64,000 nucleotides of DNA, from assembly GCF_000376105.1 (NCBI RefSeq), contig NZ_AQWM01000021.1, positions 1 to 64,000 on the forward strand. The letters are read 5' to 3'. Position 1 is the first letter of the stretch. Every line of letters begins with the position of its first letter. Position numbers and translations under genes: made by a program. This stretch comes from Asticcacaulis benevestitus DSM 16100 = ATCC BAA-896. Lineage in GTDB: Bacteria > Pseudomonadota > Alphaproteobacteria > Caulobacterales > Caulobacteraceae. The notes below the pieces were generated by a model, which did no database searches, had not been told where the DNA came from, and was given only the letters and a program-made list of their open reading frames with translations. Shown piece after piece: positions 1-64,000 of this stretch.

Positions 1-1
1 T

Positions 2-253
2 ATCAAACGCGAACTGAAACGCAGAAGTGCCATCGAGCCTGTCATCGGGCACATGAAAGCCGATGGAAAACTCGAGCGGAACTGGCTTGCCGGAGCACAT
101 GGCGATGCGGTCAATGTCCTCCTGGTGGCCGCCGGCCATAACATCCGTCTCCTCTTGAACTGGCTGAAGAGTTTTTGTGCCTTCGTCATGGCCCTGTCCA
201 TGGCGGTCACGAAGACAAAAAACTATGCGGACTACAGCCAACTTGCCGCTTGA
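2..253 (+). CDS. IS5-family transposase, C-terminal part (5' end outside window)
   Basis: The open frame enters from the left edge and ends at TGA 251-253, giving about 83 residues. The segment SAIEPVIGHMKADGKLERN, followed by GAHGDAVNVLLVAAGHNIRLLL, is the characteristic C-terminal block of IS5-family DDE transposases; the E of AIEPVIGHMK is the third catalytic acidic residue (family knowledge). The N-terminal DDE part lies outside the window, so whether the element is intact cannot be judged. It marks the left border of the polysaccharide island as a transposon-rich junction. Confidence 0.85.
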   Translation: MKRELKRRSAIEPVIGHMKADGKLERNWLAGAHGDAVNVLLVAAGHNIRLLLNWLKSFCAFVMALSMAVTKTKNYADYSQLAA

Positions 254-544
254 GTTCAAAAACTGAATTGTTCACGGGCGACTCGCTAGACGGTTCGAAG
301 ATGAGCTGTGATGAGGCCTTTTCAGCAGCCAATGTGATGCGATGACGCCCCTCCATGCGGCCAAGCATCCAGTGCGGCCTCGCGCTCCGCGGTTCCGCTT
401 GCATGGGTCAGCGTGGCATCGACGACCAGACACCCAAGTCGCCACGCATCATATGCTCCATAAACGGAAATTTATCTCAATTGCACGCTTGCAAGTTGTG
501 CACCGCCCTACCCTTCAAAATTTTAAACGAAAGCTGCTCAATTT
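254..544. other. Non-coding stretch with probable right end of the IS5 element
   Basis: The 3' untranslated end of the transposase gene runs into a stretch around 255-295 that probably holds the right terminal inverted repeat; the left end is not in the window, so the repeat cannot be paired. I see no credible gene from here to the stop of the glycosyltransferase at 545. Small frames in this stretch have no recognisable motif. Confidence 0.4.
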
Positions 545-1756
545 TTACAACAGTCTTTTGAGTAAACCATTGGCCGCGCTTATCGCATCAAACTTGCCCA
601 GACAATCGTCGAACGCCTTTTTTTGCATCCCGTTTAAGTAATCAGAATTATCAATATGTTCGATTATCAAGTCGGTCAGTGAGACAAGATTTGAGGCTTC
701 CAAATAACCCAACCCTGCAGGCGTTGGCAATCCACTGACGGCACCGGTCACCCCCATTATGGGGAGCCGGTGAAAAACATATGACAGTAGCCTTAATTTG
801 AAGCCACCACCGACAGTGTCGGCGATAATACCAATTCGGCATTCCGCCATCAGCGCCTCGATATCACTTACGTACCCCCTCACAATAACCTCAGGGTGAG
901 CTCGCTCAATATGCTCTCTTAAGGCAGAGTCCATCGCTCCTGCAACAACAATTGAAATGCCCATTTGACGAAGGGGGGCGCACGCAATTTCAAGCCAATC
1001 CCTTAAAATCTGCCGCTTCTGTTCAGATTCTCTTCCTCCAAAAAGCAACACCTGCCTCGGAGTAGTCGAATCGATGCACCGCGCCTCGACTACTCGCTCA
1101 CTATACCCTGGAGGAAATAAGTAATAAGGGACGTGTGGTGATAGCGACTCAAAGGTCGCTTTGTCCCCTTCGTTTATTACCGTAACGAGATCGACAGATT
1201 TTAACAGCTGTAACTCTGCCCTTTTTACTTTCAGTTCGTCTATTTTGGCGGCGAAAGTAACAAGCGGGCTTAGTTTATAACTTTTATATTTTTGTCGCCG
1301 AGTAAGATATTCATATTCATGAGAAATATAGACAAGTCGTACATCTGGATGGATTAGTTTATATTTCAAGCACTTGGGAAGACAATGTACAGAGCCCAAA
1401 TTATCCAGAACTATAATATCCCAGTCTTGGCGCAGCAGAGCGTCCAAATTTTTGTGATAACCATTGGTTCTACCCTTCCAAGCAACATTTGGCAAACTTG
1501 AAAACACAGATCCCGCCCGGCCCTTACGTACAGAACCGCCAATATGCCATTTCGCTTTCCCAAAAGCATTCAGGCCTTCGGTACTAGAGGCGCATAGCAC
1601 TTCGACACGCGCAAGGGTGGAGAGCGCCTCAATGATGCCTCTAGAATATACGGCGTCGCCGGCCATCGCCCGCCCATATGGCATGAGCTTTGTGAGATAC
1701 AATACTTTCGCATCTGCCAGATCTGCTTCTTGAAAGTTATGATGAATTGATTGCAT
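545..1756 (-). CDS. Glycosyltransferase, GT4-like (GT-B fold)
   Basis: A 403-residue protein with a two-domain GT-B layout. The N-terminal domain begins with KVLYLTKLMPYGRAMAGD (about 17-34), a Rossmann strand plus glycine-containing loop. The C-terminal domain starts near VLLFGGRESEQKRQIL (about 236-251) and contains a GYVSDIEALMAECRIGI segment (about 294-310), the usual nucleotide-sugar-binding region of GT4 enzymes. It probably transfers a sugar from an NDP-sugar to a lipid-linked glycan in the cytoplasm. It starts 4 bp after the stop of a decayed GT2 gene, in the same arrangement as the mirror-image module at 3567-5440, where the GT4 copy is the decayed one. Donor and linkage cannot be told from sequence. 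Confidence 0.8.
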   Translation of the reverse strand: MQSIHHNFQEADLADAKVLYLTKLMPYGRAMAGDAVYSRGIIEALSTLARVEVLCASSTEGLNAFGKAKWHIGGSVRKGRAGSVFSSLPNVAWKGRTNGYHKNLDALLRQDWDIIVLDNLGSVHCLPKCLKYKLIHPDVRLVYISHEYEYLTRRQKYKSYKLSPLVTFAAKIDELKVKRAELQLLKSVDLVTVINEGDKATFESLSPHVPYYLFPPGYSERVVEARCIDSTTPRQVLLFGGRESEQKRQILRDWLEIACAPLRQMGISIVVAGAMDSALREHIERAHPEVIVRGYVSDIEALMAECRIGIIADTVGGGFKLRLLSYVFHRLPIMGVTGAVSGLPTPAGLGYLEASNLVSLTDLIIEHIDNSDYLNGMQKKAFDDCLGKFDAISAANGLLKRLL

Positions 1757-1759
1757 GAC

Positions 1760-2352
1760 CTATCTCGATTTGACCAGATTCCAGACGAAGAACCTTTGCA
1801 CACACATCGCCCTAACCACCCCCGCCAAGGCAGCAACTAGTCCGACAATTACTTCAATAAGAGCGCCAGCAAGCGCCGTACCGATCAATTTGCCCCGCAT
1901 TAAACATGCCGCCAGCAAAAATGTAGCCGCCAGGCCAATGGGCACAGAAAGCTGAAATACAACCAACAGGCCGTTAATCGCTCCAATAATGAGAAACAGT
2001 CCGGCAAACCAGCGAATAATTTTTCTAAAAGTATTTTTGGTGCTTTTCATTTTCGCCCTCCGTGAATAGGCGTGACCAAATTTTAACACTCAGCCAACCC
2101 ATCATCGAAGGCTAGAACCTGAAGGTGCAGATGCCTTGCCTTCAGCAACTCTATATTTGCCAATTTTGCAGGCATAGACGTTTTTTGACGATAGGCTGCA
2201 AATACGAGCGTGGCTTTAACATAACGCCGAGACCTCAATATAACCAAGGATGAATTTAACGACATCAAAAGAAAAAAGAAAATAACATATGTGTACACAA
2301 GCACAATTGCACAATAAATCTTTAAAAAGATGTCGGTAACATTAGGAAACAT
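1760..2352 (-). pseudogene. Decayed membrane GT2 glycosyltransferase (internal deletion)
   Basis: Two fragments on this strand match the two ends of the intact GT2 at 3567-4742. The first (2352-2083) carries LANIELLKARHLHLQVLAFDDG, close to LANIEMLKKRHPQLQVLAFDDG in the intact copy, then hits a stop. The second (2089-1760) matches the C-terminal membrane part: FRKIIRWFAGLFLI against SRKMIRWFGGLFLI, both ending in KSR. About 200 catalytic residues between them are missing, so it cannot be an active transferase. The two genes are diverged paralogues rather than recent copies. The downstream GT4 (545-1756) still looks functional. Confidence 0.75.
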
Positions 2353-2550
2353 GCGATCAAATTATCAGGACGTAACTTGACGTTAGTAAGGTTATTATGC
2401 GCCCAAGAAGAGCAAGACCATGTAAATATTGAAACGCAACCAGATCATAAGATTGGTAGTTTCCAATCAAACTACCGCAGCTGACCATCCCGCTAGATCA
2501 CAAGCTCCTAACGCTGACATGAGCATAGCGCACCGAATTCTAATTTGTAA

Positions 2551-2931
2551 ATGAAATTGATGCGCCGCAGCATAGATTGTGAGTATTGGCTCGGCTATGC
2601 CAGAGCAAAGATTCAGTCGATGAGCTGGACGCCGCGAAAAGCCCTAACCGGTCCAATTCAGCGTAACCAAGCCGGGGCTAAGCCCCCTAAATCGAGAGGG
2701 CGACGTCGGCCAGATCCACTTGCAGCTGTTACTGAGTTACTGAAGGCGTCGTTTGACGCTGATCCCTGGAAGACGTCTCCCGAGCCACTCGACAAATTAC
2801 AGACCGAGGTGCCCGAAAAATACCCGAACAAGCTCTTACGTAAATTGCAGCGCCGATTGAAGGTCTGGCGTAGCCAGCGGGCTCACCTGATGGTCTTTGG
2901 TGACAGTCCAGGTAACGATGTCGCAGATTGA
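2551..2931 (+). pseudogene. Transposase fragment (IS21 / integrase-core type)
   Basis: A 126-codon frame contains DKLQTEVPEKYPNKLLRKLQ followed by RRLKVWRSQRA and HLMVFG. This resembles the region between the HTH and DDE core of IS21-like and related integrase-core transposases, whose usual form is ..LQ.R.P..Y.....RTLQRR...WRA. The DDE catalytic core is absent, so this is a remnant. It lies almost exactly at the centre of the inverted GT2-GT4 duplication and may relate to how that rearrangement formed. The family match is from motif memory, not a search. Confidence 0.5.
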
Positions 2932-3566
2932 TGCGAAATGACTACAGCATTCACCCAGCAGATTTTGGTGGCCGGGGCGCGGCGCAGCTTAATCGCGACG
3001 CGCACCTAGCACCAAAATGGCCCCACATGTGAACACCGTGTTGGTTAGGCTTTATATGGTGTCGTAAAGGAACATTATTCTGAGGTAACTTAGACAGAGT
3101 TGGGGAGCATAATCTGGTGAGGCAATACGTCCTCTCATCCTGATTGACGCGCTACAAGCATAAGCCATCGGCCCGCTTTGCAGCCATATAGCATCGAGCT
3201 CAGTTGAGTGACTGTTTCATCTTAAAACCGACGCGATTACTAAAAAAAGAAATTTCTCTCTCGACAGCGCTTCGGTTGCGGTGCACAATCGCTCGTGAAA
3301 TGGACTAACGGAAAGACCTATAGAGTTTCAATAGGCCGCATGTCACACTTCTGATCAAATGTAGGGTTATTTTTTATAGCCAGTGGGCTCCACAGATGGC
3401 TATAACCCGCGAGTTGGGCGTTCCCATTTCGGGAATATTTGGAAATGATTGACATATGGCATTGAAACAATAGAAACAGAGCGCATCGCTTAAACTACTT
3501 GCGCCATAATGAAGTCCTGTAGCAAATTGGGTTTTGCCACTAGCACGGCAACTTAGCAAAGCTTAA
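2932..3566. other. Gene-free stretch at the centre of the inverted duplication
   Basis: No convincing coding sequence. It holds one copy of the 25-bp dispersed repeat (3132-3156) and otherwise low-GC sequence up to the GT2 start. It probably consists of decayed insertion-sequence material plus the promoter region of the 3567 gene. Confidence 0.4.
3132..3156. repeat. 25-bp dispersed repeat, copy A
   Basis: Begins CTCTCATCCTGATTG and ends CGCGCTACA. It is identical to 19304-19328 and has one mismatch to 36156-36180. The bases just before it (GAGGCAATACG) also resemble those before copy B (GAGCAATGCG), which suggests a transposon terminus rather than chance. Confidence 0.7.
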
Positions 3567-4742
3567 TTGTGGACTGAATTACCTAAATTACAACTTAACT
3601 TACATGGTGTCTTGGTGTTTATAAATATCGCAATTGCTGTAACATTTTGTTGCGCGTTGTTAATTGTGTATCCATACGCAATATACCCGATAGTACTGCA
3701 TCTCCTGCCCAGTAAGCCGGTTGCCACTGACGCAGCATACAACTGTCAGGTGACGCTAGTTTTTTGTGCTTTTAATGAAGAGCGCTCGATTGCGCAGAAA
3801 CTGGCCAACATCGAAATGCTGAAAAAAAGGCATCCACAGCTCCAAGTGCTGGCATTCGATGATGGCTCTAAAGATAATACCGCTGAGCTTATCGCAGCGC
3901 GTCCGGACCTGGTTACATTGGTACGTGGTGCTGGAAGAAACGGAAAAGCCTACGGCATGAAGATCTTAGCTCGGATGTCGCAAGGAGACATAATTGTCTT
4001 TACCGACGCAAACGTGACTTTGAGAGAAGATGCTATTGCTCGGCTAATGCAGTATTATGCAGACCCTACAGTTGGAGGTGTATGCGGATCTCTCCGATAC
4101 TATGGAGAAGGTCAATCTTCGACCGCAGAAATCGGGTCCCTATACTGGAAGTTAGAAGAGCATCTTAAAAAGGAAGAGTCGCGAACTGGCAATGTGATGG
4201 GGGCCGATGGTTCCATTTTTTCCCTTAGACGTGAGCTTTATCCGGAATTTCCAGATACTGTCTTAGACGATTTAACCGTCTCAATGGCTGCCGTTTTCAG
4301 TGGGCATCGATTGATTAAAGCCGAAGATGTGATTGCTTTCGAGGCTTTGGTCGCAAAGCGGGGGGAGGAATTCGCTCGTAAAATGCGAATATCAACGCGC
4401 GCCTTTCATACACATTTGGTAATGCGTCCACAGCTTAAGAAAATGGCTGCTGCTGATAAATTTAAGTATGCTTCTAGAAAAATGATTAGATGGTTTGGCG
4501 GGCTTTTTTTAATTTTGGGTGTCTTTAGCGCCGTCCTAACAGCATTAAAAATCTACACAATGCTGGGTATTGGAATTGCACTTCTACTCGTGTTTACCGT
4601 CATGATCGGCATGAAGGCCACGCGTGGCCCACTTGCCGCAGCCATTGAGGTAGCAATGGCGCTCGTAGCTACACTTGTCGGCGTCTTTAAAGCAATGCGT
4701 GGGCAAACATTTACCATTTGGAATCCGGCGAAGTCTAGATGA
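3567..4742 (+). CDS. Membrane-bound GT2 glycosyltransferase
   Basis: About 390 residues with TTG at 3567 as the earliest start; the exact start is uncertain. An N-terminal membrane segment (about 15-45) is followed by a GT-A domain with FDDGSKDNT (about 97), FTDAN (about 144) and the ADGS...DTVLDDL region carrying the acidic catalytic residues. Then comes KRGEEFARKMRIS, in the place of the Q/RxxRW element of processive GT2s, and C-terminal membrane helices (about 305-375). The layout resembles hyaluronan/NodC-type or priming GT2 enzymes acting at the inner face of the cytoplasmic membrane. The stop overlaps the start of the decayed GT4 by 4 bp (ATGA), so the two were one transcription unit. 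Confidence 0.8.
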   Translation: MWTELPKLQLNLHGVLVFINIAIAVTFCCALLIVYPYAIYPIVLHLLPSKPVATDAAYNCQVTLVFCAFNEERSIAQKLANIEMLKKRHPQLQVLAFDDGSKDNTAELIAARPDLVTLVRGAGRNGKAYGMKILARMSQGDIIVFTDANVTLREDAIARLMQYYADPTVGGVCGSLRYYGEGQSSTAEIGSLYWKLEEHLKKEESRTGNVMGADGSIFSLRRELYPEFPDTVLDDLTVSMAAVFSGHRLIKAEDVIAFEALVAKRGEEFARKMRISTRAFHTHLVMRPQLKKMAAADKFKYASRKMIRWFGGLFLILGVFSAVLTALKIYTMLGIGIALLLVFTVMIGMKATRGPLAAAIEVAMALVATLVGVFKAMRGQTFTIWNPAKSR

Positions 4743-5440
4743 ACACGCTAGTTTCCGATGTTAAAGTCATGTCCTCTGGCCGCGCTAATAGCCCCCATAC
4801 TCGCTATCTAACAAAAATCTTTCCTTTTCTGCCGGCTTATGGTGAGCCCCACATGACGGAACGTGAAATCGGAGCCACAACGTCCCGCCGGATAGCGGCT
4901 TTGGGCGGTCGAGCGCCCCTTCAGACGCAGCAAATACTGAAGGATTGGTTTGAGTTGTCTTATGACCAGCTTCTCCGCTACCGTAACAAAATTAAAATTA
5001 CCGCCTCCATGAGCGCTACTCTACGAGACTTCATTTCTGTCAAGTATCCTAAAGCGAACCTACGTAGGCACGTGGAAGACATACAAGCCCTCCTCGCTAG
5101 ATGCAGAGCCGGTGTTGTGGATGGTTTGGTGGGAGGTGATCTTAAAGTTCGCCTGCTGACATATATGTTTAAGCGTCCCCGGATGCTGATATTGCAAGGA
5201 TCGGTGAGTGGGCTTCCCAGACATGCCAGGCGCGGCTTCTTGTCCGCCCATCACCTGCCCGCGTTGGCCGGCCTTGTTGTCAAGAGCAATGATGACTTCG
5301 CAGGTTTGAATGCCCTAGCATCGCCAAGCTTTCGAAGACCGCAGAGCCGAGTTAGACCAGGTCGTTCACAACCGCAAACTTCAACAAGCACTCGATTTGG
5401 CACATCCAATATAATCGCAATTTACGAAGGGGTTAATTAA
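4739..5440 (+). pseudogene. Decayed GT4 glycosyltransferase with in-frame internal deletion
   Basis: The 233-codon frame is a shortened relative of the GT4 at 545-1756. Its N-terminus keeps RYLTKIFPFLPAYGE (compare LYLTKLMPYGRAMAGD), then jumps to ALGGRAPLQTQQILKDWFEL (compare LFGGRESEQKRQILRDWLEI) and VEDIQALLARCRAGVVD. Roughly 190 residues in between, the whole N-terminal domain, are gone, and the last ~45 residues are unrelated low-complexity sequence. It is open but cannot form a GT-B enzyme. It ends at the first base of the rfbF start codon, so it may persist as a translated leader of that operon. Confidence 0.7.
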
Positions 5441-6213
5441 TGCGTGCAGTAATTCTGGCCGGTGGCCTTGGAACACGTCTAGCCGAGGAAACTTCAGTTC
5501 GGCCAAAGCCGATGGTCGAGGTGGGTGGATACCCGATTCTGTGGCACATTCTAAACATCTACTCCCAACACGGGATCAATGAGTTTGTGATTTGCCTTGG
5601 GTACAAAGGCTACTACATCAAAGAATACTTCGCGAACTACGCACTCCATCAATCCAGCATCTGCGTAGACATAAAGGAAAAATCGGTTTCATTCCTTGGG
5701 GACGATAAATTGCCGCCATGGAAAATATTCCTGGTCGACACAGGTGCGGAAACTATGACCGGCGGGCGCCTGAAGCGTGTTCGCGATTATCTGCCCGCTG
5801 ACGAGCCGTTTTGCATGACCTACGGAGATGGGGTCGCCGATATCGACATCTCAAAGCTTATCGATTTTCATAACGGTCATGGCCTCGACGCTACATTAAC
5901 GGCGGTCCGCCCGGCAGGTCGATTTGGCGCGACAGTTATTGAAGGCGACCGTGTTGTCCAATTCACGGAAAAGCCGGCAGGAGACAATGCGCAAATTAAT
6001 GGCGGCTTCTTTGTACTGCATCCTCGTGTAATTGACAGGATTGCTGAGGACGAGACAGTTTGGGAAAAGGAACCTTTGGAAGGATTGGCCCGCGACGGGC
6101 AGCTAGCGTCTTTTGAGCACAATGGCTTCTGGCAACCAATGGATACTCTTAGAGACAAGCAGTATCTTGACAAGCTTTGGCAGGATGACAAAGCGCCATG
6201 GAAGGTGTGGTAA
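5440..6213 (+). CDS. rfbF: Glucose-1-phosphate cytidylyltransferase
   Basis: 257 residues, the normal length for RfbF/DdhA. The nucleotidyltransferase signature AGGLGTRLAEETSVRPKPM is at 8-26 and is followed by GGYPILWHIL. TYGDGVADID (about 128) supplies the metal-binding aspartate, and FTEKP and NGGFFV motifs follow. It makes CDP-glucose from CTP and glucose-1-phosphate in the cytoplasm, the first step of CDP-deoxysugar synthesis. The CDP-glucose dehydratase begins 1 bp after its stop, so the two steps are coupled. A GGGG-rich Shine-Dalgarno (AAGGGG) precedes the ATG. Confidence 0.93.
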   Translation: MRAVILAGGLGTRLAEETSVRPKPMVEVGGYPILWHILNIYSQHGINEFVICLGYKGYYIKEYFANYALHQSSICVDIKEKSVSFLGDDKLPPWKIFLVDTGAETMTGGRLKRVRDYLPADEPFCMTYGDGVADIDISKLIDFHNGHGLDATLTAVRPAGRFGATVIEGDRVVQFTEKPAGDNAQINGGFFVLHPRVIDRIAEDETVWEKEPLEGLARDGQLASFEHNGFWQPMDTLRDKQYLDKLWQDDKAPWKVW

Positions 6214-6214
6214 G

Positions 6215-7282
6215 ATGGGTAAATTGGATCGGACTTTTTGGGCGCAACAACGAGTCTTCCTGACAGGTCACACCGGCTTCAAGGGAAGCTGGATGACGAA
6301 GTGGCTCTCGCAGTTAGGTGCGGAGATTTACGGATTTTCACTAGAGCCGGAAACAACTCCTAGCCTTTTCTCGGTCTTAGGCCCACTACCGAGCGTGACT
6401 TCTACAATAGGAGACATTCGCGACGTCGACGCCGTCGAAGCTGCAGTGTTGAACGCTAACCCCACGGTAGCCATCCACATGGCTGCGCAGCCCTTGGTCC
6501 GGAGATCGTATCGCGAACCGGCAGCGACCTACGCAACCAACGTAATGGGTACATTGAATGTGTTAGAGGCTCTCAGGAAGGCACCGAACCTAAAAGCCAT
6601 TCTAGTGGTGACAACTGACAAGGTTTATAAAAACGATGACACTGGACATATTTTCATTGAAAGCGACCCGTTAGGGGGGCACGATCCATATTCAAGCTCA
6701 AAAGCAGCGTGTGAAGAGGTCGTCTCTTGCTATGATCAAAGCTTTTTTTCGGATGCCGGAATTGCAACCGCGACAGCTCGCGCAGGGAATGTCGTTGGCG
6801 GAGGCGACTGGTCGGAAGATCGCCTAGTTCCTGATATGTGGCGATCACTCCAAAGCGGCGACCAACTCGTCTTGCGAAACCCGCTCAGCACACGTCCTTG
6901 GCAACATGCCCTAGACCCACTATCCGGCTACCTTACATTTGTAGAGCAACTCTGCAAAAAAGGTCGAAACGATTTGCCCAAAGCTCTAAACTTTGCTCCA
7001 GTTGCCGATCATCCACTCACCGTGCAAGCCGTAACCGAGATTATGGCTGGAAAGCTGGGGATATCAGACTCCTGGCGGCAGGCAGAAGGGTATCAACCTG
7101 TAGAGATGAAGCTTCTGGCTCTAGACGCATCGTTGGCTGCCGAAACTATCGGCTGGCGGCCTCAATTAACCGGACGTGAAGCGATCCAGTGGACAGCCGA
7201 CTGGTACCTCAGGATGCATCAAGGTCAGGACATGGTTTCATTCACGGAAGAGCAAATTTCCGCATACGAAGCACTGTCATAA
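6215..7282 (+). CDS. rfbG: CDP-glucose 4,6-dehydratase
   Basis: 355 residues from ATG 6215; this start is preferred because the frame upstream runs into rfbF. It is an extended short-chain dehydrogenase. VFLTGHTGFKGSW (about 14-26) is the NAD-binding glycine motif in the form typical of CDP-glucose dehydratases. HMAAQPLVRRSY, TTDKVYKN and the catalytic DPYSSSKAACE (Y-x3-K) follow. It converts CDP-D-glucose to CDP-4-keto-6-deoxy-D-glucose. No DdhC/DdhD-type C3 dehydratase pair follows, so the product is probably steered to a 6-deoxy rather than a 3,6-dideoxy sugar. Confidence 0.93.
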   Translation: MGKLDRTFWAQQRVFLTGHTGFKGSWMTKWLSQLGAEIYGFSLEPETTPSLFSVLGPLPSVTSTIGDIRDVDAVEAAVLNANPTVAIHMAAQPLVRRSYREPAATYATNVMGTLNVLEALRKAPNLKAILVVTTDKVYKNDDTGHIFIESDPLGGHDPYSSSKAACEEVVSCYDQSFFSDAGIATATARAGNVVGGGDWSEDRLVPDMWRSLQSGDQLVLRNPLSTRPWQHALDPLSGYLTFVEQLCKKGRNDLPKALNFAPVADHPLTVQAVTEIMAGKLGISDSWRQAEGYQPVEMKLLALDASLAAETIGWRPQLTGREAIQWTADWYLRMHQGQDMVSFTEEQISAYEALS

Positions 7283-7296
7283 TTGTAGGTGAAGAA

Positions 7297-7854
7297 ATGA
7301 AATACAATCCTACTCCACTCGAAGGCGCCTACACAATAGAGCTTGAACCCCGTGCTGATGAGCGCGGCTTCTTTTCTCGTGTTTATTGCGAAAATGAATT
7401 TTCAACACATGGCTTAGAAACACATTACGTTCAATTCAACACCTCATTTACACAGAAGAAACACACCCTTCGTGGAATGCACTATCAACTGGGAGACTCT
7501 GCAGAAGTTAAAGTAATTAAATGTATTCGCGGATCTCTTTTTGACGTTATACTAGACCTAAGGCAAGACTCAGAAACATTTGGAAAATGGTTTGGGGCTG
7601 AACTTTCTGACCAAAACAGAAAAATGATGTATGTCCCACGCGGCTTTGCTCATGGCTTTCAAGCCTTAACCGATGACGTTGAAATGATGTACTTCGTCAG
7701 CAACACCTACAGTGCTACGAATGAACGATCAGTCCGGTGGAATGATCCGAAATTTTCCATTGATTGGCCCTTCGAACCCGTCATGATTTCCGAAAAAGAC
7801 GCTAGCGCCCGTGATTTTGAGACGGGGTTTCATCTAGGTAAGGAAACCCCATGA
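7297..7854 (+). CDS. RmlC-like NDP-4-keto-6-deoxyhexose 3,5-epimerase
   Basis: 185 residues from ATG 7297, with GGTGAAGAA upstream. RmlC-type cupin features are clear: DERGFFSR near the N-terminus, HTLRGMHYQ (catalytic His region), VPRGFAHGFQAL and RWNDPKFSIDWPF. In this operon the substrate is likely CDP-4-keto-6-deoxyglucose rather than the dTDP form, with epimerisation at C5, C3 or both. It overlaps the next gene by 4 bp. Whether one or both carbons are epimerised cannot be told. Confidence 0.85.
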   Translation: MKYNPTPLEGAYTIELEPRADERGFFSRVYCENEFSTHGLETHYVQFNTSFTQKKHTLRGMHYQLGDSAEVKVIKCIRGSLFDVILDLRQDSETFGKWFGAELSDQNRKMMYVPRGFAHGFQALTDDVEMMYFVSNTYSATNERSVRWNDPKFSIDWPFEPVMISEKDASARDFETGFHLGKETP

Positions 7855-8750
7855 AGGAGAAAATACTCCTGTCAGGCGCGACCGGCCTGATCGGCTCAGC
7901 TGTTTTTAACAAGGTAGAAGCAGAATACGACGTCACAACTATTGGACGGAACAATAGGAATGACATTTTAGCGGACCTATCAAAGCCGGACAGCTTTGCT
8001 AATTTGGACATCGAACGAGTCGATACGTTAATTCACTGTGCTGGCGTGGTGGACGAGGACTTCAAAGAGAATCCGGAACAGGCCTTCTCCATGGCTGTCT
8101 TGGGGGCAAACAGTCTGGTCGAGGCCGCGGCCCGTGCCGGCGCGAAGAAGTTCGTTTATATTTCTTCAGCTCATGTCTACGGTCCAATGATTGGGCACGT
8201 AGATGAGAGCACGCCGGTTAACCCTATTTCCGATTATGCCATCGCTCATTTTGCAACCGAGCAAGTATTTCGCCGCAAAGCGAATACGACAGCCTCCGTA
8301 CTCGCCGTACGTCCTTGTGCAGTTTTCGGACACCTAGAGTCACCAGGAGCTTTCCGCAGATGGGGCTTAATTCCGTTCTCCTTCCCGAGAGATGCGGCGA
8401 TGCACCAAAAAATTACGATTCGTTCAACGGGCGAACAGCGACGCAACTTTGTCGGCACCGAAGACATTGCAAGCGTAATTTTAAGCTGGCTCAAAAAACC
8501 GAAGCTTGGCTTTGCCGCTGTCAATCCTACGGGCAGCACCTCGTGCTCAGTCTACCAATTTGCGCAACTTTGTGCTGCCTCAGTTAAGGAGCGCTATGGA
8601 CTGGACTGCGAAATTGAGCGGGTTACACCTGACGGTCGCACCGTTGGTGATGACTTCGACTATGTCAGCCTATTCAGCTCTGCTCGCGGTCAACAGTCTC
8701 TATCCAGCTTTGCAAGTGAATTCATGACAAGCTTGAGGGAGGCTTTGTAG
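7851..8750 (+). CDS. NAD(P)-dependent sugar reductase / epimerase (extended SDR)
   Basis: 299 residues. ILLSGATGLIGSAVF (4-18) is the Rossmann glycine motif, and YISSAHVYGP precedes the active-site region DYAIAHFATEQ. At the Y-x3-K catalytic position the lysine is a histidine (YAIAH), an uncommon substitution. As the last sugar-modifying enzyme of the operon it is the likely 4-keto reductase that completes a CDP-6-deoxyhexose. The start overlaps the epimerase stop (ATGA), and the next gene starts directly after its TAG. An epimerase role is an alternative. Confidence 0.8.
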   Translation: MKEKILLSGATGLIGSAVFNKVEAEYDVTTIGRNNRNDILADLSKPDSFANLDIERVDTLIHCAGVVDEDFKENPEQAFSMAVLGANSLVEAAARAGAKKFVYISSAHVYGPMIGHVDESTPVNPISDYAIAHFATEQVFRRKANTTASVLAVRPCAVFGHLESPGAFRRWGLIPFSFPRDAAMHQKITIRSTGEQRRNFVGTEDIASVILSWLKKPKLGFAAVNPTGSTSCSVYQFAQLCAASVKERYGLDCEIERVTPDGRTVGDDFDYVSLFSSARGQQSLSSFASEFMTSLREAL

Positions 8751-9650
8751 ATGGCTCCAAGACTTACAATCGGCCTGATAATTTATAATGGTGCAACGTC
8801 AGCCAGGACCTGTATCGATAGCCTATTATCTCAGTCTTTCACCGATTTTGAACTCTTGATCTTCGACAATGGCTCGACCGATGGAACAAGTGAGATTTGC
8901 GAAGAGTATGCATCGAGGGATTCCCGAGTTCGGCATGTTCGACACCCTGAAACGGTTCCACAGAGCGTGAATTTTCGTGGCGTGCTGATGGCCGCCCAGA
9001 CCCAGTATTTCATGTGGGCTGCTGACGATGACGTGTGGGGACCGAAATTCGCCGAGCTATGCATTTCGGAACTCGACCGTCATCCAAACGCTGTCGCCTG
9101 TTGCACGAAAGTTATTTTTCGCTATCCAGATGGCAGCGAGAGGCCCGCACGAGGCACGTTTCCTATTAGAGGAAATGCCGATCACCGCGTCTCTACGTAT
9201 CTTACCAATCCTCGAGATAGCGCTCGGCTCTATGGAGTTTACAGGACCGCTGCGCTTCAGGCCAGTTATCCCGAAGGAATCAGTATGTTCGCATATGACT
9301 GGCTGGTGGTCGCATTATCTATGCTGCAGGGTGATCATCTCGAGGTTGACGAATTTCAACTGCTCCGGAGCGGGCACGCGCCAGGTAAGTATTTTGAGAA
9401 ATACGATAGGCATTTCGTTAGAGAGAAAAATTTGACCGGGCTCCTGTCTTGGGCGCTACCCTTGCTTCCTTTCTCAAAGGAGTTGAAGAAGCGCCTTCCT
9501 AACAGCAGTTGGGGCGCTTCCTATTGGCGGGTCGTGCGATTGAACTTGCTGCAAACGCTACTACTGCTAAAATGGAAATTTCCGGCGCTCTCATTTTTAT
9601 TTTCTATTGCTAAGAGGGCCGACAGAACCTTCGCCGGTCAGCCCAAATGA
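8751..9650 (+). CDS. GT2-family glycosyltransferase
   Basis: 299 residues of GT-A type. TIGLIIYNGATSARTCIDSL opens the domain, IFDNGSTDGTSEI follows, and WAADDDVW (about 88) carries the DxD-type metal-binding acid cluster. A basic C-terminal tail (about 245-299) without clear membrane helices suggests peripheral membrane attachment. It is co-transcribed with the CDP-sugar genes (0 bp and 4-bp-overlap junctions), so it may add that sugar to the growing repeat unit (inference). Confidence 0.87.
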   Translation: MAPRLTIGLIIYNGATSARTCIDSLLSQSFTDFELLIFDNGSTDGTSEICEEYASRDSRVRHVRHPETVPQSVNFRGVLMAAQTQYFMWAADDDVWGPKFAELCISELDRHPNAVACCTKVIFRYPDGSERPARGTFPIRGNADHRVSTYLTNPRDSARLYGVYRTAALQASYPEGISMFAYDWLVVALSMLQGDHLEVDEFQLLRSGHAPGKYFEKYDRHFVREKNLTGLLSWALPLLPFSKELKKRLPNSSWGASYWRVVRLNLLQTLLLLKWKFPALSFLFSIAKRADRTFAGQPK

Positions 9651-10852
9651 CGCCGCCTTCCAACAAACCAGTCGCCAGAGAACACTTTAAATCGCTAGAT
9701 TCTTGGCGAGGCGTATGCGCTATCCTGGTGGCAGTACACCACTTCTTGCTTTTCTCAAACAACCAGTTTAACGGGAAGATATTTCATTCATTATATCTTT
9801 GTGTAGACTTTTTTTTCGTATTAAGTGGATTTGTTATTACGTACAATTACAATAATCGGATAGCTAATATCTCCGATTTAAAGTCCTATGCCATAAAGCG
9901 GATAGGAAGGGTTTGGCCCCTTCACGTAGCATTGATGTTTGCGCTTTTAGCATTGATCATGACCGTAAAGCACTTTAATATACCGTCACCCTATACAATA
10001 GGAGCCTCTCCGACTACTTATGATTTAAGGAAATTTTCCCTAGTACTACTTTTGACAAATTCATATGGCTTTTTTTCAGGTGGGTGGAATCTCCCTAGCT
10101 GGAGCATTAGCGCCGAATTATGTTCCTATATAGTTTTCGCTTTTGCGTTTATGCGCAGGGCAAAATTACAATATATAGTTCTGATTACAATTATCTCCGC
10201 CGCATTTACTGTCGGATTGTCAAATGATCACATGAACCTGACCGCCAACTTTGGGGCGTTCCGTTGCCTTTGGGGCTTTGGAATGGGATCTATTTGCTTC
10301 TTCATTTATGATCGTTATCAAGTGGCGTTAAGAAAAGCCTCCTCCATTTTGTTCGCCATCGCGGAGCTCAGCATTCTCGGACTAATCGTGTGCATGTTGA
10401 ATTTTTCGGTCACAATGCAAGGTAATACCACGGCTATATCGTACTTAGCACCGATCATTTTCCCAGTAGCGGTCCTGATATTTGCCTTTGAGAGAGGTTT
10501 GGTGAGCAAATTTTTGAAGATGAAATTCCTTATTTATTTTGGGAATTTATCTTATTCTATATATATGGTTCACTGGATTGTATTGCTTGCGCTATCATCC
10601 GCCAACTACATTTATAAGTTGAAGCAACACTTGCCGGCGTACGACGCTGTTCCGATGTGGGGGCATCTGTACTGGAAATGGAATCTTATGGAGAACGGAG
10701 AATTCTTTCAATTTCTCTGCCTCTTCTTGATATTAGTAGTCTTGATTTCTCATGTTACGTATCACATGATAGAAGTTCCGTTTAGAGATATGGCTAGTCG
10801 CTTTGTGAGCAACATAAAAAAAAATAAATCGATTGGATTGATTAGCCAATGA
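9647..10852 (+). CDS. Acyltransferase 3 family membrane protein
   Basis: 401 residues with about ten hydrophobic segments. The N-terminus has the family signature FKSLDSWRGVCAILVAVHHF, with the conserved R and H, then VDFFFVLSGFVITYNY and YAIKRIGRVWPLH. Members move acetyl or other acyl groups across the membrane onto surface glycans. It overlaps both neighbours by 4 bp, so it belongs to the O-antigen-like operon and most likely decorates its repeat unit. Confidence 0.88.
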   Translation: MTPPSNKPVAREHFKSLDSWRGVCAILVAVHHFLLFSNNQFNGKIFHSLYLCVDFFFVLSGFVITYNYNNRIANISDLKSYAIKRIGRVWPLHVALMFALLALIMTVKHFNIPSPYTIGASPTTYDLRKFSLVLLLTNSYGFFSGGWNLPSWSISAELCSYIVFAFAFMRRAKLQYIVLITIISAAFTVGLSNDHMNLTANFGAFRCLWGFGMGSICFFIYDRYQVALRKASSILFAIAELSILGLIVCMLNFSVTMQGNTTAISYLAPIIFPVAVLIFAFERGLVSKFLKMKFLIYFGNLSYSIYMVHWIVLLALSSANYIYKLKQHLPAYDAVPMWGHLYWKWNLMENGEFFQFLCLFLILVVLISHVTYHMIEVPFRDMASRFVSNIKKNKSIGLISQ

Positions 10853-12234
10853 ACCGCCTTAAATCGCTAAAGAAAAACACTATTTTCTCTATTGCTGAGG
10901 TAGTACTGAACGGCATAGGGCTCTTTTTTATCTACAAAAACGTCGTTTCATCACTCGGCGTTAAAATGCTAGGCGTTTGGTCATTAGTCTTAGCAACGAC
11001 AGCTTTTGGTAGACTTGCCGATGTAGGAATTTCAGCCGGCTTGGCTCGCTTCGTGGCTAGAGAGCTTGCGAAAGATAATCCTGACGCGGTAACAACGTAT
11101 GTGCAAACTGCCATGATATCTGTGGCGGGCATAATGGGCATACTAACACTCATCGCATATTGGCCAATTTATTTTGCCTTAAAGATCGCGCTATCGGGGA
11201 GCGAACTGGAACTGGCTCGTTCAATAATCCCTTTTGCTTTGCTAACTTTTTGGATGTTAAACTTAAATTCGGTAACGGCGGCTTCCTTGCTTGGGTTGCA
11301 TCGGGCCGACCTGCGATCAATTTCGAATATTTTTGGCATGCTTGTCCAGGTGGCTACCTCCTTGGTGTTGGTCAAGAGCTTTCAGCTGATGGGACTAGCT
11401 TGGGCACAAACCGCTCAATACGTCGTTGCCATCTCTATTTCCTGGTTCTTCATTACACGTGTGCATAGAGCGATGCCGATCGTTCCCCTTGAGTTCTCAC
11501 GGCCCGTGTTTAAGGAACTTCTCGGCTTTGGCACGAAATTGCAAATTGGCACGATAGCAAATCTTCTGTTCGAACCGACGACGAAAATCATAATTGGGCA
11601 CATCGGCGGTACCGCTGTGCTTGGTGTGTTTGAGCTGGCTTATAGAATGGTATACCAAGTCAGAGGTATTGCGGTCACAGCACTTCAAAATTTAGTTCCG
11701 GCATTTGCAAATCTCAAAGAGACTGATTCAAGCGGGCTGACAGTGCTTTTCAAGAAGACATGCAAAGTCGCTGCAATATTGAGCGCTCCTATAATGTGCG
11801 CTGTGACAGTAGGTTCGCCGATAATTGCGATTGTTTGGACTGGCCACTATAACCCCCTCTTCGTGGAATTTTCGGCGCTTCTGGCGTTAACATGGACTGT
11901 AAATATCTTAGCTGCACCAGCCTACTTTTTAGGTCTTGGAACCGGCTCTATCAATATGAACGTTATTGGGCAAGTCGTAACCGGTTTCATTTCGCCGATT
12001 CTAGGTTTTACCATCGGCCTATTTTTTGGTGGCGTAGGAGCAGTAATCGGTGTTTCACTAGGTAAAGTGATCGGGGATCTTATACCTGCTTTTGCCAACC
12101 GCCCCGAGAAGCACTTCACTTCATCGGCACTCCTATACAAGCCGAATCTTGTAGCAATCGCTACTGTTGCAGGCGTTTGTTCCATCGTTTATGCTTTAGC
12201 CGCCAAAATCGATGTTTCGCAAATCAAATTCTGA
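10849..12234 (+). CDS. wzx: Polysaccharide flippase, Wzx / MATE-like
   Basis: 461 residues with about 12 predicted transmembrane helices and no soluble domain. FGRLADVGISAGLARFVARELA (about 50) resembles the conserved N-terminal loop of the PST/Wzx family. It should flip the undecaprenyl-linked repeat unit made by the upstream genes to the periplasm. Position between the acyltransferase and the Wzy polymerase is the usual order of a Wzx/Wzy cluster. Confidence 0.85.
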   Translation: MNRLKSLKKNTIFSIAEVVLNGIGLFFIYKNVVSSLGVKMLGVWSLVLATTAFGRLADVGISAGLARFVARELAKDNPDAVTTYVQTAMISVAGIMGILTLIAYWPIYFALKIALSGSELELARSIIPFALLTFWMLNLNSVTAASLLGLHRADLRSISNIFGMLVQVATSLVLVKSFQLMGLAWAQTAQYVVAISISWFFITRVHRAMPIVPLEFSRPVFKELLGFGTKLQIGTIANLLFEPTTKIIIGHIGGTAVLGVFELAYRMVYQVRGIAVTALQNLVPAFANLKETDSSGLTVLFKKTCKVAAILSAPIMCAVTVGSPIIAIVWTGHYNPLFVEFSALLALTWTVNILAAPAYFLGLGTGSINMNVIGQVVTGFISPILGFTIGLFFGGVGAVIGVSLGKVIGDLIPAFANRPEKHFTSSALLYKPNLVAIATVAGVCSIVYALAAKIDVSQIKF

Positions 12235-12269
12235 GCAATCGCTCTCGCTGCAACTGAATACGGAATTAC

Positions 12270-13643
12270 ATGATGCCGCTCCAAAATAAGCTTCTCACCT
12301 CAGAGCTGAGTGCGCCTTCAGGTAAGGCAGTTCGCGACTTCACACCTCTCCTTGCGCAAATTTTGGTAGTCCTTTTCATCATCGGCTTCCAGACCAGAGT
12401 GTCCCTCTATTCTGGTAATACGGTAATCCTGCCGATGTACATTAGTGTGCTCTCAGGCTTGTCCATGCTCTTCCTGTGCCGAAAGAAAATTGGCTCTAGA
12501 ACGCTGAAGGCAATGGGGGCCATTTTCGCCCTCTTGATAGCTGAGCTTTTCATCAATATGGCTATGGGTGGAGACGTTTTGAATTTAACGAAAGGCGTTG
12601 TTCAATTAAGCATATCTATAGCTGCATCGATTGGCTTCGCACTCACTCTGCACCTAATTCCTAAAGACAAAGCACAAAGGCTTTTCTTCACTTTCTGGTG
12701 CATGTTCATCGTGCTAGGGGCAATTGAGCTAATACCCGCGGTGCGATCAATCTACCAATTTATTACAGACTTAATTTATGCTGGCACTCCTAGAGGAATA
12801 TACGCAAGCATTAATAGAGATATCGAGATTTATGGTCACTATAGACCTAAGGTTTTTTCGTCTGAGCCCTCTTTTCTTGCAGCCACCTTGTCGGTCTTGT
12901 CGATCTTGACCCTGTTCACGGCGTCTAAGGATAAGCGCTCAAGGCCATACTTAGAGTATTGCATAATGGCTGCAGTCTCCTTTGCGCTCGTTCCCAGTGT
13001 GTCGGACTTCTTCTACATAGCTGCCGCATCTATTTGTTATTTCTGGCCTCAAAAGGCACTTACCCGGATCACAGTATCGTTGGCGATTTCCACCTTAGCG
13101 ATTGCAATTCCAATTGCTCAACTTAACATGCCCGCCAATCTTTTTGAGCAACATCAAAAATCTGGAAGCTTCTTCGGCAGGATTACAGCTGGCCCAATCG
13201 CAGGCGCCCAGGCTCTTGTGCGTAGACCTATTGCCGGCTACGGGGTGGGCGACTCGGAAGCGACATACCCCCTAATGGCGGACGTATGGGCTAATAATGG
13301 AGGCTACACACGTTTTCCTTGGTATATGGGTTTGCGTGCAAGTGATCTTATGTCGAACGGATTTTGGTGGCAATGGATTTTCATGGGTGCAATTGGGGGA
13401 GCGCTATTTACTGGTCTTATAGGACTGCTGCTGCGAAGTATAAACGTTAAGAATGTCGTCCCAATTATACTGGGCACCTGGATTATTTGGTATGCCGGCG
13501 CAGCCTTCGTCGATATCGTATCTTGGTCAGTCTTTGGTATACTTGCCTTCCCGTCAATAAATTCGTTAACTAAACGCAATCCTACTGGTAGACGCAGGCG
13601 TCGTTACGAATTTAGCCCGCAATCGTCTCGGCGAGTTGAGTGA
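12270..13643 (+). CDS. wzy: O-antigen / exopolysaccharide polymerase, Wzy-like
   Basis: 457 residues, rich in hydrophobic helices. A larger polar segment around 165-200 (RGIYASINRDIEIYGHYRPKVFSSEPS) and a second around 290-360 contain the arginine- and glycine-rich loops expected of Wzy periplasmic loops. Sequence identity to known polymerases is usually low, so the call rests on topology and on its place after wzx. Last gene of the operon; IS66-type debris follows immediately. Confidence 0.75.
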   Translation: MMPLQNKLLTSELSAPSGKAVRDFTPLLAQILVVLFIIGFQTRVSLYSGNTVILPMYISVLSGLSMLFLCRKKIGSRTLKAMGAIFALLIAELFINMAMGGDVLNLTKGVVQLSISIAASIGFALTLHLIPKDKAQRLFFTFWCMFIVLGAIELIPAVRSIYQFITDLIYAGTPRGIYASINRDIEIYGHYRPKVFSSEPSFLAATLSVLSILTLFTASKDKRSRPYLEYCIMAAVSFALVPSVSDFFYIAAASICYFWPQKALTRITVSLAISTLAIAIPIAQLNMPANLFEQHQKSGSFFGRITAGPIAGAQALVRRPIAGYGVGDSEATYPLMADVWANNGGYTRFPWYMGLRASDLMSNGFWWQWIFMGAIGGALFTGLIGLLLRSINVKNVVPIILGTWIIWYAGAAFVDIVSWSVFGILAFPSINSLTKRNPTGRRRRRYEFSPQSSRRVE

Positions 13644-13670
13644 TATTCGCTCACAGCGCCAATTTACTAA

Positions 13671-13701
13671 AGCTGATCGCTTACCCAGCTGATCGCTTAC
13701 C
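13671..13701. repeat. Tandem doublet of an IS66-like terminal sequence
   Basis: AGCTGATCGCTTACC occurs at 13671-13685 and again at 13687-13701. Its reverse complement starts GGTAAGCG, the usual opening of IS66-family terminal inverted repeats. Two copies in direct repeat suggest nested or imprecise insertions. The IS66 reading rests on the GTAAGCG core and the nearby TnpA remnant. Confidence 0.4.
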
Positions 13702-13862
13702 TTGCTGATGATCATCACTATCGTTCATTACGAGATCCTCCAAAGCGTCAAGCCTTGGTCATTTCACGCAAAATGCTCTCAGGAAAGATGGGGCGCTCGC
13801 AACAGATACGATCAACCTTGGCGCATTATGTCCATCGGCATACGACAATGGGCCAATGAGTT

Positions 13863-13976
13863 CTAAGCCGCGCAGACTGGTATCAGCTGTTCGGTTGGCG
13901 CAGGTTTGCCCGCGCTCGCGGGCTTATGCACGATTTGGAAAAGGTACCTCTCGCGGTAGACAACAACACCAGGTAA
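13863..13976 (+). pseudogene. IS66-family TnpA (OrfA) remnant
   Basis: The frame reads QLFGWRRFARARGLMHDLEK and then VDNNTR before TAA at 13974. LFGWRR after a helix-turn-helix is the hallmark of the small IS66 OrfA protein. A nearly identical run, QRFGWRRFACDRGLLHDLEK, is encoded on the opposite strand at 18907-19170. The N-terminal part is missing here, so it is a relic only. The two relics face each other around the 14-18.8 kb gene block. Confidence 0.55.
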
Positions 13977-13991
13977 AACATGACAATGTCG

Positions 13992-15206
13992 TCAGTGATA
14001 TAGGCCGTTTAAGTTCTTGAATGACTGAGTCAATGCGGAATAGGGCTTATTCATGTTATCAACGAGCCCCCAGTTGTAATTTTCGCCAGATGCTGTCCAA
14101 GCGCCTTGTACCGGGTTGTCACTGTACTTGTACCAAATATATCCGACTAGATTCGGCTCTTGCTTCATTTCCGCTAGATAAGCCTTTAATTGTAAGGAAC
14201 GCTGATGCTGGGTAATCACCATTATACCTGCCACCGCTTTTGATACATTGAAGCCCAGACCACTGTCCGTTGCGGCGAAGGAAAATTCCGATATGATCAA
14301 GGGAAGGTTTGTAATCTCGCGAATTCGTGTGCCGGTGCCTTGTGGGATCGGGTAGCCGTAGCGGTTCCAGCTAACGGCATCAACATTTCCCCGCATTCCG
14401 CGAAGCACTGGCGTAAGCACATCATTCGTTCGAAAGCGGCATCCTAGAACAAGATGGTTAGGGTCTCGCAATTTGAGCTGTTTGTACGTATAGCTGAAGT
14501 ATTCTCGAGCCACTATTTCTCGAAAGCCGTCGGCATCTTCGTCACTTATATGCGCTGCATCCAGATGGTTTTGAACGATGTATTCCATAGCTTTTGAATA
14601 TCCCGGCGCAGCTTTCGGAAGGTGAAGATACAGTTGAAGCAAATTCACTTTTCCCTTGTATACTCCCCACCAGTTAAACTCGTTGTCTGTGAAATACCCA
14701 ATCAAGTTTTTGTCGATGATCGTTTGTGGCGTGATCCGCGATATGTTGCGAGAGACTGTATCACGCCACGATTGGCTAAACACATCTGGAATTTCTCCGC
14801 CTTGTACATACGTCCCCTCCGACAATTTTAACAAAATTACGTACGGAAGCCCGCGAGAGTTCAAGCCAACGTCAGAGCTCGCGCCAATTGTATTGAATCC
14901 CCATTGCTTTATTCGGGTTACAGCTTGCCGAGCCCACGCCCCCTGGTCTGAATGAAATTGCTCTTCCACCGCTTTATGATAGGGCGAGGCCTTACCGCCC
15001 GCCAAGTTGTCTCCAATGTAGCGGATGCCATGCACCCCTTTGATGAAAAAGCGCTGGCCCTGTGGGTCGATTAGAGACCAGCCGCCAGCTTGCCAGTGAA
15101 AATGGAAGAAATTCTGCTGGCCAATTGGCGCAGGTGCCGAAAGCCCTGGTTGAGCGAACAAGGCTCCGAACATCATGCCCCAAAGGACTATCACTCGAAA
15201 ATTCAT
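13992..15206 (-). CDS. Secreted glycoside hydrolase, clan GH-A (GH50/agarase-like)
   Basis: 404 residues. A Sec signal peptide (1-about 24, ending LSA) precedes a TIM-barrel-like enzyme. GWSLIDPQGQRFFIKGVHGI (about 38-57) is the typical N-terminal block of GH50/GH86-like agarases. FTDNEFNWW (about 193) fits the acid/base Asn-Glu pair and LIISEFSFA (about 305) the nucleophile Glu of clan A. It probably cleaves a beta-linked polysaccharide in the periplasm or outside the cell. Its place beside exopolysaccharide genes suggests processing or release of the cell's own glycan rather than nutrition. The exact GH family is uncertain. Confidence 0.65.
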   Translation of the reverse strand: MNFRVIVLWGMMFGALFAQPGLSAPAPIGQQNFFHFHWQAGGWSLIDPQGQRFFIKGVHGIRYIGDNLAGGKASPYHKAVEEQFHSDQGAWARQAVTRIKQWGFNTIGASSDVGLNSRGLPYVILLKLSEGTYVQGGEIPDVFSQSWRDTVSRNISRITPQTIIDKNLIGYFTDNEFNWWGVYKGKVNLLQLYLHLPKAAPGYSKAMEYIVQNHLDAAHISDEDADGFREIVAREYFSYTYKQLKLRDPNHLVLGCRFRTNDVLTPVLRGMRGNVDAVSWNRYGYPIPQGTGTRIREITNLPLIISEFSFAATDSGLGFNVSKAVAGIMVITQHQRSLQLKAYLAEMKQEPNLVGYIWYKYSDNPVQGAWTASGENYNWGLVDNMNKPYSALTQSFKNLNGLYH

Positions 15207-15397
15207 GGCTTATCCAATTCGTGTCTATTCGAGCCCGAACGTCGAGCACAGCGACAAATATAAACTCCACTTCGGGACGGTCTCTGTCCAAAGTATGTCT
15301 TTTGACGATGAAATCATCGGCGCGAGTGGACGAAAAACGGATAAGGGGGTAAATCGATTGAGCGGATTGACCACGGGAGGCAAACCTAACTATTCAT

Positions 15398-16273
15398 CTA
15401 AAGCCTAAGGGCCCGTTGAGGGTCTGCCGGCCTTAGAAGGCAGTCCTTGAGAGCGATCAAATTTCCCCTAAACCGCCCTTTGCGGTCTGCCCATGGCTCA
15501 GGCTTGAACTGGCGCACCATGTTCGCGAAGACATTTCGACCGATACGTATCAAACCCACCGAAACAGGAACGCTGCCTTTTTGAATCATATATACGATGT
15601 TGGCCACTTGTGAGTAGCCAAGCTTCTGTCCTGGGGTTCTGCCGGACTTTGAGCCCATGTGTACGCCGCGCAATCGGTTAGATTTTATAATCTTGCCGAA
15701 TGGCGCCAAACGCCGTGAAAAGTCAACGTCCTCCCACCATCCGTATAGCGGCAGAACCTCATCAAATAATATGTTGTTGGCTGTCGCAGTCTTAATGCGA
15801 ACGACCATGTTGCAGCCATAGGCATTGAAGACTTCTGATACCTGCTCACCAGGGAGATTAGGCAACCCGGAAATCACCTTCTCCGCCTCATCTAAGCTTA
15901 AGCCTGGACCATTTATTCCATCCGCGACAACATCCCCAGTGGCTATGACAACACTAGGCTGCTGCTCGAAGATCCTCTCGACTTCGCTTAAAAAGTTGGC
16001 ATCTGCCACAAAGTCGTCGTCAAAAAAAGCCAGCACGTCAATGTCGCCTGCAGCTCGGATGATCGTGTTGCGTTGCGCGGGCAAACCCTTGGGACCACGG
16101 ATGACAAACACCGGCATGCTAAGGGCAATATTGCTTGCCGCATCGTAGTCACCATCAGCTGCGGGACATACGTATATTGCGTCCGGCAAGCGTGTTTGAC
16201 GCTTAAAGGTATCGATGACTTTTGGGAGCAGATCTGGGCGCCCCGCCGTAGCGATTGCAACAGCTATTTTCAT
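15398..16273 (-). CDS. GT2-family glycosyltransferase
   Basis: 291 residues, GT-A fold. IAVAIATAGRPDLLPKVIDTFK opens the domain, AFFDDDFVAD (about 94) carries the metal-binding DDD, and GWWEDVDFSRRL (about 176) is the typical catalytic ED motif of WcaA/beta-glycosyltransferase GT2s. No strong membrane helix, so it is a cytosolic or peripheral enzyme. It sits between two glycoside hydrolases in the second polysaccharide cluster and probably extends that cluster's repeat unit. Confidence 0.85.
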   Translation of the reverse strand: MKIAVAIATAGRPDLLPKVIDTFKRQTRLPDAIYVCPAADGDYDAASNIALSMPVFVIRGPKGLPAQRNTIIRAAGDIDVLAFFDDDFVADANFLSEVERIFEQQPSVVIATGDVVADGINGPGLSLDEAEKVISGLPNLPGEQVSEVFNAYGCNMVVRIKTATANNILFDEVLPLYGWWEDVDFSRRLAPFGKIIKSNRLRGVHMGSKSGRTPGQKLGYSQVANIVYMIQKGSVPVSVGLIRIGRNVFANMVRQFKPEPWADRKGRFRGNLIALKDCLLRPADPQRALRL

Positions 16274-16364
16274 GAAACGGACTTCTTTTCGTACGAGTTA
16301 GCGAACCATTTGCGTTCCGGCCGACCGAATGCCTACCCTCACAGGCCATCCGACACAAATTTAA

Positions 16365-17264
16365 TCAAGCGTTGCTGCGTTTATATACTCTGACGTAATC
16401 GACCAACAGGTCAGATGGGTTCGGGGTGTTATCCGTCGACCATCCACTCCCCAAGGCTAAATCAACCAAGACCATTAGCGGGTGCTTGTGTTCCGGTGGG
16501 GTCTCTGTGCGCCAGGTCTCAACACCATCCAAATACATCACGACCCAGTCGGGCTCAACGCTCACGCCATAGCGATGATAGTCCGCCGTCAAGGTCCCCC
16601 CTTCTACGCGGTGGATATTATTTTTTCCACGCTTCTGTGTACCATCCTTAGGCCAAACCGTCACCGTTGAATGGAGCGCATCGGGAAATTGACCGTAGTA
16701 CTCAAACACGTCGATCTCTACATTCGGGTCCGTCATAGTTGGTGACCAACTATTGAGCCAGAAAGCGGGCCATGTCCCCTCCCCTGGCGGGAGTTTGGCC
16801 CGAACTTCAAAATAACCATATTGCTGGGTAAATCCAAAACCCTCATGATTGACGCTGGACATTATCCCTGACCGCCATTTGCCGTCGCTACCTTTTCGAG
16901 CTTCTATTTGCAGGGAACCGTTGGCAACAAAGAAAGGAAATCCCGGCACCGGGTCAACGAACATCGCCTCGCCAAAATCACCCCACCAAGGCGTGTGAGG
17001 GTACCAGCGTTTCGAAAACTCCTTGAGCGAGAAATTAGGATCATCAAACTCCTCACTGAAGGTCAGCGTATATTTGCTAAGATCAATTTTTTGAGGGTTA
17101 GAGTCTTGCGCCTGCAATATCGAATAAGCGGAAGCCGTCACGACACCGATGGCGCCGGCGCCCAGGAGTAATCTTCGAGTCAACGAACCTGATTTTGGAT
17201 CTGTGGTTTTCTCGGCCCTAACAGGAGTCCGCTTGACCCGTTTCTTTTTCACGACATGAGGCAT
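16365..17264 (-). CDS. GH16 endo-beta-glucanase-like hydrolase with Tat-like leader
   Basis: 299 residues from ATG 17264, chosen because GAAGGA lies 7 bp upstream; the frame is open further upstream to 17438 but that part lacks a ribosome site. The leader LTRRLLLGAGAIGVVTASAYS has a twin arginine before a hydrophobic stretch, suggesting Tat export or a membrane anchor. The GH16 domain begins TFSEEFDDPNF. FEVRAKLPPGEGTWPAFWL leads into VEIDVFEYYG, the ExDxxE catalytic motif. It would hydrolyse or transglycosylate beta-1,3/1,4-glucan-like chains at the cell surface. Divergent from the 17487 gene. Confidence 0.88.
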   Translation of the reverse strand: MPHVVKKKRVKRTPVRAEKTTDPKSGSLTRRLLLGAGAIGVVTASAYSILQAQDSNPQKIDLSKYTLTFSEEFDDPNFSLKEFSKRWYPHTPWWGDFGEAMFVDPVPGFPFFVANGSLQIEARKGSDGKWRSGIMSSVNHEGFGFTQQYGYFEVRAKLPPGEGTWPAFWLNSWSPTMTDPNVEIDVFEYYGQFPDALHSTVTVWPKDGTQKRGKNNIHRVEGGTLTADYHRYGVSVEPDWVVMYLDGVETWRTETPPEHKHPLMVLVDLALGSGWSTDNTPNPSDLLVDYVRVYKRSNA

Positions 17265-17486
17265 CGCACGTTCCTTCAGCGAACCAATCCAATGCGATTG
17301 GAATGTTTTAAAATTAGAAGACTCATAACCTAAAGCGTCAAGAGTATCACCTACCGCAATGCAAAAAATACTTACAATCAGCAGCCCACTTGGCGGGGCC
17401 AAATATTTAGTCAAAATTAAGTATCTTTTTAAAAACAATGCTTACCTTATTGCCCTACTGTGTCTCCATACCACGGAGACAAAGTC

Positions 17487-17774
17487 ATGGCGTTAGAAAA
17501 ACGTTCACCCTCTCATAGCGATGAGTTCCTGGCGCAGAAGCCAGCCAGCTCCCCCGTCCTTCAAGATGTCACCAAAGCGGCCAATCTCTCAGGCGACGCG
17601 ACGGTTGCGGTCCACGATCTCCAGTCGAGCATAGACCGGGCGTTTTCCTTTTCCCCACGCAGCACTTCAGAGGTTGAACCTTTGGCTTTCGTGGCAGGGA
17701 TCGGCGGCGCCGTCCTCTTTAGTGGGATGGCGTGGATAGGTTTGGCGAAAGCTTTTACCCTTTTGCTCGGATAA
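17487..17774 (+). CDS. Small protein with one C-terminal membrane helix, unknown function
   Basis: 95 residues from ATG 17487; GGAGAC 6 bp upstream supports this start over GTG 17460. The first ~65 residues are polar and Ser/Ala-rich, and residues about 68-93 (FVAGIGGAVLFSGMAWIGLAK) form one membrane helix, so it looks tail-anchored. No family recognised. It lies between a divergent GH16 gene and the initiating transferase of the export cluster, so a role in that pathway (assembly or regulation) is possible but unproved. Confidence 0.55.
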   Translation: MALEKRSPSHSDEFLAQKPASSPVLQDVTKAANLSGDATVAVHDLQSSIDRAFSFSPRSTSEVEPLAFVAGIGGAVLFSGMAWIGLAKAFTLLLG

Positions 17775-18122
17775 TTCGCCCGCGAGGCGAAAATGCGCTG
17801 TAATTGATACGTCTCAAAAAAAAATGCAAAATTTCCGCAATGCACAATGGATATTGCCTAAAGTATCGCATATGCTAACATCTAGTACTCCGGCGGGAGA
17901 CGGCTATGGCGAATCCAAAATGGGTTTGCTGCGAGTCGCGTGAAGGTTTTGGTTGAGCCAAATGTTCAAGCTGAAAATCTTTCCGAGCGTCCACACGAGC
18001 CAATTTTAAAGAATTTCGCTCGGATGGTGTTACGTATTTGGGGCCAAGTCGAACACAACTATAAATGCGACATGGTCTTTTTTAAATCTACTTCAACATC
18101 ATGTTTGATGAAGGGCTGTATC

Positions 18123-18818
18123 ATGGCTAGCTTGCAGAATGGTGTTCTAACGGAGAATCGCTTCGTGCACCAACGAACAGTCGATGTGTCACCTCGTTTA
18201 CCAACGCTCAATGAACTCGCTATTCGCATTTTCGATATTGTGATTAGCTTATCTGCTATTTTGTTTCTTGCGCCGGCGCTTATTGTCGTTGCCATATTGG
18301 TGAAGTTGCAAGACCAAGGTCCCATCTTCTTTGCGCAACGCCGCATTGGCCGAGACGGTCGGGAGTTTCCCTGCTTCAAGTTCCGCAGCATGCGTGTGGA
18401 CGCAGCAGAGTTATTGAAGACTCTGCTGGCGACCGATGCTCAGGCGCGCGCAGAATGGGCCGCTGACCACAAACTTCGCAATGATCCGCGTATTACAGCG
18501 CTGGGTCGCTTCTTGCGTAAGTCGAGCATCGATGAACTCCCCCAATTATTCAACGTATTACGCGGCGATATGAGCCTTGTAGGCCCTCGTCCCATCATTC
18601 AGGCCGAAATTGTCAAGTACGGTCGCTCCTTCGACAACTATGTGTCAGTCCTTCCTGGGATCACCGGCTTGTGGCAGGTCATGGGCCGCAATGACGTCAC
18701 CTACAACCGCCGCGTCGCCATGGACCGCTTGTTTGCTCGTAAAAGGTCGTTCCTGATCTATATCATGATCCTCGTCATGACCGTGCCGGCTGTTTTTGCC
18801 CAGCGTGGATCTTACTAA
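18123..18818 (+). CDS. Initiating sugar-phosphate transferase (HfsE/WbaP/ExoY type)
   Basis: 231 residues from ATG 18123, which has AAGGG upstream; an in-frame GTG at 17940 would add 61 residues unlike the family. One membrane helix (about 40-63) precedes the bacterial sugar-transferase domain: GPIFFAQRRIGRDGREFPCFKFRSM, SIDELPQLFNVLRGDMSLVGPRP and PGITGLWQV are all present. It transfers hexose-1-phosphate from a UDP-sugar to undecaprenyl phosphate, starting repeat-unit synthesis at the cytoplasmic membrane. A strong terminator follows, so it is a single-gene or last-gene unit. 17775-18122 shows no other gene. Confidence 0.9.
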   Translation: MASLQNGVLTENRFVHQRTVDVSPRLPTLNELAIRIFDIVISLSAILFLAPALIVVAILVKLQDQGPIFFAQRRIGRDGREFPCFKFRSMRVDAAELLKTLLATDAQARAEWAADHKLRNDPRITALGRFLRKSSIDELPQLFNVLRGDMSLVGPRPIIQAEIVKYGRSFDNYVSVLPGITGLWQVMGRNDVTYNRRVAMDRLFARKRSFLIYIMILVMTVPAVFAQRGSY

Positions 18819-18852
18819 GTTCAACCTTAGACCGCTCAAGTATAAAACTGAT

Positions 18853-18882
18853 AAAGCCCTGCCGGTTCGGCAGGGCTTTTTT
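18853..18882 (+). terminator. Rho-independent terminator after the sugar transferase
   Basis: Stem AAAGCCCTGCC / GGCAGGGCTTT (18853-18863 with 18869-18879), loop GGTTC, then a T run. Confidence 0.9.
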
Positions 18883-18906
18883 ACTAATGGCGATCTCTTA
18901 AAGGAC

Positions 18907-19170
18907 TTAGATAGACACGATCATCTTTTCCAAATCGTGCAAAAGTCCACGATCGCAGGCAAACCTGCGCCAACCGAACCGCTGACCTGGCGATATCCCG
19001 ATCTCCCGCGCCAATGCCGAAGCGTTCACGCCCGGAACCAGCGAACGCGACGTCTTCTCGGCTTTGTAGTCGTCAGCCTACTCTCGACGAATTCGACCAA
19101 TAAAACCCGAGCCGGAACTGACCACCTCCACAAATTGGAAGTTTCTATCCCTACGCATATCTCCAGACAT
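18907..19170 (-). pseudogene. IS66-family OrfA (TnpA) with an internal stop
   Basis: Reading down from ATG 19170 gives an 87-codon frame with one internal TAG. SLVPGVNASALAREIGISPG followed by QRFGWRRF is the HTH plus FxWRR signature of IS66 OrfA. The internal stop and the lack of tnpB/tnpC beside it show that the element is dead. It is related to the remnant at 13863-13976 in the opposite orientation. Copy B of the 25-bp repeat lies 134 bp upstream of its start, where an IS66 left end would be expected. Confidence 0.7.
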
Positions 19171-19303
19171 AGAAGTTCACCATCGCAACGCTTCTCGGGC
19201 TGATAACATGGCCGAAAACTACCAGCTATATGGGGCCAACTGCCCGCTTGCAAATGAGGCAACTATCCGCGGCTTAGGAACATTTCAGATGGAGCAATGC
19301 GAG

Positions 19304-19328
19304 CTCTCATCCTGATTGACGCGCTACA
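19304..19328. repeat. 25-bp dispersed repeat, copy B
   Basis: Identical to copy A at 3132-3156. Read outward from the IS66 OrfA relic it is the expected place for the terminal inverted repeat of that element. Confidence 0.7.
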
Positions 19329-19461
19329 GGTCTTCGCGCCCCGAACTTATCAAACCCATCATCGTACATCTGAACTCCTTCGCCAAAAGCTGATAGGAGC
19401 ATGATCGCGCAAACCTAAATCAAATGGTTTGTGGGGCGCTCATGCCGGATACGAATGATCT

Positions 19462-19707
19462 CTATTTATTCCGCTTGATAAGCCGGACGAGCCTGCCGAG
19501 TGTTGCGACGACACGAATTGGTTGTTTATGGTTCTGAGGCAGGGAAACATGTTCAACCTTGTTAGCTTCAAGGAGCGAAACGAAGTCGCCGCCCTCGCTG
19601 CCATAGAAGACCTGGTGACCGGGGGGCGGATTGGGTACAGGCCAAGTCCACGGTCGCGTGGACATTTCCATTGCCGAAGATACAGTGGTTAGAAAGATGG
19701 AGAACAC
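19462..19707 (-). pseudogene. Truncated surface-carbohydrate gene (N-terminal fragment)
   Basis: 81 codons starting 8 bp after the stop of the 19715 gene on the same strand. MEMSTRPWTWPVPNPPP, then GSEGGDFVSLLEANKVEHVSLP, resembles the N-terminus of the large surface-carbohydrate-biosynthesis proteins that often follow Wzy genes, but the match is weak. The frame ends at RLIKRNK just before IS66-type debris, as if the rest had been cut off. It could instead be a genuine short protein. Confidence 0.35.
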
Positions 19708-19714
19708 GCATGTC

Positions 19715-21187
19715 TTAGAGCCTGCCTACACGAGAGCTTGGACGTTTACGCTGCGGCACATCCTCTTCCGAGCCATCGTCAGACACCGCAGCTTCGGTCT
19801 TAGACTGGTTCCGAACGCGGCCCTTCCGTGTGGCAAGACCAACAATCAAACCAAACATCACCGCGAGGAACACGCCGTAGTCGGGGGTTGTACCCGACAG
19901 GTACATAGAGACGAAGGCAACCAGAATGGCAAGCTTTGCGCCGTGCGCCAGTTCAAAAGCCTGACGATCCGATGACGGGATACGGGCCGCGAAAACGCGG
20001 ACGAGAAAGGCCGCAAATAGTGCTCCCCCCAGGATGCCCGTACTCGCCAGAATATTGACGAAAAAGTTGGAGGTTCTTGCCGCCCCCGCCCCCACGCCGA
20101 TGCCATGGCTTTCGCGAAAAGCCGTCATGCCCTGCGCGGTCCAGGCCGAGCGCTCTAGATAGGAGCCTGACTGCGTCTTGTTAAATATGATGGCGTCCAG
20201 CATATCTTTAACCATCTGACGTAGTTCAGGCGACGAGAGAAAGATGCTAGCCCCTATTAAGAACACCGCCAAACACCCGAGCAATTCGTAGAAGAGAACG
20301 ACTTTTTGGGCCTTTGGCGCAAACAATGACCGCCACAGGATGTCGATGACATTTAGGAGGCCAAAGACGGCCAGGGCACCGTAGGCCGTCGAGGCCGTCG
20401 ACAAAAGAGCGAAAACCAGGCAGGCGATTGAGATCGGATAGACGTACAGTTTTCGGACACGCGGGGAATAGGCATTTCTGGTGAAAAACAGGAGTGAACC
20501 GAAGCTTGTCGAAAGCGCGCCAAAACTCGAGGCCTCCGACATCATCCCGATGACGCGGCGAACCCCGTTGACGTCAGACCCATCCATGAGGACGTACGAG
20601 GCCGTGCGGAATTGCTCAAGCACAACATCGAGGCCTGCCGCGGTCCCTATCATATCCAGGAGACCCGTGAAGACAACAGCGGCACCGCCCCAGAGCAAGG
20701 CTGTACCTAGTTTCTGAGAAAAGCCGCTCCAGCGCGCCATGGCATAGATTGACACAGCTACGCCCAGAGCTTCGATTTGGTTGAGCGCCTGGTTGAAATT
20801 GGAGGACGTAGGAGCAAGCGGGACCACATAGGACACGAGCCCCGCCGCTTTCATCGGATAGACCATGATTTGGCCCTGGAACATGCGCGGAAGGGTGAAC
20901 GCGCCAACAACGGCCACAATGCCAAATAGGCCCAGCAGCCCCATACGGCGTACATCTATCAGCGCAACAACCATCCGCTCGGCCTGGCCGGCGATCAAAG
21001 CCTGACGACCGACAAGAAGTAAGAACGCCACGGCCGAGGCCAGGACCGTGGTTCCGCCGATCATGTCTGGGGGGATGATGGCCAGGGTTCCGAAGCTACA
21101 AAGCGCCATGGCTATAAACAGAAGGGTGTTACCCGGTCTGAAAAAACCGACGGCCAGGGCGAGCAGGACGATAATGGCGGCGATCAA
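19715..21187 (-). CDS. O-antigen ligase/polymerase-like membrane protein (Wzy/HfsC type)
   Basis: 490 residues with 10-12 hydrophobic segments and a polar periplasmic loop region (about 325-385) containing SGSYLERSAWTAQGMTAFRE and GIGVGAGAART, the glycine-rich loop usual in Wzy_C/WaaL proteins. The C-terminal ~45 residues are charged and cytoplasmic. It would polymerise the lipid-linked units of the second cluster in the periplasm. It lies in the same direction as, and 95 bp downstream of, the flippase gene. Confidence 0.75.
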   Translation of the reverse strand: MIAAIIVLLALAVGFFRPGNTLLFIAMALCSFGTLAIIPPDMIGGTTVLASAVAFLLLVGRQALIAGQAERMVVALIDVRRMGLLGLFGIVAVVGAFTLPRMFQGQIMVYPMKAAGLVSYVVPLAPTSSNFNQALNQIEALGVAVSIYAMARWSGFSQKLGTALLWGGAAVVFTGLLDMIGTAAGLDVVLEQFRTASYVLMDGSDVNGVRRVIGMMSEASSFGALSTSFGSLLFFTRNAYSPRVRKLYVYPISIACLVFALLSTASTAYGALAVFGLLNVIDILWRSLFAPKAQKVVLFYELLGCLAVFLIGASIFLSSPELRQMVKDMLDAIIFNKTQSGSYLERSAWTAQGMTAFRESHGIGVGAGAARTSNFFVNILASTGILGGALFAAFLVRVFAARIPSSDRQAFELAHGAKLAILVAFVSMYLSGTTPDYGVFLAVMFGLIVGLATRKGRVRNQSKTEAAVSDDGSEEDVPQRKRPSSRVGRL

Positions 21188-21282
21188 TTAACGTGTCCAA
21201 CAAAGGGTGTGGCGAAGCTAGGGGCAACAAAAAGCATATCACGCGTCCTGATCGATTGGGCAGAAGGTTCTGACGCCCGACA

Positions 21283-22737
21283 TTAGCCGATGCCCACTTC
21301 TTGGTCTCGTTTCTTCCAGACCAAACTCAATACGGTCAACAAATCAGGTCCGAACAGTTTGCGGTCAAACAGAAGCTGACCAAAAACAATAATGCCACCA
21401 TATACGGCCACGGCAATAACACCTCCCAAAATGGTCGGATGGGATAGCCCGATCGCAAATAAGGCGGCAACACCTGCCGTCGAGGCCGCGATGGGTCCGA
21501 GGGCGTGTCGAAGCAAGGTGGCCGTATCGAAGCCGATGAGGGTGCGCGATACGGCGTAGGCCGCAATACATTGCCCGATGCTCACAGCGCCCACGGCCAC
21601 GCATGCCGGCAATAAACCAAATTGTGAAAAGATCAGGATGGCCAGGAACCGGGCTAAAGCGGTACAGACGGCGACGACCATCGGTATCTTGGCATGCCCC
21701 CGGGCATAAAGGACCGCCCCCGTCATCGACGAAATGACTGTAAAGGGCGAAGTGATGCAGAAGATGGCCAGCGGCCAACCGGCGAGAGCCCACTTCGGCC
21801 CCAGCAACAAGGGAAGGATATCGGGCGCCAGGGCCGCGGCCAGAAATGAGCCTGGAACCAAGATCATGCAAAGCAGACGCGTCATCTTCGTGAAAATGGC
21901 GCCGAGGTCCTCTTGCTTGGCGTGGAGGGACTTGTAGTAGAGGTTTGCCCAAATTGAATTCCCGACGGCCTCCGCCAGGAAACGGGCGGCCTGTGTGGCA
22001 AATCCATAGGTTCCAAGCGCTACACCGCCCATGGCTCTCGAGACCTGAGAGTTTTCGGCAATCCGCCCGGCAAACTCGACAACCTTTGAAACTGTCATGG
22101 AACTGCCAAGACGTAGGTGGCTATGCAGACCGGTCATGGAGAAGGTGATATGTGGCAAGTAGAATTCGCAGGCGTTGAAGAGGATGGCGCGCATGACGAA
22201 CACGGACACATATTGCCACACCATGGCCCAAACGCCGAACCCCGAATAGGCACAGAAGACGCCCACGCCCGCACCGCAAATATTGCTCGCCAAATCGATC
22301 ATTGCCGGCGCCACAAGCCTGCCCTTCTGGATCATCCGTGCCATCGGTAGGACGCCAAGGGAGAGAAGTGGGAAGATGAGGGCCAAGGCCATAATGATCA
22401 GAGGCAGGCGCGGCTGGTTCGCTGTGAAAGCGATGAAGTAGGAACCACCGATGACACCGGCACCTAAAAGTATGGCGACACACTGAAGCATCCAGAAGGC
22501 GCTGGACCAAACTCGGTGATTGGATTGATCTTCGCGGGCAAGACTGTTGGCAAGCCCCGCATCCGCCAGCGGCATAACGAGGGAAACAATCGGAAGAGCT
22601 AGGGCATAGAGCCCCATTTCTGCTGGGCCAAGTAGGCGCGCCATGATGGGCAGCATAAGAAGCTGGACGAGCGCCTTGACAAGGTTCGCGCCCCAGCTTG
22701 CTACGATGTTCGTGGCAACTTTCTTACTATCACTCAT
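21283..22737 (-). CDS. Lipopolysaccharide/exopolysaccharide flippase (Wzx/HfsF-like)
   Basis: 484 residues with about 12-14 membrane helices. The opening KVATNIVASWGANLVKALVQLLMLP and GLYALALPIVSLVMPLADAGLANSLARE match the polysaccharide transport (PST) family. It is distinct in sequence from the wzx at 10849, so the window encodes two separate flippase systems. It sits downstream of wzc, separated by a terminator-like hairpin, which could reduce its expression relative to wzc. Confidence 0.85.
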   Translation of the reverse strand: MSDSKKVATNIVASWGANLVKALVQLLMLPIMARLLGPAEMGLYALALPIVSLVMPLADAGLANSLAREDQSNHRVWSSAFWMLQCVAILLGAGVIGGSYFIAFTANQPRLPLIIMALALIFPLLSLGVLPMARMIQKGRLVAPAMIDLASNICGAGVGVFCAYSGFGVWAMVWQYVSVFVMRAILFNACEFYLPHITFSMTGLHSHLRLGSSMTVSKVVEFAGRIAENSQVSRAMGGVALGTYGFATQAARFLAEAVGNSIWANLYYKSLHAKQEDLGAIFTKMTRLLCMILVPGSFLAAALAPDILPLLLGPKWALAGWPLAIFCITSPFTVISSMTGAVLYARGHAKIPMVVAVCTALARFLAILIFSQFGLLPACVAVGAVSIGQCIAAYAVSRTLIGFDTATLLRHALGPIAASTAGVAALFAIGLSHPTILGGVIAVAVYGGIIVFGQLLFDRKLFGPDLLTVLSLVWKKRDQEVGIG

Positions 22738-22828
22738 GAGAACATTCCAGACTCTGCAAGAGCAGGCAGGAAGCCAGAATTCTCGCGTTTGCCGATTGAA
22801 GGCACTTAAGTCCCAGTACTATAAGCGC

Positions 22829-22855
22829 AAAAAGCTACCGGCCCCTAAGGGCCGG
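22829..22855 (-). terminator. Hairpin with T run after wzc (minus strand)
   Basis: CCGGCCC (22838-22844) pairs with GGGCCGG (22849-22855). On the minus strand the stem is followed by AGCTTTTT, so it can act as a terminator or attenuator between wzc and the flippase gene. Confidence 0.7.
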
Positions 22856-22868
22856 CAACCTATATTAT

Positions 22869-25052
22869 TTAGTTTTGGACGTAGTAGCTCTTGTAGTCTT
22901 TGTAATAATAGCCAGCGTCGCCGTAGCCATATTTGCCTTGAGCTACGACGTCGACCTGTGTCAGAGCCGCGCCGTTGATTTCAACACGCGCCCCTTCAAG
23001 GATGTCAACAGCGGCCTGGACAGCACGCTTAGGCGTCTTGCGCCAGCGTATCAGCAAGGCGACATAGTCAGCCTTGCGCGCCAGAATGCGGGTATCGGCA
23101 ACAGGCAGGATAGGCGCCGTATCCAGGATGACGTAGTCGAACTGTTCCCGAAGCAAGTCCAACAGGGCGTCAAATTTCGGATTACTGAAGATATCCTGGC
23201 TGGTCACCGGGTGCACCGACAACGGAACATAGTGAACCTTGGTGGCTTCGTCCTGCTGGATAACCTGTGCAAGACTGACCTCTCCCATAACCGCTTCAAC
23301 CAGACCCTTTTCGGGCGACTGTTTGAAGATGGCGTTCAAAGATCGCTTACGAAGGTCGCAGTCGACCACCACGACCGAGTTACCCGCCAGCGAAAAGGCT
23401 GTCGCCAGACACACGGAGGTCGTCGTCTTGCCTTCGCCAGGCAAGGCGGAGGTTACGGCAATGACCTTTGGGACCTTGTTGGGTGAATAAAGTATCGCCG
23501 CCCGCATATTGCGGAAACCTTCCGCGAACACCGAGAGGGGTCTTTCTGCCAGGTACAGATATGGCACCTTAGACGTTTCGCTCTTCTTCAGCGTCGAGCT
23601 CACATCGGCAATGCTTGCCAGATAATTGATACCCAAGGCATCTTCGATGTCCTTGCTGGTCATCAAACCCGAATCGAGGGCTCGGCGAACGAGGACGGAT
23701 GAGCCGGCCGAAAAAGCCCCTGCCACCACGGCCAACATGAGGGACAGAGCCAGCTTCGGAGACGAAGGTGCCTGCGGCGTCTGAGCCCGCGAGGCCACAG
23801 TTGCGTTGGACGTCTGCAAGCCGGATTGCGTTGAGGTCTGCTTCATGCGGTCAAGATAGGATTCATAAAGCTGTCTGACCGATTCAGCGTTCAACTCGAG
23901 TTCATTAAGCTTGACGCTTGCTTTTGAATTCGAGGCGAGTTGCCCTTGTGCACGACGGACGGCGCCCACCAAGGACCCGGCGCGTTGCTGCTGAATCTTA
24001 TCCTGAGCATCGAGGTTAGACATGATGCGACGGATTTCTGCCTGAATCTGGCTATTGATATCTGCGAGCTGATTCTTGGCCTTGATGACTTCAGGGTGCA
24101 TGGGGCCATAGTGGCTCTGCAACTCGGCCAAATGCGAGGAAATGGTTGCAGCCTGAGTGCGCAGATTGGATACAACGGAAGAGCCCAGGGCTTCACCGAC
24201 GTCGTCACCGCTCGAGCCGGCCGCCATTTGATTTCTGGCGGTGTTCAGACGGGCGGCACTTTCGGCCCTGTCAACTTGCGCAGATGCCAACTGACGATTC
24301 AGGTCCGAAATTTCCTGCTCCGTGAGCGTGGAGCCCGTCGCACTCATCAGGTTGTTTTGAATTTTGTACTCTTGAACAGCACGCGCCGACTCATCGACCT
24401 GCTGCCGCAACGTCGTGAGTCTTTCGTTCAGCCAACCACTTGCCTGTTGGTTAGCGGCTTCGCGTACGGCGATTTTTTCGTCAAGATAAGACTGTGCCCA
24501 CGCGTTGGCGACTTCGGCCGAACGTCCCTTGGAAGTGCTGGTGTAATTTATCTTGATAAGACGCGTCAGGCCCACGCGCTTGACGTCAATATTTTCAAGG
24601 AGTGCGTCGGCTGCCGTTTGAACGACCGGATCCACATCTGGCTTGGCCGCCACCGCTGACTTCTTTGCTCCACCAATCAGTTTGCGAATGCTAAACTTCT
24701 CGGCGGAAGCCGTACCGTTGTAGGCTGGGTCATTTTGCAGCTTCAATTGCTTAACGACGCGAACAGCGACCGCATTCGACCTCAGAAGCTCGACTTCGGA
24801 ATCGACGGTTGCCGTATCGGCTTGCTGACCGTTATCCTGCTGGCCGGGAAGCGCCACCTGAGCTTCGTTGGAAATCAGGACGCTTGAGGTCGCCGTATAT
24901 TTCGGTGTCTTGAAATAAGTCACCGCGAAGACCAGTGCGGCGACAGCAACAAACACGATGAGCATAAGCCCCGTATATCTGCGCAGATCAGATATCACCG
25001 CTTCAAGCGTGATATTATCGCCGTGTTCCTGTTCGTTGGTAGACGCTGCCAT
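22869..25052 (-). CDS. Wzc-type polysaccharide co-polymerase with BY-kinase domain
   Basis: 727 residues. A Wzz domain with a first membrane helix (about 30-50) is followed by a long periplasmic coiled-coil (about 190-400, many Gln/Ala/Arg heptads) and a second helix near 430-450. The cytoplasmic tyrosine-kinase domain has Walker A ALPGEGKTTTS, Walker A' VVVVDCDLRKR and Walker B DYVILDTAPILPVADTR. The C-terminus carries a tyrosine cluster (YGYGDAGYYYKDYKSYY) for autophosphorylation. It controls chain length and couples polymerisation to export. Caulobacter splits these functions into HfsA and HfsB; here they are fused. Confidence 0.93.
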   Translation of the reverse strand: MAASTNEQEHGDNITLEAVISDLRRYTGLMLIVFVAVAALVFAVTYFKTPKYTATSSVLISNEAQVALPGQQDNGQQADTATVDSEVELLRSNAVAVRVVKQLKLQNDPAYNGTASAEKFSIRKLIGGAKKSAVAAKPDVDPVVQTAADALLENIDVKRVGLTRLIKINYTSTSKGRSAEVANAWAQSYLDEKIAVREAANQQASGWLNERLTTLRQQVDESARAVQEYKIQNNLMSATGSTLTEQEISDLNRQLASAQVDRAESAARLNTARNQMAAGSSGDDVGEALGSSVVSNLRTQAATISSHLAELQSHYGPMHPEVIKAKNQLADINSQIQAEIRRIMSNLDAQDKIQQQRAGSLVGAVRRAQGQLASNSKASVKLNELELNAESVRQLYESYLDRMKQTSTQSGLQTSNATVASRAQTPQAPSSPKLALSLMLAVVAGAFSAGSSVLVRRALDSGLMTSKDIEDALGINYLASIADVSSTLKKSETSKVPYLYLAERPLSVFAEGFRNMRAAILYSPNKVPKVIAVTSALPGEGKTTTSVCLATAFSLAGNSVVVVDCDLRKRSLNAIFKQSPEKGLVEAVMGEVSLAQVIQQDEATKVHYVPLSVHPVTSQDIFSNPKFDALLDLLREQFDYVILDTAPILPVADTRILARKADYVALLIRWRKTPKRAVQAAVDILEGARVEINGAALTQVDVVAQGKYGYGDAGYYYKDYKSYYVQN

Positions 25053-25089
25053 GAAATGTTCCGTCGAGGAATGGAGTTAAAAAAAGTGT

Positions 25090-26361
25090 TTAGTAGGACA
25101 AGACTGCAGAGAGCAGTATCGCGTTATCATCAAACGAACGAATTGCGTTCAAGCCCGATGAATCGTATTTTTGGTGAGATAGTTTCGCAACGAACCCAAC
25201 ACGGCGACTGATCATGTATCGGCCCGAGGCTGAAAGGGTATCGCTGGTATCTGTGCGCGCCCCGTTTCTGAAGTCATAGCTGACGTGGGTATAGTTACCC
25301 GTTACAAGCAAGTTACGCAGGAGCTCATGATCGACGGTGACGCCGGCAGTTGTGGTAAGCACGCCCGAGGAGATGGTACCTGACGTCGGGTTTTCATAAT
25401 AGCCGCGATCGAGCAGGCCCGTCACAGTCGTAATCTGGGTCGGGAACCATTCGACCTTGGCATGGGCGTAGCCACTGGTCAGCTTGCCCGACGTCAGATT
25501 CTTATAATCCTGAGATATGGTACCTAGCTGGATGTCGCCACGCGCCAGAGCGCCAATTTCAAAACTCGTTCCCACGGCGAGGAAATAGCCGTCCGAGTCA
25601 TTACGCGATGACTGATCGTAGCGGCGTTGGTTGGCTTCGCCGGCCACGAAGAGCGCGAAACTTGGGCTGATCGCATAATCGACACGGCCGCTCTCAGCTG
25701 TCGTATTCAGGTCGCGGTAATCTTGCGGAATCGTACCGCCCGCCGTGGAGTTGACCGTGTGATAATTCTCGGTCTGACTGCGCAGACCGCCGACAAATTT
25801 CACGCGATTGCTTACGAGCGTTGTACCGACGCTCACGACGTCGATGTCGATCGGAACCGGCTTTTGGGCCAGGGGGTTTGAAATATAAGACGCGCGTGAT
25901 TCGTAGGTTCGATTATGTGACAGGCCGCCATTAAGGCTCGCACTGGAATTGATATCCAGTCGGCCATTAAGGCTTGCGTTCCATGCCGTCGTATTCTCAG
26001 TTGATGCCGAGCTATAGCTGTCGGAGACCGCGCCCACCTTGAACGAAAGGGCGTGACGGCTCCAGGTGGTGGCACCGCTTACGGCAGGCGCGACCCTGAA
26101 CATAGCGGCCGATGTTTTGTCCGATTGGGTGTAACGGACGTTGTCGTTATAGCCCAGACCCGCTTCAACGGTCGGGCTGACTTTGAAGGCACCCAGATTG
26201 AGGCCCAGAGGCGTAAATTCAGGGTGCTGACGATCAGCGACCGAGACAGCATGGTCGCGCGAAAAATTGTTATCAATCGTTTGGGCCTGCACCCCGGCCG
26301 CAAAAGCCAAACCCGCGATTGCCACCCCCGAAGCGGCAAAAAGGCCAGTTGTTTTTCTCAT
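25090..26361 (-). CDS. Outer-membrane beta-barrel protein of polysaccharide export
   Basis: 423 residues. A signal peptide (1-about 26, ending VQA) precedes a run of amphipathic beta-strands with alternating polar and aromatic residues, ending in a C-terminal SFDDNAILLSAVLSY strand with a terminal aromatic. This fits the putative beta-barrel porin (BBP2-like) proteins found beside Wza/Wzc genes. It may form or assist the outer-membrane exit. It lies between wza and wzc in the same direction, so it is probably co-transcribed. The exact role is inferred from context. Confidence 0.75.
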   Translation of the reverse strand: MRKTTGLFAASGVAIAGLAFAAGVQAQTIDNNFSRDHAVSVADRQHPEFTPLGLNLGAFKVSPTVEAGLGYNDNVRYTQSDKTSAAMFRVAPAVSGATTWSRHALSFKVGAVSDSYSSASTENTTAWNASLNGRLDINSSASLNGGLSHNRTYESRASYISNPLAQKPVPIDIDVVSVGTTLVSNRVKFVGGLRSQTENYHTVNSTAGGTIPQDYRDLNTTAESGRVDYAISPSFALFVAGEANQRRYDQSSRNDSDGYFLAVGTSFEIGALARGDIQLGTISQDYKNLTSGKLTSGYAHAKVEWFPTQITTVTGLLDRGYYENPTSGTISSGVLTTTAGVTVDHELLRNLLVTGNYTHVSYDFRNGARTDTSDTLSASGRYMISRRVGFVAKLSHQKYDSSGLNAIRSFDDNAILLSAVLSY

Positions 26362-26457
26362 TATAAATCCTCTATCGCGCGACCAGTCCGTCTGGTTACG
26401 CGCTCGCTCAGCCCGCCGGGCAGATATTTTTCGCTATACGCTCAGGTGATCAGGTGA

Positions 26458-27060
26458 TCAGAAATAACGCTCTACAATCCGGATCGTATCACCCGGCTCA
26501 ATCACCAACTTCGAGTCCAGAGGCAACTGAACCTCATCAGTCGCGTTAGCGCGCTTGATATAAACTTTTTTGTGGTTGGCCCGGTACGTGTAACCTGACG
26601 CCGTGGCGACAGCGCGCTCTACGGTCATCCCTGATGAATAAGGATATTCGCCAGGTTTGTTGACCTCGCCCAGAATATAAAACGGACGATAGCTCAAAAC
26701 CTCGACACTAACCTTGGGGTTTTGCAAGTAACCGTCAGCCAGCGCCTTGGCAATCCGCGACTGCAGTTCCGACGCGGTAGCGCCCACAGCCGGAATTTCC
26801 CCGATCAGGGGAAGTGCGACCTTCCCATCACCCGACACAGCGAACTCGCCACTGAGATCGGTTTCGCCAAAAACAATAACGCGAACCTTGTCTGCCGAAC
26901 CGAGGCGATACTCGTTGCCCTGAGGCGACAGGACCGGAGCAGATGCGCTCATAGCAGGCGCATCAGTACTGGCTTGGGCAAAGACCGCTGGCGCAACCGC
27001 CGCAGAGGCCGTTGCCATCATGAGTGCCAAAATAAGAGTGTTCTTCACGCGTCGCGACAT
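26458..27060 (-). CDS. Polysaccharide export protein, Wza-like (HfsD-like)
   Basis: 200 residues. A signal peptide (1-about 29, ending VFA) precedes the Poly_export domain EYRLGSADKVRVIVFGETDLSGEFAVSGDGKVALPLIGEI (about 51-90) and an SLBB-like segment FYILGEVNKPGEYPYSSGMTVERAV (about 131-155). It should oligomerise in the periplasm and outer membrane as the export channel. First gene of the wza-barrel-wzc-wzx-wzy run, so it sets the promoter for the cluster. Confidence 0.92.
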   Translation of the reverse strand: MSRRVKNTLILALMMATASAAVAPAVFAQASTDAPAMSASAPVLSPQGNEYRLGSADKVRVIVFGETDLSGEFAVSGDGKVALPLIGEIPAVGATASELQSRIAKALADGYLQNPKVSVEVLSYRPFYILGEVNKPGEYPYSSGMTVERAVATASGYTYRANHKKVYIKRANATDEVQLPLDSKLVIEPGDTIRIVERYF

Positions 27061-27610
27061 ATGTTCGTTCTCACAGCTTTCGACCTAATTAAGACCAATA
27101 CCTTAATATAAGCTTGTTCGATTTCAGCCTACATTGTTTCTTTCCGCAGTGCAACATAAGCATCGCCGGTCGCACGGCCAACACAAGCAAGGGCCATGCC
27201 AGCTTGACAGAGCCGCCATGGAATAGGCCCTGGGCCGTGGCGGGAACGCGGAATCACCAGCGACTATAATAAACAAGAGCGAATGGCTTGTTTACAACAA
27301 TAATCCCATATTGTGTCAATGGGGAATCCGCCCCTAATCCCTGCCTTCCCACGCACACCTAACTGGGAACGGTCTTTAAATAGCAGGTGTCGCAAAATTA
27401 ATACGGCTTTGTCGATGTGGTCCCAAAATGGCACAGGGCGAAGGTCCTCGGAGCATAAAAAAATGAGTATAGAGTCATATTGGCGCTTGCCTGTGTTTGC
27501 GCGAACGGCCAGTATAGTCGCGCATAAAGTGTCCGCCTAAGTGACATTTCCGCTACCCCTCCCCCAGCACTCCGAACCCGGTCTCAGACACATCGAGCAT
27601 ATTGGAATTA
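27061..27610. other. Divergent intergenic region (wza / phosphatase)
   Basis: 550 bp without a credible gene. It must hold the promoter of the wza cluster (minus strand) and that of the phosphatase (plus strand). AT-rich sequence near 27090-27125 is the likeliest place for the wza promoter. No clear operator palindrome seen. Confidence 0.4.
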
Positions 27611-28384
27611 ATGAGTAAGATGTGGTCTTGGCTAACACGAAAATCGGCAATGAAGACGTCCACTAGGCTCCCGCAGATTGATCGGGTGACCTACGCGATA
27701 GGTGACATTCACGGCTGCAATGATCTGTTCATCAAATTGTTGGCCACCATTCAAGCGGACGCGACCGAACTTGGGGAGGTGCCTAGGCTTGTGTTGCTGG
27801 GTGACTACGTTGATCGAGGGACCGACTCGTCGGGCGTCTTGGATACCATTCTAGAGCTGGAAGGGCAGACGTGGTGCGAATTGCATGTTCTCCTTGGCAA
27901 TCACGAAATGATGCTTAAGCGCTTTCTTCTGGAAAGTGATTATGGGGCTGATTGGGCTGCCTATGGAGGCGCTGCGACACTCTCCTCTTACAATGTGCCA
28001 ACGCCTCACCCACGAGCGCCTGAGGAAGCGTGGGAAGAGGCAAGGCGGGCACTTGCGCAGAATATGCCAGACCAACACGGCAAGCTTCTCGACCGCGCCG
28101 AACTGAAGTTTATTGCGGGCGATTATCTCTTTGTCCATGGCGGCGTAAAGCCAGGTGTACCGCTTGATGAACAAAAGGCGGAAACGCTGCTATGGATTCG
28201 GGACGAGTTTTTGAGTGCACCCAAGGCGTGTGATTATGTCGTCGTCCACGGTCACTCGGCGCGTGAGGACGTGATGCAGACCGATTGGCGGATCGGCGTC
28301 GACACAGGCGCCTATGCAACCGGTGTGCTGACCGCCGTGCGCTTACGCGGCTCAGAACGCGTCTTCATCAACGCCTCCCGTTAA
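27611..28384 (+). CDS. PPP-family metallophosphoesterase (Ser/Thr phosphatase I-like)
   Basis: 257 residues from ATG 27611. All core motifs are present: YAIGDIHGCNDL, LLGDYVDRG, LLGNHEMM and later VHGGVKPG and VVHGHS, which bind two metals. The length matches lambda-type/PrpA-like bacterial PPP phosphatases. It could reverse Ser/Thr or Tyr phosphorylation or hydrolyse dinucleotides. It is divergent from the polysaccharide export genes that encode the BY-kinase; a functional link is possible but only by position. Confidence 0.88.
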   Translation: MSKMWSWLTRKSAMKTSTRLPQIDRVTYAIGDIHGCNDLFIKLLATIQADATELGEVPRLVLLGDYVDRGTDSSGVLDTILELEGQTWCELHVLLGNHEMMLKRFLLESDYGADWAAYGGAATLSSYNVPTPHPRAPEEAWEEARRALAQNMPDQHGKLLDRAELKFIAGDYLFVHGGVKPGVPLDEQKAETLLWIRDEFLSAPKACDYVVVHGHSAREDVMQTDWRIGVDTGAYATGVLTAVRLRGSERVFINASR

Positions 28385-28494
28385 ACTGACGAGAGTCAGT
28401 CGCGCTGTTGAGCGTCGAGGCTGAAAATCTGGGAAATTGCTGGCCCCTGACGACTTCACGCGGATTGGGAGCCCCCCTAGATTCAGGGTCAGGT

Positions 28495-29580
28495 TCAGCG
28501 CTCCTTTCTTAATGAGCCCTTCGCTTTTAAGGCGGCGTATCCGGCAAAGAGCAGGCGTCTAACTCGCGCATCGATATGGATCAGAACCCATGCCAATCCG
28601 ACGATAAAGGCCAAGAAGACGGGCAGCAATGCTTGCGAGGGTAGGTCAAGCAACTTTCTTGCTATGAAAGCCCAAGCATAGATCAGGCTAAAGTGAACCG
28701 CATATATGGGAAAGCTGATGTCGCCCAAAAATTTAAAAAAGGTCTTCAAAAAAAATGGAGGCTGCCATCGTGCCCCGACGGCGACGAGCATAGGTGAAAC
28801 CAACAGAGCAATAATGAGATCGTATTGCCAATGCAAAATTGGCGGAACTTTTAACATCAAAACTGCGGCAAGTACCCCGATGGGGACGAGGCACCAATAA
28901 GACGGCTTTCCAGACTGTCTTCCGACGCCAAGTTTCTCCAGTATTATGCCGCAGATGAATCCAAATGTAACGCGAAAGACCCCACTTAGAAAGGTATCCC
29001 AGCCCCAGCCGATATTGAGCGTTCCGGCTTGAGCCGCCGCCATAGCCAGGCATATGCCCGCACCTCCCCCAATCACGACCAGCACCGCCGGTTTGGCTTT
29101 AAAAAGCCACAGGCCAAAAACAATATTGATGGCAATTTCAAAAAACAGCGACCACGCCGGACCGTTTAGGGGAAAGAGTTCAACGCCGTTGACGAACGAA
29201 GGGAGCATAAAAATCTCGGTCGAGAAAGCAACTATGGCTTTCTCAGGCCCGAGCCCCGGGTAATTCAGGACCATCTGCGCGAATGGTTTAACCAACGCAA
29301 AACACAGGCCGATGGCGAACAGGGGCCACAATCGAATAAACCGCTTAACGATAAACTCTGAGGCGAATAGCGTCGTGGACAACTTTTTTGAATAGGCCAT
29401 GCTAACCACCAGGCCGCTCAATATAAAGAAGAAATCAACCGCCAGATATCCATGGCCCTCAATCGGACAAACCACGCCGCAAAAATGATAACTTACTACG
29501 AGCAGTGCTGCCACACCACGCATTGCGTCCAGCGTATATGACCGCTCTGTGGTAGCCGTCGGTGTCAAGATTTCATACAT
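28495..29580 (-). CDS. Acyltransferase 3 family membrane protein
   Basis: 361 residues with about ten membrane helices. YTLDAMRGVAALLVVSYHF holds the conserved RG...H core, followed by YLAVDFFFILSGLVVSMAYS and FIVKRFIRLWPLF. Such proteins O-acylate extracellular glycans. Convergent with the phosphatase gene; transcribed alone. It is a different paralogue from the one at 9647 and may decorate the product of the second cluster. Confidence 0.88.
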   Translation of the reverse strand: MYEILTPTATTERSYTLDAMRGVAALLVVSYHFCGVVCPIEGHGYLAVDFFFILSGLVVSMAYSKKLSTTLFASEFIVKRFIRLWPLFAIGLCFALVKPFAQMVLNYPGLGPEKAIVAFSTEIFMLPSFVNGVELFPLNGPAWSLFFEIAINIVFGLWLFKAKPAVLVVIGGGAGICLAMAAAQAGTLNIGWGWDTFLSGVFRVTFGFICGIILEKLGVGRQSGKPSYWCLVPIGVLAAVLMLKVPPILHWQYDLIIALLVSPMLVAVGARWQPPFFLKTFFKFLGDISFPIYAVHFSLIYAWAFIARKLLDLPSQALLPVFLAFIVGLAWVLIHIDARVRRLLFAGYAALKAKGSLRKER

Positions 29581-30228
29581 ATCGCTTCATTTTTCGCAGA
29601 CAATATTACAGCTCATAAACCTAACGATAGTCGCGTTCACGACTTCCCATGCTCGCTACGACGCCTCCAGTCTGTCGGGGAACGGGGCTAGGAATCTGAA
29701 AAAATTGTTTTACCCGAATGACATAAACCTAATTCAGAGGATTGCCCGATGCCAGCAGACTGTAGCCCGGAACGGTCCGATTTTGCCAGAGTTGAATCGC
29801 TTCATGTTGAGGCTGTCGTTACGTGCGGGCCGTCACGTCAGATCCCGGCGCCGGTCTTCCCGGCGCAACGGACAAAGCCGTCGGTCGTGTTGAGCGCTTT
29901 GCCGTCTGCTTTTCAGACGGCTTTCGCGGACCTGATAGAACACGACGTAAGGAGCGCTTAAGGCCGCCAGCGGGGAGTTTGGCCTATCCACGGCCTGCGA
30001 AGATCGCAACGACCGTGATGATTGGCGCCACGGTCCGGAGAAGGCCATTCTACGGCGCTTTTACACTCATTCCAATTGCTTGTGTCCTGTTCGACGACCC
30101 GGCGTCCTTTGCCACTTCAGGGTCGTCGTTGCGGCGTGCCATGCAACGCGGCATCCGAGTTGATACCTCGCGGCCCCCTTCTTGCTTGGATGTAAGGGCT
30201 TCAATTGGATCCTGGAAGGAAACATAAC
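29581..30228. other. Intergenic region with hairpins
   Basis: No supported gene in 648 bp. GCCGTCTG/CAGACGGC (29901-29908 with 29914-29921) forms a compact hairpin followed by TTTCG. CGACGACCC (30092-30100) is repeated in inverse as GGGTCGTCG (30120-30128) with a 19-bp spacer. The start of the next gene has GAAGGA upstream. Confidence 0.35.
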
Positions 30229-30849
30229 ATGTCCACTGACGTGTCAAATGATAACATACTGAAGTTATGGGAAAAACTGGTCGAGATGCGGATGTTCCAC
30301 GATGGGACTAATCAGCAGCGTTTGCGCAATTTCATGGTGGTTGAGGCCGCCATTATGCTTGCCTTCGTCCTCGTTCTGGTTCAGGTCTTCGACAACAGGC
30401 TGATATTACCGCAATTTGTCTTTCTCGTTTTGGGAAGCGCCCTCTGCGTCATGGGCTTTCTGCTGGCGCGACGTACGGCGAGGCTCGATCTATACAGCCA
30501 GCGCCACCTGCAGAGCATTAAACGGCAACTGAGCGCACTGGATGCCAAGCTAAAGCCCATCCTCGCGGAACTCGACATCACGCAGTCGGACGGTGTAAGA
30601 TATAGGCGCAGGCGTTCGCAAAAGGCGTCGGTCAGCGGTTTCCTTATCCGATCTCTCCGCCGTCAACTGCGCCATACGTTCATCGGACGTCACAAGATCA
30701 GGGCCGATCGGCTTCTGATCCGGGCGACGTCCTTGGCCTGGCTGGTAGCGTTCCTGTGCATGTTAGGCGTCCTGACGGTGATGATGACCCCTGATCTCAA
30801 CGTCGCCATGATCAAGCTCTCGGGCCACGCCATCGGCCAGGTTATTTAA
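30229..30849 (+). CDS. Membrane protein of unknown function
   Basis: 206 residues from ATG 30229 (GAAGGA 9 bp upstream). Two hydrophobic segments near the N-terminus (about 30-52 and 60-78) are followed by a basic, partly helical cytoplasmic stretch (about 80-160, with RRRRSQKASVSGF) and a third membrane helix near 170-192. No family recognised. It resembles small integral membrane proteins of general housekeeping type (compare RipA-like DUFs) but I cannot name one. Same direction as the Sel1 gene 89 bp downstream. Confidence 0.6.
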   Translation: MSTDVSNDNILKLWEKLVEMRMFHDGTNQQRLRNFMVVEAAIMLAFVLVLVQVFDNRLILPQFVFLVLGSALCVMGFLLARRTARLDLYSQRHLQSIKRQLSALDAKLKPILAELDITQSDGVRYRRRRSQKASVSGFLIRSLRRQLRHTFIGRHKIRADRLLIRATSLAWLVAFLCMLGVLTVMMTPDLNVAMIKLSGHAIGQVI

Positions 30850-30937
30850 CCGCCAACCCTCTGGGTGTGAGGTCGATCCTTTAGGCCCACCTAGACTTTT
30901 TAAAGCCTTTTAATATTTCGGAAGTGATAGCGAAACC

Positions 30938-32263
30938 ATGAGTAAGCAAGTTTGCAACGGCCAAGGCCTGCTCCGCCTCGTCCCAGGACTGGGTGGGCGA
31001 CGGGGAAGCCTCACGTGGACATGGCTCACGGCAGTTGCCGTTCTTCTTAGCTTGGTCTCGATCGAAACGGCCTCGGCGGAGGTCGGTGATACGCGTTATA
31101 TCGAAAATCCCACCCCTGCGCAGCTTCAGATAGATTGCCAAGCCGGCTACAGTTTCGCCTGCGTGAACCTCGGCATGTATTATCAGAACAGGGAGACGGC
31201 CTCTGGACGCCAGCGCGCCCGCAGCCTCTATCTCGAAGCCTGCGACATGGGCGATGAGCGCGGCTGTCATTACTGGCGTCGCATGCAGCCGGTTGTTGTA
31301 GAAACAGACAGGCAGTACGTCCCTATCACGCCAAGGGCGCATGCGTCGAATGCACCTGCCCACCGCGTTAGCTTTTGCGATGCGAGGCATACAAAGGCTT
31401 GTGTGGCTCGCGGCAAGTCGCTAGAGGCGACTGGTAAACGGGCGAACCGTGCGCAGGCTAGGAAGCTATATGACCAAGCCTGCAAATGGCACGACCGAGC
31501 GGCTTGTGGTCATGCCAAGCGGCTTTCCTCATTGGCTCACGTGACCTCAAAGCCTGCCAAGAGCCATACAAAAGCCGTGACCTCCAAGCCTGCCATGCCG
31601 TCCCGGACGCCCAGCAAGACCCAGCATGTGCAGCCTGTGTCAAAGCCGGCCGCAGCCAAAGCATTCGCCATCGCAAAGCCCCCGGTGGTAAAGCCGTCCG
31701 TATCGCCGAAGAGCTCCACCGGCGCCACGACTTTGAAGCCGCCGCTCCCAAAGCCGGTCCCAGCCGTAAAACCCGCCACGCCGGCAAAGCCTACACCTCA
31801 GGTTCCTGCACCCGCGCCTAAGCCAAAGCCCGTCCCAGCCGTGGCCAGCAAGGCGCCTGCCATCCCGGCCAAGCCTGTGGCAACACCCGCCAAGACGCCA
31901 CCTGCCCCGGCCCTGCCCAGCCAGACACCTGCTACAGTCGCCTTAGCGGCTGCTTGTCAAAAAGGTGATGGAAACGCCTGCCTGTCAGTGGGGCAAATGT
32001 ATTCTGGTGGCGTGGGCGTTGCTCGCAACGTGAACCTCACCCTTCAATTTTATGACCGGTCTTGCAAATTGAAGACAGCCCCGGCCTGCCTCGCCCTGGG
32101 TACAATGTACGAAATTGGCACAGGCACGAAGCCCGACCTCAAGAAGGCAGCAGGCTATTATCAAATGGCCTGCAACAACGGCAATGCCATTGCCTGCCAA
32201 ATGACGTCTGGACATCCGGCGCCAGCATCAGCCGCTCCCCCCCAGAAGGCAACGCGACGGTAG
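30938..32263 (+). CDS. Sel1-repeat protein with proline-rich linker
   Basis: 441 residues. A signal peptide or anchor (about 26-46) is followed by Cys-containing Sel1-like repeats (CQAGYSFACVNLGMYYQNRE and further, to about 190), then ~150 residues rich in Pro/Lys/Ala (VKPATPAKPT-like), then two further Sel1 repeats (about 325-415: CQKGDGNACLSVGQMYSGG and ACLALGTMYEIGTG). Paired cysteines per repeat resemble Helicobacter Hcp-type disulfide-braced repeats. Probably a periplasmic or surface protein with two binding modules on a stiff linker. Partner unknown. Confidence 0.8.
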   Translation: MSKQVCNGQGLLRLVPGLGGRRGSLTWTWLTAVAVLLSLVSIETASAEVGDTRYIENPTPAQLQIDCQAGYSFACVNLGMYYQNRETASGRQRARSLYLEACDMGDERGCHYWRRMQPVVVETDRQYVPITPRAHASNAPAHRVSFCDARHTKACVARGKSLEATGKRANRAQARKLYDQACKWHDRAACGHAKRLSSLAHVTSKPAKSHTKAVTSKPAMPSRTPSKTQHVQPVSKPAAAKAFAIAKPPVVKPSVSPKSSTGATTLKPPLPKPVPAVKPATPAKPTPQVPAPAPKPKPVPAVASKAPAIPAKPVATPAKTPPAPALPSQTPATVALAAACQKGDGNACLSVGQMYSGGVGVARNVNLTLQFYDRSCKLKTAPACLALGTMYEIGTGTKPDLKKAAGYYQMACNNGNAIACQMTSGHPAPASAAPPQKATRR

Positions 32264-32402
32264 GATTTCGGCGTACACCGCCTCTACCTGACGGAATAAT
32301 GTTGCGCCGCAGCAACAGAATTAGTAAATTCCTGTGCCGGCAAAGCTTTGCCACAAGTCAGCCCTATCGAGGTAGGGCAGATGGCCTGCTCAGGATTTCA
32401 AT

Positions 32403-33365
32403 ATGCTTTTCAAAATCGGTAAATGGCAAACCTTTGTAACGGCTTGCCTCGTGATTCTGGTGATCAATTTCATCTTGTCGATGTCGGCTCACATCTCGCA
32501 CATCATCGGCATGATGTTCTTGTTTTGGCACTATATTTTCATAGGCTTCAGCATCGTTGTTCTTCTAGCCGCCGTCTTTTGGAGGACGGCTCGCCTGGCG
32601 GCGCTGGGTCTTTTCTTCACAACAGCTGTCTGTTTCAGTTGGCCGCTCCTTACCGATTTCGCGGCCAATCAGGGCGTCCCCAAAGAGGGCCTTGCCCCCC
32701 CGTTGAAGGTCGTCACGTTCAACTGGCTGGGCCGCAACACCCAACTCAACTCGGTTTACGACTGGCTTTCCGTAGAACAGCCGGACATTCTGGCCATTGA
32801 AGAGTTTTCCGGCCGTGCGCCCGGCGTTGAAGATCGCCTGTACAAGCTATACCCGTCTCACACGGTGAAAGCCAACGACGTCATAATTTTATCCAAGTTT
32901 CCCATCGTCAGTCAGCACGTTGAGAACATCAACGGTCGTACGGTGTCCGTCGCCGCTCTGCAAACGCCTTACGGAGAAGTGGTCGTCTATGGGATTCACG
33001 CCCCCACCTTAAGAAGCGTGTCTGATCTGGCACAGCGCAACGGCTATCTTTTGCAAGAGTCGCTTAGGATCCACGACAAAGCCCCTGGCAGGATTATGCT
33101 TGGTGATTTCAACGCTACCCGCTGGGATCCCCATTTCCGTGAGCTGGTCGATAAGAACAAGTTGCATGAACAACCACGGCTTTTCCCCTTGGCCACACGC
33201 GTCGCGGTTAGGCACGGAAACGCCGCCATAGGCTCTCCGATCGACCATATTCTGGTCAAGGGCGGGCGAATCGCCAATTGCAGGACGGGGCCAGCCCTCG
33301 GTTCGGACCACCTCCCCCTGATCTGCGACGTGTCGTTTCCTCAAATCCCTCCTCATACCGGTTGA
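32403..33365 (+). CDS. Membrane-anchored endonuclease/exonuclease/phosphatase family protein
   Basis: 320 residues. Three N-terminal membrane helices (about 7-85) precede an EEP domain: VVTFNWLGRN, PDILAIEEF, MLGDFNATRW and the final GSDHLPLICDV, with the catalytic Asp, Asn and His of the family. Membrane anchoring before a periplasmic EEP domain is typical of proteins in polysaccharide and envelope loci (lipid or sugar-phosphate diesterase) rather than of nucleases. Substrate unknown. Confidence 0.83.
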   Translation: MLFKIGKWQTFVTACLVILVINFILSMSAHISHIIGMMFLFWHYIFIGFSIVVLLAAVFWRTARLAALGLFFTTAVCFSWPLLTDFAANQGVPKEGLAPPLKVVTFNWLGRNTQLNSVYDWLSVEQPDILAIEEFSGRAPGVEDRLYKLYPSHTVKANDVIILSKFPIVSQHVENINGRTVSVAALQTPYGEVVVYGIHAPTLRSVSDLAQRNGYLLQESLRIHDKAPGRIMLGDFNATRWDPHFRELVDKNKLHEQPRLFPLATRVAVRHGNAAIGSPIDHILVKGGRIANCRTGPALGSDHLPLICDVSFPQIPPHTG

Positions 33366-33653
33366 TAAAGGCCAAACCGGTGACAACGCTGTTCCAGGGG
33401 TGAGATCAACAGGTCAGCGCGGCCATTGCCGGACGACTATAAATCCGGCTGTTCTTACCAAACCTATGTGTGAAAATGAGAAACTCACGCGGACTTTGAA
33501 TCAAGGTGGCGCCAAGAAGACGCAAAAAGTTCGGCAAATTGCAATGGCTGACCTTAACGCCACTGTTACTACCGCACCGCAACATTGAGGTTGACGTTGC
33601 CGGGCTCACGACCGATAAGTAGCTCGGGCAATCGCAATACAGAGACGCATCGC

Positions 33654-34820
33654 ATGAAAATCGCCATATCTGGTCTGGGCTATGTTGGCCTGTCTAACGC
33701 CGTGCTTCTGGCGCAGCACAACGAGGTCGTGGCTCTGGACGTCGTGCCTGAGAAGGCGGCGATGATTAATCGGCGGGAATCCCCCATTGTTGACGCCGAG
33801 ATCGAAGACTATCTGAAGAATCGCCCGTTAAACCTTGTTGCGACGACCGACAAGGCCCAGGCCTATACAGGCGCACAGTTTGTCATCGTGGCGACGCCTA
33901 CGAACTATGATCCCGACACCAATTATTTTGACACAAGCTCGGTCGAGTCGGTGATACGCGACTGTATCAGCATGGCGCCTGACGCCTTGATTATAATCAA
34001 GTCAACGATCCCCGTCGGCTACACCGAGGGTTTGCGCCAACGCCTGGACAGCCAGAACATCATTTTTTCGCCAGAGTTTCTGCGCGAGGGCAAGGCGCTT
34101 TATGACAACCTTCATCCGTCACGGATCGTGGTGGGCGAGCGATCAGAGCGCGGTGAGGCGTTTGCCAACCTGTTGAAGCAAGGCGCGATCAAAGAAGACA
34201 TCGACGTTATTTTGACCGGGTCCAGTGAAGCCGAGGCGATTAAGCTTTTTGCCAACACCTATCTCGCCATGCGTGTTGCCTATTTCAACGAACTTGATTC
34301 GTACGGCGAAGCGCTTGGGCTCAACACCCGTCAGATTATTGAAGGCGTGTCGCTCGATCCGCGCATCGGCAAGGGCTATAACAATCCGTCCTTCGGCTAT
34401 GGCGGTTACTGCCTGCCCAAGGATACCAAGCAACTGCTGGCCAACTACTCAGCCGTACCGCAAAACATGATCCAGGCTATTGTCGATGCGAACACGACGC
34501 GCAAAGACTTCATTGCCTCAAGCATCTTAAAGCGCCACCCGAAGACGGTTGGGGTCTATCGTCTGACGATGAAGGCCAATTCGGATAATTTCCGCGATTC
34601 GTCTGTGCAGGGCGTTATGAAGCGTATCAAGGCCAAGGGCATTGATATCGTCATTTATGAGCCCGGCCTCGCAAGTGACACCTTCTTTAATTCGCCGGTT
34701 ATTCGTGATCTGGAAGCGTTCAAGGCGATGTCGGACGTTATTCTAACCAACCGCACCTCAGACGAACTGGCCGATGTCGCCGACAAGATCTACACACGGG
34801 ATTTATTCGGGACCGACTAG
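33654..34820 (+). CDS. ugd: UDP-glucose 6-dehydrogenase
   Basis: 388 residues from ATG 33654, the length of E. coli Ugd. [19 protein letters not shown] is the NAD-binding motif. [14 protein letters not shown] carries the active-site Glu, and the catalytic cysteine is in [16 protein letters not shown]. It oxidises UDP-glucose to UDP-glucuronate in the cytoplasm, a precursor for acidic exopolysaccharides. galE follows 115 bp downstream in the same direction. Confidence 0.95.
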
Positions 34821-34935
34821 GCTTATCTTCACGATTTAAGACTATGGATCCCAGCCTGAAGCCCTGCAAAGCGGCTTTTTTGGCACATTTTGGCGGTGTG
34901 TCCAAGTGGTTCGCCAAAACCCTGATGGAGCGGTC

Positions 34936-35916
34936 ATGACCGAAGCTATACTTGTTGCCGGCGGCGCCGGCTATATCGGATCACAAACTTGCAAGGCCCT
35001 TGCCGAAGCGGGTTATCTTCCGGTTACCCTGGACAACCTGGTCACGGGTTATGAAAAGTCGGTCCGCTGGGGCCCCTTGGTCAAGACCGGTCTGAATGAT
35101 CGTGAAGCGATCACAGATGCTGTGACCAAATATGGCATCAAGAGCGCGATCCATTTCGCGGCCTTCAGCCTGGTTGGCGAGAGCACGCGTGACCCCGCGA
35201 AATACTACGATAACAATGTGGGTGCGGCTGTTGCCTTCACCCAAGCTCTGATCGATGCCGGCGTCGAAAATCTGGTGTTTTCTTCAACCGCCGCGGCTTA
35301 CGGTATTCCTGCGGTCTCCCCCATACCTGAAACGGCCCCCCTCACCCCGATCAACCCTTACGGTGGCAGCAAGGTTGCGTTTGAGCAGGCCCTGCACTGG
35401 CTGAGTACGGCGCACCCCTTGCGCTACACCATCCTGCGCTATTTCAATGCGGCGGGTGCTGATCCTGACGGCGAAATCGGCGAGAGCCACGTGCCCGAAA
35501 CGCACCTTATTCCGCTCATATGCCAGGCAGCGCTTGGCACCGGCAAGCCCTTGACCGTTTTTGGTACGGACTATGACACCAAAGATGGCAGTGCGATCCG
35601 CGACTATATCCACGTCGTTGACCTGGCCAAGGCCCATGTGGCGGCCATCGAACGTCTGCGCGCTGGTGGCGACAGCCAGGTATTCAATGCCGGCACCGGT
35701 GAAGGTGCGACGGTACTAGAGACGCTTGCGGCAGCAGAACGGGTCATGGGCATGGCCGTGCCACATAGCTTAGGGCCAAGACGCGATGGCGACCCGCAAT
35801 CCTTGGTGGCCGACGTCACCAAAATTAAGTCCATGTTGAACTGGAAGGCCGAATTTAGCGATCTTGACACGATCATCAAGACGGCGGCTGACTGGCAGAA
35901 GAACAAACTCTACTAA
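34936..35916 (+). CDS. galE: UDP-glucose 4-epimerase
   Basis: 326 residues from ATG 34936 (GGAG 5 bp upstream). ILVAGGAGYIGSQTCKAL is the NAD-binding motif; FSSTAAAYG and NPYGGSK give the catalytic Ser and Tyr-x3-Lys; RYFNAAGADPDGEIGE is typical of GalE. It interconverts UDP-glucose and UDP-galactose, feeding the polysaccharide genes. A strong terminator follows. Confidence 0.95.
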   Translation: MTEAILVAGGAGYIGSQTCKALAEAGYLPVTLDNLVTGYEKSVRWGPLVKTGLNDREAITDAVTKYGIKSAIHFAAFSLVGESTRDPAKYYDNNVGAAVAFTQALIDAGVENLVFSSTAAAYGIPAVSPIPETAPLTPINPYGGSKVAFEQALHWLSTAHPLRYTILRYFNAAGADPDGEIGESHVPETHLIPLICQAALGTGKPLTVFGTDYDTKDGSAIRDYIHVVDLAKAHVAAIERLRAGGDSQVFNAGTGEGATVLETLAAAERVMGMAVPHSLGPRRDGDPQSLVADVTKIKSMLNWKAEFSDLDTIIKTAADWQKNKLY

Positions 35917-35975
35917 GCAACAGGGATGCGGAAGCGTCTCACGCGAGACAAGTTTTTAGTCATTGACCGGAGATC

Positions 35976-36009
35976 AAACGGCCTTGTCACTGTGCAAGGC
36001 CGTTTTTTT
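35976..36009 (+). terminator. Rho-independent terminator after galE
   Basis: Stem AACGGCCTTG (35977-35986) / CAAGGCCGTT (35995-36004), loop TCACTGTG, followed by a T run. Confidence 0.9.
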
Positions 36010-36155
36010 ATAGGTGTATACTATCAAATGTCGACTTCGCGTTGCGTGGCGGCCTGGTCTGCGGGTTTGACCTTCAGAGGCGGGCCCATCATATTTTGAA
36101 AGAGCATGAGGGTAAACAGGCGCCCCAACGTGCATGACGTGCGGCGCGACAACGG

Positions 36156-36180
36156 CTCTCATCCTGATTGTCGCGCTACA
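36156..36180. repeat. 25-bp dispersed repeat, copy C
   Basis: Matches copies A (3132-3156) and B (19304-19328) with one A-to-T difference at 36171; same orientation as both. Confidence 0.65.
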
Positions 36181-36553
36181 GGGCTTCCTTCAACCGCCTG
36201 CCCCTGCCCTTCCCTGGCGACGAGGTGCCCCAAATACGCCCCCAGCAATACGGCGTTTGGATGGGATTTCTGGTCCAAGCCTTTCCCACGTGGTGCCTGC
36301 TTTCGGCAAGCCATCCGCCAGGGGGTACGGATCTTTGGCATAACGTCATGGATCCGGGGCACTGGCGCCCCGCTTAATTTTTGGGGCTGCCTACACCGTC
36401 TCACAGTGGCGTCCCGAGTGCCATAGCTAGCCTTCCGTCCCGAAATGACGTCCGGATAACAGGTGTCGGTACGCGCCTTGCCTCCCTGACCGCAGTTTAC
36501 GTGCCGGCCCTCCCCTGTTCGCAGAATCGGCCTCCGTTTCTCGGGCATGATGT

Positions 36554-36709
36554 GGGGTATGGCCGCGTTCAGATGGCAGATGGTGGATTGAGACCTGAAG
36601 CGGTATAAGGGTTTGCGGGTCTGATGGCTCCGTGCCATGCCGGTTGGGGTATGGCCGATCATGACGCCACAGTCTTGACCCAGCGCGCCACCCGGCCCGG
36701 GTATGGCCG
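36554..36709. repeat. Three direct repeats of GGGTATGGCCG
   Basis: Copies end at 36565, 36657 and 36709 with unequal spacing. The first seven bases of two copies (GGGGTAT) also begin some iterons of the origin at 40.3 kb. Function unknown. Confidence 0.45.
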
Positions 36710-37194
36710 TGGTTTTCAGCGCGCCTTCGCGCATCATATGCTGTAGATCGCAGGCTAAGGTTGGGCGCGCCCGGCCCTTTGGCCGGCCCAAGCGCCTGAT
36801 CCGGATCGTCCAGGAAGAGCGCGTGGCGAAGCGCCAGGTGCAACGGGAGGCCTCCCGGCCCAAGGTGTCGCAAGAGGCGTCACAAAGGCTCGCCCATAGG
36901 CCGCATCGGTCCACAGATAAAGTGACTCCGCCAGGACGAGCTACGGGTGCGAAAGGGCTGTCCTGTGTCGCCTTTCGGCGGCGATTTTTCAAGGTCGACA
37001 TATCAGTATGTGGGCCTCAAGGCGACCGCGCGGGCATCTACAGGCGGACATCTTCGTAGTTTGTGGTTCTCGTGGCAGACATAGCCGTGGATTACGCCTT
37101 TTCAGGTGCTCTTCATCATGGATAGCTGTCTGAGGTCGCATCCGATGAGTAGCTGTTCCTTTAAAATGGGGTGAAAGGTGGCGACGACACGACA

Positions 37195-38212
37195 ACACGT
37201 GGACACACCCTCACCTTGATGCGCGAAACTACCTCCTTTCTTGTGGCGGTCAAGACGCCAACGTACCGACTCGTTGGGAGGGTAAAAACACTAGAAGTCT
37301 GACCGAAGCCGATCATTTTACCCACATGTGTGAACGTGGACACCTCTACACGTCTCACAACCCTCCCCGCCCCTGTCCCTTGATTTTTGGCGAAGATCGA
37401 CTCGGGTCTAGCGGCTATTCGGGCGTGCTGGCCCTTATGGCACAAGGCTTTGCAAACGCGTCTGGTACATTTCGTGGGCAGGTGGCACTGCCCTCGCCTG
37501 GTTCTTACCTGTCCACAACTTGTTCGGCCACCGCACCGCCTACGGCCCGTTGTTTATAGAATATTTACTAATTTAGCCGAATCATGCGCGTGGTACTGTC
37601 CACACGTGCCCTCGTCGTCAAGATGAAGTGTTGTAAAAGTAAAATTTCCTCAGGACGACACCTCGTCAAGATGGGTCGTCATCACGCGGACGGTTTGGCT
37701 TTTCGTGATGTCGGGAAGCGCACAGGTCGCCACGTTGATACGTGGAAGCGTGTGAGTTTCAAGTCGTCCTTATGGGGGCATGCGGACAGAGCTAGAAGAC
37801 AAGGAGTTTGGATGTCCTCGACTGGGCTTGTCCAATCCCCCACCTACCCACGTGTCGCCTAATCCACACGCTGGGCTGTTGCAATGAGGACTTTGTATCA
37901 TGTCGCCACGACCACACGATGAAAGCTCAACAGGCCTACCTGTGGACACGTTTGAATTGACCACACACCAACACCGCGTACGTGCGGACAGATCCTCAAG
38001 CGGACGCCTCTTACACGTGGACGCGCACGCAAAGCCCACAGGTGGACACGTCGGTACCTTAGGCACGTCCACGTGGCTACAGCTCTACGCTACAACACGA
38101 CCACACCTTTCTACGTCCGCGTATGAACTTGCCCACACGCCCTCTTACCAACACGTCCGCACGTCCAAGTCAGGACCTGATGGCGCGTCCATATACCAAA
38201 CTGTCCGCACGT
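37195..38212. repeat. Candidate centromere: array of GTCCRCACGT-like repeats before parA
   Basis: Repeated short motifs in both orientations. GTCCRCACGT or its complement ACGTGYGGAC occurs at 37598, 37980, 38155 and 38203. ACGTGGAC/GTCCACGT occurs at 37197, 37334, 38015 and 38067. GTGGACACGT occurs at 37942 and 38042, and ACGTCCGCGT at 38113. Weaker copies lie at 37511, 37684, 37780, 37863 and 38000. Eight lie within the last 270 bp before parA. Type Ib partition loci carry their centromere just upstream of parA, so this is the natural candidate. Function inferred from position and repetition. Confidence 0.65.
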
Positions 38213-38234
38213 CTCGTTATCCAAAGGCTTACAC

Positions 38235-38948
38235 ATGAAAACCCTGGCCATAGTCTCCCAGAAGGGCGGCGTGGGTAAAACCACGATAGCTGTCCATATC
38301 GCCGTCGCGGCTGCCCGCGCTGGCTACAGTGTCGCCATCATCGATCTCGACCCCCAGGCCACAGCCGCACAATGGGCGGACTGGCGCGGGGCAGGGGAGG
38401 CCAACCATGATCCAAACCCGGTCGTGGTCGCCGCCCCCCACGCACGCCTGGCACCCACCCTCAACGAAGCGGAAAAGATGGGAGTCGATCTCGTTATCCT
38501 CGATTCGCCCCCTGCGGCCGATAGCGCCGCCGTTGCGGCCGCCAGGCAGGCCGACTACGTGCTTATCCCGACCCGCGCCTCGGCCTTCGACCTCCACGCC
38601 ATCAAGACCACCGCCGAACTCGTGCGCGTGGCCCAGAAGCCGTCGGCCGTGTTGCTCAATGCCGTACCAGCACGCGCCCACAGCCTGATCGATGAAGTCG
38701 CCTCGGTCATCCATAGCCTTCAGCTGAATATTGCGCCGGTGTGCCTGGTTGATCGTGCCGCCCTGCGCCACGCCGTCATCAACGGCCAGACCGCCAGCGA
38801 ATACGAGCCGCTGGGTAAGGCGGCTGAAGAGGTGCGCGAACTCTACAAGTGGGTGTGTGGACGCCTGGACATGCCCGCATATCCAAAAGCCGACAAAAAA
38901 GCCCTCCGAATTTTCAAAGAAAAACAACCCTTTAAAGGTGCCGCATGA
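38235..38948 (+). CDS. parA: ParA-family partition ATPase (small, type Ib-like)
   Basis: 237 residues without an N-terminal DNA-binding domain, so of the ParF/short ParA type. SQKGGVGKTTIAVHIAVAA (8-26) is the deviant Walker A with the signature lysine; IIDLDPQATAAQWADWR is the A' region; LVILDSPP is Walker B. It would form ATP-dependent patterns on the nucleoid and move the replicon to daughter cells. It overlaps the partner gene by 4 bp (ATGA) and follows the repeat array directly. Confidence 0.92.
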   Translation: MKTLAIVSQKGGVGKTTIAVHIAVAAARAGYSVAIIDLDPQATAAQWADWRGAGEANHDPNPVVVAAPHARLAPTLNEAEKMGVDLVILDSPPAADSAAVAAARQADYVLIPTRASAFDLHAIKTTAELVRVAQKPSAVLLNAVPARAHSLIDEVASVIHSLQLNIAPVCLVDRAALRHAVINGQTASEYEPLGKAAEEVRELYKWVCGRLDMPAYPKADKKALRIFKEKQPFKGAA

Positions 38949-39298
38949 GTAAACCCGCTTCCCGCCCTTCACTTGCTGACCGTCTGGCCGCCGTTGCCGG
39001 TCCACAAATATCTCCTTCCGCCGTTATCGAGAAGGAGGCCGCCCAGGCCGTCAAGGCACAGGCGCCCAAGATCTCCAGCGCCGCTACCCGTGAGCCCGAG
39101 CCTGAGCCCGCCTCCGTGTCAAGCGTTACCAAGGCGCGTGTTGGCAAGACGATGATCGCTGGCTATTTCACGCCGCAGATGGCCCGCGCCGTCAAGATGC
39201 TGGCGGTGGAACGTGACACCACAGTCCAGGCGCTGATCGGGGAGGGGCTTGACGCCGTTCTCCACAAGCACGGTAAGCATCCCATGGGTGAACGTTAG
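38945..39298 (+). CDS. Partition partner, small ribbon-helix-helix protein
   Basis: 117 residues. The N-terminal ~60 residues are Ala/Pro-rich and probably flexible. The C-terminal part (about 67-112, KTMIAGYFTPQMARAVKMLA) fits a ribbon-helix-helix fold like ParG and related centromere-binding proteins. Translational overlap with parA supports the pairing. It probably binds the repeats at 37.2-38.2 kb and stimulates the ATPase; an autorepressor role is also common in the family. Confidence 0.75.
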   Translation: MSKPASRPSLADRLAAVAGPQISPSAVIEKEAAQAVKAQAPKISSAATREPEPEPASVSSVTKARVGKTMIAGYFTPQMARAVKMLAVERDTTVQALIGEGLDAVLHKHGKHPMGER

Positions 39299-39309
39299 TC
39301 GGTGTGCGG

Positions 39310-39332
39310 GATTCGACTCCGCCACGGGAATC
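39310..39332. promoter_or_regulatory. Three GANTC sites in 23 bp before repA
   Basis: GATTC 39310-39314, GACTC 39315-39319 and GAATC 39328-39332 lie in the 52-bp gap before the repA start. GANTC is the target of the cell-cycle methylase CcrM in Caulobacterales. An adjacent GGTGTGCGG (39301-39309) resembles half of an inverted iteron, a possible RepA operator. Regulation by methylation is inference. Confidence 0.55.
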
Positions 39333-39350
39333 ATGAAACGGTAAAAGACC

Positions 39351-40277
39351 ATGTCCAAACGCCGCGATCCCAATGCCGAGTTAGATCTCTTTATACCTTT
39401 GCTCCACGATGTGGCGCTTAAGGATCAGCGCGAGACCATGGAACGGCCGTTTTTTTCGCTGCAAAAGCGAAAGCGGCTAAAGCCGATCGAGTACAAGAGC
39501 CCCGATGGCGAGGTCTGGGTCAAGGTGGAAGCCATGCCGGCCTATGGCATGGCCACCATCTGGGACGCCGATATTATCATTTGGGCGGCCTCAGCGCTGA
39601 ACCGTCTGAAGGCGCAGGGTGTGAACGATCTGCCCCGCACCCTGAAAACCACCACCTACGACCTTTTGCGCGCCATCAAGCGTGACACGGGTGGTAAAAG
39701 CTACGCTGAACTGCAGGCGGCGCTTCAAAGGCTGGAAACCACGTCCATTCGCACCTCCTTGCGTGCACCGACGCGCCGTCAGGAAGCGCAATTCGGCTGG
39801 CTGGACGGCTGGACGTTGGAAATTGACCCGGAAACCGGCCAGCCGCGTGGCATGACCCTAACCCTGTCCAACTGGGTGTATGAGGGCATCACCGGCGAAC
39901 GCTCGCTGTTGACCATGCACCAGGACTATTTCCTGCTCACAGGCGGGCTCGAGCGGGCACTTTACCGCATTGCCCGCAAGCATGCCGGTGTGCAGCCTGA
40001 GGGCTGGGTGTGCAGGATCGAGGTTTTGCACAACAAGACGGGCTCTGACAGTCCGCCCAAGGAATTTAATCGCATGTTGCGCAAAGTGGTCGAGCGCAAC
40101 CAGATGCCGGAATACGATATTTCCTTCACAAAGACGCAGGATGGCTCGCCTGCGGTGTTTATTATCTCGCGTTTGGCCCAGCTTGACGACCAGGTGGGTG
40201 GAGAATTGGCCCTGCTGAACGCCCAGGATCCGGATATCGCCCTATCTGCGCCTAAAAAGACCGGCAAACGGGCCTGA
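39351..40277 (+). CDS. repA: Replication initiator protein RepA (RPA family)
   Basis: 308 residues. The segment SLQKRKRLKPIEYKSPDGEVWVKVEA is followed by AMPAYGMATIWDADIIIWAA (about 63-82) and later SNWVYEGI and FLLTGGLERALYRIARKHAG, the conserved blocks of the alphaproteobacterial plasmid/chromid RPA-type initiator (winged-helix DNA-binding). It would bind the iterons immediately downstream and open the origin. Only 52 bp separate it from the partition pair, with no terminator, so replication and partition genes may be co-expressed. Length is normal for the family. Confidence 0.9.
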   Translation: MSKRRDPNAELDLFIPLLHDVALKDQRETMERPFFSLQKRKRLKPIEYKSPDGEVWVKVEAMPAYGMATIWDADIIIWAASALNRLKAQGVNDLPRTLKTTTYDLLRAIKRDTGGKSYAELQAALQRLETTSIRTSLRAPTRRQEAQFGWLDGWTLEIDPETGQPRGMTLTLSNWVYEGITGERSLLTMHQDYFLLTGGLERALYRIARKHAGVQPEGWVCRIEVLHNKTGSDSPPKEFNRMLRKVVERNQMPEYDISFTKTQDGSPAVFIISRLAQLDDQVGGELALLNAQDPDIALSAPKKTGKRA

Positions 40278-40313
40278 ATCCTTCATCTCCAAGGGTTTGA
40301 CGAGGATAAGCAC

Positions 40314-40749
40314 GGGGTATCGCACACCCGAAAGCCCTGTAAAGCCTTACACATAAGGGAAGGGCAGGCGGCGACATCTTGGGAATCATCGGGGTATCAC
40401 ACACCAAATGAAGGTTAATGAAGCGTTAACGTGTACTTTAAGCTGGGTCAGACCCGCCAAACGACTCGCCAAAGAGGCACATTCAGGCCTTCGGGGGATT
40501 ACACACCCTGCAGATAGGGCCAAGGCCGCGATAAGATTCGCGAAAGACAGATTTGACGCCTTCATCGGGGGATCGCACACCGCCATTCCCCCCTCTTATG
40601 ACCCTAGCTCTGTGGATCAATTTGGGGATAACTCGTCCAGGCGAAGCGCTCGACGGCTTATACCACGGGGGAACGCCCACTAAAGCCTCGGGGGATGACA
40701 CACGCCTGAAGCGGGGTTTCACCCACCAAAGCACGGGGTATCTCACACC
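40314..40749 (+). repeat. Iteron array, eight copies of a 15-mer
   Basis: Consensus GGGGKATCRCACACC. Copies at 40314-40328, 40391-40405, 40493-40507, 40567-40581, 40667-40681 (weak), 40690-40704, 40713-40727 and 40735-40749; all in one orientation. The first seven bases vary least with the CACACC tail. Spacing is irregular upstream and near 22-23 bp for the last four, so the last four face the same side of the helix. Confidence 0.88.
40415..40429. promoter_or_regulatory. Perfect CtrA box within the iteron origin
   Basis: TTAATGAAGCGTTAA fits TTAA-N7-TTAA exactly and lies between iterons 2 and 3. In Caulobacter CtrA binding at such boxes in the chromosomal origin blocks initiation; the same control here is inference. 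Confidence 0.6.
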
Positions 40750-41012
40750 CAAGTCCTCCGTAAAGCCCTGAAACATAACAAAAAAACCGCCTTCCGATTC
40801 GGCTTAACTTACTTAAGGATTCTTATAAGACTCTCTTTAACCCTTAAGGGATCGGGTTACCGTGTAAAGGGCGGGTCTCTGGCCTTAGAGAGGGCCAGCC
40901 CCGCCTCAATCTGAATGCGGTGTGCGGAATGTCTGATTACATTTGACTCTACGAAGCTTCCCGACCTAGTGTTTGGGCGCATTCTAAGACGGGTGTGTGA
41001 TAAGAGGCGAAC

Positions 41013-41780
41013 GTGGGGGCGTTGGCCAAAGAAGGGGGATATCGCATCTTGACGCAGACCGGGGCAAAAGACAGCGCCTTACAGGTGTCTGGCCAGGTTG
41101 CCAGCCAGGCTGCGGCCTCTGCCACCCCGAATGCGCCGCTTGACCTCGCCCAAGCCAACAAACTGATCGGCCAGGTCAACAGCCAGCACGATCTCCAGAC
41201 CACCTTCACCGCCATGCCCAAGCCCGATCTGAAGGCATTGGCGTTCTGGAAGAAGGTCATGGATTCGATTGGACATTTTTTCGAGGGCATCGCCAAGGTT
41301 TTCGCGCCGCTTGGCCCCTTTATGCCCTATATTCTGGGTGCTCTCGCCATCGCCCTGATCGCCGTTCTGTTATCTCCGGTCGTGCGTTTAATGATCAGCA
41401 CACGCTTCCAGCGGCTGTTCCAGCGCGACCATCTGCGTGCCGATGCCCCGTGGCGGCCCACACGTGAGGCTGTGGTGGCCTTGCTGGCCGATATTGATGC
41501 CCTGGCCGTCAAGGGTGATTATGACGAGGCTGTGCACCTCCTCTTGGCCCGCTCGGTCGCCGATATCAACGCTTTCCGTCCCAACATGGTGCGTAAACAC
41601 TATTCCGCCCGGGATATCAGCTCACACCCGCTGTTGCCGGAAGCGGCACGGCCGGCCTTTGTCGAGATCGTACGGTGGGTGGAAATGAGTTATTTCGCCG
41701 GCATTCCCGCCGGGAAAGCCGGTTTTGACGCCTGCCGCGCAGCTTACGTCGCCTTTGTCGCCGCCGAGGGGATCACCTGA
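41013..41780 (+). CDS. DUF4129 domain membrane protein
   Basis: 255 residues from GTG 41013 (AGAGG upstream; an in-frame stop at 41001 rules out an earlier start). A single membrane helix (about 103-128) separates an N-terminal extracytoplasmic region from a C-terminal DUF4129-like domain with RPTREAVVALLADIDALAVKGDYDEAVHLLLARSV. It opens the DUF4129-DUF4350-MoxR-DUF58-SpoIIM-RDD operon and overlaps the next gene by 3 bp. No clear signal peptide, and the start lies right beside the replication origin, so its N-terminus may be shortened. Confidence 0.75.
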   Translation: MGALAKEGGYRILTQTGAKDSALQVSGQVASQAAASATPNAPLDLAQANKLIGQVNSQHDLQTTFTAMPKPDLKALAFWKKVMDSIGHFFEGIAKVFAPLGPFMPYILGALAIALIAVLLSPVVRLMISTRFQRLFQRDHLRADAPWRPTREAVVALLADIDALAVKGDYDEAVHLLLARSVADINAFRPNMVRKHYSARDISSHPLLPEAARPAFVEIVRWVEMSYFAGIPAGKAGFDACRAAYVAFVAAEGIT

Positions 41781-43474
41781 TGCCCCGCAAGCCGAAATCC
41801 CACACACCCGAAAAGACGCAGGGCAAATCGTGGGGCGAACGCCTTGGCCCTGCCTCTGGCTGGCTGCCGGCTGTGGCCGCGTTTATGATCCTGTGTCTGT
41901 TCGCCGCGGCCGGGGCTGCGTTGTTTGATGTCAATTCTACCCCTAAGACCGGCCAGAAAGCCAATGTCACGGGCTTGTCAGCGCAGGGCACAGCGGGCCT
42001 TGGCCGTTTGCTGGAGGCGAGGGGGCATGAGGTCGTGGTCAATCGCCTGGAGGACGGCCCGCTGATCGACCACGCGGCTCTGGAGATCATAACCCTAGAT
42101 GATGATGGCGGTACGCTCACCTATGCCTACCATTTCGACGAGGAGGATACGTCGTCCGCCTCGGACGAGGCCATAAGCGCTGCCGGTGAAAGTGCTGTCA
42201 GTTCCAGCGAGGCCAGTGCTAGTGAAGCCAGCGAGAGCGACGACGACAGCTACGGGGCGGTCCAGATACCTGATCCGAAGCGCTCGAAACATGTGCTAAG
42301 CGCGCCGCTCGGCAAGGTCGTGCTGATTGTGGCACCCAAGTGGAACGCTGGTCGCGATCCGCGCAACCCGTACTGGGATCGCGGCCCCTCGCTGGTGGCT
42401 AAGTCCAATGTGACCGAAAGCCTTGGCTTTCTGTCGCCGATGCACGAGGCCAAGGCGCCGGAGGACGACAAGGACGCCGCCGCAAAGATGGCTGCGTCGC
42501 CACCGGGTACCAAGACCGTGCGCAATGGCGACATGTTGGTGACTTTCGATGACATGGCCTACGTGGTCAACCGCGACAGCCGCTCTGTGGTCACGCCGGC
42601 CGAGCCAAGCGGTGATTCGAACTCAGACGCTATTGCCGACGAACTCAATAAGCTGACGCCGACCCGTGAGCCCATGAAGCATCTTTGGGCCTTCACCCCG
42701 GCCCCTGGAGACAGCACCTTCAAAACGCCGCTTACCGTCGGCGCCATCACAGCCCTGCAGTCGATCACCGGGCCAAATCTGCGGCCGGTTCTGGTGGGCC
42801 CTAACGGCGAGGCCGTGTTGTCGCGGGTGATCGTGACGGGGGGACGGGCCCAGCCTGAGGTTCCGGTCTACCTGCTCAGCGATCCTGACCTGCTCAACAA
42901 TCAGATCCTGTCTGATCCGCAGAAGGTTTTGAGCGCGCTTACCCTGGTCGATACCCTCAGCCCTAAAGCCGCCAAGCCGGGCCGCGTGATCTTCAACCTG
43001 ACCTTCAACGGCCTGTCGCTCGATCATGATCTTCTGCATGTCCTGAGCCGCCCGCCGTTTATCGGTGTGCCCTTGTGCCTTCTGATCGCGGGTCTTGGTT
43101 TGATGTGGGCGGCTTTCGCACGCTTCGGACCGGCGCGCGAAGCCCCGGCGGGGGCACCGCTTGGCCGAGGGGTTAGGATTCTCGCCGATAATGCCGCGCG
43201 GCTGATGGCGATCACGCTGAAAGAGGTGAAGCTTGGCCCGGCCTATGCCGATCTGGTGCGCGATCAGGTCATCAAGGACAAGGGCTACCGTGCCGGCATC
43301 AGCACCGAAAGCCCCGATGCGCTGGCCGACCGCATTGGCCGGACCCACTCAACCACCGACACCTTCACCGACCTGAAAGCCCGCGCAGGCAAGGTCATGA
43401 CGGTGCACCAGCTTATCGATATTACGCTCAAACTCCATGCCTGGAAGACGGAGATACAACGTGCTCATACCTGA
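41780..43474 (+). CDS. DUF4350 domain-containing membrane protein
   Basis: 564 residues. One N-terminal helix (about 28-55) is followed by a domain that opens [22 protein letters not shown] (about 70-95), as in DUF4350 (a GATase-like fold). Then comes an acidic Ser-rich insert (about 117-155, [20 protein letters not shown] and on) and a second helix near 420-445 before a cytoplasmic tail. The function of this family is not known; it is always found with MoxR and DUF58 genes. ATGA overlap with its upstream neighbour and a 14-bp overlap with moxR. Confidence 0.78.
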
Positions 43475-44414
43475 TATTCAAGCCCTGGCCGAGCGCTTGC
43501 GCGCCGAGATCGCCAAGGTCATCATCGGCCAGAAGGATACGGTCGACCTGTTGCTGACGGCGCTGTTTTCCGGCGGTCATATCCTGCTCGAAGGTCCGCC
43601 GGGCACGGCCAAGACCTTGCTAGCCAAGGTGTTTTGCCAGTCCTTGAGCCTCAAATTTGGCCGCATCCAGTTCACACCGGACATGCTGCCGGGCGATGTC
43701 CTGGGCTCTAACCTTTTCAACTTCCAGACATCGAGCTTCACCCTGACCAAGGGACCTATTTTCTGCGATCTGCTGCTGGCCGATGAAATCAACCGCACGC
43801 CGCCGAAGACACAGGCCGCCTTGCTGGAGGCGATGCAGGAGCATTCGGTGACGCTCGACGGTGTGCGCCATGACCTCGGTTCGCACTTCACCGTCATCGC
43901 CACGCAGAACCCCATCGAACAACAAGGCACCTATCCGTTGCCGGAAGCCCAGCTTGACCGGTTCTTGTTCAAGCATGTGCTGGGTTACCCTTCGCTTGAG
44001 GAAGAAAAGCGCATTGTCGATACATCCGGCAATGCGGCCGCCAGCGATCCGGCGACCGCCGGCGTCGGGGCGGTGTTGAGCGCAGCGTCACTGGCCGAGG
44101 CCATCCGCGTGGTCTCGACTGTCAAGCTCAACGACGCCAATCTGAACTACATTGTGGCCCTGATCCGCGCCACCCGTGAGACGCCGCAGCTTTCAGTCGG
44201 GGCTAGCCCACGCGCCGGCGCCTTGCTGGCGCGCGCCGCCCGTGCCCGCGCTGTGCTGGATGGCCGCGACTATGTGCTGCCTGATGACATCAAGGCGCTC
44301 TATCCGGCCTCTATGCGTCACCGCGTCCTGTTGTCGCCATCGGCTGAGATCGAGGGCGAGAGCGTCGATCGCGTATTGCAGGATCTGCTTGAGCGTATCG
44401 AGATCCCGCGCTGA
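43461..44414 (+). CDS. MoxR-family AAA+ ATPase
   Basis: 317 residues from GTG 43461 with GGAG 8 bp upstream. Walker A is [12 protein letters not shown] (about 44-55), Walker [24 protein letters not shown], sensor 1 in [24 protein letters not shown], and sensor 2 near [13 protein letters not shown]. MoxR ATPases act as chaperones that mature or activate partner proteins, often with DUF58/VWA proteins. Fully co-transcribed with both neighbours, with stop/start overlap to the DUF58 gene. Confidence 0.95.
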
Positions 44415-45730
44415 TGAACATCTATCCCACCCCCCGTCTTCTGGTGTTGTTGGCCTTAAGCGTGCCGGTCGCGCTCGGTGTCGGCATCTTTGCGCCGGGT
44501 GTGTGGGCGTGGGTGCCGCTGGTGGCGGGGCTGTGCTTTGTCGCTGCCCTGCTCGATGGGCTGTTTGCGCCGGTCGGGGAGGGCCTGACCTTCCAGATGT
44601 CTGCGCCCGAGACGCTCGGCGTCGGGCGCACTGTGGAGGTACCCTTTACGGCGCGTTTCACGCGCTGGCGGCAGCCGGGCCTGATCGAGCTGCGGTTGGG
44701 TCTGGGGCGCGTGCTGGCGGCGTCTGAGTACCCGCGCAGACTGGTACGCCAGGACGGCGCCTTTGGCGGCACCTTGAGCCTGAAAGCCACGGCACGGGGC
44801 CGTGGTGAGATTGAGGCGGGCTTTGTGCGCTGGCAGGGCTTCGCCGGCCTGGTCTATGTCCAGAAAAAGCTCACGCTCGATCACGAGATCGTCGTTACCC
44901 CGGATATTCACGGCGTCGAGCAGGATGCTGCCGATTTGTTTTCGCTCGATAACATCTACGGTGTGCGGGTTCAGAACCAGCTTTACAACGGCTCGGAATA
45001 CCATGCGCTGCGTGAATACGATGCCAGCCAGGATCACCGCCGTATCGACTGGCGGTCCTCGGCGCGTCACATGAAGCTGTTCAGCCGCGAATATCAGGCC
45101 GAGCGTAACCACCATATCGTGCTGGCCTACGATACTGGCCGTCTGATGGGCGAACCTCTGGCGGGCCTGAAACGCCTCGATCGCGCCATCTATGCCGGCC
45201 TGTTGCTCGGCTATACGGCGCTTAAAATCGGCGACAATGTCCGCACCTTCGCCTTTGCCTCCAAGCCCTATCATGTGGCGCCGGCGGTGACCGGCATCCA
45301 TGGCTTCAATGCGCTGAAATATCAGTTGTCCGCGCTGGAAGACACGCCTGAGGAATCCAACCACACCCTGGCCCTGGCCGATCTCAACGCCAAGGTGGCG
45401 CGGCGTTCGCTGATCATCCTGTTCAGCGATTTTATCGATGAGATCAGCGCCGACCTGATGGTGGAAAGCCTCAATCGCCTGTCGAAGAAGCATTTGGTGC
45501 TGTTCGTCGCTTTCAAGGACGAGGTGGTTGAGGACCTGATGACACGTCCACCTGTAGAACCTGAGGACGTGACAAAGGCGGTGTTCGCCAAGCGCCTGTC
45601 AGACCAGCGCGAGCGGGTGTTTGCGCAGCTACGCCGCCAGGGCGTCGAGGTGTTAGAAACCCCGACGGAACTGTTGGCGACGTCGATTGTCAGCAAATAT
45701 CTGGCGCTCAAACGCGCCGATCGCCTGTAG
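44414..45730 (+). CDS. DUF58 domain protein (MoxR partner, VWA-like)
   Basis: 438 residues. Two membrane helices at the N-terminus (about 9-45), then a beta-rich region and the DUF58 signature YNGSEYHALREYDASQDHRRIDW followed by WRSSARHMKLFSREYQAERN (about 192-235). A VWA-like segment includes IVLAYDTGRLM and SLIILFSDFIDEIS. It is the standard co-operonic partner of MoxR ATPase, probably exposed to the periplasm or anchored in the membrane. Role in envelope stress or protein maturation is inferred from the family. Confidence 0.9.
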   Translation: MNIYPTPRLLVLLALSVPVALGVGIFAPGVWAWVPLVAGLCFVAALLDGLFAPVGEGLTFQMSAPETLGVGRTVEVPFTARFTRWRQPGLIELRLGLGRVLAASEYPRRLVRQDGAFGGTLSLKATARGRGEIEAGFVRWQGFAGLVYVQKKLTLDHEIVVTPDIHGVEQDAADLFSLDNIYGVRVQNQLYNGSEYHALREYDASQDHRRIDWRSSARHMKLFSREYQAERNHHIVLAYDTGRLMGEPLAGLKRLDRAIYAGLLLGYTALKIGDNVRTFAFASKPYHVAPAVTGIHGFNALKYQLSALEDTPEESNHTLALADLNAKVARRSLIILFSDFIDEISADLMVESLNRLSKKHLVLFVAFKDEVVEDLMTRPPVEPEDVTKAVFAKRLSDQRERVFAQLRRQGVEVLETPTELLATSIVSKYLALKRADRL

Positions 45731-45743
45731 GGAGCCTCAAAGA

Positions 45744-46799
45744 ATGACCGATCAGCCGATCCCGCACACCGCCGCACCAAAGCCCGTTCTGCGTCTTAAG
45801 AGCCAGAAATTTCGCGAGGCCCGTCAGGGAGACTGGCGCGCTTTGTCGAGCCAGCTCGACAAGGTCGAGAAACGTGGCCTTGGCAGTTTCTCCATCGAGG
45901 AACTGCTCAACCTGCCGGTCCTCTACCGTTCGGCCATGTCGTCTTTGTCGATGGCGCAGTCGATCTCGCTTGACCGCAACATGATCACCTATCTGCAGGC
46001 CCTGTGCGTGCGCGCCTATGTTTACGTATACGGTCCTCAGACCCGCTTGAAGGACGTCCTCAAAGGCTTCTTCATCCACGCCTGGCCGTCGGCTGTGCGT
46101 CAGTTGGCGCGTGAGATCGCTCTGACCTTTACGATCTTTGTCACCGGTATTCTTGCCGGCTGGCTGTTATGCAGCCACGATTCAAGCTGGTATGGCCTTC
46201 TTTTGCCGGGGGAGCAGGGGAGCCGCGATGTCGGCTCTTCGGCGGCGGAGTTGCGCAAGACCATCGGCGACGGCGGGGATCATGCCCTTTCGCCGTTTGC
46301 CGTTTTTCTGATGACCCACAATGTCGGGGTCGCTATCTCGACCTTTGCGCTTGGCGCCTTTTTCGGCCTGCCGACCTTCGCGCTCATCCTCTATACGGGC
46401 ATCACCATGGGCGCCATGGTCTGGCTGTTCGCACAGAAGGGCATGGGCGTTGAATTTGCCGGCTGGCTGACGATCCATGGCACGACTGAACTTTTTGCCA
46501 TCATCATCGCCGGCGCCTGTGGTTTCCATATCGCGCGGCGCCTGATGTTTCCGGGTGATGCCAGCCGCCGCACAGCCCTTGCCGAAGCTGGCCTTCTTAC
46601 TGGTACGGCCATGATCGGCGTTGCCATCATGCTGACCATCGCGGGGTGTCTGGAAGGCATCGGTCGCCAGACGATCACCGACACGATGGTGCGCTTTGCC
46701 ATAGGCCTCGTCATGCTGACCATCTGGTGCCTCTATTTCACGGGGGTCGGCCGCGGCAAGGCCGCGACCGACCGCTTTGGCAAGAGCGGGGACGCCTGA
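45744..46799 (+). CDS. Stage II sporulation protein M-like membrane protein (SpoIIM family)
   Basis: 351 residues from ATG 45744. A cytoplasmic N-terminus (about 1-100, QKFREARQGDWRALSSQLDK) is followed by about six helices between 125 and 345. VFLMTHNVGVAISTFALGAFFGLPTFALILYTG is the typical SpoIIM block, and TIHGTTELFAIIIAGACGF follows. SpoIIM-like proteins occur widely in non-sporulating bacteria next to RDD and MoxR/DUF58 genes; the function is unknown. Stop overlaps the start of the RDD gene. Confidence 0.88.
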   Translation: MTDQPIPHTAAPKPVLRLKSQKFREARQGDWRALSSQLDKVEKRGLGSFSIEELLNLPVLYRSAMSSLSMAQSISLDRNMITYLQALCVRAYVYVYGPQTRLKDVLKGFFIHAWPSAVRQLAREIALTFTIFVTGILAGWLLCSHDSSWYGLLLPGEQGSRDVGSSAAELRKTIGDGGDHALSPFAVFLMTHNVGVAISTFALGAFFGLPTFALILYTGITMGAMVWLFAQKGMGVEFAGWLTIHGTTELFAIIIAGACGFHIARRLMFPGDASRRTALAEAGLLTGTAMIGVAIMLTIAGCLEGIGRQTITDTMVRFAIGLVMLTIWCLYFTGVGRGKAATDRFGKSGDA

Positions 46800-47719
46800 T
46801 GGCCAAGCGCGAAAAACGCGACCTGATCGGCGATGCGCCCTACGGCGAATATGGCCGTACTGCCAGCGAAATCCTGACGCCCGAAGGCGTGATCCTGCCC
46901 TTTATCAACGCCACGTTTGGCGAGCGGGTAGGGGCCTTGGTCATCGACATCCTGATCATGATCGTGGTGCCGATACTTGTCCTTATCGTCTGGTTGATCC
47001 TGCCGCTGGAGCATGTCTTCGAAGATAACAAGAACAAGGCGTTGGCGTCCTTCCTGCAGATCATCGCCTTGTTCTTCCTGTTCTTTTTGCGGTCTGGTTA
47101 CTTCATCTTTTTCGAGATGGGCGCGCGCGCTGCCACACCTGGCAAGCGCGCCATGAAGTTGCGTGTCATCTCGCAGGACGGTGGTCGCCTGACGCCTGCG
47201 GCGGTCTTTACGCGTAACGCCATGCGCGAGGTTGAGCTCTACCTGCCGGTACCTCTGGTCTTCGTCATGGTCGCAGGCAGTCATAGTCTTGGCGCCTGGC
47301 TGGCCGGCCTGTGGGCGCTGGGCATGCTTCTTTTGCCCCTGTTCAACACGCAGCACGCGCGGCTGGGTGATTTCCTGGCCGGTACCCGCGTGGTGCATAT
47401 GCCCAAGGCGTCGCTCAGCTATGACCTGGCCGATCTCGAAAGTGATCGTGGGCTTGGCATCAGCTTTACGCCGGAGCAACTGGCCTATGGCGAGATGGAG
47501 CTGAGTGTGCTGGAGCAGGTCTTACGTGAGCGTAAAACTACGGTCATGCGGGCGGTGGCCGTGAAGATCAAGGCGCGCATCGGCTGGGTCGATCCCCAAA
47601 ACGATGCGCCGAACGACGAGAGCTTTCTTCGGGCCTATTACGGCGCGCTGCGCGCGCATCTGGAGAGCCGGATGTTGCTCGGCAAACGCCGCAAGGATAA
47701 GAACGCAGCGCCGGTCTAG
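46799..47719 (+). CDS. RDD family membrane protein
   Basis: 306 residues. NATFGERVGALVIDILIMIVVPI holds the R..A..iD motif of the RDD family at the first membrane helix. FEMGARAATPGKRAMKLRVISQDGGRLTPAAVFTRN carries the TpGKr and conserved Arg features (second RDD signature). Four helices, then a charged ~90-residue tail. Last gene of the MoxR operon. Likely a cation-antiporter-like or structural protein; not established. Confidence 0.88.
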   Translation: MAKREKRDLIGDAPYGEYGRTASEILTPEGVILPFINATFGERVGALVIDILIMIVVPILVLIVWLILPLEHVFEDNKNKALASFLQIIALFFLFFLRSGYFIFFEMGARAATPGKRAMKLRVISQDGGRLTPAAVFTRNAMREVELYLPVPLVFVMVAGSHSLGAWLAGLWALGMLLLPLFNTQHARLGDFLAGTRVVHMPKASLSYDLADLESDRGLGISFTPEQLAYGEMELSVLEQVLRERKTTVMRAVAVKIKARIGWVDPQNDAPNDESFLRAYYGALRAHLESRMLLGKRRKDKNAAPV

Positions 47720-47954
47720 CCCGATGAAGGCTTATATCCGGCCTCTGGATCCCTTACCCAAAAGGGTGATGACAAGGACAGGTTCCAAGCGCGGTGGGAA
47801 GCTATAGATGACGGGCGTGGGCTGGTCGTCGTTGAAGGGCAGACTTAGGCGTGCCTGATCCCATCACATCGGTGGCGAATGGCGCTATGTCGCTCGAGGC
47901 GGGCGCTTTGTCTGCAAATAGGGCGAGGGTGGGCTTGGACGGGGCAGTGTTTGC

Positions 47955-48704
47955 TTATTCAAATACGGACGCGGTTTGTTCGGGATCGCGTTTGTCCTTG
48001 CTTTCGCGCAAGGTGACGTAGATGGCGGCGTAAAGCACATTGCCGAACACGCCCAGGATGTCGGTGGCGGCGGTGGTCAGCGGCGTCAGGATGGTGTGTG
48101 GCAGCAAGGACATCTGCATTGAGCCCGCCACCATGCCGGTGAGTATGGCGACGACAATGCCGCTCAGCAGGCCTATCAGGAAGATCGAGCCGCGGTGGTT
48201 GCGCGTCAGGAACAAGGAGCGCTTGAGGGCGCCGATGACGCCCAGATGGCGTTCTCCGACGTAGCATGGGATAACCACACTTAGTCCCAGGCTGAGGATG
48301 ATGCCGGGTATGATGAGGGCGATGAAGCCAAGCCCGATCCACAAGGCGCTCAAGATCGAAATCGCCAGGATGGGCAAGGCGTTGTGCAGAGCGCTGGCGA
48401 TAATCTGGTTGATACGGGGCGTTTTGCCGACAGCGCGCAGAATGGCGACCTCGGTGACCATCGATATATTGAGCAGGTACAAAAAGATGCCCAGCAGGAC
48501 GACCACGAGACCAACCCAGGACGAGGTTATCGAGGTGAAGACATTGTTGTAGGCATCGTCGATATCGGCATAGATATTACCGATGAAGCTCAAGGCGAGG
48601 TCGGGCAGGACATAGCTCAGCAGGCCGAGCAGAAAGATCAGCGGAAAATTTTCGCTAAGCAGTTTGAAAAAACGACTGAAAGCGATTGAAGACGAGAAGG
48701 TCAT
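47955..48704 (-). CDS. Multi-spanning membrane protein (YciC/glycerophosphodiester-domain-like)
   Basis: 249 residues with six hydrophobic helices and no soluble domain. GFIALIIPGIILSLGLSVVIPCYVGERHLGVIGALKRSLFLTRNHRGSIFLI (about 128-178) is the pattern P.I.....V..P......g..a..RS..l.rg of the YciC/YfhO-like and glycerophosphoryl-phosphodiesterase membrane domains. Convergent with the RDD gene. Function unknown. Confidence 0.65.
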   Translation of the reverse strand: MTFSSSIAFSRFFKLLSENFPLIFLLGLLSYVLPDLALSFIGNIYADIDDAYNNVFTSITSSWVGLVVVLLGIFLYLLNISMVTEVAILRAVGKTPRINQIIASALHNALPILAISILSALWIGLGFIALIIPGIILSLGLSVVIPCYVGERHLGVIGALKRSLFLTRNHRGSIFLIGLLSGIVVAILTGMVAGSMQMSLLPHTILTPLTTAATDILGVFGNVLYAAIYVTLRESKDKRDPEQTASVFE

Positions 48705-48772
48705 GTCATGCCCCGATGAAATGTCCCTAGATGCTGTGTCGCAGGGTAGGACGCTCTTGACCCCGTGCCAAG

Positions 48773-49855
48773 CTATTTCGTCTTGCCGCGGCGCAACGGC
48801 GCGGTTGACGAGCGCAGGACGATATCATGCGGCAGGATTTGATGCGGGGCCGGATCGGGCCAGGAGTTGCCGTTGAGGGATGGACCGCCCAGTGGCGACA
48901 GGCGTGTGAACAGAAGATCTCCGGCGGCGGCGCCCAGTTTTTCGACCGGTTGACGGACCGTGGTCAGGGATGGCCACAGCATTTCTGAGGTTGAAATGTC
49001 ATCGAAACCAACGATCGAGCAGTCGTCGGGCAGTTTCAGGCCCATTTCGTGCGCCACAGTGATGACAGCGGCCGCCATTTCATCATTGCTGGCGAAGATG
49101 GCGGTGGGGCGATCCGAACGGTCGAGCAGGCGGTGTGCGCCCGGCATGGCGGCATGATAGCGGAATTCGCCGTCTTCAATCAGGGCTGGATCGATCGTTA
49201 GGCCGGCCTCGTGCATGGCCTGTTCAAAGCCGGCAAAGCGCAAGATTGTGGCGGAGTGGTTGGGCAGGCCGCGGACAAAGCCGATGCGGCGATGGCCAAA
49301 AGCCAGCAGGTGCTGCGTCAGCTGGTAGGCGGCGCGTTTTTCATCTATTTTGACCGAGGGCAGGTGGCGCAGTTCGGTCACAGGAGCCACGCGGACATAG
49401 GGTACGCCGGCGTCATCGAGCACGCCCAGGACCGTTTCGTTGTCGGTGAGGGGGGCGGTCAGCACGGCACCATCGAGCTTGAGCCGACGGACCAGATCAC
49501 GGGTGCGACGCTCGATTTCGGGGCTTTGATAGTCCAGTTCCTCGACCACCAGGTGGTAGCCGAAATAGTGGCATCGGCTAAGCAGGCCGATCTGGACGTC
49601 GCTGGTATAGGCGCCGCCGGGATCGCCGTAAAGCTGAGCCACGACGTAGGATTTTTCCGGCGTCAGGCTGCGCATGCCGCGCGCTGATTCATTGGCCTCG
49701 AAGCCTAGCTCGTTGACGGCTTGCCTGACGCGGTCGCGCATGGCGGCCGACACATGTGGCTCGTCGTTGATGACGCGTGATACGGTTTTGATGGACACGC
49801 CGGCGCGGGAGGCGACATCAATGATAGTGGGCTTGCGGTCGGAGATGTCGGCCAT
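48773..49855 (-). CDS. LacI-family transcriptional regulator
   Basis: 360 residues from ATG 49855 (the upstream extension lacks family similarity). The HTH is at 10-30 (TIIDVASRAGVSIKTVSRVIND), followed by a hinge helix (about 50-60) and a periplasmic-binding-like effector domain ending in a DIST/SxxRQPVEKLG region. It resembles SalR-type regulators of glucan utilisation. Probably represses the adjacent GH16 and itself; a LacI-type palindrome lies 277 bp upstream of its start. Confidence 0.92.
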   Translation of the reverse strand: MADISDRKPTIIDVASRAGVSIKTVSRVINDEPHVSAAMRDRVRQAVNELGFEANESARGMRSLTPEKSYVVAQLYGDPGGAYTSDVQIGLLSRCHYFGYHLVVEELDYQSPEIERRTRDLVRRLKLDGAVLTAPLTDNETVLGVLDDAGVPYVRVAPVTELRHLPSVKIDEKRAAYQLTQHLLAFGHRRIGFVRGLPNHSATILRFAGFEQAMHEAGLTIDPALIEDGEFRYHAAMPGAHRLLDRSDRPTAIFASNDEMAAAVITVAHEMGLKLPDDCSIVGFDDISTSEMLWPSLTTVRQPVEKLGAAAGDLLFTRLSPLGGPSLNGNSWPDPAPHQILPHDIVLRSSTAPLRRGKTK

Positions 49856-50131
49856 GATGTCTTTGTCTGGAGTTTTTTGTAGAGATACCACGCGGCGCAA
49901 TAGGCCGCAATAGGCAGTGTGGCGATGTAACGCACTGATATTGATGAGAAAATCTCGTACAGCGAGGCGTGCGTGACGTCTTTTGTGGACAAAATTGGCT
50001 CGTTTGTCTGGCGTTATTGTCAGTTTAACAGGACAATAATTTCACATTTTAATAAAAATTATTTCATAAATATAAATAAAAATATCATATAATGCAGTAT
50101 ATTAGGAAAAATTCGTCCCCGTAATTTACAT

Positions 50132-50145
50132 TGACAACGTTGTCA
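50132..50145. promoter_or_regulatory. LacI-type operator palindrome
   Basis: TGACAACGTTGTCA is a perfect 14-bp palindrome with the central CG of LacI-family operators. It lies in the AT-rich gap upstream of the lacI start, so autoregulation is likely. No further gene is visible in 49856-50297. Confidence 0.7.
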
Positions 50146-50297
50146 CAACTTGTTGACCTTTGTTTGAATTTTTGCTTAGTCTGGAAACGTCGCAGAACGC
50201 CCCTTGCAAGACGGGACGCAGTCTGCCGATCTGCCTCGACATGAATTTGGGGGTGGGGTGTCGCCACGGAACAACAGTCGTGTCGACAACACAAAGC

Positions 50298-50337
50298 GCC
50301 TCCTGAGTTCCCGAGACTCAGGAGGCATCTTTTTTTT
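50298..50337 (+). terminator. Strong hairpin with T run beside the GH16 stop
   Basis: GCCTCCTGAGT (50298-50308) pairs with ACTCAGGAGGC (50316-50326), then ATC and a T run. The T run is on the plus strand, while the adjacent GH16 gene is read on the minus strand, so it could act bidirectionally at most; it may protect the GH16 mRNA 3' end. Confidence 0.65.
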
Positions 50338-51203
50338 CAGGGCTTCTGATAGACGCGCACATAATCGATCTTGAACTGCCACGGCATCGTCGTGTCATCA
50401 ACGCCGGTCTTGCCGCCGAAATCACCGCCGACCGCCAGGTTGAGGATCAGCATGTGGGCGCGGTTGAAGGGCCAGCTCGCCTTGTCGGCCTTGCCATCAT
50501 TGCGGAATTCAAAGAAGAAGCGGCCATCTACACCTTCCTTGATGGCGTCGGGTGTCCACAGGAGGCTGTAGGTATGCCATTCGCCACAAACGGCCGGCAT
50601 GGCCTTCAATATGCCCTTTTGCGTGCCCTTGACGTGGTTGTAGGCGCCGGTGTGGACGGTGTGATAGATGACGTCCTTGTCCCATCCCACATATTCCATG
50701 ATGTCGATCTCGCCGTCGTCGGGCCAACGCATGTTCTCCATGGCGGGCAGTTGCCAGATGGCCGGCCAGGTGCCGAGGCCGCAGGGCAGTTGCGCCCGCA
50801 CTTCGACATAGCCGTAGGTGTAGGTGGTCTTCGATAACAGTCGGGCAGAGCTATAAGGCTGGCCGCCCCAGTCGGCCTTGTCCTTCAGGTCTTCCTTGCG
50901 GGCTTCTATGACCAGATGGCCGTCTTCAACGCGTGAATTTTCTGGTCTCGCGTCGGCATAATATTGCGCTTCGTGATTGGCCCAGCCGTGCTTGTTGGCC
51001 TGGGTATCGTAGCGCCACAGCCTTGCATCCGGCAGGCCCGGGGAGGCAAATTCATCCGACCAGGCGAGCTTGTAACCTTGGGGCACGCCGCCGGGTTCAT
51101 CGATGCTGAGGGTGTCGGCTGCCGGCTTCACCGACGGGTCGGCCAAAGCGACCAGAGGCAGGACAAGGCCTGCGAGGGGGATCAGTTTTATGAACGACAG
51201 CAT
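50337..51203 (-). CDS. Secreted GH16 beta-glucanase (laminarinase-like)
   Basis: 288 residues from ATG 51203 with GGGAG upstream. Signal peptide (1-about 22, ending ALA). The GH16 domain begins YKLAWSDEFASPGLPDARLWRYD. VEVRAQLPCGLGTWPAIWQLP leads to DGEIDIMEYVGWD, the ExDxxE catalytic motif. This is the form typical of endo-beta-1,3-glucanases. With LacI and a sodium symporter next to it, it looks like a nutrient-scavenging gene, unlike the Tat-leader GH16 at 16365, which sits in a polysaccharide export cluster. Confidence 0.9.
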   Translation of the reverse strand: MLSFIKLIPLAGLVLPLVALADPSVKPAADTLSIDEPGGVPQGYKLAWSDEFASPGLPDARLWRYDTQANKHGWANHEAQYYADARPENSRVEDGHLVIEARKEDLKDKADWGGQPYSSARLLSKTTYTYGYVEVRAQLPCGLGTWPAIWQLPAMENMRWPDDGEIDIMEYVGWDKDVIYHTVHTGAYNHVKGTQKGILKAMPAVCGEWHTYSLLWTPDAIKEGVDGRFFFEFRNDGKADKASWPFNRAHMLILNLAVGGDFGGKTGVDDTTMPWQFKIDYVRVYQKP

Positions 51204-51284
51204 GCGGTTAACTCCCTGAGAGCGTTCGGTTTGGTGTTGCACACCCTGCCTTTGCGGCTTGATCAGAAGGCTACCAGATTATGG

Positions 51285-52889
51285 TTACGCAAACCAGACC
51301 ACAATGGCGCCGGTCAGGAGCAGGAGCGCTACGCTGAGATAGCGATAGTTCTGATACCATTTGACCGTTTTCAGATGCTCTGTTTCGGCCTTCCACACGT
51401 CTTTGGCAAACATCATGTGCCCGACGACGGCCGGATCGGGCGGCGGTGCGGTGAGGCTGCCCAGGAAAAGCGCCACCAGGGAAATCGCAAAAATGACAAT
51501 CGCAGCGACAAGAAAATGCAAGGGGATGGCGTGGAAGACCTCGACCCCGAAGAACAGCACAAAACTGGAGATCGTCCCGACCACCAGCGCGGCGCCGGCG
51601 CCTGGCACATTGGCGCGCTTGATGAACAGGCCGGCGATGAAGACCGCGGCGATCGGCGGGACGAAGTAGCACAAGATGGCTTGCAGATAGGACCACAGGT
51701 CACCGAAATGGACGATCTGCGGTGCCCAGACAATCGAGATGGCCATCAGCACAACGGTTGTCAGCTGTCCGGTCCGTATCAGCGCCATCTCACTCATGCC
51801 GGGACGCAATTTGCGTATAAAGTCCATGGTCAGGAGGGTGGAGGTCGAGTTGTAGATACCCGACAGATTGGCCAGAATCGAGATCAGGCAGGCGGCGAGG
51901 ATCAGCCCGACCAGTCCCGGTGGCATGACCCCGAAAACGATATGTGAAAAGACCTGGTCGGGATTGTCGAGTTTTGGAAACAAAAGCACGGCCGCAGCAC
52001 CCGGGATGATGACGAGAAACAGATTGGTCAGTTTCATGGCGCCGCCCATCAAGGACCCCCAACGGCCGTGATCGAGCGACTTGGCCGCCAGAACACGCTG
52101 CACCATGATCTGGTTGGCGCACCAGAAATAAAATCCGATCAGGGGCACGCCGGTTAAGAGGCCCGTCCACGGCATCGAGGGATCACTGGCCGGCATGATC
52201 AGCTTTAGGTGTGTGGGATCTAGCGTCTGCATCACATGGGTCCAGCCGCCGGTGACGCTGCCGCCGCCTACGGCCTTGAAGGTAAAGAAGGCGAGGCTGG
52301 CGCAGGTGATCACGAGGATCATACCCTGCACGGATTCGACCATGATGACGGCACGCAGGCCTCCCGCGATCAGGAAGGCGCCCGCCAGTACGGCCAGCAG
52401 GGCGCACACCTGCCAGAGTGGCCAGTCGGGGAACATGATCTGGAACAGTACCGCTCCGGCGAACAGCCCGCCCGCGGCGTCCAGAAAGACGCCGAGCGCC
52501 ACACCGAGGGCCGACACATAGGTTCGGACAAACTTGCCGTATCTCAGTTCGAGAAACTCAGGCACGGTGAAGACCTGCGATCTTATATAGGTCGGCAGCA
52601 CAAAGGCGCAGAAGATAGTCAGCACGATCGCCGCCATCCATTCGTAATTGTAGACCGCGATACCGTGGGCGTAGGCCGATCCGGTCAGGCCTACGAGCGA
52701 GGTGGCGGAAATGGTCGAGGCATAGAGCGCAAAGCCGATCCTGGGCCATGAGGCCGAATTACCGGCGAGGAAGTGATCGCGCGCCAGCTTCATGCGTTTG
52801 CGATCGCGCAGGCCCAGCAGGATCAGCCCGCCGATATAGGCGCAGAAGATGCCGATATCGAGCCAGGTAAGATGTTGCGTCAAGGGCAT
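51285..52889 (-). CDS. Sodium:solute symporter (SSS / SLC5 family)
   Basis: 534 residues with 13-14 membrane helices. WPRIGFALYASTISATSLVGLTGSAYAHGIAVYNYEWMA (about 48-86) is the typical SSS N-terminal block, and the conserved GGLRAVIMVESVQGMI (about 170) follows. FLGSLTAPPPDPAVVG precedes the last helices. Members take up sugars such as glucose or galactose with sodium. It follows in the same direction as the GH16 gene (upstream of it), so it may import the glucan breakdown products. Substrate not determinable. Confidence 0.9.
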   Translation of the reverse strand: MPLTQHLTWLDIGIFCAYIGGLILLGLRDRKRMKLARDHFLAGNSASWPRIGFALYASTISATSLVGLTGSAYAHGIAVYNYEWMAAIVLTIFCAFVLPTYIRSQVFTVPEFLELRYGKFVRTYVSALGVALGVFLDAAGGLFAGAVLFQIMFPDWPLWQVCALLAVLAGAFLIAGGLRAVIMVESVQGMILVITCASLAFFTFKAVGGGSVTGGWTHVMQTLDPTHLKLIMPASDPSMPWTGLLTGVPLIGFYFWCANQIMVQRVLAAKSLDHGRWGSLMGGAMKLTNLFLVIIPGAAAVLLFPKLDNPDQVFSHIVFGVMPPGLVGLILAACLISILANLSGIYNSTSTLLTMDFIRKLRPGMSEMALIRTGQLTTVVLMAISIVWAPQIVHFGDLWSYLQAILCYFVPPIAAVFIAGLFIKRANVPGAGAALVVGTISSFVLFFGVEVFHAIPLHFLVAAIVIFAISLVALFLGSLTAPPPDPAVVGHMMFAKDVWKAETEHLKTVKWYQNYRYLSVALLLLTGAIVVWFA

Positions 52890-53031
52890 GATGCCTCTCT
52901 CCCCCCATTATTGCGCCAACCTATCGGATTCCGGCATAGGTGCAAGTGTCGTCAGCCTGAGGGATGATATCGCTTGAAACTGTCAGGCCACGGTCTATGG
53001 TCATGGATCCGTCCTATATGGAGTGTATCCT

Positions 53032-54936
53032 GTGAGCTTTATCGCCGCCCTTGCCTTGTCTGCCGCGCTTTCCGGCGATGTCGCCACCTTGCATAAATAT
53101 GACGGTCTGTCCCTGTCGCCCGACGGCAAGACCCTTGCCACCTTCGAATCCGCCGCAACCGTGGGCTCGGTCGCATCTGTGCATTCCCTGCTGACCCTGC
53201 GCGATACGTCCGGCAAGATTATCGCCACGAACGATCCGTGTGCCGAGTGCAAGTATGACGCGCTTGCCTGGTCGCCGGACAGTCTGGCCCTGGCCTTTCT
53301 GGCGGCTGATCGCAAGTCCGGCGTGACCACGCTCTATGTGCTGGAGGGCAAGACCGCGCGCGTCGTGACGACGATCAAGGGCAATGCCGGTAGGCCACGC
53401 TGGTCGCCCGATGGCAAGACCCTGGCGGTGCTGGCAACGGTCGGCGCGCGTAAGGAAACCGGCGCGACGCAAGCGGGCGCAGCGCTCGTGGGTGAAATCG
53501 GCGTGGCGGGCGCTATCGACGAACAGCGTATCGCCACCGTGCCGGCGGCAGGCGGCGACTTAAGTTTTGTGTCGCCCGCGGATACCTGGGTCTATGAATA
53601 TAGCTGGCTGCCGGATGGCAGCGGTTTTGTCGGCACCGCCGCCAAGGGCGACGGTGACAACAACTGGTGGACGGCGAAACTGGAAGCTTTTGGGCGCGAC
53701 GGTTCGGAGCGGGTGATCGCTGCGCCGAAGCTGCAGATGAATATGCCGAAGGTCTCGCCTGATGGTCAGAACGTCCTCTTTATCGGCGGTCTGATGAGCG
53801 ATTTTGGCGTGGTGGGCGGCGACGTTTACAGCGTACCCTTGACAGGCGGAGAATTGCGCAACCTGACAGCGGATTATAAGGCCAGCTTCACCAGCTTGAG
53901 CGTAACGAAAAGCGGCGTGCTGGCGACCCTGATCAGCGGCGGCGATACCGGTGTGGCGCGCATCGATCCGCTCAAGGGTGGTGTAAGCGTCCTATCGAGC
54001 GGCCCGGTGTCATCCAGTGCCGGCGAGGGGCGCATGGCCTTCGATGCTGCGGGTACCACGGCTGCGGCTGTGGTGGAAAGTTTTACCCAGGCGCCGCGCA
54101 TCGCTTTTGGCAAGCCTGGGGATCTGAAGCCGGTGACCTCTGACAATGACGCGGTGACGGTGTCGTTCTCGGCCAAGAGCGTCACCTGGACGCACGATGG
54201 GTACGAGGTGCAGGGCTGGCTGCTCGCCCCCGCCGATGTGGAAAAAGGCAAGACCTATCCCATGGTCACCATCGTCCATGGCGGCCCGGCCTCGGCGGTC
54301 ACGCCGCGCTTTTCGGCGTCCGGTTCGATGTATGAACTGTTGAAAGGCGGCTACTATATTTTCCAGCCCAATCCGCGGGGATCGTTCGGGCAGGGCCAGG
54401 CTTTCACCCGCGCCAATGTGCGTGATTTCGGCGGGGCGGATCTGGGCGATATCCTGTCGGGCATCGACGCGGTGGAGAGAATAGCGCCGGTCGATGACAA
54501 GCGCCTGGGTGTCTTTGGCCATTCCTACGGCGGCTTCATGACCATGTGGACCGTGACGCACTCCAAGCGGTTCAAGGCGGCCGTAGCCGGCGCCGGCATC
54601 GCCAACTGGATCAGCTATTACGGCCAGAATGGCATCGACCAGTGGATGATCCCCTTCTTCGGCGCCTCGGCTTATGACGATCCGGCGATCTACGACAAGC
54701 TGTCGCCGATCCGCTACATCAAGAACGCGGTGACGCCGACCTTTATCTATGTCGGCGAGCGCGATGTCGAATGTCCGCCGGCCCAATCCATGGAGATGTG
54801 GCACGGATTGAAGGCGCAGGGCGTACCGACCTCTTTGGTTATCTATGAAGGCGAGGGGCACGGCATCCGCAAACCGGAACATATCCGCGATCTGAACAAC
54901 CGCATCACCGGCTGGTTCGATACCTATCTGAAATAG
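53032..54936 (+). CDS. S9-family prolyl oligopeptidase-like peptidase
   Basis: 634 residues from GTG 53032 (GGAG 8 bp upstream); a GTG at 53023 is the alternative. A signal-like N-terminus (about 1-14) precedes a seven-bladed propeller of WSPDGKTLA/LSPDGKT repeats (about 20-370) and then an alpha/beta hydrolase domain with the nucleophile in GHSYGGFM, the acid in VGERDVECPP and the His in EGEGHGI. It is a DPP/acylaminoacyl-peptidase-like exopeptidase, probably periplasmic. Confidence 0.9.
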   Translation: MSFIAALALSAALSGDVATLHKYDGLSLSPDGKTLATFESAATVGSVASVHSLLTLRDTSGKIIATNDPCAECKYDALAWSPDSLALAFLAADRKSGVTTLYVLEGKTARVVTTIKGNAGRPRWSPDGKTLAVLATVGARKETGATQAGAALVGEIGVAGAIDEQRIATVPAAGGDLSFVSPADTWVYEYSWLPDGSGFVGTAAKGDGDNNWWTAKLEAFGRDGSERVIAAPKLQMNMPKVSPDGQNVLFIGGLMSDFGVVGGDVYSVPLTGGELRNLTADYKASFTSLSVTKSGVLATLISGGDTGVARIDPLKGGVSVLSSGPVSSSAGEGRMAFDAAGTTAAAVVESFTQAPRIAFGKPGDLKPVTSDNDAVTVSFSAKSVTWTHDGYEVQGWLLAPADVEKGKTYPMVTIVHGGPASAVTPRFSASGSMYELLKGGYYIFQPNPRGSFGQGQAFTRANVRDFGGADLGDILSGIDAVERIAPVDDKRLGVFGHSYGGFMTMWTVTHSKRFKAAVAGAGIANWISYYGQNGIDQWMIPFFGASAYDDPAIYDKLSPIRYIKNAVTPTFIYVGERDVECPPAQSMEMWHGLKAQGVPTSLVIYEGEGHGIRKPEHIRDLNNRITGWFDTYLK

Positions 54937-54985
54937 GCCTGAAATAGGCCGAAAATAGCCTTGTATCAGGGCGCGCCTAGCCTAA

Positions 54986-55510
54986 ATGACAGCCATGGAT
55001 AAGTTCGGTTCGCTTCCACCTGATCATGTGCCAGACCTCCTGGCGCCGGGTCTGAAGGTGGTGTTTTGTGGCACGGCTCTGGGCCGCGTCTCGGCGGAAC
55101 AGCGCGCCTACTACGCCAATCCGGGCAACTTCTTCTGGCGCGCTCTGCATGAGGCGGGTTTGACGCCGCAGCGGATCAAACCGCAGGACTATGCCCGATT
55201 GCTCGATTACGGTATCGGCCTGACGGACCTGTGCAAGGCCCATTTTGGCAATGACAACCAGTTGCCGCAAGGTGCGCTCGACGCGGCGGCCCTGCGCACC
55301 AAAATCGAGCTTTATCAGCCGGAGGTTCTGGCTTTCACCAGCAAGACCGGTGCGAGTGTCTTGCTCAATCGCCCGACGGGCCGCATCCCACTCGGTTTTC
55401 AGCCGGAGCAGATCGGCCGCACGCGCCTCTGCGTGCTGCCGTCGCCATCGGGCCAGGCGCGCGTCTACTGGAGCTCCCAGGCGTGGCAGGATCTGGCGGA
55501 CGCGCTGTGA
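54986..55510 (+). CDS. mug: Mismatch-specific uracil-DNA glycosylase (UDG superfamily, Mug-like)
   Basis: 174 residues. VVFCGTALGRVSAEQRAYYANPGNFFWRALHEAGL (about 25-60) is the motif-I region of the Mug/TDG-like family in its GTA-type variant, and GIGLTDLCKA follows. Motif II appears as VLPSPSGQAR near the C-terminus (about 150). It removes uracil or thymine from G:U/G:T mismatches. Stand-alone gene; an orphan replication iteron lies just after it. Confidence 0.8.
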   Translation: MTAMDKFGSLPPDHVPDLLAPGLKVVFCGTALGRVSAEQRAYYANPGNFFWRALHEAGLTPQRIKPQDYARLLDYGIGLTDLCKAHFGNDNQLPQGALDAAALRTKIELYQPEVLAFTSKTGASVLLNRPTGRIPLGFQPEQIGRTRLCVLPSPSGQARVYWSSQAWQDLADAL

Positions 55511-55519
55511 TGCGCTTTG

Positions 55520-55534
55520 GGTGTGTGATCCCCC
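55520..55534 (-). repeat. Orphan RepA iteron, perfect consensus
   Basis: Reads GGTGTGTGATCCCCC, the exact complement of GGGGGATCACACACC, matching the iteron consensus of the origin 15 kb away. It lies between two genes, inverted relative to the array. Confidence 0.7.
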
Positions 55535-55599
55535 GATGCTCTTGCTCTTGAGGGTCGATCATGTCTTTTGGCGTTTCGAACCCACAAAGGACCTACCCA

Positions 55600-56529
55600 A
55601 TGACGCTTGACGCTTCCCCGTTTGCGATTGCCGGACACTTCGCCCCCTTGTCACGCGAGGAGGCGGCTGTGATCCTGGACGTGTGTTCGCGTTACGGCCA
55701 GGTGGTCGTATGCATTACCGGCGCGGATTGCGCGCCTTCGACGCAAACGCCGTGGTCGGCAGGCGAACGTGAAGCCATGATCCGTGCCGTACTGGGGCCG
55801 TTGGCGGAGCGTGTGACGTTCCATCACGTCCGTGACCGCCGATATCGTTCCGATCTGGCGTCTAAATCCGCGGTCGAAACCGTAGCGATGGAAAGCCTGC
55901 CGGATATTGCCGCGCCCATCCGCGCCGCTTTTCTGCGCGAGGGGCCGGGCGGTGTGCGGGATTTGGTGCCGGAGGCCGTTCTTGCCTGGCTGCAGGCATT
56001 TGCGTCAACGCCCGCTTTTGCGCACCTGCACGCCGAGCAGGTCTATATCGACGACTATCGCAAAAGCTGGGCGGTGTCGCCCTATCCGCCGATCCTGGTC
56101 ACGGTGGATGCGGTGATTGAACATGGTGACCACGTTCTTCTGGTCAAACGTGGTGGGCAACCGGGGCGGGGACAGTGGGCCTTGCCAGGCGGCTTTCTCA
56201 ATGACGATGAAACCCTGCTTGCGGCGGCGGTTCGCGAGGTGCGAGAGGAAACTGGCCTCGATCTGGCGCCAGAGGCTATTGCCCAGCATCTTCTTGGCAG
56301 CCAGGTTTTTGACGATCCGAAGCGTTCGGCGCGCGGCCGCACCCTAACGCACGCCTATCATTTCCGCTTTTCGCAGGGTGAGGTGCCCAAGGTTGAGGCC
56401 GCCGATGATGCTGAAGAGGCAGTTTGGGTACCCGTGGCGACACTCGAGCGTCTACGTGACCAGATCTTTGAGGACCATGGTGATATTCTCAACGCCTTTG
56501 GGCTTACGACGTCTGCGGGTGATATGTAA
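55600..56529 (+). CDS. NadM-like fusion: degenerate NMN-adenylyltransferase plus Nudix hydrolase
   Basis: 309 residues from ATG 55600 (AAAGGA upstream); ATG 55561 is possible. The N-terminal domain matches bifunctional NadM/Nudix proteins ([20 protein letters not shown] and [23 protein letters not shown]), but where active enzymes have GRFQPFHNGH this one reads [11 protein letters not shown], losing the HxGH catalytic motif. The C-terminal Nudix box [24 protein letters not shown] is intact (G-x5-E-x7-RE-x2-EE-x-G). So it is probably a Nudix pyrophosphatase or sensor (NrtR-like use is also known) with a dead adenylyltransferase domain. Confidence 0.8.
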
Positions 56530-56921
56530 GTCCTGCGGGCGGGCAGGGTGTCGACCAAGGGACTACAGCCATCGGCGGGTGCTTTGAGTGCAATCACCCA
56601 CCCATCTTTGTTGTAGACAGGATGGGGATCTTTCCATGCAGGGCTGCGGATCGGCAGGTCAGGGTGCCCCACGCAGCGCGAGGATCCTGCCTCGCAAGTC
56701 CGCGCTTTGCGGTGCCATCAGGGGGCGCCGTTCTGACCGCTTTTGAGAGATGCTCGAGGTGTTCGGCGCTGGCACTCGTCTTCGTTGCGTGGTCGTCGCG
56801 GCCGTGAACCGCAGTGACCGATTTCATGCCCGCCTCACCCGACCAGGGGAAGCGCACCGACACGTCCAGGAAGCGCGCTTGGGCCTGGGCGAACCTGGCT
56901 CACAGCGCGCTTTTGTCTTGA
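56530..56921. other. Intergenic, nothing recognised
   Basis: 392 bp without a credible frame; GC-rich, with no hairpin or motif that stands out. Confidence 0.35.
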
Positions 56922-57482
56922 TTAGGACAGCACCACGATCACGACACGACGGTTGGCGGAGCGGCCTTCGGATGTGGTGTTCGGTGCCACCGGGTGTTCG
57001 GCGCCGTAGGAGATGGACGCCATGCGAATTAGCGCGACCCCTTGTGTGTTGAGGAAACGGCGAACGCTGTCGGCGCGTTCGGTGCCAAGCCTATAGTTTA
57101 GATCGTCTGTGCCGGTCGCATCGGTATAGCCCTGGATCTCGAGAAACACGTTTTTGTTGTCAGCCTTCAGGCGGTCAGCAAGTTGCGTCAGGCTTGCCTT
57201 GGCCGCGTCAGATAAGACAGCCTTACCACTGTCGAACTTGACCGAGTCGTCGCTGAGCACGATGGAATAGACGAACTTGCCTTCGGCCAGCTTGCCAGCA
57301 GAGGTGGCGCGGTCAAGGGCTTCCTGGGTTGTTTTGTCAAGCTGACCCAGGTGCGCATCCTGACCATCAAGCCGGCTGTTCACGCCAGTAATTTTGGTAT
57401 CGACATATTTGTGGCTCGCGCACGCCGAAAGCGAGAGCATCAGGGGCAGGGCCAGGAGAAGAGCGGATTTCAGAGGTTTCAT
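56922..57482 (-). CDS. OmpA-family lipoprotein
   Basis: 186 residues from ATG 57482. Lipoprotein signal peptide with lipobox LSAC (Cys at 20). A short coiled linker (SRLDGQDAHLGQLDKTTQEAL) precedes the OmpA peptidoglycan-binding domain with LEIQGYTDATGTDDLNYRLGTERADSVRRFL (about 115-145) and the closing RSANRRVVIVV. It would tether the outer membrane to the cell wall. Similar to Caulobacterales Pal-like/OmpA38 lipoproteins. Confidence 0.9.
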   Translation of the reverse strand: MKPLKSALLLALPLMLSLSACASHKYVDTKITGVNSRLDGQDAHLGQLDKTTQEALDRATSAGKLAEGKFVYSIVLSDDSVKFDSGKAVLSDAAKASLTQLADRLKADNKNVFLEIQGYTDATGTDDLNYRLGTERADSVRRFLNTQGVALIRMASISYGAEHPVAPNTTSEGRSANRRVVIVVLS

Positions 57483-57711
57483 TGTATACCTATATTTTTC
57501 TAAGTAGGCCCGCCGGCCGTAAGATGTCTGGCACGTCAGCCTGAGCTTAAACTCAGAGAAACCAGTCATCTTGGCGGCGAGCGGGCCCTTTTTGTCCGAC
57601 GACCAAAGACGGTGCCGGAAGGCGTTTGAAGTCACGTGTGCGTCGACAGTGGCGCGATGTCCGCGTCAACGCAGGGACCACACGACGCATGTGTGAGCCC
57701 GTTGGAGAGGT

Positions 57712-58125
57712 TTATTTTGGAGCCGGCGTATCTGACGGTGTTGTTGGCTGGGCGTCGGTTGAGGCAGAACCTGCTGCCGTCTGTGACGTGGCTGAACTAC
57801 AAGCCGTTGCAGGTGACCCAGGGACCTTGGCAGTTTGATCGGTGGCAGGGGGCGGGGTGGCCGAACTGCCGGACGTGGCCGCGATAACGGGCGTAGTCGA
57901 GGTCGCGCCAGCGCATGTTGCGGTGGCGTCTCCCGTGGCTGTTGCGGCGGGAGCTGCCGCCACGGCGGTTGATGAATCCTGGGCGGACGCGTTCGCCGCT
58001 TCGGATTTCGGCGCGTTCTGCGCGATAGGGTCGGTGGGTGAGGCAGCATGAGAGAGTGCCGCCGCGCCGATAGCGATTGTAATCGACGAAGCAAAAACCA
58101 GTTGTTTCATATTTCTAGCCAACAT
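57712..58125 (-). CDS. Small secreted Ala/Thr/Ser-rich protein
   Basis: 137 residues from ATG 58125, chosen because AAGGA lies 8 bp upstream. A signal peptide (about 1-28, ending LSHA) is followed by a low-complexity Ala/Thr/Ser/Pro-rich chain with only two cysteines and no folded-domain motif. Probably disordered in the periplasm or at the cell surface. Two CtrA-type boxes lie in the AT-rich region upstream. Function unknown; it could be a spurious frame, but the signal peptide and ribosome site argue for a gene. Confidence 0.5.
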   Translation of the reverse strand: MLARNMKQLVFASSITIAIGAAALSHAASPTDPIAQNAPKSEAANASAQDSSTAVAAAPAATATGDATATCAGATSTTPVIAATSGSSATPPPATDQTAKVPGSPATACSSATSQTAAGSASTDAQPTTPSDTPAPK

Positions 58126-58202
58126 TTGCACATTCCTTCTAAATTTGACGGGCGTCGTTAGAGATATATTCGCAGTTGCAGCAAATTGGTGATAATTTAT
58201 CG

Positions 58203-58217
58203 TTAACCTTTAGTCAA
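58203..58217. promoter_or_regulatory. Near-perfect CtrA box
   Basis: TTAACCTTTAGTCAA fits TTAA-N7-TTAA with one mismatch (TCAA) and lies 78 bp upstream of the 58125 start. Confidence 0.5.
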
Positions 58218-58334
58218 TACGTTATTGCAAGTGATGTTAGAAATTACTGATAAATAAATTACACCGACAATTTAACTTAAAATTGGCCAATCATTACACG
58301 GTATTTACTTATTTTACTTACATCTATCAAATGG

Positions 58335-58349
58335 TTAATGAGGTATTAA
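58335..58349. promoter_or_regulatory. Perfect CtrA box
   Basis: TTAATGAGGTATTAA fits TTAA-N7-TTAA exactly, in an AT-rich region (58140-58400) that stands out from GC-rich flanks. Confidence 0.55.
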
Positions 58350-58871
58350 TTTTGCATAACCGCGACATTTGAACGGAATTGCGGCTTTATTTAGTCGCTT
58401 TTTAGGGGAATTATCAGATCCGGGTGCGCTGTCTCCGAGCCCGGTCTTTTTCAGGTCTAGACCGTAAATTGCGCGCCTGAGACCTATCTGCCCGGGAGGA
58501 GCATTTTGATCGGGCTTTCATTGCCGCTCCGCGTCGCAACCTTGTAAGGTCGTTTGACCGCCGGCATGTCGCTATGCCTTGGGTCTTGGGTCTTGGGTCT
58601 TGGGCCTTGGGTGCAAGTTTGCATGGGCCGACGGGACTTAAGCCGCCTAAAGTCCGGGTAGGGGCAAGACGGTTTCAGAAGGCTTCGATCTGGCGCAACC
58701 GATCAGATAGGGTTGTCTTGAGCAAAATTGCGGCTCTGGCCGCGTGCGGGGGCGGCTGAAGGCGCGCGCCGCGATAGGATTGGCCGGCGCGCACTGAGTG
58801 TTCTTACCGCCACTATGAAGACGCCTAAAAAGGCCTGTTGACGGGTCGTATCGCGGCGGATTGTCGCGACT
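58350..58871. other. Intergenic with a short TTGGGTC tandem repeat
   Basis: No supported gene. At about 58576-58610 the heptamer TTGGGTC is repeated in tandem four to five times with one variant (TTGGGCC). Nothing else recognised. Confidence 0.4.
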
Positions 58872-60437
58872 TCAGGACTTTGCTCCGCGGCCGCGCAAGA
58901 TCGACAGTTGGGTTGTGGCGTTCCCATTGGTGGGGTCGAGCTTAAGTGATTGCGTGTACGCCTTTATGGCGTCCGATGTTTGTTCGTTTTTGGCATAGGC
59001 CTCTCCAAGGCTATCAAAGGCATTGCCGCTGGAGGGGTAGAGGCGCGTGGACAGTTCAAAGACACGGACGGCTGCCTTCCGTCGGCCCAGGGCCAGCAAT
59101 CTGTAGCCCCAGTCATTGAGTTCGCTTTCTGAAAGCGTAAACTCTGGCGTTCGTTGTTTCAATTGCTGATAGTCAGCCTCGATCGTGGCAAAGTCGTTTC
59201 TGGCGGCATGGGCGGCCAGGTCTTCCCGCGTTGCGGGCGCGACGGCCCCCTTGTGGAGTTCGCCCGTCATCATGTGGAGCGGTGCCTGGTTTTCGCGCGG
59301 TGTTCGGCTGAGGAAGGCAAGGGACGGCGCATCGGCTTTTAAATAGGCGTCGAGAAAATGAAGGACATACGTCTCCATCCACCCAAACGCTGTCGACATT
59401 TCATCCTTGTCGAATTCGCGGTAACGGTCATCGGGTAAGAGGCGCTGGTCAAAGACCGACGAGAAGTTCGGATGTTCGAGCGGGTTCAAGGTGACGCGAT
59501 AGACGTCTGCGTAGATCATCTTGTTCAGAAAGCTTGTCGTCTCGTCCAGCCCTGCGGAAATATGTTCTATCTCCTTGGGCCGGGCCGCGACGTAAAGCAG
59601 GGGTGCTGTCAGGCGCGAGGGGGTCACATAAGGGGCTTTTGCGATCATCTCAGGCCAATAGCGAACCGATCCGTCCAGCGCGACAAGAGCGCCGATACGG
59701 CTATCCCTGGCCGCAGCGAAGACATTGGCGATGCCGCCCCAGCTATAGCCTATCACGCCAATTTTGCCAGGATCGGCCTGTGGCAATGCGTGCGCGTAGC
59801 CAATCAGGAATTCAATATCTCTCGCCTGCGCCTCGATGCCGTCGAGGTCCGTCGTCATCTCGCGCGCGCCTGCGCCGAAGCTCGGACTGGCGATCACAAC
59901 ATAACCGTGGCTTGCCAGGAACTCGCACAGATCGGCATTCTCGATCGCACCCGCACTCAAGCTGGGCGCGTACACAATGACGGGAAAGCGGCCGGGTAGA
60001 GCGGGTGCATCAAAATGGGCCAGCATCTTGGCGCTGAGTTCGTCATGGGCGCGCTCTTTCGACAGTCGGGCCGTCTGACCGACTATGAACGCCGTGTCAG
60101 CAGCCGATTGCTCTGTGGCGGACAGGTCGAATTTGTCATCGCTTGCGCCGAATTTGAGATAGTCGGCAAGCGTCATGGGGGCGCCGACGGATTCCGCCGG
60201 GTACCAAATCAGGGTCTGGATGGGGCGTGCGCGTTGATCTTGCTTTGGCGCTCCGGTGACCGGATCGGTCGCGCCGCCGTAGCCACGGCTGTAATCATAT
60301 TGCGCAACCACGCGCAGGCCCACACCGTAGGAACCGGGCGCTATCTGTGTAAAGTTGGACGCCGACGCTGCGGACGGCAGAAGCAGGAAAAGGGCTATCA
60401 AGGTCAGCAGGCGCATGGGGCTATGTCTTTCGCTCAT
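58872..60437 (-). CDS. Alpha/beta hydrolase (dienelactone-hydrolase-like) with C-terminal TPR-like region
   Basis: 521 residues from ATG 60437 (an in-frame ATG at 60416 gives a shorter, conventional signal peptide MRLLTLIALFLLLPSAASA). The hydrolase domain (about 30-330) has KIGVIGYSWGGIANVFAAARD, with the Ser in G-Y-S-W-G-G, as in PAF-acetylhydrolase/esterase-like enzymes. The C-terminus (about 400-521) contains TPR-like helices: YPSSGNAFDSLGEAYAKNEQTSDAIKAYTQSLKLDP. Secreted esterase of unknown substrate. Confidence 0.8.
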   Translation of the reverse strand: MSERHSPMRLLTLIALFLLLPSAASASNFTQIAPGSYGVGLRVVAQYDYSRGYGGATDPVTGAPKQDQRARPIQTLIWYPAESVGAPMTLADYLKFGASDDKFDLSATEQSAADTAFIVGQTARLSKERAHDELSAKMLAHFDAPALPGRFPVIVYAPSLSAGAIENADLCEFLASHGYVVIASPSFGAGAREMTTDLDGIEAQARDIEFLIGYAHALPQADPGKIGVIGYSWGGIANVFAAARDSRIGALVALDGSVRYWPEMIAKAPYVTPSRLTAPLLYVAARPKEIEHISAGLDETTSFLNKMIYADVYRVTLNPLEHPNFSSVFDQRLLPDDRYREFDKDEMSTAFGWMETYVLHFLDAYLKADAPSLAFLSRTPRENQAPLHMMTGELHKGAVAPATREDLAAHAARNDFATIEADYQQLKQRTPEFTLSESELNDWGYRLLALGRRKAAVRVFELSTRLYPSSGNAFDSLGEAYAKNEQTSDAIKAYTQSLKLDPTNGNATTQLSILRGRGAKS

Positions 60438-60476
60438 ATAGCGCCTGTAGATATCCATTTTGCGAGGCGGGGCAAG

Positions 60477-60655
60477 TTACGCTTTCGTCATGCAAGTGCA
60501 CGACGATATCGACGTCTCCGGTGCCACCAGCACAATGTCGCGCGGCGTCAGCCCGCCAACGAGATAGACGCTGTCCTTCCAAGGACGCATTGCTTTGAGC
60601 AAGGTGACGAGCACGCCCTTGCATGCGTCGAATTTTTTCCGGATCGGCTCATTGA
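60477..60655 (-). pseudogene. Remnant of an AbiEii/AbiGii-type nucleotidyltransferase
   Basis: The minus-strand frame reads EPIRKKFDACKGVLVTLLKA, then YLVGGLTPRDIV; after a frame shift the next frame gives GTGDVDIVVHL. AbiEii-type toxin nucleotidyltransferases normally read LVGGLxPR...HVGTxDVDLVV continuously. So it is a frameshifted N-terminal scrap of an abortive-infection toxin gene with no antitoxin beside it. Matches are to remembered motifs. Confidence 0.5.
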
Positions 60656-60942
60656 AAGGCTTTGGACGCGCGCGATCGCACCTCATACGTTCGGGCTCCG
60701 CTGTGGCCTCCCGATGAAGCGGCGCTGGCCGCGCAAACCGGGCACCTGACGGTCGGGGCGGGGTGTATTTCATCCGTGTTTGGCCGGAGCCCCTGGGCAC
60801 TCCACATCTGCGATGGGAAGGCACGCCATGTCTTGGGCAATCATAAATTGAGAAATATTTCAAAACGCCCATAAATCGTCTCGACAATGGTAATATGTTG
60901 ACGATAGAACCCGCCTTGGTTTTAAATATTTGGGGGGGTAAC

Positions 60943-63900
60943 ATGTCTGTGTCAGGCATCTCGACGATTCAATCGATGCGGAAGTATTTAGTAGGGGTCA
61001 GTCTCGTCGCCCTGGCGTCTGCGTGTGCCGCGTCGGCTTCAGCCGATTGCGTCGGTATAGACCCCACAGTTTGCTCGGGAACCACCGTCGGCAAGGTGAC
61101 GGTTATGGAGACCGGCACGGTTGATGTGGCAGCGGGTGCGACATTGTCCGGTGGGGGCAGTGATGACGCAGCTATAGGTGTGACCTCAGGGCCGGGGAGC
61201 GGTACGACGGCGACGATTGAGGTCGATGGGGCGATTTCCGGCAATCGCGCAGGCATTGTCGGCAACGCGAGTGCACCCAATTACGGCTTTCCCTCTACGC
61301 GCCTCGATATCACCGTCGGCGCGACGGGGCAGATACGTGGTCAGTCCGCCATTTACCTCGACGCAAATTCCGGGGGATCGGGTTATCGTACCGTAGGTGC
61401 CACGCTCGACAATAGCGGTCTTGTAGAAGGTAGTGTCTTTGCTTTGGAAGCCAGCGACAATGCGTCGGGCTTCCTGATGGTTACCAATCGGGCAAGTGGG
61501 GTCATTCGCGGCACGGCTGGCGCTATCTTGGCTCCTGTCAGCAACTTCATCAATGCGGGCCTGATCGACGGCGGCTCCGGCTCAGCCTATAGCCTCCGCA
61601 ATATCACCTATACGAACTTCGCCATCATCCCCGGGGGGGGGACGAACAGCGGCGTCATGACGTCCAGCAGCGCATCGGCCACAATCTACCTGCCTGTCGG
61701 TACGTTCCAGATTACGAATAGCGGCACGATCCGGAACACAAACGGTTACGCCATCGAAGCCACGAACTACCTCACCTTGACCAATGCGGCAGGGGGGCTG
61801 ATCGAAGCGCCCAACTGGGCGGTGGTAGCCAATGGTGAAGGGAGTATTGTCAACGAAGGCACGATCAACGGCGGCGTTTACCTGAGCGGTATCGCTGGCT
61901 GGGGCTCCATCCTGAACACTTCAAAAGGCACGATCAATGGGGACGTGTACTTCGGCAACGCTGACGACACACTGAATGTATCCTGGGATGCGTCAACCAA
62001 CCGTATCGGAGGTATTTCGGGCGTTATCAATGGGGGTGGTGGTACCAACACCCTGCGTTTTGACATTGCAAAGAACACCACTCTGGACAGCATGTTTGGG
62101 CACCTCGTGATGCCCACGAATTTTCAAAAACTTGGCGTGGTGCTTAAAAGCGGTGTGACCGCGACCTTGAACGGTGATGCCCCTGACAATTTGCTGATCG
62201 GCGGTTCGGGGAATTTCATCACCACGGGACAGGTGACGTCTGCCGGCGCAGCCTTCACCCAGACTCTGGGGCCGCCTTACGACTACACGTCGTTGCTCGG
62301 CTTTACCAACAACGGCGATATCCATTCGGTTTTCTCGCCCGCCGGCGGCGTAATTAACTACGACGATTTTGCGGTATCCTTGTCGAACTTGCGGTCTTTC
62401 AGCAACACGGGCACGATCTCAGTGGCTGCCGGAAATGGTTTAAGGGCTGTGTTCGGTTTGGTTTACGGCGCGTCCAGTGACATGACCTTTTCGAACAGCG
62501 GGACGATAACAGCCGACGGGACGGCCTTGGTTCTGTCGCTCAATGGCGCAACTGGCAGTAACAGCGGTCTTATCCGCTCGACCGGCGGCGTCGGGGCGGC
62601 TGTCACAGGTATGATCTCGAATTCGGGCACAATTAGCGGTGCGACAACGGGCGTTGTCTTCAACAACGGTATCTTATCAAACTCTGGCGCGATCACTGGG
62701 ACGACGACGGGGGTGCAGATGTTTGGCGGCACCGTGTCGAACAGCGGTACAATCGAAGCCACCAGTGGTATCGGCGTCGACTCCTATTACGGCAATATCG
62801 ACAACCTCGCTGGCGGTGTGATCACCGGTTCAGGCGACGCCATTCAAAATGCCTACGGTGGTATCACCGTAAAAAATGCGGGTACGATTAATGGCAATGT
62901 CAATTTTGCGCCTCTGTCGTCTTCCTATTATGCGCAGAGCAGTAGCTTTGTCGATCGGGGGGGAACCGTAAACGGTAGCGTGTTGTTCGGCTCAGGCAGC
63001 GATACCTATGTAACCGATATTTCGAAATACGCTGACGGCCGGTTCAGCAACGTCACCGGCGTTGTCGATGGTGGCGATGGCCAGGACACGGTGGTTTTAC
63101 AAGTTGCATCCGCGACCTCAGCCAAGATCGCATCTCCAACGAACTTCGAGCGGGTACAGTACGATCTGAGCAATGGCCTGACGTTGAACCTTACCTCTGG
63201 CGACGCCTTTAATAAGACGCTCCTGCTGTCGGGTACTGGTAGCGTGGACTTAACGGCTGACTTTTCAGTTGCCAATGTACAGGCGCTAGTCGTGACGATG
63301 CCGTTCGGGGCCAGTTACAGCGACGATCCGGGCGCCTTGTCCATTGTGAGCCACGGCAATCTGTCTTTCTCGGAAACCGGATATAACAACATGGGGGTGT
63401 CGCTACAGAGCACCACCAGCTTCGAAAATGCCGGACATATAACGGCCACCAGCCAGTATTTCTACAGTCCGCCCGCGTACGCCATCGGTGGCGGCGCCCT
63501 GGTGATCAATTCAGGTACCATCACGGTAAACAGTGCGGCAGCTGTGGCGAGTGCGCTGAAAGTGGTCAACACAGGCAGCATTCTGCAGGCGGTGGATGGT
63601 CAGACGTCGTACGGTCTCTACGGCGTGAATAATGTCGTAAATACGGGCACGATTACGACCGGCAACACGGCGGTCACACTCAACTACTATAATTATTATC
63701 AGCCGGCCCCTGGGGCTTCGCTTGTCAACAGCGGTCTGATACGCAGCACGGACGCCGATGCAATTGATCTCTATTACTCGTATGGTCCGGCGACTATCAG
63801 TAACAGCGTCACCGGCCAGATCATCAGTGACAAAGGGTATGCGATATCCGGCGGCGGCTATGGCACCACCTTGCATAATGAGGGTGTCATCAGCGGCGAC

Positions 63901-64000
63901 ATCAGCCTCTATGGCGAAAGCCTGATAGAAAACCATGGAACTTTTACCGGGCGCATAGATCTGAACTATGGCAACAGTACGCTTCGTCTGACGGGCGGCA
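60943..64000 (+). CDS. Giant repetitive surface protein, autotransporter-like (3' end outside window)
   Basis: Open for 1019 codons with no stop before the window edge; ATG 60943 has a GGGGG Shine-Dalgarno 6 bp upstream. A signal peptide (MRKYLVGVSLVALASACAASASA from residue 12) is followed by a Cys-poor, Gly/Ser/Thr/Asn-rich chain of beta-helix repeats of the TNSGTI / NSGLIDG / NGGTITG kind, typical of autotransporter passenger domains. The translocator barrel would lie further right. It would be an adhesin or surface layer protein; the class of secretion is inferred from the repeats. Confidence 0.85.
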   Translation, partial: MSVSGISTIQSMRKYLVGVSLVALASACAASASADCVGIDPTVCSGTTVGKVTVMETGTVDVAAGATLSGGGSDDAAIGVTSGPGSGTTATIEVDGAISGNRAGIVGNASAPNYGFPSTRLDITVGATGQIRGQSAIYLDANSGGSGYRTVGATLDNSGLVEGSVFALEASDNASGFLMVTNRASGVIRGTAGAILAPVSNFINAGLIDGGSGSAYSLRNITYTNFAIIPGGGTNSGVMTSSSASATIYLPVGTFQITNSGTIRNTNGYAIEATNYLTLTNAAGGLIEAPNWAVVANGEGSIVNEGTINGGVYLSGIAGWGSILNTSKGTINGDVYFGNADDTLNVSWDASTNRIGGISGVINGGGGTNTLRFDIAKNTTLDSMFGHLVMPTNFQKLGVVLKSGVTATLNGDAPDNLLIGGSGNFITTGQVTSAGAAFTQTLGPPYDYTSLLGFTNNGDIHSVFSPAGGVINYDDFAVSLSNLRSFSNTGTISVAAGNGLRAVFGLVYGASSDMTFSNSGTITADGTALVLSLNGATGSNSGLIRSTGGVGAAVTGMISNSGTISGATTGVVFNNGILSNSGAITGTTTGVQMFGGTVSNSGTIEATSGIGVDSYYGNIDNLAGGVITGSGDAIQNAYGGITVKNAGTINGNVNFAPLSSSYYAQSSSFVDRGGTVNGSVLFGSGSDTYVTDISKYADGRFSNVTGVVDGGDGQDTVVLQVASATSAKIASPTNFERVQYDLSNGLTLNLTSGDAFNKTLLLSGTGSVDLTADFSVANVQALVVTMPFGASYSDDPGALSIVSHGNLSFSETGYNNMGVSLQSTTSFENAGHITATSQYFYSPPAYAIGGGALVINSGTITVNSAAAVASALKVVNTGSILQAVDGQTSYGLYGVNNVVNTGTITTGNTAVTLNYYNYYQPAPGASLVNSGLIRSTDADAIDLYYSYGPATISNSVTGQIISDKGYAISGGGYGTTLHNEGVISGDISLYGESLIENHGTFTGRIDLNYGNSTLRLTGG

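Follow-up and report, generated by a model that had tools for sequence, protein, structure and literature searches.

The window, the whole stretch of DNA analysed here, comprises 64,000 nucleotides (C21:1-64000) of a host genome of 4.99 Mb assembled in 100 contigs. It carries three genes in a row and a set of iterons:

38235..38948, + strand: parA, encoding a short Walker-type ATPase of 237 amino acids
38945..39298, + strand: gene of a 117-residue ribbon-helix-helix (RHH) partner (Pfam PF20605, E = 2.8e-23, 82.2 bits, cut-off 27.2)
39351..40277, + strand: rpa, gene of the RPA replication initiator (Pfam PF10134, E = 3.4e-75)
40309..40749, + strand: likely oriV with seven 20-nt iterons of type CGGGGKATCRCACACC (repeat search, family D1, 7 copies)

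ParA starts with MKTLAIVSQKGGVGKTT and matches the Pfam families AAA_31 (3.6e-20), CbiA (5.8e-18) and VirC1 (3.7e-9); above the cut-off, only ATPase-type families are returned. Against the NCBIfam model NF041546 (ParA family partition ATPase), it scores 172.6 bits and does not reach the cut-off of 180: the protein appears related to this family, yet falls outside of it by score. Several traits are those of a type Ib partition module: the ParA is short, its Walker A box is deviant and an N-terminal DNA-binding domain is absent, the gene of the small RHH protein lies downstream and its start overlaps the end of parA by 4 nt, and short direct and inverted repeats precede the operon. The PF10134 initiator with iterons close by is typical of an RPA-type replicon. 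In the closest relative, G022, whose ParA is 98% identical, the contig with the module is 618,632 bp long and one of three in the assembly, and a neighbour gene of the module is common to the window and G022 (94% identical). Given the size of this contig and the shared neighbour, the replicon bearing the module is large in G022.

The DNA in front of parA had been described in the first-pass annotation as a large candidate centromere at 37195-38212, made of irregularly arranged GTCCRCACGT motifs. The motif is real: the 64-kb window contains four exact copies, all of them in the array. Its core, GTCCRC, has 16 copies in 37001-38234, where its frequency in the rest of the window predicts 1.14. 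Fifteen of these copies fall inside the claimed interval, both orientations are seen, and the reported crowding toward parA is confirmed, with 9 of the 16 copies in the final 300 bp. The interval is also devoid of any convincing gene, as had been stated: all six frames of 37552-37951 contain stops, here and in G022, and a Pfam scan of two open reading frames in the interval gave no match above the curated cut-off.

The array is not irregular, however: it is a lattice whose step is exactly 8 bp and whose register is kept. The unit, obtained with a cyclic hidden Markov model (HMM), is YGTCCACR, palindromic apart from its CC/GG center. As the outer letters are palindromic and the center reads either CC or GG, the octamers run in both orientations within one register. 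The copies listed at first are just the best units of the lattice, and the 10-bp motif is not the unit: it corresponds to one octamer plus parts of a neighboring octamer. The limits overlap with those proposed, and a held-out HMM, with the window and G022 excluded from its training (10 of the 12 kept loci), extends the set to 37182-38225 plus 38840-38895:

37182..37213, no strand: isolated cluster of 4 octamers (held-out HMM, posterior 1.0)
37319..37350, no strand: isolated cluster of 4 octamers (HMM, posterior 0.99)
37589..37948, no strand: main block of 45 contiguous octamers in one register, both orientations (HMM, phase scan, gap-free against G022)
37975..38006, no strand: cluster of 4 octamers (HMM, posterior 0.98)
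38033..38056, no strand: cluster of 3 octamers (HMM, posterior 0.95)
38058..38225, no strand: second long block, 21 contiguous octamers (HMM, posterior 1.0)
38840..38895, no strand: short lattice of 7 octamers inside parA at its 3' end, ahead of the partner gene (HMM, posterior 1.0)

The held-out model counts about 81 octamers upstream of parA, 45 of them unbroken. The 45-octamer block lies at a distance of about 290-650 bp from parA, and the 21-octamer block stops ~10 bp short of the parA start; in the phase scan, the register differs from about 38041 to 38200. With the held-out model, 37000-38234 scores +115.3 nats, while 60 first-order Markov (dinucleotide) resamples of the array reach a maximum of -1.6 and the runner-up 1235-bp stretch of the window 10.9. 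An eight-phase base table of 37501-38234 gives a chi-square z of 12.5 at period 8; by the same phase test, periods 5-7 and 9-14 give z values of at most 2.1 (0.6 for period 7). The array DNA has a GC content of about 53-56%. Two separate phases of the table are 66-67% A+T and the phases between them 34-43%, leaving no AT-rich run.

A 16-bp two-octamer pattern with up to two mismatches has 148 matches genome-wide, against 144 for the reversed control; since the two counts are nearly equal, this search is uninformative on the uniqueness of the lattice in the genome. The octamer HMM covered the 64-kb window and the fetched loci. In the window, it also calls a lone run of four octamers at 45529-45560 (posterior 1.0), within the reading frame 44414-45730, which may be due to chance. 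BLAST of the array against a plasmid collection yielded no hit at E 0.01.

Against G022, the segment 37552-37951 (400 bp) aligns at 74% identity, with 103 substitutions and not a single gap, in this one pair of genomes and with the block ends placed by the aligner; the rest of the upstream DNA is mostly unalignable, apart from its final 62 bp and some shorter segments. The oriV region, located on the same replicon and mostly non-coding over its 823 bp, served as a control: it shows 120 mismatches and 10 one-base gaps. From this control, on stretches cut by eye, the lattice should hold ~8.6 gaps, where none is observed (Fisher p 0.0027). The substitutions are spread evenly over the three codon phases (35, 33 and 35) and no octamer phase is visibly spared (chi-square p 0.76). 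With 26% difference in its core, compared to 27% at the third codon positions of parA (65 of 237), the lattice diverges about as synonymous sites do. Both nonetheless fit the held-out model equally well, with a mean of 3.15 bits in the window and 3.14 in G022, whereas 103 random substitutions lower this mean to 0.75 on average (sd 0.40), the best of 2000 trials retaining 2.06. Judged from these sequences, the register looks held by selection.

Seventeen upstream regions were collected from related loci. The near-duplicates L063, L067, L068, L071 and L072 were left out of motif discovery and HMM training, for which 12 regions were kept; autocorrelation used 13 (with L072). Motif discovery upstream of parA in the 12 loci kept growing into the 8-bp repeat. 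In the 900 bp preceding parA, the autocorrelation shows peaks at lags 8, 16, 24, 32, 40, 48 and 56, with combined z values of 12.6, 11.7, 8.7, 8.6, 7.9, 9.3 and 7.6 over the 13 partly related loci; the lag-8 signal is weak in four of them (L062, L064, L065 and L066, -0.6 to 2.2). The 12 regions form six groups, between which just two matches of 22-25 bp align. By this model, the same lattice precedes parA in all eight long-fetched parA-rhh-rpa loci of Asticcacaulis and family f3 (the window and L040-L046), so conservation in related par loci, one of the checks proposed beforehand, holds within the close family. In L042, a training-set locus, the model finds a single 672-bp run of 84 octamers. 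The HMM scores of the relatives are not independent evidence, since most of these loci were in the training set; the autocorrelation is.

Among 86 parA loci (five with less than 1000 bp upstream), a lattice score of at least 4 is reached by 24 of the 45 with an adjoining RHH gene versus 1 of the 41 without. The single exception, L073, does encode an RHH protein (PF20605, 1.4e-12). Counted by ParA cluster (70% identity, single linkage, 10 clusters from 80 genome-contig loci), the association is lost, with 3 of 8 clusters with RHH versus 0 of 2 without (Fisher p 1), and the per-locus figure is for this reason not relied on.

In the wider family, conservation is partial: the 8-bp step recurs in part of the loci, but the words differ. 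PF20605-type partners also accompany ParA in Sphingomonadaceae, Acetobacteraceae, Rhizobiales and cyanobacteria, again as parA followed by a small RHH gene, and in these groups the 120 bp adjoining parA upstream usually carry the strongest signal. Eight is the top step before parA in 14 of 21 hand-picked RHH loci of other groups, the signal often being confined to those 120 bp and in several loci weak (3.5-4.3); it is not the top step in the remaining seven (L101, L104, L112, L118, L122, L128 and L130). The octamer word, compared on stretches cut by eye, varies by group, examples being TGCCAGCA (Sphingomonas, L098) and CGCTCTCA (Komagataeibacter, L143). The latter locus, on Komagataeibacter nataicola pKNA08, has thirteen tandem CGCTCTCA octamers at ~4233-4336, before a related parA: the word is different, the step is 8.

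The lattice in the 3' end of parA overlaps coding sequence. The last 120 nt of the gene score 14.9, compared to a maximum of 12.9 in 1000 synonymous recodings; as the mean of this null is 5.2, the peptide itself favors a lattice. Similar parA-tail lattices are called by the HMM in many relatives. The synonymous test was applied to 15 loci with a tail lattice and 4 without: the recoding fraction is at most 0.016 in 13 of the 15, the misses being L097 (0.089) and L112 (0.055), and the four others are at chance (0.39-0.55). Further lattices separate the RHH gene from the RPA gene in L042 (6447-6518), L044 (3506-3569), L045 (3756-3811) and L046 (5666-5721), and directly after the RHH gene in L067-L072. 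Those near initiator genes span about 7-12 octamers and stand before, or towards, the initiator gene, which suggests that replication, too, may be under the control of the RHH protein. In two Caulobacter plasmids (L140 and L141), the RHH gene immediately precedes the RPA gene, with no parA next to it in an incomplete gene table; there, the RHH protein may accompany the initiator.

The iterons of the likely oriV lie downstream of rpa, and their motif is unlike the octamer. They are followed by an AT-rich stretch near 40780-40860. The genome contains two other RPA replicons. Before the parA of L048 (contig C13), the model finds no octamer lattice; L047 (contig C63), whose RPA protein is 64% identical to that of the window, has one weak octamer call at 5166-5197 (posterior 0.66) and no octamer lattice before parA. 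Directly before its own parA (~1350-1620), L047 has a lattice with an 11-bp step (z 16.0) and words like TAGCTAGC, with a counterpart on contig C3 of G022 (L147, before 1606; 11-bp step, z 13.7). The 126-residue partner of the 11-bp-lattice replicon matches no Pfam family at E 0.01. On C13 (reverse complement 3900-4500), there is a weaker 10-bp signal, with a z of 6.3 that is the best of many windows and periods; it is located about 400-600 bp upstream of parA, amid longer direct repeats.

In the AlphaFold monomer of the RHH partner, the C-terminal domain is of high confidence, with block means above 90 for residues 71-110, and residues 1-60 are of low confidence. The C-terminal part is modeled as two helices, with no assigned beta-strand. 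The closest folds of this domain are those of the RHH proteins StnY, Arc, ORF56, CopG and ParG, all of them weak matches (best E 0.12); a PDB sequence search with the RHH alignment returned nothing below E 0.12. The low-confidence N-terminus includes a candidate arginine motif, RPSL, exact in 11 of 20 aligned relatives and replaced or absent in nine. An arginine is found at this position in 13, PSL follows a lysine or alanine in four of the 20, and L112 and L119 have no such motif.

The lattice, its held register, its placement in parA-RHH-RPA loci and the iterons set apart from it come directly out of the computation. Type Ib modules have a centromere of direct and inverted repeats upstream of the operon, to which the RHH protein binds, also acting as a repressor (PMC5016525). 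With a probability of roughly 80%, 37182-38225 serves a type Ib module on an RPA-type secondary replicon as its centromere (parS) and operator; the two functions are assigned to one array because both the type Ib layout and the logic of plasmid pSM19035 fit. A centromere read by the RHH partner of ParA, proposed before, is the best-supported reading, its irregular layout being the part given up. As a centromere, the lattice would be unusually long and contiguous for type Ib. An operator function in addition to that of centromere is likely, including the block at 38058-38225.

We infer RHH binding to the lattice, filament formation and a function in partition, as follows. One RHH dimer would occupy each octamer (YGTCCACR, in either orientation), gripping it through the beta-ribbon. 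On abutting octamers in register, the dimers would stand side by side and form a continuous filament along the DNA. Such a filament would offer many flexible partner N-termini to DNA-bound ParA and trigger its ATPase, and this stimulation would move the replicon into the daughter cells. At the parA-side end of the lattice and at the lattice in the parA 3' end, the partner would repress its own operon. We know of no RHH centromere protein that spreads along DNA like the CTP-using ParB.

An array used solely as an extended operator, with the RHH protein coating it to repress parA-rhh-rpa and partition taking place elsewhere or not at all, would agree with the 21-octamer block reaching to ~10 bp from parA, and with the short lattices in the parA 3' end, between the RHH and RPA genes and after the RHH gene, which are placed as a regulator needs them. 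This is nevertheless unlikely: a few units suffice for an operator, yet 45 contiguous octamers hold their register about 290-650 bp upstream, and type Ib systems put such arrays to both uses (PMC5016525). That the array serves as a replication origin, or as boxes for the initiator or DnaA, is very improbable. An RPA gene is nearby, but the reading as oriV or DnaA boxes was rejected, since seven iterons with another motif occupy 40309-40749, and the replicon with the 64%-identical RPA lacks, by the model, an octamer lattice before parA. The sequence TGTCCACA resembles half of a DnaA box, which speaks for an origin; a contiguous 8-bp lattice is not known as an iteron layout, which speaks against it.

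Scarcely any weight is left for a pattern without function, arising from composition, a hidden coding repeat or recent tandem duplication. Single octamers are indeed very degenerate, and the two-octamer pattern is hardly more frequent than its control. Against this, the resampled controls and the other periods fail, and a composition artefact was rejected on the gap between the resamples and the array itself (-1.6 versus +115.3 nats). A coding repeat was likewise rejected, because 8 is not a multiple of 3 and every frame has stops, in both genomes. A tandem duplication would decay under substitution; instead, the fit is kept in G022.

Beyond the centromere and operator assignment, a broader proposal can be made, tentatively and with the odds rather against it. 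The reach of the partition complex on this large replicon would, in place of protein spreading, be written into the DNA, as an in-register lattice of ~80 dimer sites. The step (8, 11 or another) together with the word would serve as a compatibility code between co-resident replicons, and part of the lattice would lie over the parA 3' end, so that the ATPase gene carries its own piece of centromere. The locus offers a natural case in which evolution appears to hold the register and average fit of a centromere, not its exact sequence. It opens a direct test of partition strength against the number and continuity of RHH sites, and a test of whether differing steps stop sister replicons from interfering with each other. 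In unannotated replicons, autocorrelation upstream of parA is a simple finder of such centromeres.

Octamer arrays in this family are described in none of the titles and abstract beginnings listed from a mostly open-licence literature. Each component is of a known kind; a centromere of this class with ~80 octamers, uninterrupted runs of at least 45 units and a held register are apparently undescribed, and so are a piece overprinted on parA and differing steps in the replicons of one cell. Tandem short boxes bound by RHH proteins or by partners of short ParAs are known from MetJ (8-bp met boxes), pCXC100 (9-bp repeats) and pTAR (7+3-bp repeats). These systems, likened here by layout alone, have from a few to about 13 boxes, as opposed to ~81 in the window. 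In parH, the centromere of TP228, the step is perhaps 8 bp (4+4).

The TP228 system (parH/ParF/ParG) resembles the module in its short ParA, its RHH partner with an N-terminus that is flexible, as it may be here, and its upstream centromere of degenerate units, the centromere-binding protein being also a repressor (PMC7308502, PMC5016525 and PMC5389482). The array is not of the parH type, however: parH is described as tetramer boxes separated by AT-rich spacers, whereas the octamers of the lattice abut, in DNA of about 53-56% GC.

Closest in arrangement is parS of pSM19035, with its omega protein and ParA delta. There too, contiguous short units run in both orientations within one register, the ParA is short, and a small RHH protein doubles as repressor at several arrays (PMC9499535 and PMC5016525). 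At least four abutting heptads are required for the bound protein to fully activate ParA, and gaps abolish this effect (PMC9499535); omega covers parS alone (PMC5016525). The step is 7 bp in pSM19035 and 8 bp in the lattice, which is not made of heptads. The pSM19035 genes each have their own promoter (PMC5016525), whereas parA and its partner gene overlap in the window. The parS sites of pSM19035 comprise 9, 7 and 10 units (PMC5016525), compared to contiguous runs of 45 and 21 octamers here, and of 84 in L042 by the model.
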